Shown here one piece after another: positions 1-34,563 of a stretch of 34,563 nucleotides of DNA (positions are counted from its first letter, which is position 1; each line of letters starts with the position of its first letter). Under the pieces are notes generated by a model, which saw nothing but the letters and a program-made list of their open reading frames with translations, did not search any database and was not told the DNA's origin. Source of the stretch: Akkermansia muciniphila. Its GTDB lineage: Bacteria; Verrucomicrobiota; Kiritimatiellia; RFP12; UBA1067. The translations under genes and the position numbers were made by a program. The stretch lies in NCBI GenBank assembly GCA_945870145.1, contig CAMBQV010000010.1:1-34563 (forward strand), read 5' to 3'.

Positions 1-1062
1 AGCCGAGAGACGTTCTATACCCACTGACTCCACTTCAGCACCTGTTTTCGAGGCAAGCCACCCTTCGTACGGCGCAAAAATTTCTTTGAGCCGTTGCCAC
101 TGCGCGTCGGATAGTTTTATGCAGTCAGGACCCAGCAACGGGGCGACCACCTCCTCTTCGAAGCGATTCAACGCCTTTTCCCAATAGGGATTCACCTCTT
201 CTGTGAGTGGCAACTCACGTGCCGGACCGATCGCCGATAGCGGAAAGGCTGCAATTGCAGGCAGGGTCTCCGTGATTTCTTGATTGGCAAGAACAACAAA
301 ATCACTGTCTGCACGATTGAGCACGGCTGTTGCACGTGGGTCAAACGTTGCGAGGCGACAACGTGTAAAATAGTCATCCAGTTTTGTAGCGAGGACTTTC
401 AGCGCAGAAAAGGCACTGGCGGTCTTATCCCCCAATGGAAGGATGATGTTATCGGCACGCTGCATCCAGGCCAGATAGGCTTGGGCTGCACCAAAAAAAG
501 AGTCCAGCTTTGCTTGGTCCACACCAGGCTTCCCGCTGCGGTCGAGCATAGAACCCAATGTCTCAATAATCTCAACAATAACCTGTTGCGTTGGACCATC
601 CGCAGCTGCATCTGCGGGAACAATCCCATCGCCATTGAAACGCGTCTCTGCAAAGATCTTCGAGGTGTCTGTCACATTTTCAAGCGAAATCGTCTCTGCA
701 GAGGCCTTTCCGAGGTTCGAAAGGATACGCTTGGCACTGGCCAAAAGAGCTACGCCCTCGGGTGTCTGCGTATTGAAGGCAGTAAGACGCAAGGTTTCAG
801 AGCCTTCCATGAGGGTGTCGAGTGAGACGAGGCGAACGATGAGCCACTGGATTGCCACCAGCAGTTCTGGAACGCGAATACGTCCATCACCATCGGTATC
901 GAGCAACTCCAGTGTCTTTTGGTCAAAGCGGATGCCCTTGGTTGGACAGCTCAAGACAGTCCAGAGCTTCTGATCCAAGGCCTTCAATTGCGCAATATCC
1001 GCACCGTTTCTGATCAGGACCTGATCCAACCCACCTGTCCGATAAAATTTCCATGTGTGCAT
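1..1062 (-). CDS. EF-hand domain protein, N-terminal 354 residues (runs off left edge)
   Basis: This open frame runs from ATG at 1062 to the first base of the window with no stop, so the C-terminus lies outside. GGAGC sits 6 bases before the ATG, and the gene starts 12 bases after the DUF481 stop, so the two are probably co-transcribed. The protein begins MHTWKFYRTGGLDQV. Residues 55-66 (DTDGDGRIRVPE) form a textbook EF-hand loop with D1, D3, D5, G6, I8 and E12 all present. A second, degenerate FNGDGIVPAD stretch occurs near residue 145. There is no signal peptide, so it is probably cytoplasmic. From memory it resembles large uncharacterised EF-hand proteins of Bacteroidetes and PVC bacteria. 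Calcium binding is inferred from the loop and the role is unknown. Confidence 0.85.
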   Translation of the reverse strand, partial: MHTWKFYRTGGLDQVLIRNGADIAQLKALDQKLWTVLSCPTKGIRFDQKTLELLDTDGDGRIRVPELLVAIQWLIVRLVSLDTLMEGSETLRLTAFNTQTPEGVALLASAKRILSNLGKASAETISLENVTDTSKIFAETRFNGDGIVPADAAADGPTQQVIVEIIETLGSMLDRSGKPGVDQAKLDSFFGAAQAYLAWMQRADNIILPLGDKTASAFSALKVLATKLDDYFTRCRLATFDPRATAVLNRADSDFVVLANQEITETLPAIAAFPLSAIGPARELPLTEEVNPYWEKALNRFEEEVVAPLLGPDCIKLSDAQWQRLKEIFAPYEGWLASKTGAEVESVGIERLSA

Positions 1063-1074
1063 GATTTGCTCCTG

Positions 1075-2085
1075 TTAGAATGACCAGCCGAGGCCCAAGG
1101 TGTACCTCAGGTCCTTCTTCTCACGATTATCTGAAGGCTCCGAATTATATGCCATCTGCGCTTTTGCTTCGAGGAAGATTCGAGCCGTCAGGTCGGCACG
1201 AATTCCGACATCGGTATAAATGAGAAATGACTCATACTCTTCTACATTCGGAATAATCTCGAAGTTATGAAACCCCTTCACATACGCATTGAGAGCGTAG
1301 TCCAAATGGTAGGCTGCCCGAGCGGCCATGTAGTCACGCGTGTCATCAGGATCGGTGTAGACCTCATGTGCGTAGGTCAAGCCCGCTTCAGTGAAAAAGT
1401 TCAAATCTGCTCGTTCAACCCACTGATAACCCAAACCAACGCCTGGTGTGACGCGCATGTCAAGATATGCAATACGATCCTTCTCGTACTTCATGTTGGC
1501 ATAGCCATAGAACTGTTTCGCGAAGAAGTAGTCGTACTTGCCCTTTAAAAACCAGTTATCAGCACTTGTACTATTCTCCCGTGTATTATTGTCACGCTGA
1601 TTCGCGAAGTAGTACCCTGCTCCGAGGTAGATACGAGAATTCTCAGCGCGGCGCATTGCCTCAGCGCCCACACTGGCTGTGGAACTCTCGGTGTTACCAC
1701 GTGTGAGCACGGCACCGGCGACAATTGAACCAACCCATTTGACCTTTTCTGGATTAACTGTCGCTATATCAGCCAAGGCGAGTGTTGTGGGTTGTTGTTT
1801 TTCTTCAGACTGCACAATCACCACGCCCTCTGCCCCTGCGACAACCTTTTGAACAACAACAACCCCATTCGTCTGGATGATCTCAATGGGGTTATCTGTC
1901 GCAAATGTTTTGATGGAATCCATCTTTAGGGTAAGCGGTCCTGCTACGGCGGAATCAAAAACCATTTTTCCACCTGCAACGGACTTGACCGTACCTGAGA
2001 GTCGATCACCAGACTTAAATTCAACCTGATCTGCGGAAACCAAAAGCGCTGACACACAACCAATGACGATCCAACATTTTTTCAT
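1075..2085 (-). CDS. DUF481 family outer-membrane beta-barrel protein
   Basis: A 336-residue protein with a typical signal peptide (residues 1-18, MKKCWIVIGCVSALLVSA). Residues about 20-110 hold a small beta-rich region (VEFKSGDRLSGTVKSV) like that seen ahead of DUF481 domains. Residues 115-336 have the alternating, aromatic-rich strands of a YdiY-like barrel: GNTESSTASVGAEAMRR, the YDYFFAKQFYGYANMKYEKDR run, and a terminal aromatic (GLGWSF), which is the usual C-terminal signal for barrel assembly. DUF481 proteins are outer-membrane proteins of unknown function; E. coli YdiY is described as acid- or salt-inducible. AAAGGAG lies 6 bases before the ATG. An inverted repeat overlapping a candidate promoter just upstream suggests separate regulation from the DUF192 gene. 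Confidence 0.85.
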   Translation of the reverse strand: MKKCWIVIGCVSALLVSADQVEFKSGDRLSGTVKSVAGGKMVFDSAVAGPLTLKMDSIKTFATDNPIEIIQTNGVVVVQKVVAGAEGVVIVQSEEKQQPTTLALADIATVNPEKVKWVGSIVAGAVLTRGNTESSTASVGAEAMRRAENSRIYLGAGYYFANQRDNNTRENSTSADNWFLKGKYDYFFAKQFYGYANMKYEKDRIAYLDMRVTPGVGLGYQWVERADLNFFTEAGLTYAHEVYTDPDDTRDYMAARAAYHLDYALNAYVKGFHNFEIIPNVEEYESFLIYTDVGIRADLTARIFLEAKAQMAYNSEPSDNREKKDLRYTLGLGWSF

Positions 2086-2117
2086 GCGTTACTCCTTTGG
2101 TTAATACGCACTCGACG

Positions 2118-2134
2118 GTGTAAAAAGTTTACAC
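2118..2134. promoter_or_regulatory. Perfect inverted repeat, candidate operator
   Basis: The plus strand reads GTGTAAA AAG TTTACAC, two 7-base arms separated by 3 bases. It lies 33 bases before the DUF481 start and covers the candidate -10 element on the minus strand. A repressor site is the simplest reading. A short hairpin in the leader RNA is the alternative; no U-run follows, so a terminator is unlikely. Confidence 0.4.
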
Positions 2135-2154
2135 ACTCTCTAGAAGACTTTCAA
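2126..2154 (-). promoter_or_regulatory. Candidate sigma70-type promoter for the DUF481 gene
   Basis: On the minus strand TTGAAA (2149-2154) and TAAACT (2126-2131) are separated by exactly 17 bases. The -35 box matches 5 of 6 consensus positions and the -10 box 4 of 6. The start codon lies about 40 bases downstream. The -10 box is inside the inverted repeat at 2118-2134. Confidence 0.4.
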
Positions 2155-2168
2155 GGATAAAAATCTCT

Positions 2169-2504
2169 TTAGTCAGCGGTGAGCGTGTCGCCGACATGAA
2201 GCGAGGAAAGAGGGAGGAGTCCTGCCTCAGATTCGATCACGCGGCGTGCCTTCCAGCCGCCAGAGACCCAGAGTCGTCCCGGACTGACAGAGGATACGAT
2301 CGCGGTGATCGTATTGTTGGCGTCGAGGAAAATGACGTCAATTGCGAATCGCATACCCAGCGTATGAATAGAGGCGCAGGGATCAATCACCATGGCTGTT
2401 TCAGGTCCTAAGGACTTTCGACCTAAGAGGCCTTTCATACGTGCAAAAAGATTTTTAGCAAAGATCACCTTCGTTGCATAGACCAAACTTCCGTGAGCAA
2501 TCAT
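2169..2504 (-). CDS. DUF192 family protein
   Basis: A 111-residue protein that fits the DUF192 pattern along its whole length: RMKGLLGRKSLG (residues 22-33), then MVIDPCASIHTLGMRFAIDVIFLD (39-62), then the SPGRLW segment and the ESEAGLL turn. DUF192 domains are small beta-barrel proteins of unknown function, often secreted, but this copy has no clear signal peptide. The start ATG is preceded by AAAGGA at 7 bases. The gene begins 10 bases after the queA stop, so it is likely read from the same transcript. No specific role can be given. Confidence 0.85.
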   Translation of the reverse strand: MIAHGSLVYATKVIFAKNLFARMKGLLGRKSLGPETAMVIDPCASIHTLGMRFAIDVIFLDANNTITAIVSSVSPGRLWVSGGWKARRVIESEAGLLPLSSLHVGDTLTAD

Positions 2505-2514
2505 GGTGTGTCCT

Positions 2515-3597
2515 TTAGAGAATCAGCATGCAATCGCCATAGCTGAAAAACCGATACTGCTGTTTGATTGCCTCTTGATAGGCTTTCATAATTATTTCGC
2601 GTCCGGCCAAAGCGCTCACCATCATAATCAGGGTAGACTGTGGTAAATGGAAATTGGTGAGCATTACATCCACCACCTTGAAAGAGTAGGGTGGATAGAT
2701 AAAGATTGAACTTGAACCCTCTGAGGGGACAACCCTGCCATTGTTGACAGAAGCAATCGTCTCGAGGGTTCGGACCGTTGTACTCCCAACGGCGATGACG
2801 CGGCCCCCCTCTGCTTTGCAAATTTCAAGGGCTTCGGCTGTTTGGACTGACACCGCATAGCGTTCAGGATCCATCTTGTGCATTTCCACCGTGTCGCATT
2901 TCACAGGCTTGAAGGTGCCGGGCCCCACATGTAAGGTCACTGCAGTACGTTTGACACCCTTTATCGTTAATGCTTCAAAGATTGCGTCATTAAAGTGGAG
3001 GCCGGCTGTGGGTGCTGCAACAGCACCAAGCTCACGGGCATAGATCGTCTGGTACCGTTGACGATCCGCTTTCTCCTGCGCAAGATCTCCCTTGCGTCGG
3101 ATATAAGGAGGAACAGGCGTCTGCCCAAACTGGTGCAGAAGCTCCATGAGTGGCCGCTCAACATGGAAAAGAACCGTGCAGACCCCCTCCCCTGTGCGTT
3201 CAAGGATCTCGGCTTTAATCAGACCCTCTGCAAAGTGTGCCACAAGTCCAGCACGTACCCCACGGCCTGAACCACTGATACAGGACCAACAGGTGGTCTC
3301 CTGGGGGTGTGCTTCAATTGTGAGGCTCGGCAAAGGCAAGGGTTCCGTCAAAAGCAACTCGATAGCGCCTCCTGTATCCGCCCATACACCTTGTAGCCGA
3401 GCAGGAAAGACCTTTGTATCATTGAGAACGAGAAGATCCTTGGCGGTCAGATACTCGGGCAAGTCTCGCACCAGCCGATGTTCAATCTCTCCCGTCTCGC
3501 GATGGAGCACCATCATACGCGACATCCCTCGCATCGGAAGGGGTTCCTGTGCGATCAACTCCTGTGGGAGGTCGTAATAAAAATCTGCGGTTAACAT
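2515..3597 (-). CDS. queA: tRNA preQ1(34) S-adenosylmethionine ribosyltransferase-isomerase
   Basis: QueA transfers and rearranges the ribosyl group of S-adenosylmethionine onto preQ1 in tRNA wobble position 34, the penultimate step to queuosine. The 360-residue length is normal for the family. Hallmarks are FYYDLPQELIAQEP at the N-terminus, VLNDTKVFPARLQG, TPVPPYIRR, the AAPTAGLHF motif, TLHVGPGTFKPV, and near the end TNFHLPQSTLIMMVSALAG. The frame stays open upstream to 3804, but that part overlaps the preceding gene and has no homology, so ATG at 3597 is chosen; it lies 4 bases after the previous stop. No tgt or other queuosine gene is in the window. The ribosome binding site is weak, so it may be translated by coupling. 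Confidence 0.96.
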   Translation of the reverse strand: MLTADFYYDLPQELIAQEPLPMRGMSRMMVLHRETGEIEHRLVRDLPEYLTAKDLLVLNDTKVFPARLQGVWADTGGAIELLLTEPLPLPSLTIEAHPQETTCWSCISGSGRGVRAGLVAHFAEGLIKAEILERTGEGVCTVLFHVERPLMELLHQFGQTPVPPYIRRKGDLAQEKADRQRYQTIYARELGAVAAPTAGLHFNDAIFEALTIKGVKRTAVTLHVGPGTFKPVKCDTVEMHKMDPERYAVSVQTAEALEICKAEGGRVIAVGSTTVRTLETIASVNNGRVVPSEGSSSIFIYPPYSFKVVDVMLTNFHLPQSTLIMMVSALAGREIIMKAYQEAIKQQYRFFSYGDCMLIL

Positions 3598-3601
3598 ACT
3601 A

Positions 3602-4888
3602 TCACTTTTTAGGGGCCGATGTCTCGATCCAGCCCCGTTGTCCCTTAGCATCCACCCGTTTCCAAGAACCTGCGGTTTCCAGAGGGACAACCGTTGTGCC
3701 TGGCTGAAGCACAAAGAGTGTCTTTGCACGAGTCGAGGGGGCAAAGCGTACCATGGTTCGGTCTTGGATTTCAAGCGTTTGCTGAACAGACGAACGATGG
3801 GCATAAGCCCCCAGCCCTATTGCAAGACCTGTCACGAGAAGGGCGAGGAGAATGCCGAGTCGGGTATGGGTTCCCTTCAACTGGAAAAAGAGAAAGCATG
3901 CCAACAAAAAGCCAGCAGAAGGAATCAGCAGATACAAATAGTCATGTAACCCTTTATTCACCTGCTCCAGAAGCACACCCTGTCCTGGTGTGGTTAGACT
4001 GCGTGCAACAGGAGCAACGGTTTCGATTACGCGCACCCCCGCAGCAAGAGGCTGATGCGCCTTTTCAACAAACTTAATTTTAAAGGGGCCGGCTTTTGCA
4101 ACCTCAAAGGTCCGCGTCGTTGGATTGAAGTAAGAAAACCGAACCTCACCAATCTCGACTGCATTCGTGGCCTGCGGAATAAAGATCTGTTCCGTTCGCA
4201 AAAGAGCCATTTCCCTCGTCAGCTCTTTGAGCGGATAGATTTTAAAACCAGCTGCGTTCTTGGGAACGGGTGACATGGCAGGGCGCAAATCCCCTTCACC
4301 TTGAACGGTGGTTGAGAGGGTCAAAATGTCCCCAGGTTGGGCGGTCGGTGAGGAGAGTTGCGCCGAGAGGGTAAACTTGCCGACGGCGCCACTGAAGTCG
4401 TTAGGCTTTCCTGCCTCAGGGAGCGCTTGAATCCGAAAGAGGAAGGGCGTGACCGCGAACTGTACTCCGCGCGAGGCAAAAGAGGAGAAGAAGGCACCGC
4501 CACTGCGTTCAAGAAGCTGACACTGCAGACGTGTCTGAACAGGGTGTTCCCCTACTCCAGTGGCTTGTCCGACAGCCTTAAACCGAAGCACATCTACGGT
4601 TGTCTTTCCGCCCTCCACGCGACGCTGAATCTTGGGGAGTGCCTCGAAACTACCAAGGCGAAAGAGCTCCTCATTCAGTGTGAAGTTCGAAAATTGCAAA
4701 TTTTGTATTTCAGCACCGACTGAGAGCTCAAGTTCAAAATAGAGATCAAAGGATTGGTTGACGAAAATATGCTCCGGCTGCGTCACAAACCTGGCGGTAC
4801 GAATTTCTGCTGACCGAGCAATACCTGTACACGCAAGAAAGAACGCAAGAAATAGAAAACGTGGCCAGCAGAAAAGACTCATTTTCAT
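3602..4888 (-). CDS. BatD-like Ig-repeat membrane protein with C-terminal SH3 domain
   Basis: A 428-residue protein. Residues 1-27 form a signal peptide. Residues 28-275 are a periplasmic beta-rich region that resembles BatD (RTARFVTQPEHIFVNQSFDLYFELEL, later LSAQLSSPTAQPGDILTLSTTVQGEGD). Two membrane helices follow at about 316-337 and 343-363. Residues 375-425 look like a bacterial SH3 domain (RFAPSTRAKTLFVLQPGT, GSWKRVD, RGWIETS). Two helices followed by SH3 is, as I recall, the C-terminal plan of BatE, so this gene seems to carry a BatE tail on a BatD-like head. The start overlaps the previous stop as ATGA and has a perfect AGGAGG at 5 bases. Role in a Bat envelope complex is inferred from context. 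Confidence 0.72.
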   Translation of the reverse strand: MKMSLFCWPRFLFLAFFLACTGIARSAEIRTARFVTQPEHIFVNQSFDLYFELELSVGAEIQNLQFSNFTLNEELFRLGSFEALPKIQRRVEGGKTTVDVLRFKAVGQATGVGEHPVQTRLQCQLLERSGGAFFSSFASRGVQFAVTPFLFRIQALPEAGKPNDFSGAVGKFTLSAQLSSPTAQPGDILTLSTTVQGEGDLRPAMSPVPKNAAGFKIYPLKELTREMALLRTEQIFIPQATNAVEIGEVRFSYFNPTTRTFEVAKAGPFKIKFVEKAHQPLAAGVRVIETVAPVARSLTTPGQGVLLEQVNKGLHDYLYLLIPSAGFLLACFLFFQLKGTHTRLGILLALLVTGLAIGLGAYAHRSSVQQTLEIQDRTMVRFAPSTRAKTLFVLQPGTTVVPLETAGSWKRVDAKGQRGWIETSAPKK

Positions 4889-5487
4889 AAGACCTCCTGC
4901 AATACGGTAACAATCACAGAGGCTGTAAAAATCACGGTGGTGACCCCACCCACAAACATCCCTGTTTCCGAAAGACTGGCCACGGTGTGCACATCATGAT
5001 GGCGCAACAGCAAACGCAGGAAGAGTCCACCCCAAAAGAGTGTCCAGGCAAACCCTGCGATCCAGAACCGCATCTGACACGGCAACGAGTAATGCCAGAA
5101 GAGCGCTGTACGCATCCACGGCAACTCCTTGCGTTGCTGTCCACTCTGTTTAGAGAGTGCGGCTAAAAGCCCCTGTTTGATCTCAGGTGTACTTCCCACA
5201 TAACGCTCAGCCCTCAAAAAAGTGGCCATCGCCTTTGAGGACTCTCCCGCCATCACGTAGGACGCGCCGAGATTCATCAACAAGGGCGCAGCGATTACCC
5301 CCTCTGCACACAAGCGTTCATACGTGGAGACGGCTTTCGCAAACTCCTCAGGCTTGCTCGCAGAACTCGCCTGGGCATTCGCCTGCTCCCATAGGAACTG
5401 CCGTGTCGACGATTCTGCCAGCACAGGGGAGACAGACAAAACACTAATTCCGAGAACGAGATGTGAGAGAAGTGTCCTTATTTGCAT
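4885..5487 (-). CDS. batE: BatE-like TPR membrane protein
   Basis: A 200-residue protein with a signal peptide (residues 1-24), a TPR-like helical region at about 45-115 (LLMNLGASYVMAGESSKAMATFLRAERY is a clear TPR unit), and two membrane helices at about 138-160 and 173-196. It has no SH3 domain, which here sits at the end of the next gene. Signal, TPR and two helices at the end of a Bat operon match BatE, so the symbol is given by context and plan, not by strong sequence motifs. It overlaps the batD end by 10 bases and the following gene by 4 bases, so the three are translationally coupled. Confidence 0.62.
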   Translation of the reverse strand: MQIRTLLSHLVLGISVLSVSPVLAESSTRQFLWEQANAQASSASKPEEFAKAVSTYERLCAEGVIAAPLLMNLGASYVMAGESSKAMATFLRAERYVGSTPEIKQGLLAALSKQSGQQRKELPWMRTALFWHYSLPCQMRFWIAGFAWTLFWGGLFLRLLLRHHDVHTVASLSETGMFVGGVTTVIFTASVIVTVLQEVL

Positions 5488-7412
5488 TTCTCCACCTCCA
5501 GATCTACGTGCGCCAACGTTTTTACCAATTTATTTGCACAGTCGGCAAGGGAGAGAGAAGCATCTGGACGATACAACGCCTCCTCCAACTGAACCAAAAG
5601 TGTTTGAAGCTCCAGTGCAAGCTTCTGTGGAATCCCCCGTGCTATTAAGGCCGCAGTGGCATCACCAGGGGTCAAGGCTATGCCTGAACTCAACCCCAGC
5701 CGTTCAGCAAGATAATAGCGTGTGGCCTGAAGCAACTGGGCCGGTGTTTTTGCCTGATGACAGGCTCGCTGCACACGCCGAAGTGCTCCCGTGGTTCGAT
5801 TGTACGCACGAAGATTCGCGAGGAAACGTCCAAAGGGGGGTTTCAACAGTAGCAACAGGCAAGCGAGTGGACCCGAGAGGACGAGCAAAAGCATCCTCTG
5901 TAATGAAGGGCATAAGGTGTCGTTCATCTTGGCGAGAGGAACCACGGTGATGCCACAGGGGAGACTCGCTTGGCTCTCCTCTAAGCCTTTCTCGTCGGTT
6001 AGCGGACCACTCGCCGTGGCAATCTGTGTGGTCGGTTTGGCCTGAAGAGGAAGGGGTTGCGTCGTCAGGATTTCATACGCACGGTGCTCAGAATTGTAGT
6101 AGCCAATCTTTACGGGTGGAAACTCAAGCGTGCCTTCCCGCAGGGGACGAACTTGATAGGTAAATCGTTTACCATTGGCCAATGTCTCAGACTTCACATT
6201 CTCATCATAGACCCTAAAGTCACGTGTCAGCTCAGGCTGAAGTCCAATAATCGGTGTACGCATATTCGAGATACTGACGCCCCCGGTAACCTCAAGTGTC
6301 AAGGTGAGCGGATCACCTACTTTGCACAGACTCGCATCAAGTACAGCCGTTGCCTGAGCATTGCGTCCTACGGCACCAATAAAACAGTCCGGACGCCCTT
6401 CATCCGGCGGAGGCGTCACACGGACCGTAACCGCAGGACCGATCGTATAGATCTCTTGAGGAATCGCCTGTTGCGATTCATTTACACCCGCAATGATTTT
6501 TCCCTTAAACGTCACGGGGCCAAAGGTGTAATCGCCCTCCTTGCTGGCAACATAGTTAAGCGTCAACGTATATTCCCTGTAGAATTTGCCATTAATTTTT
6601 TTACGGGTTACTGGCAAGCGAAAACGGATAGGACGTGCCTGAAAGGGATCCCCATCAAATAAGGAACCGACATTCATCATGTTACGGCTCTGGTAGTTAT
6701 TCAGCGAGAAACTAGGCTGTCGTCCAGTCTGATCAATCAGGCCATTCAAAAGTTGATTCAAGTCAGGTCCTTTAAGGCCAGGATCCTGTTGACGGTTAAG
6801 CTCAAGAAAGTCAACACTCAATTGAGGAGGCAGATTCGCAAAGAGTGGCTCATTATCTTTTGCATAAGGCTCTGGCAGATCCGCCACAGCCACAGAGAGT
6901 GTCACCGTAAAAGGCTCTTCAACAAGGATCGCGGGTGAAGAGGCCGAAACTTTTGCAAGCACAAAGTCTTGTTGCTCGATTCCCGTCACCTCAAGAGCAA
7001 CCCCTGGGTGTTGATAGGTTTTTCCAGCGATTTTGACACGGAGAGGTCCCACGTGAAAACGTCCTTTAGCCAAGGGCTTGATTTGATAGGCAAAAACCCG
7101 GCCTTGATAGATCTCTCGCTTTACACGCCCATTGATAACAGAGATACTCGAGCGGCTGTTGCTGTGGGCGCCAAGAAACTGAACCTCCGCACGTGAAAGT
7201 GCTGAGAGATCTGGAGCAGAGACTCCTTGGTCTGCACCCTCCACGGAGATGTTGAGATTGACGCTCTCCCCCAGGTAAATTGCTTGGCGAGAAAGCTGAA
7301 TATTCAGTGTCACCTCAGCAGCGAAAAGCGAGGCGAAGGAAAAGCAGAAAAGCAGAGAGGCAATAGCCAATCTCTGCACAAGTACGTTACTCTTTGTACA
7401 TCGCACTTTCAC
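5478..7412 (-). CDS. batD: BatD family protein (aerotolerance operon)
   Basis: A 644-residue protein with a signal peptide ending near residue 31. Consecutive Ig-like beta domains fill residues 32-480: LSRQAIYLGESVNLNISVEG, ISVINGRVKREIYQGRVFAYQIKPLAKGRFHVGPLRVKIAGK, and GDPLTLTLEVTGGVSISNM. One membrane helix lies at about 507-528, followed by a 116-residue cytoplasmic helical tail. This is the BatD plan. BatD is required in some Bacteroides for oxidative-stress resistance, but its mechanism is unknown. The longest frame starts with GTG at 7412 inside a GTGAAA repeat. No Shine-Dalgarno sequence is visible, and a GTG at residue 12 could also serve. A 171-base gap separates it from batB-batC. 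Confidence 0.88.
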   Translation of the reverse strand: MKVRCTKSNVLVQRLAIASLLFCFSFASLFAAEVTLNIQLSRQAIYLGESVNLNISVEGADQGVSAPDLSALSRAEVQFLGAHSNSRSSISVINGRVKREIYQGRVFAYQIKPLAKGRFHVGPLRVKIAGKTYQHPGVALEVTGIEQQDFVLAKVSASSPAILVEEPFTVTLSVAVADLPEPYAKDNEPLFANLPPQLSVDFLELNRQQDPGLKGPDLNQLLNGLIDQTGRQPSFSLNNYQSRNMMNVGSLFDGDPFQARPIRFRLPVTRKKINGKFYREYTLTLNYVASKEGDYTFGPVTFKGKIIAGVNESQQAIPQEIYTIGPAVTVRVTPPPDEGRPDCFIGAVGRNAQATAVLDASLCKVGDPLTLTLEVTGGVSISNMRTPIIGLQPELTRDFRVYDENVKSETLANGKRFTYQVRPLREGTLEFPPVKIGYYNSEHRAYEILTTQPLPLQAKPTTQIATASGPLTDEKGLEESQASLPCGITVVPLAKMNDTLCPSLQRMLLLVLSGPLACLLLLLKPPFGRFLANLRAYNRTTGALRRVQRACHQAKTPAQLLQATRYYLAERLGLSSGIALTPGDATAALIARGIPQKLALELQTLLVQLEEALYRPDASLSLADCANKLVKTLAHVDLEVEKCK

Positions 7413-7423
7413 TTTTTCACTTT
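7404..7423 (-). repeat. Short GTGAAA repeat at the batD start
   Basis: The minus strand carries three copies of GTGAAA separated by 0-2 bases, at 7418-7423, 7410-7415-equivalent and 7404-7409 in plus coordinates. The predicted GTG start codon of batD is the second copy. The repeat therefore supplies or disturbs the translation start. Confidence 0.5.
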
Positions 7424-7456
7424 CTCTTTGCCTACACCTTCAAAAGTTATTCAACT

Positions 7457-7502
7457 AATTAAACGAATTACGCTAATTAGAATTCGTTCCATTCGTTTAA
7501 TT
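7457..7502. repeat. 12-base inverted repeat in an AT-rich gap
   Basis: AATTAAACGAAT at 7457-7468 is perfectly complementary in inverted orientation to ATTCGTTTAATT at 7491-7502. A further AATTCGTT at 7481-7488 inside the loop also matches the left arm, so several degenerate ATTCGTT units are present. It lies between the batB-batC stop side and batD start and could fold in the operon mRNA. No T-run follows, so it is not an obvious terminator. Confidence 0.5.
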
Positions 7503-7540
7503 CGTTGCTAAAGCTACTCGTTTGTTTAATCACGTTGTCT

Positions 7541-7579
7541 CACTGCCAACTGCCACTGCCCACTGCCACTGCCCACTGT
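7541..7579. repeat. Degenerate CACTGCC tandem repeat
   Basis: About five imperfect units of CACTGCC or ACTGCCA in a row end 5 bases before the batB-batC stop codon. On the minus strand it reads as CAGTGG/CAGTTGG units and shares the CAGT core with repeats at 14210-14240 and 26809-26870. Confidence 0.6.
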
Positions 7580-7583
7580 ACCC

Positions 7584-10139
7584 CTACCAATCTCGCTCCG
7601 AGGGTAACATCGGAAGACGGCTCATCCGTTCCTTCTTCTCATTCTCACGCTCTTTCTCACGCTCAAGAGCACGCCGCAACAATTCCTGGACATCCTTGGG
7701 GGGTTCATCTTTTTTCTTCTCTTCTTGTTCGGGGCGCTTTTCTTGCTCCTGTTGCTGCTCTTGTTGCTGCTGCTGTTGATCTTGTTTTTGTTGTTGCTCT
7801 TGTTGCTGCTGGTCTTGTTGGTCTTGCTGCTGTTGCTGATCTGAGTTGTTTTTATTTTTCGGGAGTAATTCACGGATCTCGAGAAGATTCTTCAATGCCT
7901 GTTGCTTCAAACCTGGACGGTCAATCGCTGCCGTCTTGGGTTCCAGGATCTCTTCTTGCAACTTTTCTGTATGTGTTGCCAGCTCTCTAATCTTTGCTTG
8001 ATCCTCAGCCTTGAAGGGGGGCATATTTGTGTTAGACTTGGTCTGTTCGTCATACTGTTTAGCCCACTCAGAGAAGCGTTGTGAAAAGAGTTTGGTCATT
8101 TGCAAGGCTTCCGGCTGAGTGTCGCGCTCCTGCAAATAACGGGCCATGAGTTTTTTGATCGCATTACTCTGACAAATAATGTCCTCCTCAACGAGATTGG
8201 GTGGCGCGGCGACAGCCTTCCACAACTGATAGACAGCAGGCTCAGATTGAGCAACCTCACCCACAGACTCCGGAAGCAGATCCGACAATGCCACCGAAGC
8301 GCCCTTCATCATATCTCGTGTCAATTCAACTTGTTGAAGCACCTGCACTTGCTGTTGCTGATTGGTAACCGCCTGTATCACATGCTGCTTTAAGGGTATC
8401 CAGAGATCCGCCTGCTTCTCTTGACGCGTGCCCAAAGCATCGGCAAGACGAATCATCTCCGGGGCTTCGTTTGTAAAGAGACTGTAGGACTCATCCATGA
8501 GCTTCCGTTGTTCTTTCAACATCGTCCCGAGCAACTGCTCTGGAGGCGTCTGCCCATATTCCTTTAATACTTTTGCAATATGCGCAGACTCCCTAGCTTC
8601 GGGGAGAGGCCAAGCCGCACGAGAGAAATTCTGATTGCAGCGTTCATCTTTTGGCGTCTCACGCAACGCGAGTTGAAAGCCTACGGCAGCCTCTTTCAAG
8701 GCTTCATACTTGGCAAGCGGATCTTCTGCGCCTTTGGCTTTAACCTGTTCCATTTGGAGTTTCGCCTGCAACTCACCCGCACGCGCTACGAACTTTTTAG
8801 AAGAGAGTAGAGGACGCAACGTCTCCAAACATTTATCGTTGTTTTTGGCTTGGTAATACGAGTACGCCGCATTGTAGCGATAACGATCGGCTTCATCCTT
8901 GTCGGCGCCCCGCGCAGCAGAGAGAAAGCCTTCTGCTGCCTCACGGTATTTTCCCTGTTTGAGCCAGCCTTGAGCAACACGTGCGCCCTCCCTCCCTGGT
9001 GCAACAACCATCGGAGGTGGCTCATTGGTACTCCCCTGCCCTGGCGTCTGCGTCAACAGGTTTGTGGACTGCGCCTGTGCGAAACTTACAACTAAAACAA
9101 GCAAGGTAGCGGAGGCCAGAGGTTGTGCTCGCCGAATCGCGCCACTCAGTCGGCCACGACTGAACCACGCCGCAACGAGCAAAGCCAAAAGGGCTGGGAA
9201 CAAGAACCATTGATAACGGTCTTGTATTCGATTTTGCATGGTCTCCTGTTGTTGCTGAGTCGCGATCCGGGCCAGATGATTTCGGTAGATGGAACCCAAT
9301 GTGGTATGTGCTGTGCCTGCTGTGCGCAAGGGAATATAAAAACCGTTTGAAGCCTTGGCAACAGCAGCCAGCGTCTCATCCATGAGTTTTGTGGTAACTG
9401 GAGCCCCTTTAAACTGGAGCGATCCTTTTTTGGTCTCATCCGGAATGGTCGCGCCTGCAATGTCACCAATGCCAACAGTGAAGATCGGGATGTTACGCGT
9501 TGCTGCTTCACGAGCCGCCTCTAAGGCACCTCCTTTTAAATCTTCACCATCTGAGATGAGTAAAATCGCATTAAACTCATCGACGGCGGGGTCTAGTGCT
9601 TCAAGACTCTTGCGAATCGCATCCCCAAGGTCTGTCTCGCCACGTGGAGCAGACTCCGGGCCTGTCCCGTCCAATGCTTGACGCAAAAAGGAGTAGTCCG
9701 TGGTGAGTGGACAGAGCAGAGAGCCCTTATTACGGAAAGCCAACAACGCGGCTCTGTCCCCCTTCAATTCATCGATTAAATCCATTAGATCAGCTTTTGC
9801 ACGGCCGAGACGATTTGGGTGAACATCCTGGGCCAACATGGAACGCGAGACGTCCAAGGCGATCACCAGATTTCGTCCACGAGTAAAGACCTTTTCATCC
9901 TTCATACCCCATTGGGGACGAGCTGCAGCAAAAATAAGGGCTGTCAGCCCCACTATAACGAGAACAAACTGTACAGTGAAACGTCCTTGAGTATGAATCG
10001 GCATTAGTTTGATTTGAAGCGCAGGCGAGATAAGGCGCGAGAGTCCGGCACGTGAGCGCCTGAAGAGCCAGACCCACAAAATCCCGACAAGCGGAACCAG
10101 CGAGAGTAGCAAGAGCAGATATGGATATGCGAATCTCAT
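7584..10139 (-). CDS. batB: BatB-BatC fusion: VWA domain protein with TPRs and poly-glutamine tail
   Basis: An 851-residue protein. Membrane helices lie at 5-26 and 56-74. The von Willebrand A domain (90-290) has a full metal-ion adhesion site: D96-S98-S100 (DVSRS), T169 in GETD, and D197 in ISDGED. A third helix sits at 311-326. At 341-357 a fourth hydrophobic stretch ending AQAQS looks like a leftover signal peptide. It is followed by a TPR region (about 385-500, AAEGFLSAAR and YRYNAAYSYYQAKN) and then a long helical segment. Residues 768-800 are almost pure glutamine, and the end is charged with terminal ERDW, like BatC proteins that end in DW. This is BatB (1-330) joined to BatC (340-851). 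Start ATG at 10139 lies 22 bases after batA; no clear Shine-Dalgarno sequence is visible. Confidence 0.88.
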   Translation of the reverse strand: MRFAYPYLLLLLSLVPLVGILWVWLFRRSRAGLSRLISPALQIKLMPIHTQGRFTVQFVLVIVGLTALIFAAARPQWGMKDEKVFTRGRNLVIALDVSRSMLAQDVHPNRLGRAKADLMDLIDELKGDRAALLAFRNKGSLLCPLTTDYSFLRQALDGTGPESAPRGETDLGDAIRKSLEALDPAVDEFNAILLISDGEDLKGGALEAAREAATRNIPIFTVGIGDIAGATIPDETKKGSLQFKGAPVTTKLMDETLAAVAKASNGFYIPLRTAGTAHTTLGSIYRNHLARIATQQQQETMQNRIQDRYQWFLFPALLALLVAAWFSRGRLSGAIRRAQPLASATLLVLVVSFAQAQSTNLLTQTPGQGSTNEPPPMVVAPGREGARVAQGWLKQGKYREAAEGFLSAARGADKDEADRYRYNAAYSYYQAKNNDKCLETLRPLLSSKKFVARAGELQAKLQMEQVKAKGAEDPLAKYEALKEAAVGFQLALRETPKDERCNQNFSRAAWPLPEARESAHIAKVLKEYGQTPPEQLLGTMLKEQRKLMDESYSLFTNEAPEMIRLADALGTRQEKQADLWIPLKQHVIQAVTNQQQQVQVLQQVELTRDMMKGASVALSDLLPESVGEVAQSEPAVYQLWKAVAAPPNLVEEDIICQSNAIKKLMARYLQERDTQPEALQMTKLFSQRFSEWAKQYDEQTKSNTNMPPFKAEDQAKIRELATHTEKLQEEILEPKTAAIDRPGLKQQALKNLLEIRELLPKNKNNSDQQQQQDQQDQQQQEQQQKQDQQQQQQEQQQEQEKRPEQEEKKKDEPPKDVQELLRRALEREKERENEKKERMSRLPMLPSERDW

Positions 10140-10161
10140 AATAATCTTAACCCAATAAGGA

Positions 10162-11196
10162 TCAAAGCAACCGCCGTGTCAAAGCCATGTGCAACGTGAT
10201 TGCGAGAACAATCAACCCTGCACCCCATAATAAATAGTCCACAAAGTGTTCGTTATAACGTTCATAGATGTCACGCTTAATCTGAGTCGTCTCCAATTTA
10301 GAAATTTCCTCTAACGCACGCTTTAAGCCTTCATGATCACGGACATTGAAGTAACGTGCTTGAGTCTTTTCGGAGATGGACTTGAGTTGCGGTTCATTGA
10401 AGGCCAGGTTCATATAGCCGATACTCTGACGGCCAAAGATATCACGGGTGCGGAACGGCGTTTGACTGCTATTGCTCCCGACTCCGATCGTATAGACCCG
10501 TATCCCCAGCTTCGCAGCTGCCGCAGCGGCTTGGTCAGGCTGGATAATCCCCGTGTTGGATTCACCGTCGGAAAGAAGTATGACAATACGCGTTTTGGGT
10601 TCAGCATCCTGGAGGCGAGCAAGACCTGTCGAGAGGCCATCGCCTATCGCCGTCATCGTCTCCTCCTGATCAACAGGCCGTCCTTGCTCATCCAGACGGT
10701 TCTTCGGGATCTCCACGCCCGTCAAAACGTGCGCCAGAGCACGATGATCAGGCGTCAAAGGTGCACGCGTGGATGCATAGCCGCCGAAGGTCACCAGGCC
10801 GATCAAGTCGTCGGGCCGCTTGCTGATAAAGGTGGAAAACATCTCCTTCACAACATCGAGACGGGTCTTATCCATTCCAGGAGAAAGGTCGAGCGCCTCC
10901 ATTGAGCCAGAGACATCGACAATCATCTCGATTGCAATCGCGTTGACTGAGCGCTGTTCACGCGTGAGTGTTGTGCGTGGACGAGCAACGGCGATGATGA
11001 GAAGCAGGGCCGCCAGCAGAAAGAGCGCGGGCAATAACCTCGCAATCACCACACGCCATCCCGCTGTATTGGCTGGAAGCCGTGCTGCAGGAGCAAACAA
11101 GACACCTGCCTTGTTTCCCGTGCGATAGAGCCGCCACGCGGCAATCGCCCACGGAATCAAAAGTATAAAAGCAAGGGGTGTAGCAAAATTAAACAT
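10162..11196 (-). CDS. batA: BatA, von Willebrand A domain membrane protein
   Basis: A 344-residue protein with membrane helices at about 5-22 and 50-70 and one near the C-terminus (about 312-332). The von Willebrand A domain begins at residue 88 and has an intact metal site: D94-S96-S98 in VDVSGSM, the threonine in the TMTAIGDGL loop, and LLSDGES. BatA is usually taken as a partner of BatB in a membrane complex acted on by MoxR. The gene starts 5 bases after the stop of the small BatD-like gene and ends 22 bases before batB-batC, inside one operon. It differs from the next gene in ending soon after the last helix, with no TPR part. Confidence 0.93.
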   Translation of the reverse strand: MFNFATPLAFILLIPWAIAAWRLYRTGNKAGVLFAPAARLPANTAGWRVVIARLLPALFLLAALLLIIAVARPRTTLTREQRSVNAIAIEMIVDVSGSMEALDLSPGMDKTRLDVVKEMFSTFISKRPDDLIGLVTFGGYASTRAPLTPDHRALAHVLTGVEIPKNRLDEQGRPVDQEETMTAIGDGLSTGLARLQDAEPKTRIVILLSDGESNTGIIQPDQAAAAAAKLGIRVYTIGVGSNSSQTPFRTRDIFGRQSIGYMNLAFNEPQLKSISEKTQARYFNVRDHEGLKRALEEISKLETTQIKRDIYERYNEHFVDYLLWGAGLIVLAITLHMALTRRLL

Positions 11197-11201
11197 AGCG
11201 A

Positions 11202-12173
11202 CTAACTCTTGGAAGGTGATGAAGAGGGTATGCCCATCTGGCGAGAATCATCCTCAATATAACGTTTTGCCTTCACTGTTGCATCTTCGGCCATGACAGG
11301 AGTTGCCTCCTGACCTGCAAACTTTACGAGATCAGCAGACTCCAAGAAGGTTTTCAACTGAACAAGGACCTCGTGTTTAAAAAGTGGATGCCGTGAGGCG
11401 GCTATGAGAAACTCCTGCGTGGTCTGTTCAGGAGCATGAATGCCATGGGTACGTTCAATGTACCGCCGGACCACCATGGTCAGTTCAATATAGAAATCCT
11501 TGTAGAGTCCCTTCGCGGGGAGGTTGCGACTGAGTAGCCGTTGAAGTTCGACCAGAGCGCGCTCAATCGGCGACATCTTATACTCCTTGACTCGGCGAGA
11601 AATTTGCATCAAGCCATAAACAACCCCTGCAAGGAGCAAACAACCAAGGATGGCTAAAACCACCCAGAGCGTCACCGTCTTTGCGGTGGGCGGGATCCAC
11701 TCCGGTTTCAACGTCACCTCTGGATCGCCTGTTACAGAAGGACGCGCACCCTCCCCTTGAAAGAGTACAGGCTTCGTTGCAAAGGTTTGCCGTCGGGGCG
11801 GGGCGATACGTTGATCAAAAACTTCAACAGCAAAGGGAGCAAGACGATACTTGGGTGCCACAGGTTCCGGCACCAAACGCCACTGATAACTCTGACGCGT
11901 CCGCTCATTGACCGTTAGGGACTCGTGGGGAAAAAACTCAGCAAGACTAAAACCGGAAAAACGAGACCGCAGGTCTGGAAGGACTACCTTCAATGAAGCA
12001 GGCGCATCCACTACCAGCTTCAAGATGAGATCCTCTGAGGGCGAGATCTTCTCACGATCAGACTCTAGAGTTATCTTGACTTCGCCGCTCAGAAGCTCAT
12101 AGGTGGCGGCAGAAACAGAGGTGGAGAGGAGGAGAGCGCAAAGCAAGAGGGAATGATGTAATATCGGCTTCAC
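11202..12173 (-). CDS. Single-helix BatD/DUF4381-like membrane protein of the Bat operon
   Basis: A 323-residue protein with a signal peptide (1-23), an Ig-like periplasmic domain (VKITLESDREKISPSEDLILKLVV, then LVPEPVAPKYRLAPFAVEVFD), one membrane helix at about 183-205, and a helical cytoplasmic part containing FYIELTMVVRRYIERTHGIHAPEQTTQEFL. The last segment resembles a region common to the uncharacterised membrane proteins found between DUF58 and batA in such operons, sometimes annotated DUF4381. Translation begins at GTG (12171-12173), overlapping the DUF58 stop as GTGA. A protein-interaction role next to BatA is inferred from position only. Confidence 0.72.
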   Translation of the reverse strand: MKPILHHSLLLCALLLSTSVSAATYELLSGEVKITLESDREKISPSEDLILKLVVDAPASLKVVLPDLRSRFSGFSLAEFFPHESLTVNERTRQSYQWRLVPEPVAPKYRLAPFAVEVFDQRIAPPRRQTFATKPVLFQGEGARPSVTGDPEVTLKPEWIPPTAKTVTLWVVLAILGCLLLAGVVYGLMQISRRVKEYKMSPIERALVELQRLLSRNLPAKGLYKDFYIELTMVVRRYIERTHGIHAPEQTTQEFLIAASRHPLFKHEVLVQLKTFLESADLVKFAGQEATPVMAEDATVKAKRYIEDDSRQMGIPSSSPSKS

Positions 12174-13045
12174 TTTCTAGCCCTCCTTCTAAACAGAGCA
12201 CGCACATCATCAATATAGGGGCGCCCTGTTGAGAGCGAAATTGTATCAATTCCCGTCCGTTTAAAAAACTTCATCAACTTCTCGTTTTCTTCACTGGCAC
12301 GGCTTGCAAAGGCTTTACGCACGGTGGCTGATCCCGTATCCACCAGCAACAACTCACCGGACTCTGGATCTTGCATCTCGATGAGTCCGACATCGGGGAG
12401 TTCAAATTCGCAGGGATCAGAGATGGGACAGGCGATGACATCATGGCGCCGCGCGGTCACACGCAACTCCTTTTCATACCCAGTGTCCTGGAAATCTGAA
12501 ACTAAAAAGACAACGGCCTTCCGCTTTTGGACATTATTTAAGAAGCGCAAGGCAGTTGTAATATTCGTCCCCTCGCGGGTCTCATCTGCTGCCAACACTT
12601 CACGGACAAGTCGCATGACCGAGGTGCGACCTTTACGCGGGGGTATTGATTTCAGAATGCGATCCGTAAAGAGCATGAGTCCAATCTTATCTTGATTCCG
12701 TATGGCAGTCAGTGCGAGCAGACAGGTGATCTCTGCGGCGAGTTCCGACTTCGAGCGTGTCTTGGAACCAAAGACTTGAGAGCCAGAAACATCAACGAGA
12801 AAGATCACGGTGAGCTCGCGCTCCTCTGAAAAACGTTTGACATGTGGCTCACCTGTACGCGCGGTCACATTCCAGTCAATCGAACGGATATCATCCCCTG
12901 CCACATAGGGCCGCACTTCATCAAACTCAACCCCCTGTCCTTTAAACATAGAGTGATAATCACCGGTCAACTGGTCGTCGATCAGGTGTGACGTGAGGAT
13001 TTTAATCTTCCCCACTTGTTTCATCAACTCTGCGGTATTAATCAT
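12170..13045 (-). CDS. DUF58 family protein
   Basis: A 291-residue protein with the DUF58 hallmarks: TGDYHSMFKGQGVEFDEVRPY (27-47), GDDIRSIDWNVTART (50-64), VKRFSEERELTVIFLVDVSGS (69-89), and later VVFLVSDFQD. The last two belong to a von Willebrand A-like fold with D85, S87 and S89. DUF58 proteins are nearly always next to MoxR ATPases and are taken to be soluble partners. No Shine-Dalgarno sequence precedes the ATG at 13045. The leader is pyrimidine-rich, and a purine-rich hairpin sits between this gene and moxR. ATG at codon 8 is a possible alternative start. Confidence 0.92.
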   Translation of the reverse strand: MINTAELMKQVGKIKILTSHLIDDQLTGDYHSMFKGQGVEFDEVRPYVAGDDIRSIDWNVTARTGEPHVKRFSEERELTVIFLVDVSGSQVFGSKTRSKSELAAEITCLLALTAIRNQDKIGLMLFTDRILKSIPPRKGRTSVMRLVREVLAADETREGTNITTALRFLNNVQKRKAVVFLVSDFQDTGYEKELRVTARRHDVIACPISDPCEFELPDVGLIEMQDPESGELLLVDTGSATVRKAFASRASEENEKLMKFFKRTGIDTISLSTGRPYIDDVRALFRRRARK

Positions 13046-13049
13046 AGTT

Positions 13050-13106
13050 AAAAGGTAGGAGTTAGAAGGGAGGAGGGAGGAGTTGAATTGCCCTCCCTAC
13101 CTCCTC
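13050..13106. repeat. Purine-rich GGGAGGAG repeat forming an imperfect hairpin
   Basis: The gap between moxR and the DUF58 gene consists of GGTAGGAG/GGGAGGAG units followed by a complementary pyrimidine run. GGAGGAGGGAGG near 13069-13080 can pair with CCTCCCTACCTCC at 13092-13104 with one bulged base. The same unit recurs at 14157-14210. It overlaps the moxR stop (13105-13107). Pairing in the mRNA could tune the ratio of MoxR to DUF58; this is inference. Confidence 0.5.
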
Positions 13107-14088
13107 AAGGAACCGGAATCGTGTTGAGAATGGTGGTGATGACCCCATCGGTTGTCAGCTCTTCTGCTTCAGCTTCGTAGGTGAGCATGATACGATGACG
13201 CAAGACATCATGTGCGATCTCTTTGACATCCTGAGGTGTTGCGTAGGCGCGTCCGTGAATCATAGCATTGGCCCGTGCCGCAAGATTCAAGCAGAGCGTC
13301 GCGCGAGGCGAAGCGCCCATTTGAATCTGCCCAGCAAGGGAGTCCAATTTATGAGCCTTGGGGTCACGTGTAGCAAAGACGATGTCGAGGATGTAGTCAC
13401 CGACCTTCTCATCGCAATAGACCTGCTCCAGTGTCTCGCGCAGCGCTTTCACATGGTCAGCGGTGATGACCGCTTCCACCTTGGCTGTCTGCTTTTGTGT
13501 AAAGCGAGTCATGATACGGCGTTCATCATCGCGGGAAGGATAGGTAATCACGCATTTTAACATGAAGCGGTCAACCTGGGCCTCAGGCAAAGGATAGGTT
13601 CCCTCCTGCTCAATCGGGTTTTGGGTTGCCATCACGAGGAAGGGCTCTGGCAATTTGTAGGTGTTGTCCCCCAGGGTCACCTGATGTTCCTGCATGGCTT
13701 CGAGCAGGGCCGACTGAACCTTGGCCGGAGCGCGATTAATTTCATCGGCCAAGAGCAGGTTGGTGAAGACAGGACCCTTCTTCGGGGCGAAGGTGGCATC
13801 CTTTGGATTGTAGATCATGGTTCCAATCACATCCGCAGGAAGCAGATCTGGGGTAAAGGAGATTCGGTGAAAGAGGAGTCCAAGGGCATCCGCCAGCGTC
13901 TTTACCGCGGTCGTCTTTGCCAACCCAGGGACGCCTTCCAGCAAGATATGCCCCCCCGTAATCAAGCCGATGATCAGACGGTCGATGAGTTTCTCTTGTC
14001 CCACAATCACCTTGTTGACCTCTTGGCGGATCTTTGCGAGTGTCTCCGCCTGCGCCGCGATCTGATTTGTTGTCTTTTGCAAGTCCAT
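13105..14088 (-). CDS. moxR: MoxR family AAA+ ATPase
   Basis: A 327-residue protein. The P-loop GVPGLAKTT (52-60) has the alanine variant typical of MoxR. Walker B and sensor segments follow: NLLLADEINRAPAKVQSALLEAMQEHQ, then FLVMATQNPIEQEGTYPLPEAQVDRF. MoxR ATPases are chaperone-like enzymes that activate or assemble von Willebrand A proteins, here BatA, BatB and DUF58. The frame is open to 14133, but ATG at 14088 follows AGGAAGG at a good distance and gives the normal N-terminus. It is the first gene of the Bat operon, with a candidate extended -10 promoter 36 bases upstream. Confidence 0.95.
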   Translation of the reverse strand: MDLQKTTNQIAAQAETLAKIRQEVNKVIVGQEKLIDRLIIGLITGGHILLEGVPGLAKTTAVKTLADALGLLFHRISFTPDLLPADVIGTMIYNPKDATFAPKKGPVFTNLLLADEINRAPAKVQSALLEAMQEHQVTLGDNTYKLPEPFLVMATQNPIEQEGTYPLPEAQVDRFMLKCVITYPSRDDERRIMTRFTQKQTAKVEAVITADHVKALRETLEQVYCDEKVGDYILDIVFATRDPKAHKLDSLAGQIQMGASPRATLCLNLAARANAMIHGRAYATPQDVKEIAHDVLRHRIMLTYEAEAEELTTDGVITTILNTIPVP

Positions 14089-14123
14089 ACGCACCTTCCT
14101 TTTAGTCTTTAAAAACAGTTTGA

Positions 14124-14151
14124 ATTTTAGCACGTTTCATGCCATAAGCAA
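14124..14151 (-). promoter_or_regulatory. moxR: Candidate promoter of the moxR-bat operon
   Basis: On the minus strand TTGCTT (14146-14151) and TAAAAT (14124-14129) are 16 bases apart. The -10 box is preceded by TGC, an extended -10 element. The moxR ATG at 14088 is 35 bases downstream. Confidence 0.45.
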
Positions 14152-14156
14152 GCCTA

Positions 14157-14210
14157 GGAAGGGAGAAGGGAGGAGATAAAAGGGAGGAGATAGGAGGGAG
14201 AAGACAGGAG
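14157..14210. repeat. GGGAGGAGATA-type purine repeat
   Basis: The stretch is nearly all purine on the plus strand, made of imperfect GGGAGAA, GGGAGGAGATA and GGAGGGAGAA units of 8-12 bases. The same family fills the moxR/DUF58 gap at 13050-13106. Confidence 0.6.
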
Positions 14211-14245
14211 CAGCAGTTGGCAGTAGCAGTTTTCAGTAATCGGTG
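14210..14245. repeat. CAGT-type degenerate repeat
   Basis: Four CAGT cores (CAGTTGG, CAGTAG, CAGTTTT, CAGTAATC) follow at 6-9 base spacing. They belong with the repeats at 7541-7579 and 26809-26870. Confidence 0.5.
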
Positions 14246-14263
14246 TCAAAAGAGTCGATTCGG

Positions 14264-14285
14264 TTGAATCAATCGAATGATTCAA
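14264..14285. repeat. 8-base perfect inverted repeat downstream of mutY
   Basis: TTGAATCA and TGATTCAA are separated by 6 bases. It lies about 100 bases beyond the mutY stop on the transcribed side. It could be a weak terminator or processing hairpin for the mutY transcript, but no U-run follows immediately. Confidence 0.35.
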
Positions 14286-14386
14286 TTCCCTCGAAACTTT
14301 GACGCAAGGTCGTGGACGACTGCCAGCTTGAAACAAACAATTTACCTGCGCAAAGCTGTCATCGCATACTGGACAAAATGACACAC

Positions 14387-15442
14387 CTAAAGCGCCAGGG
14401 CGCGTCGTGTGACAGTTGTCAGCGGAAGTTCGGAGGGCTTTTTGAAGAGCATCGTTGGTGTCTCTTTTACTTTTGGACGGGCGATGCTTTTATTTAGACG
14501 ATAGAGGTTTGTCACCTGCTTGAAGTGTGAAAAGGTATGTTCAACCTCGCCAATATAGGTAGGTTCGGCGGTCGGAAACCCGAGGGACGCGAGGAGTTTC
14601 TGAAGAGCATCCTCCGGCGACTCACCCTTTCCAAAGTCGAGGGAAGGCAACTCCCAGAGTCCACCCAAAAGTTTCTCATGGACACGCTGAGCGAAGAGCA
14701 CAAGACCTGTCTGATCATGGATCTCGACAGCAACCACAAAACGAAAAGGTATTGTTTTTCGAAGGGGCTTAAAAGGAAGCTCCTCCTGAAGTCCCTTTGC
14801 AGACGCTGCACAGCCCTTGCGGAGGGGACAGATTATGCACTTCGGATTCCGGGGCGTACAGACAGTTGCTCCGAGATCCATCATGGCCTGGTTGAAATCG
14901 CCGGGACGCTTTGACTTTTCAATGAACGGCTGGAGCCAAGACGCAAGCTTTTCACGTGCTGGCAGCTTTTGAAAGTCATCCCGCCATTCGAGGATACGTG
15001 CAAAAACGCGCGCGACATTCCCATCCACCACAGGCGCGTACTCACCAAAACTGATACTGGAAATAGCAGCAGCCGTATAGGGACCGATCCCCGGCAACTC
15101 CGCCCACTCAGAAGAGGATGAGGGAAGTACGCCCCCCTGCTCCATCACCTGTTGGGCCGCCTTTTGCAAATTACGCGCCCGTGTATAATAGCCCAGCCCC
15201 TCCCACGCCTTGAGCACATCCTGTTGGGGAGCTTTTGCTAACGCTTGGACAGTCGGAAAGGCCTTCATAAAGCGAAGAAAAAAGCCTTTGACGGTCTCAA
15301 CCTGCGTCTGTTGCAACATGATTTCACTGATCCAGACCGCATAAGGGTCTGGATGATCACGCCACGGCATCTCGCGGGTCCGCGAATCATACCACGTCAG
15401 CAATTTTTTATGTAATTGGAGCATCCGTGGTGAGCAGTTCAC
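14387..15442 (-). CDS. mutY: A/G-specific adenine DNA glycosylase
   Basis: MutY removes adenine mispaired with 8-oxoguanine. The 351-residue length is typical. In sequence, counted from the GTG: catalytic E40 in ISEIMLQQTQVET, helix-hairpin-helix LPGIGPYTAAAI (116-127), catalytic D140 in VDGNVARVFAR, and the iron-sulphur cysteines C195, C202, C205 and C211 (C-x6-C-x2-C-x5-C). The C-terminal half is the NUDIX-like 8-oxoG recognition domain (GGLWELPSLDF and EVEHTFSHFKQVTNLY). The start is uncertain: GTG at 15442 gives the longest frame, but ATG at 15424 aligns well with E. coli MutY and neither has a clear ribosome binding site. It follows the large membrane/TPR gene by 26 bases. Confidence 0.95.
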   Translation of the reverse strand: MNCSPRMLQLHKKLLTWYDSRTREMPWRDHPDPYAVWISEIMLQQTQVETVKGFFLRFMKAFPTVQALAKAPQQDVLKAWEGLGYYTRARNLQKAAQQVMEQGGVLPSSSSEWAELPGIGPYTAAAISSISFGEYAPVVDGNVARVFARILEWRDDFQKLPAREKLASWLQPFIEKSKRPGDFNQAMMDLGATVCTPRNPKCIICPLRKGCAASAKGLQEELPFKPLRKTIPFRFVVAVEIHDQTGLVLFAQRVHEKLLGGLWELPSLDFGKGESPEDALQKLLASLGFPTAEPTYIGEVEHTFSHFKQVTNLYRLNKSIARPKVKETPTMLFKKPSELPLTTVTRRALAL

Positions 15443-15468
15443 TTAGATAACGGGACTGAGGATAAACC

Positions 15469-18400
15469 TTACTTCTGGCGTGGCTTTGAGAGATCTGCGC
15501 TCAGACGTCTCATCACCTCTAGATCGAACTCCGCCAGCTTGCTTTGCTCTGCCTTGACTTGACTCAAAGTCTCGCGCGCCTTTTCAATGCTTCCACGACG
15601 ATGCTGAATGCGGGCCAGGGTAATTTTGACACGTGGATCATCCTTATAGAGAGTCAAGGCCTTATTAACAGAACTTTCAGCCTCTTCAAGATTCTTGCCA
15701 GCCTCCAACAGGATTGCAGCCAAGGTCTCCCAGGCCACATAGAGATCTGGATTCTTTTTGATGGATTCCCGCGCAAAGCGCTCTGCATCATCCAGTTTTT
15801 TAATGCGACGCAATACCTCTGCCAGATCATTCAAGGCTGCTGAACTCGGGTTAGCCTCGACACTGCGACGTAAAAAGTCCTCAGCCTCACCATACTCACC
15901 CTCTTGGAGTCGTAAAGACCCCATCACATAATTGGCAAGAGCATGCTTACGATTTGTCCGCAACACCTGACGCGCATGAAGTTCTGCGGCTGATTGGTCA
16001 TTCATCTCAATATCCAATTGAAGAATCATATCTTTCACACCCGCAATGTCAGGTCGCAACAAGGAGGCTCGGATAAAGGCCTCACGCGCAATACGACGAA
16101 AGGTTCTATCATTCTCCTTGGACTTGATTTTCGCTTGCATCTTGTCCTTAGCGAGTGCAATTTGAGCACGCGAAATCTGGATAAAGTAATTGTCAATGGT
16201 TCCAGCAAGATTCTCCATCCGTGGCAGAATAACCCGTTCCACCTCTTCCAGTTCATTCTGCTGAATTTGCAGGAGTCCCAGCATGGCCCACGCCTGAAGG
16301 TTCTTGGGCTGGAGATCGGTTGCCTCCTGCAATGCAAGGCGGGCCCGTGGCAGATCGTTATTCATCAAGTGAATGATCGCCCACTCAACACCCAGCGTTC
16401 CACGCTTATCATCGTTCTTGGTCGCCTTTTCAAGCCAACTCTTCGCCTTTTCAATAGCCCCTTCCTGTACCGCCAAACGAGCCAACCCCAACATCGCCGA
16501 GCGATCTTTTGGATCATTCAGAATCATATCTTGATAGACCGAGGCTGACTTCTGCTTGTCATCCGACATTGCATAGATTGCGGCGAGAGCCCCCAAGGCA
16601 ATATTTTTTTCAGAGGTAGGCAAGAGGTCAATACCTCGACCCGCAACCGCCAGCGCAGCACCCGTATGACCCGAGAGCGCCCAATCGAAACCTCGCTGAA
16701 TGAAGAGCTGTGGGTTCCGGACATACCCATAATACCGCGAGAGAGACCAGAGGGGATACTTTATCTTGACACCTCCCAGAAAGTCCCGCATCTCCCGTTC
16801 AATTTGTCCTTTATTTTTCAACGCAACAGCGGAGCCCCTGTTCGCCATCTCAAAACGATTAAAGAGTGCAGCAATATTTTCAGGGTCAATCGTTCTGTTA
16901 ACATAGGTATAAATTGCAAAGGCATCTTTTTCATTCGCTTTCTCTTCTAAAAAAACGCCCAAATTATTTGCAATAAAGCCCAAGTGGCGACGCAAGTTTT
17001 TCTTCATTCGGGCGGTCGGTTCTTGAGAATCTCTGAGGCGCTCCTTCTTTCCAATGTCGAGGTCAGCAGCCATGCTCTTCCAGAAGGCCATGTAGTCATT
17101 CAGCAGGTTCTTATCCTCCACTTTCGAAACATCGCGACAACCGCTAAAAAAGAAGTATTCAGGTATCGGCGTCAGTCCAGAGGTATACCAAAAGTCAGGG
17201 ATACTAAAGACCGCCACCTTTTTCTCAATCTCACGATCCATTGCTAACCAGTCTTGAATAAAGGGCAGAACCCCCAGCTCCAACGTGCTCTTCATCTTTT
17301 GCACATCTGCACCGGAAAAGAGCTTTTTCTCCTCCGCCAACTTCCATAAGGACTTCAAATAATAACGGCTCATGTCCTTTTGTAGACAAATCAAATGCAA
17401 CTCTTGGCCACGCTGATTCGCCATAATCTGTAAATGCGTGTCAAGGGTTCCATCCGTCACAAACCATGTCCGAGAACCCATCCGATCAAGAATCTCTTTT
17501 GCACAGCGATCTGCGAAGGCACCGCGACGTGGATTGGCACATTCAAAAGCGTTCATCACAGAAGTCACCAACACAATCACCACAAAGGGATAGGTAATTA
17601 AAATACCCATCCACTCTCCCACCTTTTTCACGCGATCAGTCGCCTTTTTTTCGGCCCTCTGTCGTTTGACTTTCAGCAACAGATACCAATAGGCAAAGAG
17701 ATAGCCTGCGGTCATTGCTAAAAGCGCATACGCGCAAACGGGGAGTTGTCCATACGGTCTCAAAATCTGCCACGGCGAAAAGAGCGCGTTTGAAAGTCCG
17801 AGAATGACCATAAGCGACAACACCACGTGCAGAATATACTGGCTCATGGTGCGCTCATTGTTCAAGGCACGGAAGGAGGCCATCAACGCCGCCAACCAAG
17901 GAACAAAACCTGTCAAGAGCAGGATCATCCACCCGACACGGGGAATTCCAGAGAGGAGTTGTCTGAGATGGACGCGAACCATATTGACCATGACTTGCAG
18001 AACGCTGGTTACCTCAAGCGACTCGACATCGGCGGTGATAAAAAAATGACGTGCCACCAGATACCACCCTACAACCAGCACCAGCAGAATGCCAACCCCT
18101 ATCCAGACAATGTTCATCATTGATTTATTTTGACGTCTTAATGCATACAAGGCAAAAGCAAAGAGGAAAGGCATGGCAGGAATAAAAAGAACTGATTCCA
18201 TAGCCCCTAAACCAGACAAAAGAATAAAAAGGAGAAGACATACGATGCCTTTTGGACCTCGGTACGCATTAATAAGCTTAACAGTCGTGAGCAAGAGCAA
18301 TAAATCAAAACTCTGATATTGCAACCGTGTCGCCGCCTGCCAAGCTGGTACCGAAAAGAGGAACGCCAACGATGCCAGAAGACCAGCAACCTTTGAAACA

Positions 18401-18759
18401 AAAGGCGCATAGTCTAGCGAGTACTCCTCATCAATTACATTCCGTACGAATGTGGAGACCAAGCTAAAGACCAGCATCACCGAGAGAGCGGTGCAGATTG
18501 AACTAAAGAAGTTTAAGCGGATTGGGAGAGTCGAGAAGGAGAGAGATCCCAACCAATTGACGATAGCCCCCCACATAGGATGCATCGGCACTTCGATCGA
18601 CTCTAACCCTGTATAGATCGCCATCAACCAAGCCGATTCGCCTGGGAAGACACCCTTTGACAGCGTCAGTACATAGATCAAAAGGGCGCTAAGGCCAACC
18701 CCCAACATCATAAACATGTTAGAGCTTTTTGATCTAGTCAACTTGTCTATAAATTCCAT
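15469..18759 (-). CDS. Large polytopic membrane protein with C-terminal TPR array (DUF2723-like)
   Basis: A protein of 1,096 residues. The N-terminal third has about ten hydrophobic helices and an early loop GVFPGESAWL that matches the PGDSGEL-type motif of DUF2723, a GT-C fold membrane family; HPMWGAIVNWLG also fits. The middle is soluble. The last 400-odd residues contain a series of TPR units (SASVYQDMILNDPKDRSAMLGLARLAVQEG; ALANYVMGSLRLQEGEYGEAEDFLRRSVEANP). I infer a lipid-linked sugar transferase or surface-polymer protein, without catalytic proof. ATG at 18759 is chosen because GGAGAG lies 8 bases upstream; a TTG at 18765 sits too close. A good promoter precedes it, and mutY follows in the same direction. 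Confidence 0.8.
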   Translation of the reverse strand: MEFIDKLTRSKSSNMFMMLGVGLSALLIYVLTLSKGVFPGESAWLMAIYTGLESIEVPMHPMWGAIVNWLGSLSFSTLPIRLNFFSSICTALSVMLVFSLVSTFVRNVIDEEYSLDYAPFVSKVAGLLASLAFLFSVPAWQAATRLQYQSFDLLLLLTTVKLINAYRGPKGIVCLLLFILLSGLGAMESVLFIPAMPFLFAFALYALRRQNKSMMNIVWIGVGILLVLVVGWYLVARHFFITADVESLEVTSVLQVMVNMVRVHLRQLLSGIPRVGWMILLLTGFVPWLAALMASFRALNNERTMSQYILHVVLSLMVILGLSNALFSPWQILRPYGQLPVCAYALLAMTAGYLFAYWYLLLKVKRQRAEKKATDRVKKVGEWMGILITYPFVVIVLVTSVMNAFECANPRRGAFADRCAKEILDRMGSRTWFVTDGTLDTHLQIMANQRGQELHLICLQKDMSRYYLKSLWKLAEEKKLFSGADVQKMKSTLELGVLPFIQDWLAMDREIEKKVAVFSIPDFWYTSGLTPIPEYFFFSGCRDVSKVEDKNLLNDYMAFWKSMAADLDIGKKERLRDSQEPTARMKKNLRRHLGFIANNLGVFLEEKANEKDAFAIYTYVNRTIDPENIAALFNRFEMANRGSAVALKNKGQIEREMRDFLGGVKIKYPLWSLSRYYGYVRNPQLFIQRGFDWALSGHTGAALAVAGRGIDLLPTSEKNIALGALAAIYAMSDDKQKSASVYQDMILNDPKDRSAMLGLARLAVQEGAIEKAKSWLEKATKNDDKRGTLGVEWAIIHLMNNDLPRARLALQEATDLQPKNLQAWAMLGLLQIQQNELEEVERVILPRMENLAGTIDNYFIQISRAQIALAKDKMQAKIKSKENDRTFRRIAREAFIRASLLRPDIAGVKDMILQLDIEMNDQSAAELHARQVLRTNRKHALANYVMGSLRLQEGEYGEAEDFLRRSVEANPSSAALNDLAEVLRRIKKLDDAERFARESIKKNPDLYVAWETLAAILLEAGKNLEEAESSVNKALTLYKDDPRVKITLARIQHRRGSIEKARETLSQVKAEQSKLAEFDLEVMRRLSADLSKPRQK

Positions 18760-18792
18760 ATACAAATCTCTCCATAAACTTTAAGGCTTCTT

Positions 18793-18821
18793 ATAATAGA
18801 GAATTTGGGCATTTTTAACAA
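18793..18821 (-). promoter_or_regulatory. Sigma70-type promoter for the membrane/TPR gene
   Basis: On the minus strand TTGTTA (18816-18821) and TATTAT (18793-18798) are 17 bases apart, each matching at least 4 of 6 consensus positions. Transcription would start about 25 bases before the ATG at 18759, leaving room for the GGAGAG site. Confidence 0.55.
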
Positions 18822-18856
18822 GCATTATCCTGTTTCAATTTTGTTAGTTTTTACTC

Positions 18857-18872
18857 GCCTCTGCACAGGGGC
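18857..18872. other. Small GC hairpin in the divergent intergenic region
   Basis: GCCTCTG and CAGGGGC face each other with one G-T wobble and a very tight loop, followed on the plus strand by TTTGTTATTGTT. It lies between the two divergent genes, 38 bases before cmk. It resembles a terminator but has no upstream gene on that strand. An attenuator or protein site for cmk is possible; confidence is low. Confidence 0.25.
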
Positions 18873-18909
18873 TTTGTTATTGTTATAAAGTCAAAAATAA
18901 AGGATGGTT

Positions 18910-19596
18910 ATGATGATTTCACGTGTAATTGCTATTGATGGTCCCTCAGGGGCTGGAAAATCCTCAGTGTCCAAGCGTGTGGGCGAGCAACTGGGCTTTC
19001 TGCATGTGGATTCCGGTGCGCTCTATCGTATTATGACGTGGCAGTGTCTTGTCAATGATATTGACACCTCCAATCCTGAGGCTGTAGCCGCCTTCGCCGA
19101 GAAGGTTTCCGTTGATTTCTCGCCCTGTGACGGTAAGATTGCCTTCTATGTCAACGGAGTTGACCCTGGCCATGCCATTCGTACCCCCCAGATTAACCAG
19201 CATGCCAGTCCGGTCGCAACCGTCAAAGCGGTACGAGACCGAATCACGGAGTGGCTACGTGACATGACACGTTTTGGCAACTTAATCGTGGAAGGCCGGG
19301 ACATCACGACCGCCGTTTTTCCAGACTCCCCTGCCCGCTTTTACCTTGTAGCCAGTCCAGAAGCCCGGGCTGAACGCCGTCGTCTCGAAGAGGTCCAGAA
19401 AGGTATTGCCAACCAATCTGTTGAGGATGTGAAAAAATCTCTCCTAGCTCGGGATGCCATTGATTCCAGCCGGAAGCACGCACCCCTGCGAAAAGCCGAT
19501 GGCGCTCTCGAAATTGACAGTACCTACCTGACACTTGAGGAGGTCATTCAGACGGTCATTCAAGCACTCCCCTCGGAATGGAGAAATGGTTTATGA
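18910..19596 (+). CDS. cmk: Cytidylate kinase
   Basis: Cmk phosphorylates CMP and dCMP with ATP in pyrimidine nucleotide metabolism. The protein has about 228 residues, the normal bacterial length. Motifs: P-loop AIDGPSGAGKSS at the N-terminus, HVDSGALYR (NMP-binding), a conserved RTPQINQHASPVA segment, VEGRDITTAVFPDSPARFYLVASPEARAERR, and the lid region ending DSSRKHAPLRKADGALEIDSTYLTLEEV. Three in-frame ATGs occur at 18904, 18910 and 18913. AAAGG ends at 18903, so only the latter two have acceptable spacing; 18910 is used. The stop overlaps the start of the next small gene as ATGA. Confidence 0.95.
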   Translation: MMISRVIAIDGPSGAGKSSVSKRVGEQLGFLHVDSGALYRIMTWQCLVNDIDTSNPEAVAAFAEKVSVDFSPCDGKIAFYVNGVDPGHAIRTPQINQHASPVATVKAVRDRITEWLRDMTRFGNLIVEGRDITTAVFPDSPARFYLVASPEARAERRRLEEVQKGIANQSVEDVKKSLLARDAIDSSRKHAPLRKADGALEIDSTYLTLEEVIQTVIQALPSEWRNGL

Positions 19597-19703
19597 CCCG
19601 TCTCGGATGGTTCATGATGGGGGCGTTTTGGCTAGTCATTATCGTGACGAGCCTCTACTTGGTCTACAAAACAGTCGTCACGCCTCGACAGGATGATGAA
19701 TAA
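19593..19703 (+). CDS. 36-residue single-helix membrane micro-protein
   Basis: The sequence encodes MTRLGWFMMGAFWLVIIVTS, then LYLVYKTVVTPRQDDE and TAA. Residues 6-26 form one hydrophobic helix; the N-terminus has an Arg and the C-terminus ends RQDDE. The ATG overlaps the cmk stop as ATGA, and its own stop overlaps the start of the ketosynthase gene by 11 bases, filling the gap exactly. This double coupling, together with a proper membrane-helix composition, argues for a real gene and not a chance frame. I recognise no family. It could anchor or regulate the ketosynthase, or be unrelated to it. Confidence 0.6.
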   Translation: MTRLGWFMMGAFWLVIIVTSLYLVYKTVVTPRQDDE

Positions 19704-21903
19704 ATCGCGTATAGCCATCAGAGGACTCGGGGCTGTCACCCCCTACGGAGAGGGTGTTAATACACTTTGGCAGGGATTGCTCAAAACAACCTCAGCCCTA
19801 GGTTTGTGTGACCGTTTTGATCTCGGAGGGCTCTCTTGCGCAACGGCAGGGCTTCTCCGATCAACGCCCGTTATTCCCGAAATTCCGCAGGCCTCACGTG
19901 CCCTCGCCTTTGCAGCTGCGGCCTGCCGTGAGGCTCTGACCGAAGCCGGACTGCTCAACCAACCTGAAGCTTGTCGTTCCATCACCCTAATCACTGCCTC
20001 AAATTTCGGTGACATGGAGAGCGTTGAAAAAACGTTGGCCTCCCCGTATGAAAGTCATGAACCCTATCAGCGTGCCGCCTGCGCACAAGCCTCGCTCTCC
20101 GAGATCTTGGCGAACACGTTTCACCTCAGAGGACCCCGCCTTGCCGTCTCCCTCTCCTGCGCCTCAGGGGCCTCCGCAATCTCAACCGCTGCCCAGCTCT
20201 TAGCAAATGGGCGTATCAAGCGCGTCCTCGTGGTCGGATATGATGTCATCTCGCCCTTTTCGTGGAGCGGTCTCTGCTCGTTGCGGACCATGACGAAAGA
20301 GCATGTCCGTCCCTTTGATCTTCACCGCAGCGGAACGATCTTCTCCGAGGGTGCTGCCGCGCTCCTGCTGGAGCGACTGGATGACGAAGCGGAACTGAAG
20401 CCAGCACCCCTCGCCTACCTTACAGGATGGGCCACGGGCAACAATGGATTTCACCTGACAGCACCCGCTGTACGTGGCGCAGGTTCAGCTTTTGTCATGC
20501 GTGAAGCCTTAAAACTCGCGGGGCTTGAACCTCCCCATATTGATCACATCAATGCCCACGGAACAGGGACCCAACCCAACGACGAGACAGAGACACAAGC
20601 CATAAAAGATGTCTTTGGTAGCGTTGCATCAACCATTCCTGTGACCTCCGTGAAGGGAACGATCGGACATCTCCTCGGTGCCGCGGGAGCAATCGAAATC
20701 ATTGTCTCCGTCCTCTCGCTTCAGCATAACCTGATTCCTCCAACTGCCAATTATGAGACCCCTGACCCGGCCTGTGACCTTGATATCGTGACCTCCCCTC
20801 GCACCGTGGCACTCCACCATGTTCTGTCGAACTCCGCAGGATTTGGAGGATGTAATTCAGCCGTCATTCTCTCCAAACGGGATCCGCTAAAACATCCAAC
20901 GTTGAGCCACGCTTCTTCTAACTTGTCCCAGATGCCGGCTTCCCCTGTTTATATTACAGGGATGGGTGCCCTCTGCTCCTTAGGAAACGACCGACACGAG
21001 ATCGCGATTGCCTTACGTGAAGGGGAAGCTGCGCTTGCTCCGCTTTCACGATTTTCATACCCCGGATCACCTGTTGTTGGCGAGATGACAGCCGTAGATC
21101 TGGCCGGGTCCGGCGTCTCCAAAAAATCCTATCTGGACCCTGCCAGCGCTCTTTTTCTGGCTGCCACGGCGCAAGCCCTTCTCCAGTCCGGCTTGACCCC
21201 CGAAGTCGCCAGCAGAGATGCTGTCGGCATCTTAGCCGGCACCTCCTATGGATGCCTAGAAACCGCAGAAATCTTTTTTGCGGACTACCTCTCCAAAGGT
21301 CCCCGTCTGGTCAAGCCACTCCTCTTTCCACACGCCTACACCAACACCCCTGTCAGTCTAGCGGCCATGGAGTGGGAACTGAGAGGCCATCACGACAATC
21401 ATCTCTCTAACGATACGGCCTCGGGGATGGCCCTCCTTCAAGCCTTTGACCTCATTGCGTCCGGACGTGCACGCACGTTGGTCGCGGGTGGCGTCGAGGC
21501 GCTCTCCCCTCTTCGACTTCATGCAAAACAACAAGCTGTTCCCCTCGGGGAAGCCGCTGCAACGGTTGTTCTCTCGACAGACTCTCGTGGCGCACTCGCA
21601 AGGCTCATCGCGTGTTCGCTCTCGACCACACTCCTACAAGCCGTTGAACAGGTGCTACAGGAAGGAAAGCTCACGCGGGAGGCCATTACGGCAATCTATG
21701 TAAACCAGCCTGCCAACGCGGAGGCCCGAGAGCTCTTTCCTCAAAGCACTATCCTGCTCCCTGAAACACTTTGCGGGGATGTTGCTGGCGCCTCCACCTC
21801 TCTTCATCTTTGCCTTGGCCTTCTCTCCAATCCTCAAGGACCCTTCCTCATCTTGACGGGCACCCCCTCAGCAACTGTTGCGTTCCTTGTCCAGACTTAT
21901 TAA
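19693..21903 (+). CDS. Fused double beta-ketoacyl synthase: active N-half, catalytically degenerate C-half
   Basis: A 736-residue protein. Residues 5-396 are a full FabF-like condensing enzyme with active cysteine C156 (SLSCASGAS), H289 in NAHGTGTQPND, K321 and H326 in KGTIGHLLGAAG, and the NSAGFGGCNSA C-terminal loop. After a short linker, residues 417-736 restart with VYITGMGALCSLG, the N-terminal signature of a second ketosynthase. Here the cysteine position reads NDTASG (T575), HGTGT is replaced by NQPANAEARE (about 671-680), and the KxxxGH motif by CGDVAGAST. An active half joined to a dead one resembles the KS/chain-length-factor pairing of type II polyketide and polyene systems, but as one chain. 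The product is unknown. Start ATG at 19693 or 19696; AGG lies close upstream. Confidence 0.9.
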   Translation: MMNKSRIAIRGLGAVTPYGEGVNTLWQGLLKTTSALGLCDRFDLGGLSCATAGLLRSTPVIPEIPQASRALAFAAAACREALTEAGLLNQPEACRSITLITASNFGDMESVEKTLASPYESHEPYQRAACAQASLSEILANTFHLRGPRLAVSLSCASGASAISTAAQLLANGRIKRVLVVGYDVISPFSWSGLCSLRTMTKEHVRPFDLHRSGTIFSEGAAALLLERLDDEAELKPAPLAYLTGWATGNNGFHLTAPAVRGAGSAFVMREALKLAGLEPPHIDHINAHGTGTQPNDETETQAIKDVFGSVASTIPVTSVKGTIGHLLGAAGAIEIIVSVLSLQHNLIPPTANYETPDPACDLDIVTSPRTVALHHVLSNSAGFGGCNSAVILSKRDPLKHPTLSHASSNLSQMPASPVYITGMGALCSLGNDRHEIAIALREGEAALAPLSRFSYPGSPVVGEMTAVDLAGSGVSKKSYLDPASALFLAATAQALLQSGLTPEVASRDAVGILAGTSYGCLETAEIFFADYLSKGPRLVKPLLFPHAYTNTPVSLAAMEWELRGHHDNHLSNDTASGMALLQAFDLIASGRARTLVAGGVEALSPLRLHAKQQAVPLGEAAATVVLSTDSRGALARLIACSLSTTLLQAVEQVLQEGKLTREAITAIYVNQPANAEARELFPQSTILLPETLCGDVAGASTSLHLCLGLLSNPQGPFLILTGTPSATVAFLVQTY

Positions 21904-21937
21904 GAAAACGCATCACTTTGGCCTTTCTTTTCAATTT

Positions 21938-22008
21938 TTGCCAGTTGCAAACAGGCATCTAATTAGCTATAATTTAACCATCAGTTTTACACCTCTATAA
22001 ACTGGCAA
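21938..22008 (+). promoter_or_regulatory. Long-range inverted repeat bracketing a promoter
   Basis: TTGCCAGTT at 21938-21946 and AACTGGCAA at 22000-22008 form a perfect 9-base inverted pair 53 bases apart. The first arm overlaps the -35 box of the promoter below and the second lies 5 bases before the ABC ATPase ATG, over its ribosome binding region. Two operator half-sites or a DNA loop are possible readings. Confidence 0.35.
21945..21973 (+). promoter_or_regulatory. Strong sigma70-type promoter for the ABC transporter operon
   Basis: TTGCAA (21945-21950) and a consensus TATAAT (21968-21973) are separated by exactly 17 bases. The start codon of the ABC ATPase is 40 bases downstream. It separates the transporter operon from the ketosynthase gene, which stops at 21903. 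Confidence 0.65.
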
Positions 22009-22013
22009 CTTTT

Positions 22014-22733
22014 ATGTCCTCTGTCATCACCATAGATCACGTCTCTAAATCGTATGGCACGTGTAATGCCGTATCCGATCTCACCCTCTCGCTTCATGCG
22101 GGGGAGATTTTGGGCTTTCTCGGTGCCAACGGCGCGGGCAAGACCACGACCATCAAGATGTTACTGGGGTTCTTCTCCCCGGATAGTGGCCAAATCTCTC
22201 TCTTTGGGCACAACCCCTCGGACGCCTCCACGCGTCAGCGTGTCGGCTTCATGCCCGAAACCGCCTATTATTACCCCTACTTGAACATCCGGGAACTCCT
22301 CTCTTTTTATGGCGGACTCTGTGGCATGTCCTCCTCTCTTATTCGTCAGCGCAGCGAGGACCTCATTGCGCGCACGGGGCTTGACCATGCGAAAAAGCGA
22401 CTGCTCAAGACTTACTCCAAAGGGATGCTTCAACGGGCGGGCATTGCACAGGCGCTTCTCCATGATCCTGACTTGCTGATTTTGGATGAGCCCTTTACAG
22501 GGCTTGATCCGTTGGCCCGCATTCAATTGCGCGACTTGATCCTGGAGTTAAAAACCAAAGGCAAGACAATCCTCTTCTCCTCTCACGAACTTTCTGAGGC
22601 AGAGCTGATGTGTGACCGAGTCGCTATCATGAAGAACGGCAAGCTCGTCCTAGCCAAACCCGTGAAGGAAGTTGTCTGCGATGGCAACACCAACCTAGAA
22701 CGCATTTTTCTAAACGTCCTTCAAGCCCCTTAG
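22014..22733 (+). CDS. ABC transporter ATP-binding protein
   Basis: A 239-residue ATPase with all motifs: Walker A GANGAGKTT (37-45), the Q-loop region MPETAYYYPYLNIRELLSFYG, signature YSKGMLQRAGIAQAL, Walker B DLLILDEPFTGLDP, and the H-loop SSHELSEAE. The short form with the family-typical sequence TKGKTILFSSHELSEAELMCDRVAIMKNGKL matches ATPases of ABC-2 exporters such as NosF or CcmA-like proteins. It pairs with the permease 11 bases downstream. The substrate cannot be read from sequence. The ribosome binding site is weak and covered by an inverted-repeat arm. Confidence 0.95.
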   Translation: MSSVITIDHVSKSYGTCNAVSDLTLSLHAGEILGFLGANGAGKTTTIKMLLGFFSPDSGQISLFGHNPSDASTRQRVGFMPETAYYYPYLNIRELLSFYGGLCGMSSSLIRQRSEDLIARTGLDHAKKRLLKTYSKGMLQRAGIAQALLHDPDLLILDEPFTGLDPLARIQLRDLILELKTKGKTILFSSHELSEAELMCDRVAIMKNGKLVLAKPVKEVVCDGNTNLERIFLNVLQAP

Positions 22734-22744
22734 AAATAATCGCT

Positions 22745-23524
22745 ATGCACACACTCCGACAACTTTCAGCCCTTATCCGTCTCTCCCTTTACGATCTCTA
22801 TCGGCGTAAAGATCTCGTGATTGTGACGATCCTCGCCGTGGTTGTTCTCGTGCCGATGTCCTTTGCAACCCCCTTCGGGATCAAGGGAGCCAGCCGTTAT
22901 TTAAATGAGATATCCTTGCTTCTCGTCTGGCTTTTTGTACTCGTGATCGCGATGACCCGCACTGCACGCATTATTCCCACGGAAATCGACTCGCGCACCA
23001 TCTATCCGCTTCTAGCAAAACCTGCTTCGCGCACAGTGATCCTCTTGGGCCGTTATGCGGGCGTACTAATTGCCTCGCTCTCCGTACTCTTGCTCTTCTA
23101 TGGCCTCTATGCCCTCATCAACACGATGAAGAGTGCGTTCTTCCCCTGGGAAGTCTTCATTCAGGCCTTGCTTCTCCACATCAGCTTTGTCATCCTTGTC
23201 ACAGCGCTCGCCCTCTTGGGATCACTCTTTTTCAACTCGGATGCCAACCTCTCTGTTTCAGGGATTTTGATCGCAGGCATGATTCTCTATGGCCAGCAAC
23301 TCCCCGTGTTAGCTGCTGAACACTCGCTCCCGATACGGGCAATCCTCCATATCCTTTATTGGCTTGCCCCGCACTGCGAACTCTTTGATATGCGGACCCG
23401 CTTAATTCACCATTGGCCCGCGATTCCGTGGCTGGCATGTTTTTGTATTTTCTTGTACGCGCTGGCCTACGCGGCGTTCTGTTTCGGTATTGCAACTTGG
23501 TTGTTTAACCGTAAAAAAGTCTAA
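22745..23524 (+). CDS. ABC-2 type transporter permease
   Basis: A 259-residue polytopic protein with about six membrane helices (RKDLVIVTILAVVVLVPMSF, then SLLLVWLFVLVIAM, VLIASLSVLLLFYGLYAL, LLLHISFVILVTALALLGSLFF, LSVSGILIAGMILYG, and a last helix ending FGIATWLFNRKKV). The sequence RTARIIPTEIDSRTIYPLLAKPASRTVILLGRYAGV between the second and third helices is the coupling region found in ABC-2/NosY-like permeases. It acts with the ATPase just upstream and is followed 3 bases later by the His-rich TPR gene, so the three may form one functional set. Confidence 0.88.
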   Translation: MHTLRQLSALIRLSLYDLYRRKDLVIVTILAVVVLVPMSFATPFGIKGASRYLNEISLLLVWLFVLVIAMTRTARIIPTEIDSRTIYPLLAKPASRTVILLGRYAGVLIASLSVLLLFYGLYALINTMKSAFFPWEVFIQALLLHISFVILVTALALLGSLFFNSDANLSVSGILIAGMILYGQQLPVLAAEHSLPIRAILHILYWLAPHCELFDMRTRLIHHWPAIPWLACFCIFLYALAYAAFCFGIATWLFNRKKV

Positions 23525-23527
23525 ACG

Positions 23528-24334
23528 ATGAATTTTCCTCTCACGATCACACTCCTTATTCTTCCCCCCTGCCTCTTGTTTTCGACGAGCAATCTCATCG
23601 AGAACAGTAGCGCACGTTGTGGATACTCTGTCCATCCTCAACAGGGACAAGGCGACAACCTTCTGGATATCATTGCAGGCGATACACGAACCATTATCGG
23701 CAATGCGTTGCTTGAGAAAGCGGAGGCCTACTACCATGGGGGGCTCACGGATCACGGCGATTGCTCGCTCGTAACCGCAGGGGAAGGTCATGACCATAAC
23801 CACCATGAGGATGAACGCGACTCCGTACAGAGTTCCGCCTGGCGAGATCCTTGGAGTTATCTCAATGCGCAACTTCAAACCAAGGCTCATGTCCACCTCG
23901 ACAAGGCCGAGGAGTTACTCCCTTGGTATTGGGCTGCGTGCGAAGCCTCACCGCATAACATTCAAGCACTGGAGGCTGCCGCCTATGCTTTAGCCCAAAT
24001 GGCGGAGAAACCGCAAGCGGCGCTTCAACTATTAGAGAAGGGGATTCGGGACAACCCCTACAATGTAACGTTGGAGCTCTCACGCGGAGAGATTCTGATC
24101 AAACACTTTAAAGATTTTAAGAATGCTGAAACCGCTTTTCTCGCGGCGTACCAAAAGAGCCTCCATGAAAAAGCCTCGAAAGACGACATACTCAAGGCAA
24201 AGGCTCTTTTCTATCTGGGTTACATTACCAAGCACCGTAACGATCTCAACGCCCTGCAACAATGGCAACAAATCGCACGGGAGACCATGTCTCTTGATCT
24301 CCTCTCCATCCGCAACCTGCTGGAACTTAATTAG
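23528..24334 (+). CDS. Exported TPR protein with a His/Asp metal-binding patch
   Basis: A 268-residue protein with an N-terminal hydrophobic segment (about residues 5-20) that looks like a signal peptide; there is no good lipobox. Residues 59-77 carry NALLEKAEAYYHGGLTDHG. Residues 85-96 (GEGHDHNHHEDE) are rich in His, Asp and Glu and are a likely divalent-metal patch. Residues 105-268 are TPR-like helices (YWAACEASPHNIQALEAAAYALAQMAEKPQ; QLLEKGIRDNPYNVTLELSRGEIL). I recall similar YYHGG-type proteins in PVC genomes but no function. Starting 3 bases after the permease stop, it may be the extracytoplasmic part of that ABC system. The metal link is inference. Confidence 0.7.
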   Translation: MNFPLTITLLILPPCLLFSTSNLIENSSARCGYSVHPQQGQGDNLLDIIAGDTRTIIGNALLEKAEAYYHGGLTDHGDCSLVTAGEGHDHNHHEDERDSVQSSAWRDPWSYLNAQLQTKAHVHLDKAEELLPWYWAACEASPHNIQALEAAAYALAQMAEKPQAALQLLEKGIRDNPYNVTLELSRGEILIKHFKDFKNAETAFLAAYQKSLHEKASKDDILKAKALFYLGYITKHRNDLNALQQWQQIARETMSLDLLSIRNLLELN

Positions 24335-24348
24335 AAAAAAGGAGTCTT

Positions 24349-24897
24349 ATGCCGGTTTTAATTCCGCTACCCGAGGGAGTCGAACCTCTTGAAGCCGTGA
24401 CGATCATTGATGTCTTAAGGCGTGCTTCAATCCGTGTGACCACGGTCTCGCTGACCGACCACATTACCATTCATGCAGCCCATGGTATTAAGCTCGCGGC
24501 TGACACCACCTGGGATGCCATTAACCTCGATGATTTCGGAGCACTGGTGCTCCCTGGAGGTGCCAAAGGTACTGAGCTTTTGAAAAGTGACGAACGCATT
24601 CTCCATGCCGTGCGTGAGTTCAACGACACGGAACGTCACATCTGCGCCCTCTGTGCAGCACCGACCGTTCTCGCCGAGGCGGGAATTCTTGAAGGACGAA
24701 CCGCGACCTGTTATCCCTCTTGCGCCGAAGAGCTTGGGCTCTCTTACGATAACGCGCCTGTTATTGCTGATGGTAACATCATCACTGGACAAGGCCCTGG
24801 AACCGCCCTGCTCTTTTCCCTTGTCCTTGTTCAACACTTCAAAGGCGATCCAGAGGCCCAACAGGTCGCTGATGCCATGCTGACCACGCTTCAGTAA
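24349..24897 (+). CDS. DJ-1/PfpI family protein
   Basis: A 182-residue protein of the DJ-1 branch. PLPEGVEPLEAVTIIDVLRRASIRVTTVSL aligns with the N-terminus of DJ-1, with E15 at the conserved glutamate next to the reactive cysteine. The nucleophilic elbow is C102 in ICALCAAPTVLAEAG, followed by ATCYPS and TGQGPGTALLFSLVLVQHF. DJ-1 proteins are linked to stress protection and possibly glyoxal or protein deglycation, still debated. AAAGGAG precedes the ATG at good distance. The gene follows the TPR protein by 14 bases and lies 5 bases before pdhA. Confidence 0.93.
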   Translation: MPVLIPLPEGVEPLEAVTIIDVLRRASIRVTTVSLTDHITIHAAHGIKLAADTTWDAINLDDFGALVLPGGAKGTELLKSDERILHAVREFNDTERHICALCAAPTVLAEAGILEGRTATCYPSCAEELGLSYDNAPVIADGNIITGQGPGTALLFSLVLVQHFKGDPEAQQVADAMLTTLQ

Positions 24898-24902
24898 TCC
24901 AT

Positions 24903-25847
24903 ATGACCTCCCTCCAAGCCTACGACCTGATGCTCACCATTCGCCTCTTTGAAGAGGCCATCGAGCGCCTTTTTCTGGAGGGACGCATCGTCGGCACAGC
25001 TCACACCTGCATCGGCCAGGAGGCTGTCGCGGTTGGCGTGGCCACAGCGCTTCAGATCCAAGATGCGATGACCTCGACTCATCGTGGCCATGGACACTTT
25101 ATCGCGCGAGGAGCAGACCCTCGCCGAGTGATGGCCGAGCTTTTCGGACGCGAGACTGGCTACTCCAAGGGACGCGGAGGCAGCCAAATGATGATGGATC
25201 CTTCGCTTGGTTTTTACGGTGCCAATGGTATCACAGGTGCCAGCATACCCTTTGCAGCGGGCCTCGCACTTGATGCCCAGATGCGTCAGTCTAATCGTGT
25301 CACTGTCTGCCTTTTCGGTGATGGGGCCTCGAACCAGGGCGTCTTTCATGAAACTCTAAATATTGCTTCCCTCTGGAAACTCCCCATTCTCTTCATTGTA
25401 GAAAACAATGGTTACGCCATGTCCACAGCAACCTCTCGCGGACTTGCCAATCCCTCTGTCGCTGACCGCGCGGCATCCTATAACATGCCTGGCATTACTG
25501 TAGATGGAAACGATTTCTTTGCCGTCCGTGAGCGTGTCGAACACTTTGCAGAAGCCGCACGAAAGGGGGCAGGTCCCGCTTTGATTGAATGTCAAACCTA
25601 TCGACTCTCTGGCCATTCGCGCGGCGACCCACGTACCTACCGTACGCGCGAAGAGGAGGTTCAAGCCCAGAAGGAGGATCCGCTCCTGCGCATGGAAACC
25701 CATCTCTCAAAAACGGAGGCTGTTCCGATCGCAACACTTGTCGCGCACCAGAAGCAGGTTCATGCCAAGATAGACGAAGTGATACGTTTCTGTGATGCCT
25801 CGCCCGTTCCTGACCCCCTCAACTATCTTGCGGAGGTCCTCTTATGA
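24903..25847 (+). CDS. pdhA: Pyruvate (2-oxo acid) dehydrogenase E1 component, alpha subunit
   Basis: A 314-residue E1 alpha. It decarboxylates pyruvate or a related 2-oxo acid with thiamine diphosphate. The TPP motif is GDGASNQGVFHETLNIASLWKLPILFIVENN (139-169), with D140 and N169/N170 as metal and cofactor ligands. Other hallmarks are STHRGHGHFIARG and SKGRGGSQMM (phosphorylation-loop region), and TYRLSGHSRGDPRTYRTREE. Substrate could also be acetoin or branched-chain 2-oxo acids; the sequence alone does not decide. No Shine-Dalgarno sequence precedes the ATG. The stop overlaps pdhB as ATGA, so both subunits are made in step. Confidence 0.94.
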   Translation: MTSLQAYDLMLTIRLFEEAIERLFLEGRIVGTAHTCIGQEAVAVGVATALQIQDAMTSTHRGHGHFIARGADPRRVMAELFGRETGYSKGRGGSQMMMDPSLGFYGANGITGASIPFAAGLALDAQMRQSNRVTVCLFGDGASNQGVFHETLNIASLWKLPILFIVENNGYAMSTATSRGLANPSVADRAASYNMPGITVDGNDFFAVRERVEHFAEAARKGAGPALIECQTYRLSGHSRGDPRTYRTREEEVQAQKEDPLLRMETHLSKTEAVPIATLVAHQKQVHAKIDEVIRFCDASPVPDPLNYLAEVLL

Positions 25848-26839
25848 GCATCACCTTCACACAGGCTCTTCGCGACACCTTAACCGCCGAGATGAAACGC
25901 GACCCCTCGATCTTCTTGATGGGAGAGGATATTGGTCTTTATGGAGGTGCCTTCGGGGTGACGCGAGGACTCCTGGAAACCTTCGGACCTCAACGTGTAC
26001 GTGACACCCCCATCTCTGAACAGGCCCTCACCGGGATCGCCATTGGCGCGGCCGTCGCAGGACAACGCCCGGTCATTGAGTTCATGTTTATGGATTTTAT
26101 CACGCTGGCCGTCGATCAGATCGTCAACATGGCTGCGAAACTCAAGCCTATTTACGGAATGGACTGCCCCCTGGTCATCCGCGCCCCGCATGGAGGCGGT
26201 CGTGGCTATGGCGCGACACACTCCCAGTCCCTCGAACGCCTCTTCATGGGAATCCCAGGCATCTTAATCGCAGCCCCCTCCAATGCAGCTGATGCATCTG
26301 CACTTTTACAAACCGCCTTGCGTGGAAAAAGCCCCGTCCTCTTTCTCGAACACAAAATGCTCTATCCTCAGCGGTTTGACGATATTGACCCCTTGCCCGA
26401 GCCCATTCCGTTCGGTGTTGCAAATGTTGTGAGAACAGGCAAGGATGTCACACTCATATCGTGGTCCTACATGACGCAACTGGCCATACAAGCCTCGGAC
26501 CAACTCCGCTCAAGTGGCATTGAAGCAGAGGTCATTGATTTACTCACGCTCAACCCACTCGACATGGGCATGATTATCGAGTCTCTAAAACAGACTGGTC
26601 GGGTGATGATTATTGAGGAAGGACCTAAGACTGGCGGGGTCGGCGCTGAAATCGCTGCGCAGATCATGGAACAGGCCTATGACTATTTAGAAAAGCCCCT
26701 CCTGCGACTTGCCTCGCCCGATCTGCCGATCCCCTCGGCCAAAAATCTCGAAGCTGCTTGCATTCCCTCGGCGGAGTCCATTCAGAAAGCCGCCCGGGAG
26801 TTGCTAAGCAGTAATCAGGGGACAGTAATCAGTGACTGA
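25844..26839 (+). CDS. pdhB: Pyruvate (2-oxo acid) dehydrogenase E1 component, beta subunit
   Basis: A 331-residue E1 beta with EDIGLYGGAFGVTRGL, PISEQALTGIAIGAAVAGQRPVIEFMFMDFITLAVDQIVNMAAK, the conserved APHGGGRGYGATHSQSLE loop and the C-terminal EEGPKTGGVGAEIAAQI segment. E1 alpha and beta form the heterotetramer that loads the lipoyl arm of E2. No E2 or E3 gene follows: the next gene, comF, is convergent. The last ten residues (SSNQGTVISD) are read from a CAGT-type repeat that continues past the stop, so the natural C-terminus has probably been replaced or extended. Confidence 0.95.
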   Translation: MSITFTQALRDTLTAEMKRDPSIFLMGEDIGLYGGAFGVTRGLLETFGPQRVRDTPISEQALTGIAIGAAVAGQRPVIEFMFMDFITLAVDQIVNMAAKLKPIYGMDCPLVIRAPHGGGRGYGATHSQSLERLFMGIPGILIAAPSNAADASALLQTALRGKSPVLFLEHKMLYPQRFDDIDPLPEPIPFGVANVVRTGKDVTLISWSYMTQLAIQASDQLRSSGIEAEVIDLLTLNPLDMGMIIESLKQTGRVMIIEEGPKTGGVGAEIAAQIMEQAYDYLEKPLLRLASPDLPIPSAKNLEAACIPSAESIQKAARELLSSNQGTVISD

Positions 26840-26870
26840 CACCGATCACTGATGACTGATGACTGATCAC
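26809..26870. repeat. CAGTAATCAGTGA-type degenerate repeat
   Basis: About eight imperfect 7-8 base units with CAGT or its reverse ACTG, in both orientations, run from the last codons of pdhB to the comF stop. The inner part can fold into the hairpin listed separately. It belongs with the repeats at 7541-7579 and 14210-14245. Confidence 0.65.
26823..26858. terminator. Candidate bidirectional hairpin between pdhB and comF
   Basis: CAGTAATCAGTG (26823-26834) pairs with CACTGATGACTG (26847-26858) at 11 of 12 positions around a 12-base loop. It lies between two convergent genes and would fold on either transcript. There is no U-run on either side, so Rho-independent termination is doubtful; it may only stabilise 3' ends. 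Confidence 0.35.
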
Positions 26871-27601
26871 TAAACATGATCGCCACGCTTACGCGCAATG
26901 GTCAACGCCCAGACTTCACGCGCTCCAGCTCTCTTCAGCGCTTTGGCACACTCGTGGAGCGTTGAGCCTGTGGTCATGACGTCATCCACCAGCAAAACAG
27001 AACGTTGACGAAGCCATTCGGGCCGTGCAACAGAAAAGGCACCTGACATATTTTGCCTCCGCTTCACCGCGTTAAAATGTGTCTGCGTCTCAGTCTCTCG
27101 AATGCGCACAAGCGAAGTCCCGTCAAAACGGCGGTCAATCCGGAGTGCCAACTCCTCTGCCAAAAGTCCCGCTTGGTTATAGGAACGCTCACGCTGACGC
27201 GTTGAAAAGAGCGGCACAGGTACGACCACATCAACAGAGGTGCTTCTGAAATGGGCCTCAAGCCCTCCCTGCAACAGATCCACGAGATCCTGCTTCATCC
27301 AAAGCGCATGATTGTATTTAAAGGCATGGATTTGTTCTTGAATCGTCCCTCTGAAGTCAGTTGCAGCGCGGGCGCGATCAAACGCAGGATGATGCTCGCG
27401 ACAGGCACTGCAGACAAACGCGTGCTTAAGAGCGCCTTCCGCTGGATACCCACAGATGGAGCAGACACCTGCGCCATCGAAGAATGTGAAGGAGCGAATG
27501 CACTCCCAGCACCAATAACGATCTTCCCGATCTGAGGGTGATTGACACCCTGGACAGAGCCTTGGATAGGCCCAGTCGAGCACTTTAATAATCTCTCGCA
27601 T
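26870..27601 (-). CDS. comF: ComF family phosphoribosyltransferase-like protein
   Basis: A 243-residue protein. The N-terminus has paired cysteines (CPGCQSP, WCWEC, CSICG, FVCSAC) as in the double zinc-ribbon of ComFC. It is followed by FKYNHALWMKQDLVDLL and VVVPVPLFSTRQRERSYNQA. The PRPP-binding motif is VLLVDDVMTTGSTLHECAKAL. In naturally competent bacteria ComF assists DNA uptake or processing; in others its role is unclear. Here it is alone on the minus strand with no other competence gene nearby. Its TAG stop abuts the repeat shared with pdhB. It has its own candidate promoter. Confidence 0.93.
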   Translation of the reverse strand: MREIIKVLDWAYPRLCPGCQSPSDREDRYWCWECIRSFTFFDGAGVCSICGYPAEGALKHAFVCSACREHHPAFDRARAATDFRGTIQEQIHAFKYNHALWMKQDLVDLLQGGLEAHFRSTSVDVVVPVPLFSTRQRERSYNQAGLLAEELALRIDRRFDGTSLVRIRETETQTHFNAVKRRQNMSGAFSVARPEWLRQRSVLLVDDVMTTGSTLHECAKALKRAGAREVWALTIARKRGDHV

Positions 27602-27652
27602 AACAATTCACTATTTTTTTGAAAACGACCTTTACCAAACTTTTATGTTTTG

Positions 27653-27681
27653 ATCTTACCCTTATTTGTCACAATACTCAA
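27653..27681 (-). promoter_or_regulatory. comF: Candidate comF promoter
   Basis: On the minus strand TTGAGT (27676-27681) and TAAGAT (27653-27658) are 17 bases apart, each with 4 of 6 consensus matches. The -35 box lies in a near-perfect dyad (ACTCAACTTTT and AAAAGTGAGT, 27676-27697), a possible operator. The leader would be about 45 bases. Confidence 0.35.
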
Positions 27682-27737
27682 CTTTTAAAAAGTGAGTTGC
27701 CTATTAAACATCGCGTGAAATGTTAAAAAAATCGCCT

Positions 27738-27765
27738 TTGTTTTAGCCTTCATTCGGAGTATAAT
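27738..27765 (+). promoter_or_regulatory. Candidate promoter for the unknown gene and plsY-gpsA
   Basis: A consensus TATAAT (27760-27765) is preceded at 16 bases by TTGTTT (27738-27743). The start codon at 27796 is 30 bases downstream, with GGAGAG between. It diverges from the comF promoter. Confidence 0.5.
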
Positions 27766-27795
27766 AAAAGCTTCATTTTGGGAGAGTACTCACGT

Positions 27796-28437
27796 ATGGC
27801 CTTAACAAAACGCACACTTGAAATCACGCTTCAGGCACTCCATGTTCCTGTGACAGGGGCTGGGTTACTGGAGAAAACATCACACCTGCTTTCGGCGGAG
27901 CTCATCTGGCCGCGCGTTGGAATTGCCCAAAAAGCAACTTCCCAACCCTGCCAACTTGAAAAGGGGCAGGCTAATTTCGAGGATATCCACTGGGGCAACC
28001 GCATCCTCTTCAAAGAAAACGTAGAGGGAAAATTTGCCCTCCGGATCGCCTTGACCGAGGTACTAGACGATGAAGAACTTGAAAAGTTTCTCAGAGCGTT
28101 CAGTGGTGCTGCACTTGGCTTCGGAGCCGATGTTCTCGCACCTCTCTATCCACCCTTTGGGAAGTTAGTGGCAGCCCCAATTGATTATCTCGCCAAAGAC
28201 ATTGAAAAATATCCAGGTCCTACACGATTGGTCGAGGGTCTTGTAGAATTGGATGCTGGCGATTTTCCCGAGAACAGCGAAGAGTCCTTGACGATTCGCC
28301 TCGTTACCGCACGTTCCCTTCTGAAGTCGGTCACCCGTCGGGTCGCAGGGCGTACCCGTCATGAAAAGAAGACGCTCCTTCCGAAAGGGGAACCGAATGG
28401 AGAAGTCACGCTTCTAATCCGCACGCTTTCAACTTAA
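27796..28437 (+). CDS. Hypothetical protein upstream of plsY
   Basis: A 213-residue protein I do not recognise. It is soluble, with no signal peptide or membrane helix. It alternates predicted strands and helices, for example NVEGKFALRIALTEVLDDEELEKFLRAFSGAALGFGADVL, and ends in basic segments (TRRVAGRTRHEKKTLLP) with a final VTLLIRTLS strand. The frame reaches back to a TTG at 27778, but ATG at 27796 with GGAGAG 9 bases upstream is the better start. It is separated from plsY by 31 bases, and a TATAAT promoter precedes it. A link to phospholipid synthesis is suggested only by position. Confidence 0.7.
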   Translation: MALTKRTLEITLQALHVPVTGAGLLEKTSHLLSAELIWPRVGIAQKATSQPCQLEKGQANFEDIHWGNRILFKENVEGKFALRIALTEVLDDEELEKFLRAFSGAALGFGADVLAPLYPPFGKLVAAPIDYLAKDIEKYPGPTRLVEGLVELDAGDFPENSEESLTIRLVTARSLLKSVTRRVAGRTRHEKKTLLPKGEPNGEVTLLIRTLST

Positions 28438-28468
28438 ACACACGCTCTCTTAACACGTTAACTCGACT

Positions 28469-29122
28469 ATGAATATTACGATTCTCTACCTCCTTTCAGG
28501 GATCACGGCGTATCTCCTCGGCTCTGTTCCTTTTGGCTTCCTCATTGCAAAGACAAAGGGCATTGATATTCGAACGGTCGGCAGTGGCAATATTGGGGCA
28601 ACAAACGTCTTCCGCTCTGTGAGTAAAAAGCTAGGTGTCATCACCTTTACACTCGACTTCCTCAAAGGCTGTTGCGGCGCGGCGCTCTTGCCCCTTCTGG
28701 CGGACAAACTTGCCCCTGGTCTGCTGACAGGTCTCGCGAAGGACATCCTGCCTGTCTTTTGTGGCGCCCTGACGATTGTCGGACACAATTGGACCTGCTT
28801 TCTGGGTTTTAAAGGTGGCAAGGGCATTGCGACCAGTGCGGGGATGCTGATCGGACTCTCCCCCTTGAGTATGGCCATTGCTCTGGGCATTTGGATCGTC
28901 GTCTTCGTGACCTCTCGCTACGTCTCCGTGGCCTCTATTGCAGCGGCGGTCACCCTCGGCATCATTGTATGGCCCTTGCATCTCAAGGACTATGGACTCT
29001 GGTTCCCTGCGGTTCTGACCTGTTTATCCCTCTTGGCCATCTGGAAACATCGGTCCAATATCGCACGCCTTCGCGCTGGGACAGAGAGCCGCTTTGAATT
29101 TGGGAAAAAAGGACGTTCATGA
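28469..29122 (+). CDS. plsY: Glycerol-3-phosphate acyltransferase PlsY
   Basis: PlsY transfers an acyl group from acyl-phosphate to glycerol-3-phosphate, the first step of phospholipid synthesis, in the cytoplasmic membrane. The 217-residue length is slightly long but normal. Signatures: LLGSVPFGFLIAK, VGSGNIGATNVFR, TLDFLKG, GHNWTCFLGFKGGKGIATSAG, and a C-terminal basic end after KHRSNIARLRAGTESRF. About five membrane helices are evident. It overlaps gpsA as ATGA, coupling substrate supply (glycerol-3-phosphate) to its use. No ribosome binding site is visible; a TTAAC-AC-GTTAA palindrome at 28450-28461 lies just before the ATG. Confidence 0.95.
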   Translation: MNITILYLLSGITAYLLGSVPFGFLIAKTKGIDIRTVGSGNIGATNVFRSVSKKLGVITFTLDFLKGCCGAALLPLLADKLAPGLLTGLAKDILPVFCGALTIVGHNWTCFLGFKGGKGIATSAGMLIGLSPLSMAIALGIWIVVFVTSRYVSVASIAAAVTLGIIVWPLHLKDYGLWFPAVLTCLSLLAIWKHRSNIARLRAGTESRFEFGKKGRS

Positions 29123-30111
29123 AAATAACCATTATTGGTGACGGCGGCTGGGGAACAGCCATTGCCCTTTTGTTAAATTCTAATGGTCATACCCTAACGC
29201 TGTGGGGTCCCTTTGAAGATTACTTGAAAGAGATTCGAGCTACCGGCGAAAACAGTCGTTATCTCAAAGGCGTTAAAATACCCTCCTCCCTGATCTGGAC
29301 AAGTGATCCGCGTGCAGCAGTAGCTGATGCGGAGCTGATTGTCCTCGCTATGCCCTCTAAGTTTTTTGCAGATGTCTGCAAACGCTTTGCTGGACTCATC
29401 CCCTCGACAACACCTGTCGTCAGCTTAACAAAGGGCCTCTGTGAGGCCAGTCACTGCCGTATGAGCGAGCTCGCGCAAGAGATCCTTCAGGTACCACAGG
29501 TCGTCGTCCTCTCGGGCCCAAGCCATGCCGAAGAGGTGGCGCGTAACATCCCCACCGCCGTGGTCGCAGCCTGCGAGGATGAAGCGTGCGCACAACAGAT
29601 TCAGAAGATATTTACCGCTCCCTTTTTTCGCGTCTACACCTCTACAGACCCAGTCGGCGTAGAGATCGGCGGCGCGGTCAAAAATGTCATTGCCATTGCG
29701 GTCGGGGCCTCGGATGGCCTAGGTTTCGGAGATAACACCCGCGCAGCACTGATCACCCGTGGATTGGCTGAGATTACGCGCTTTGGGATCGCTTTGGGCG
29801 CAAAACCCGAAACACTCTCGGGACTCAGTGGTGTCGGGGATCTCATCGTGACCTGTACTAGCCAGCACAGTCGCAACCATACCGTTGGCGAACGTCTAGG
29901 TAAGGGTGAGAAGATTAGCGACATCCTCGCAAGTATGACTATGGTTGCAGAAGGTGTCTGGAATGCAAAGGTCATCTACGCATTGGCCAAGCTTAACAAC
30001 GTCTCGATGCCGATCACCGAGACCGTCTATAAACTCTGTTACGAAGACCTCTCGGTCCGCGAGGCCGTCGCTCGTCTCATCTCCCGTGATGCAAAACCCG
30101 AATACTCATAA
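29119..30111 (+). CDS. gpsA: NAD(P)-dependent glycerol-3-phosphate dehydrogenase
   Basis: GpsA reduces dihydroxyacetone phosphate to sn-glycerol-3-phosphate for phospholipids. The 330-residue length is standard. Motifs: Rossmann GDGGWGTAIALLL (8-20), VLAMPSKFF, SLTKGL, VVLSGPSHAEEVA, and the catalytic region GGAVKNVIAIAVGASDGLGFGDNTRAALITRGLAEITRFG with the active lysine in AVKN. LSGLSGVGDLIVTCTS and RNHTVGERLGKG follow, then VAEGVWNAKVIYALA. It starts inside plsY and is followed by nadB after 12 bases. Confidence 0.97.
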   Translation: MKITIIGDGGWGTAIALLLNSNGHTLTLWGPFEDYLKEIRATGENSRYLKGVKIPSSLIWTSDPRAAVADAELIVLAMPSKFFADVCKRFAGLIPSTTPVVSLTKGLCEASHCRMSELAQEILQVPQVVVLSGPSHAEEVARNIPTAVVAACEDEACAQQIQKIFTAPFFRVYTSTDPVGVEIGGAVKNVIAIAVGASDGLGFGDNTRAALITRGLAEITRFGIALGAKPETLSGLSGVGDLIVTCTSQHSRNHTVGERLGKGEKISDILASMTMVAEGVWNAKVIYALAKLNNVSMPITETVYKLCYEDLSVREAVARLISRDAKPEYS

Positions 30112-30123
30112 ATTGGATCCCTC

Positions 30124-31728
30124 ATGAGCAACAGAATAGAACGTGCTGATTTCTTTATTGTCGGCAGTGGTATAGCCGGGCTCATGAGCGCCTTGCACCT
30201 CGCGAACCACGGGCGTGTCCTCTTGGTCACCAAGAAGCGTCTAAACGACTGCAACACCAATCAGGCCCAAGGGGGCATTGCCTGCGTGATGGATTCCGCC
30301 GACAGCTTTGATCAGCACATCAAAGACACACTCATTGCGGGTGCGGGACTGTGTGATGAAAAGGTTGTTCGCGATGTGGTCTCTAAAGGGCCTGAACGTA
30401 TCAAAGAGCTGATTCAACTCGGCGTTGAATTTCACCGAAAAGCAGACGGTTCCCAAGAGTTTGATCTCGGACGCGAGGGCGGCCACTCCCAGCGCCGCGT
30501 CCTCCACGCGGGTGACATCACAGGCCAGCGTATCGAATCTGCTCTCGTGGCAAAAGTGCTCGCCCATCCGAACATCGAAACCCTTGAGCACACCATGGTG
30601 ATTGACCTCATCACCACGCGTTGGCTCAAACAGTCTGACTCCCAAAATCGTTGTGTAGGAGCTTACGTCCTCAACCAGTTGACGGGGGAGATTTATGCGA
30701 TTCACGCCCCGACCACATTGCTCGCCACAGGAGGATGTGGCAAAGCTTATCTCTACACCTGTAATCCCGATATTGCGACAGGCGACGGTGTAGCACTTGC
30801 CTGGCGCGCGGGAGCTCGCATCGCCAACATGGAGTTTATTCAGTTTCATCCCACCTGCCTCTATCATCCACAAGCCAAGCGTTTTCTCATCAGCGAGGCG
30901 GTTCGGGGTGAAGGTGCTGAACTCGTTGACCATGAGGGGCGTCCCTTCATGAAGAAGTATGACCCGAGAGGCTCCCTGGCTCCACGCGACATTGTGGCGC
31001 GCGCCATTGACTCTGAGATGAAGCGCACGGGTGCCCCCTTCTGTTGCCTCGATATTCGTCACAAGACGCCGAACTATTTGAAGGAACGTTTCCCAAAGAT
31101 TTATGACACCTGCTCCAAGTTCGGTATTGATATGGCCACAGACCTCATTCCGATTGTGCCCTCTGCCCACTACTGCTGTGGAGGAATACAAGCGTCATTG
31201 GACGGAGTTACATCGTTGCCGGGACTTTATGCCGTCGGAGAGACCGCCTGCACGGGTCTTCATGGCGCAAATCGTTTGGCAAGCAACTCCCTACTCGAGG
31301 CGGTGGTGGGCGCGTATGAAGCCGTCAATCGCATTGTCAACACCCCTCCGAAGCTTCCGACTAATCTTCACATTCCCTCTTGGGAGTATGGCACCGCTGT
31401 TGCCAGCGATGAAGCGGTTATGGTTGCACATAACTGGATGGAGGTCCGCACCTGCATGTGGGACTACGTGGGCATTGTCCGCACCAACAAACGTCTGATG
31501 CGTGCCAGAAATCGAATCTGCAATCTGCGCCAAGAGATTCGTGAATATTACTTTGATTATCTCGTGACCCCTGATACGCTCGAACTTCGTAACCTCGCAC
31601 TTGTCGGGGAACTGATCATCCGCAGCGCCATGCGCCGCCACGAGAGTCGTGGACTCCACTTCACGCTTGATTATCCAGAATTATTAAATGACCCCCGAAA
31701 CACTGTTCTTCCAGGAGGCAAGCACTAA
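30124..31728 (+). CDS. nadB: L-aspartate oxidase
   Basis: NadB oxidises L-aspartate to iminoaspartate for NAD synthesis, using oxygen or fumarate. The 534-residue length fits. FAD-binding DFFIVGSGIAGLMSALHLANHG at the N-terminus is followed by CNTNQAQGGIACVM, LGREGGHSQRRVLHAGD, LLATGGCGKAYLYTCNPDIATGDGVALAWRAGA, IQFHPTCLYHP, LISEAVRGEGAELVD, LAPRDIVARAIDSEM, and HYCCGGIQ with GLHGANRLASNSLLEA. The C-terminus with DYLVTPDTLELRNLALVGELIIRSAMRRHESRG agrees with NadB more than with succinate dehydrogenase. No nadA or nadC lies in the window. A weak ribosome binding site and a 6-base gap to the MFS gene suggest one transcript. Confidence 0.96.
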   Translation: MSNRIERADFFIVGSGIAGLMSALHLANHGRVLLVTKKRLNDCNTNQAQGGIACVMDSADSFDQHIKDTLIAGAGLCDEKVVRDVVSKGPERIKELIQLGVEFHRKADGSQEFDLGREGGHSQRRVLHAGDITGQRIESALVAKVLAHPNIETLEHTMVIDLITTRWLKQSDSQNRCVGAYVLNQLTGEIYAIHAPTTLLATGGCGKAYLYTCNPDIATGDGVALAWRAGARIANMEFIQFHPTCLYHPQAKRFLISEAVRGEGAELVDHEGRPFMKKYDPRGSLAPRDIVARAIDSEMKRTGAPFCCLDIRHKTPNYLKERFPKIYDTCSKFGIDMATDLIPIVPSAHYCCGGIQASLDGVTSLPGLYAVGETACTGLHGANRLASNSLLEAVVGAYEAVNRIVNTPPKLPTNLHIPSWEYGTAVASDEAVMVAHNWMEVRTCMWDYVGIVRTNKRLMRARNRICNLRQEIREYYFDYLVTPDTLELRNLALVGELIIRSAMRRHESRGLHFTLDYPELLNDPRNTVLPGGKH

Positions 31729-31734
31729 CGCATC

Positions 31735-32910
31735 ATGACTGCCCCTCTACGCAAGGAATGGTTTCAGTTGGCCTCGCTCACACTCGCCCATGCTGTTGCC
31801 GATACGTTCGTCGGCATCATCGCGCCTATCCTGATCCCCCTCTGTTCCCACTACCAAGTCTCCCTCTCCCGGCTTATTTTCGCATCCTCCATTCTTGCCT
31901 TCTCCTCGAACATCTTTCAGATTCCCATCGGCCATTTGCACGCGAGACTGACCTCCCCCATTTTGATTATCGGCGGCGTCCTTTTGTCAGGAATCTCTGT
32001 ATTTATGACCCAACTCCCTCTGACAGGGACGCTCAGCGTGGTCTGCATGTCGCTGTTGGCCATCGTTGCAGGCTTGGGCGTCGCAACGGTCCATCCGGAA
32101 GGGTTAAGGGCTGTGCACGGGCTGAAGCTGATCCCCTCCTCACTCTCGACCGCAATCTTCATGGTTGCTGGCTTTTTCGGATTCGCCAGCGGCGCCCTTC
32201 TCTCCTCAAGCCTTGTGGAGGTGTTCGGCATGGGGAGCCTCGTTTATCTTTATTTCCTAGCACCCCTCTCAGTGATTCCGCTCTACCTGAGCAAGATACG
32301 CCTTCCGATAGAGGCAGAGATCGTTCAGGAGCCTACAGCGGCAAACAACACCATGCCGAAAGTGCCCTTCATTCCCCTCCTCATCATCGCCTCGATCCTT
32401 GCCATCTGTTCGCAAATACAAGCGTCGCTTCTGCCATCCTACCTGCAAAAAGAGGCTGGCTATTTGCTCTCGTTCGGCGGACTCTCCTTTACGCTCTATG
32501 GACTGGGAGGCATGGTCGGTGCTGTAACCTGGGGAGCGCTCGCTCCACGTATCGGCCATCTGAGGATCTTGATTACAGTGACCTTGCTCGGAGCGCCCAT
32601 GACGCTCCTCTATCTGCTCTGGGCACCCCATAGCAAATGGGCTGTCGCCTTGCTGGCCTTTACCGGATTTATTGTCTATACCGGCTTTCCACTTTGCATC
32701 ACGCTTGCACGTTATTCCGTGTCTTCCTTACGTTTTGGACAACGCATGGGCTTAGCCAGCGGTGGCACCTGGGGGATTGCCGCCATGACCCTCTGGTGTC
32801 TGGCACCCCTCTCAGACTATACGGGGCTGGGCCCCCTGCTCCACCTCATCTGGGTCGGCTACCTCGCTGCTGCAGCCATCGCCCTTTACGCTGCCCGGCG
32901 TGCACAATAA
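31735..32910 (+). CDS. MFS transporter, fosmidomycin-resistance (Fsr)-like
   Basis: A 391-residue membrane protein with about twelve helices. The opening LTLAHAVADTFVGIIAPILIPLCSHYQVSLSRLIF (first helix with His-x5-Asp, then a Pro-rich end) and GVATVHPEGLRAVHGLKLIPSSLSTAIFMVAGFFGFASGALLSSSLV closely follow the Fsr group of the major facilitator superfamily. The second half has LSFTLYGLGGMVGAVTWGALAPRIGHLRILI and SSLRFGQRMGLASGGTWGIAAMTL. Fsr proteins are proton-driven exporters; the natural substrate here is unknown. It follows nadB by 6 bases. Confidence 0.87.
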   Translation: MTAPLRKEWFQLASLTLAHAVADTFVGIIAPILIPLCSHYQVSLSRLIFASSILAFSSNIFQIPIGHLHARLTSPILIIGGVLLSGISVFMTQLPLTGTLSVVCMSLLAIVAGLGVATVHPEGLRAVHGLKLIPSSLSTAIFMVAGFFGFASGALLSSSLVEVFGMGSLVYLYFLAPLSVIPLYLSKIRLPIEAEIVQEPTAANNTMPKVPFIPLLIIASILAICSQIQASLLPSYLQKEAGYLLSFGGLSFTLYGLGGMVGAVTWGALAPRIGHLRILITVTLLGAPMTLLYLLWAPHSKWAVALLAFTGFIVYTGFPLCITLARYSVSSLRFGQRMGLASGGTWGIAAMTLWCLAPLSDYTGLGPLLHLIWVGYLAAAAIALYAARRAQ

Positions 32911-32978
32911 GTGCATTGTAAGTTCCTCTAATACCAGCTTGTCGGTTTTAAGTGACTTTGCCCGGCGCGATTCCGCGG

Positions 32979-33007
32979 TTGAGTTCCCCAAGAGAATCCT
33001 GTACCAT
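32979..33007 (+). promoter_or_regulatory. Candidate promoter of the DRTGG cassette
   Basis: TTGAGT (32979-32984) and TACCAT (33002-33007) are 17 bases apart, each 4 of 6 to consensus. It lies in the 132-base gap after the MFS gene, 35 bases before the first DRTGG gene. Weak but the only such pair in the gap. Confidence 0.3.
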
Positions 33008-33042
33008 ACATCTTACTAATTTTGCGTAAAAAGGATTTCTTT

Positions 33043-33378
33043 ATGACTGTGCAAGATGCGATCTCTGTTTTAAATGCCGAGCTGATAGCCTCCGGCGAGG
33101 GACTTTTGAAGAAGGTCAACCATATTGTGGCTTCTGACTTGATGAGTGATGTCCTCTTGGTGGACGAAGAGGATATGCTCTTGCTCACCTCCCTCGCAAG
33201 TGATCAGGTCCTGCGCACCGCGCAGATCGTCGGCGCCGCCGCTGTCATTGTTGTTAATGGCAAGTCACTGCCTTCTTCCATGAAAAAGGTTGCTGCCGAC
33301 CTCGGGATGACCCTCGCCATCGCCAAACAGTCCAAGTTTGACACTTGCATTGCGCTTCATCAGCGCATGACCTCCTAA
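33043..33378 (+). CDS. DRTGG-domain protein
   Basis: A 111-residue protein made of one DRTGG domain. The start is ATG at 33043, preceded by AAAAAGGA at 8 bases; a TTG further upstream is rejected. Recognisable parts are ASGEGLLKKVNHIVASDLMSDVLLVDEEDMLLLTSLASDQVLRTAQIVGAAAVIVVNGK and TLAIAKQSKFDTCIALHQ. DRTGG domains occur alone or in HPr-kinase-like and CBS proteins and probably bind nucleotide or act in signalling; the exact function is unknown. TAA overlaps the next ATG by one base. The order DRTGG, CBS-ATPase, DRTGG is a known neighbourhood of multimeric [FeFe]-hydrogenases. Confidence 0.85.
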   Translation: MTVQDAISVLNAELIASGEGLLKKVNHIVASDLMSDVLLVDEEDMLLLTSLASDQVLRTAQIVGAAAVIVVNGKSLPSSMKKVAADLGMTLAIAKQSKFDTCIALHQRMTS

Positions 33379-34373
33379 TGGAAAACGTATCCCCCCCAAC
33401 CCCACCCCCACCACCACCCAGCGAAGGTGCGAGTGGAGATGCTTTGTCCCTCACCACAGCCTATGAACCCTTAGTCTTGATGGAGCTTATCCAGCGACTC
33501 AAGGTGCGAGATGTCATGACCCATTCGGTTGTCTCCGTTGAACGTTGCATCCCCCTCTGGGAGGCGCAGCGATTGATGAAGGAGAAACATATTAGTGGGA
33601 TCCCTGTTGTTGAAGAGGGGCGCCTTTTTGGGTTGGTCAGCATGGAGGATATCATCTGCGCAATCGAAGGCGGTTATATTGCCCAGCCGTGCGGACACTA
33701 CATGACGACAAAACTGGTCGTCCTTGAAGATGACATGCCCCTCTCATTTGCCATTCACTATTTCGACCGCTTCCATTTCGGCCGTTTTCCTGTACTCAAC
33801 CGGGACCGTCTCCTCGTCGGCATTGTCTGTCAGCGCGACATCAACCGCGCGTTGCTAGACGAACTGAGCAAAGAGTTTAGCCGCATGGAGAAATCAGTCG
33901 CTCGGTCAACCCCGCCCGACATCGGGCCCACTACCTACATGCTACGTGAATTTCCTGTGGCTAAATACGATTTCGAAAATGCAGGTAAGGCAGCCAATGC
34001 CATCAAGACCGCCATGCTCGAACGCAAGTTTCCGCCCAAAATGGTTCGACGTGTCGCCGTGGCAGCCTATGAACTCGAAATCAACTTGGTGGTACACTCT
34101 GACGGCGGAATGTTGACGTGGCAGATCGGAAACGGACGCTCAGAGGTCGTGGCCCAAGACAAAGGTCCTGGCATTGAGGATGTCGCTTGGGCTTGTCGAG
34201 ATGGCACATCGACTGCAAACGAATGGATCCGTTCACTCGGCTTTGGCGCGGGTCTTGGACTCGTAAACGTAAAACGTGTCTCCGATTCCTTTGAGATTAC
34301 CTCTAAAGTCGGAGTCGGAACAACCGTGCGTTCGATCGTGAATATCGGCGCGCCCCTAGAGGAGCAGGAGTAG
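33378..34373 (+). CDS. CBS-pair protein with histidine-kinase-like (anti-sigma type) ATPase domain
   Basis: A 331-residue protein. Residues 6-15 are proline-rich (PPTPPPPPPS). Two CBS motifs cover 42-160: VRDVMTHSVVSVERCIPLWEAQRLMKEKHISGIPVVEEGRLFGLVSMEDI, then HYMTTKLVVLEDDMPLSFAIHYFDRFHFGRFPVLNRDRLLVGIVCQRDI. Residues 195-325 are a HATPase fold: N-box E232-x3-N236 in YELEINLVVHS, G1 box DKGPGI (261-266) and G2 GFGAGLGLVNVKRV (288-301). No H-box histidine or dimerisation helix is present, so it is RsbW/anti-sigma-like and not a classic sensor kinase. CBS pairs bind adenine nucleotides, so it may read energy charge. ATG at 33378 shares a base with the previous TAA. Confidence 0.85.
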   Translation: MENVSPPTPPPPPPSEGASGDALSLTTAYEPLVLMELIQRLKVRDVMTHSVVSVERCIPLWEAQRLMKEKHISGIPVVEEGRLFGLVSMEDIICAIEGGYIAQPCGHYMTTKLVVLEDDMPLSFAIHYFDRFHFGRFPVLNRDRLLVGIVCQRDINRALLDELSKEFSRMEKSVARSTPPDIGPTTYMLREFPVAKYDFENAGKAANAIKTAMLERKFPPKMVRRVAVAAYELEINLVVHSDGGMLTWQIGNGRSEVVAQDKGPGIEDVAWACRDGTSTANEWIRSLGFGAGLGLVNVKRVSDSFEITSKVGVGTTVRSIVNIGAPLEEQE

Positions 34374-34377
34374 AAAT

Positions 34378-34563
34378 ATGAAACTTTCTGAATTCGTCGA
34401 AACAACAGGCTTTGAGGTTCTCTGTTTGCCCGATGCCTCGGTTATGGTTGAGGAGGGATACACCTCGGATCTACTTAGCGATGTCGTCTCCAACTGTCCA
34501 GAGGACTCTGTGTTGATCACTGTCCAAAACCACACCAACTCCATCGCGGTTTGTACCCTCGTC
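34378..34563 (+). CDS. Second DRTGG-type protein, N-terminal 62 residues (runs off right edge)
   Basis: The frame starts ATG at 34378, 4 bases after the previous stop, with GGAGCAGGAG upstream, and stays open to the end. The visible part MKLSEFVETTGFEVLCLPDA, then VEEGYTSDLLSDVVSNCPEDSVLITVQNHTNSIAV matches the second DRTGG-like gene (YxSDLLSDVMANA...TxQxHxNxxAVA) commonly found after an anti-sigma type ATPase. In Clostridia and Thermotogales this order leads into Fe-S, PHP and [FeFe]-hydrogenase genes, which would lie beyond the window. Confidence 0.78.
   Translation, partial: MKLSEFVETTGFEVLCLPDASVMVEEGYTSDLLSDVVSNCPEDSVLITVQNHTNSIAVCTLV

Follow-up and report, generated by a model that had tools for sequence, protein, structure and literature searches.

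A fused ketosynthase and chain length factor-like protein of Verrucomicrobiota, probable condensing enzyme of a dedicated acyl pathway

Introduction

PfaC of the bacterial PUFA synthase contains a live ketosynthase (KS) followed by a dead chain length factor (CLF) in one chain (PDB 6riw), with DH domains after this KS-CLF didomain. An intramolecular KS-CLF dimer has been proposed for the gammaproteobacterial PUFA synthases (PMC13311796). The type II polyketide KS-CLF, represented by the actinorhodin enzyme (1TQY) and by a Streptomyces pair (L112), also divides into an active and an inactive partner and is served by a discrete acyl carrier protein (ACP) and a ketoreductase (KR). A catalogue of type II polyketide synthases lists 14 phyla, and Verrucomicrobiota is not among them (PMC10132072). 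The aryl polyene ApeO-ApeC likewise combines a KS with a reduced inactive partner; ApeC is a single thiolase-fold domain of about half the KS size (PMC8358021). PDB entries 9s5h and 9s5i hold a further KS/CLF-like pair as separate chains. The source organism and product of 9S5H were not found in the literature searched, which covered few subscription journals.

The protein described here is encoded in a stretch of 34,563 nucleotides (the window) from a genome that genome statistics place in Verrucomicrobiota, probably in Kiritimatiellia, and joins a live and a dead KS in the same order as PfaC. The sequence-only reading had regarded such a covalent fusion as unusual; PfaC provides a precedent, with the same predicted pseudo-dimer arrangement (TMq 0.84). 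However, the two share only 16% identity, the present protein is a stand-alone chain of 736 aa that ends at the dead half and has only ketoacyl-synthase-type Pfam matches, and it differs from PfaC in having a separate-gene ancestry in its own phylum. Unlike the type II polyketide KS-CLF, it is fused, its halves belong to KS and CLF clades of their own (as judged against one Streptomyces reference pair), and it is genomically associated with a 2-oxoacid dehydrogenase E1 and a lipoyl protein. Its C-half, unlike ApeC, is about 320 aa long, retains more of the fold and is joined to the KS in one chain. Among PDB sequences, the C-half profile matches chain C of 9s5h best; this chain likewise carries Thr in place of the cysteine and falls outside the CLF clade. 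Chain B matches the N-half.

Results

The fusion gene is a single intact ORF with an ATG start and zero internal stops (Table 1). Pfam ketoacyl-synt was matched by both halves (6e-18 for the C-half alone), and Ketoacyl-synt_C by the N-half only. Alignment located C156, H289, K321 and H326 in the N-half, as the sequence-only reading had them, together with GFGG. In the corresponding columns the C-half reads SNDTA (which contains Thr575), YVNQP, LPETL and CGDVA. The C-half has neither HGTGT nor KxxxGH, and the fold motifs quoted for it are all there, in agreement with its earlier description as a dead ketosynthase. At the nucleophile site, the 21 C-halves aligned all lack cysteine and carry Thr, Ala, Ile, Ser, Val, Asn or Leu instead. 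The Cys-His-His-Lys residues are kept in all KS rows compared and are missing from all CLF rows. Against the FabF (KAS II) equivalog NCBIfam TIGR03150, the N-half scored 283 bits and the whole protein 351 bits, both below the cut-off of 493.75. A 41-codon ORF at 19578–19703 overlaps both genes where cmk ends and the fusion gene starts; it would encode a small single-TM-like protein.

Table 1. Coordinates of the fusion gene, its parts and the E1 genes in the window
Feature	Position	Strand	Evidence
KS-CLF fusion protein, 736 aa	19693..21903	+	ORF, Pfam, homologues, AlphaFold2 model
N-half (aa 1–396), intact ketosynthase	19693..20880	+	Pfam, alignment
Cys156 codon	20158–20160	+	
His289 codon	20557–20559	+	
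Lys321 codon	20653–20655	+	
His326 codon	20668–20670	+	
Inter-domain linker (aa 397–416)	20881..20940	+	pLDDT <50 at residues 406–412
C-half (aa 417–736), dead ketosynthase / CLF-like	20941..21900	+	Pfam, alignment, model
Thr575 codon, cysteine site of C-half	21415–21417	+	alignment
aa 535–551, KGPRLVKPLLFPHAYTN, best-conserved C-half stretch, aligned to the FabF loop with Phe133	21295..21345	+	alignment
E1 alpha, 2-oxoacid dehydrogenase, KS-CLF-cluster type	24903..25847	+	identity to distant relatives' forms
E1 beta, cluster type; 4-base overlap with E1 alpha	25844..26839	+	Pfam, identity

An AlphaFold2 model of the fusion, computed with 16 fused sequences as input, has a mean pLDDT of 86, a disordered linker at residues 406–412 and a pTM of 0.92, which is not an interface score. 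The best Foldseek match in the PDB to span both halves is 6riw, over 880 columns, and the remaining top matches are all single FabF-like chains. Modelled alone, the C-half reaches a pLDDT of 91 and a pTM of 0.91, and it matches FabF and the chains of the ishigamide KS/CLF at a TMq of about 0.82–0.90. The strands of both sub-domains are present in it, and its match to FabF extends over about 410 columns. The predicted packing of the two halves as a KS-type pseudo-dimer is well supported by the model, short of proof. The suspected covalent KS/CLF-type pair thereby gains a full-length structural counterpart, and Pfam, the modelled fold and the tree described below identify the C-half as a ketosynthase.

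Phe133 of E. coli FabF reaches from one subunit of the dimer into the acyl pocket of the other. Conservation was measured as the mean frequency of the commonest residue per block, in an alignment to E. coli FabF. For the segment equivalent to FabF 123–142, which includes Phe133, it is 0.82 among the CLF, more than in any other CLF block. Among the KS the segment is shortened and the value is 0.32, the lowest of all KS blocks. This asymmetry is seen in fused, split and distant KS/CLF pairs alike. By alignment, the dead half keeps a loop that would serve the pocket of the live half, and the live half's counterpart is eroded; a KS homodimer would therefore be without that loop. The one-sided erosion of the segment aligned to the dimer-crossing FabF loop offers a clean sequence signature of the division of labour between KS and CLF. 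Position 108 is Phe in all KS rows compared and usually Trp, Tyr or Phe in the CLF, which suggests that the acyl pocket is short. We infer that the C-half may control the chain length of the product, as a CLF does.

At least 15 genomes of the window's GTDB family encode a full-length fused homologue, which answers the earlier question of whether relatives carry the same fusion. Between the window and a genus-mate (L018, Loc090721-8-6m bin-0330), dN/dS is about 0.10 for the N-half and about 0.13 for the C-half; by this ratio, purifying selection acts on the dead half. A scan of a collection of genome contigs gave one close relative and one generic KS, and a search of plasmid records with the C-half gave only weak FabF matches.

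A maximum-likelihood tree of 61 rows was computed with FabF, FabB, KasB, NodE and Streptomyces KSalpha/CLF as references, a thin sampling in which type II polyketide synthases are represented by the single Streptomyces pair. The 24 KS rows all group in a single clade (100/100) and the 23 CLF rows in a second (100/99), both outside every one of these references. Each half thus has its own clade, the outcome that the sequence-only reading had left to phylogeny, and these clades set the KS and the CLF apart from the small number of FabF, FabB and actinomycete KS/CLF sequences used for comparison. The KS and CLF are separate adjacent genes in the sister families f2 and f6 (G037, G042, G046, G053, G056) and lie on different contigs in family f5. 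Fused forms are found throughout f1, in G059 and in the distant family f80 (G408), and at least two changes of fusion state are needed on the trees.

A phylum-wide profile search with the C-half revealed a second tier of homologues at about 190–255 bits; ordinary KS score about 175 bits or less. The second-tier homologues, which come from other families and classes, sit in a conserved gene set of the order KR-KS-CLF-E1a-E1b-GT2-ACP-hydrolase. The KR is FabG-type and the hydrolases are exosortase-type. The cluster also holds a 160-aa lipoyl plus E3-binding protein, and the lipoyl proteins examined are devoid of an E2 acyltransferase domain. In most of the distant clusters the KS-CLF lies ahead of E1alpha on the same strand, and a GT2 gene comes directly after E1beta. 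One cluster member, of 1,000–1,900 aa, has no Pfam match. Across the order and beyond, a protein of 1,600–2,000 aa with essentially no Pfam match adjoins the lipoyl gene (L106:9938–15748, L111:3648–9461, L102:10158–16175, and the distant clusters).

Among 22 genomes with KS-CLF, the cluster-type lipoyl gene is present in 19, E1alpha in 19 (plus one where it is split over two contigs) and the ACP in 20, a gene being counted as cluster type when its score lay clearly above the housekeeping form, by a threshold read off the score gap and not preset. Of 22 same-order genomes without KS-CLF, 21 have no cluster-type copy of any of these genes and one, G009, has all three. The genomes are related, and these counts are not independent events. 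G009 carries cluster-type E1alpha, ACP and lipoyl genes (C195, C269 and C279), and KS-CLF was not detected in it. Since it belongs to a genus with fused forms, an assembly gap is a possible explanation. A different KS match (33% identity) lies on the contig of its ACP. In G059, a genome 62% complete, the fusion is divergent and the lipoyl, E1 and ACP genes are all missing.

In the window, E1alpha and E1beta lie 3 kb downstream of the fusion. Window E1alpha has 50–58% identity to the cluster forms and 34% to the genome's other E1; for E1beta the identity to the cluster forms is 49–56%. Elsewhere in the genome are a cluster-type lipoyl protein (G000:C92:1329–1766, 129.5 bits, next best 74) with an intact lysine in DKA, and a cluster-type ACP (G000:C4:24312–24551, 106 bits, next best 43) with an intact serine in DSV. 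The statement that no carrier or reductase is nearby is true locally only: given these ACP and lipoyl genes and the E1 pair downstream, the fusion does not work without a carrier. The order of genes flanking it differs between members of the family, and the link to a pathway therefore rests on the distant clusters, the co-occurrence and one genus. The neighbouring cmk, which had been offered as context, is shared only with the genus-mate; neighbourhoods differ beyond the genus, and a link to cmk was rejected as incidental. Between the fusion and the DJ-1/E1 genes, an ABC ATPase, an ABC-2 permease and an unassigned 268-aa protein (22014–24334) are conserved only in the genus-mate.

Discussion

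The protein is best read as a fused KS-CLF condensing enzyme of a dedicated acyl pathway, whose genes lie together in distant relatives and are scattered in the order of the window (probability roughly 0.7). The KS-CLF, carrier protein and E1 genes look like an undescribed small pathway; no description of the KS-CLF/E1/lipoyl/ACP combination was found in the literature searched, whose coverage was incomplete and included few subscription journals. A polyene product, which had been thought possible, gains no support, as the ancestral cluster carries a ketoreductase only.

In the proposed mechanism, an obligate KS-CLF heterodimer would have been joined into one chain. The N-half would carry out decarboxylative Claisen condensation. 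The C-half, its catalysis lost, would complete the dimer and act like a chain length factor, with its loop KGPRLVKPxLFPHxYxN walling the acyl pocket of the live half. Alongside the KS-CLF, the pathway would use an ACP of its own, a ketoreductase, the E1alpha/E1beta pair and a free-standing lipoyl/E3-binding protein without an E2 acyltransferase domain. E1 would convert a 2-oxoacid to a short acyl-lipoyl thioester, and this acyl group could prime the KS either directly or by way of the ACP. A single condensation with malonyl-ACP, or a few, may follow, the KR would reduce the condensation product, and a short 3-hydroxyacyl group may be delivered to a surface glycan or lipid.

The co-occurrence of E1, an E2-domain-less lipoyl protein and an ACP raises the question of whether a ketosynthase can be primed straight from lipoamide. 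Priming of the KS-CLF by the E1/lipoyl carrier is our hypothesis. In its most direct version, the KS-CLF would replace E2 and condense the lipoyl-borne acyl group with malonyl on the dedicated ACP, a version which we regard as doubtful. If true, one system would unite a 2-oxoacid dehydrogenase with a minimal type II synthase. A literature search for lipoyl-primed ketosynthases and naphthyridinomycin-type loading gave nothing directly relevant, which is weak evidence as few subscription journals were covered.

The strongest rival, whose chance we put somewhat short of even, is that the KS-CLF fusion is primed conventionally by acyl-CoA or acyl-ACP, and that E1 and the lipoyl protein serve another step, such as a two-carbon sugar branch. 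The E1-like proteins AviB1/AviB2 and Pau11/Pau12 are described as installing a two-carbon branch on sugars (PMC4425429), and the GT2 gene that follows E1beta in most of the distant clusters would suit such a role. However, the E1 genes are accompanied by the stand-alone lipoyl/E3-binding protein and the ACP, and the KS-CLF precedes E1alpha on the same strand in most distant clusters; supply of an acyl thioester fits these features better than free two-carbon transfer.

It is less probable, indeed unlikely, that the C-half serves as a pseudoenzyme for regulation or ACP docking instead of as a chain length factor, with the N-half working as an ordinary homodimer. CLF surfaces do contact the ACP in the ishigamide KS-CLF complex (PMC8358021), as such docking would have it, but the KS half has lost its own loop lining the partner pocket, and the full-length match to the PfaC KS-CLF also speaks against this view. 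An accidental tandem duplication of FabF with its second copy decaying, which the shortened and more divergent C-half might recall, is barely credible and was rejected on dN/dS and conservation, given the C-half's low ratio, the fusion conserved across the family, the versions with two separate genes, the repeated changes of fusion state and the separate clades of the two halves.

The cispentacin proteins AmcB/AmcF/AmcG were also compared. In NCBIfam, the only match of the genome's cluster-type ACP is AmcB, at 62 bits against a cut-off of 80, and AmcG gives a weak match to the C-half; all Amc matches lie below curated cut-offs.

The same genome holds a second KS locus (L043, G000:C48, 1410–8810) with a KS, an ACP, a FabG-size gene, an AMP-binding enzyme and a 568-aa KS. 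This last protein has about 190 extra C-terminal residues without a Pfam match, which resemble a truncated KS.
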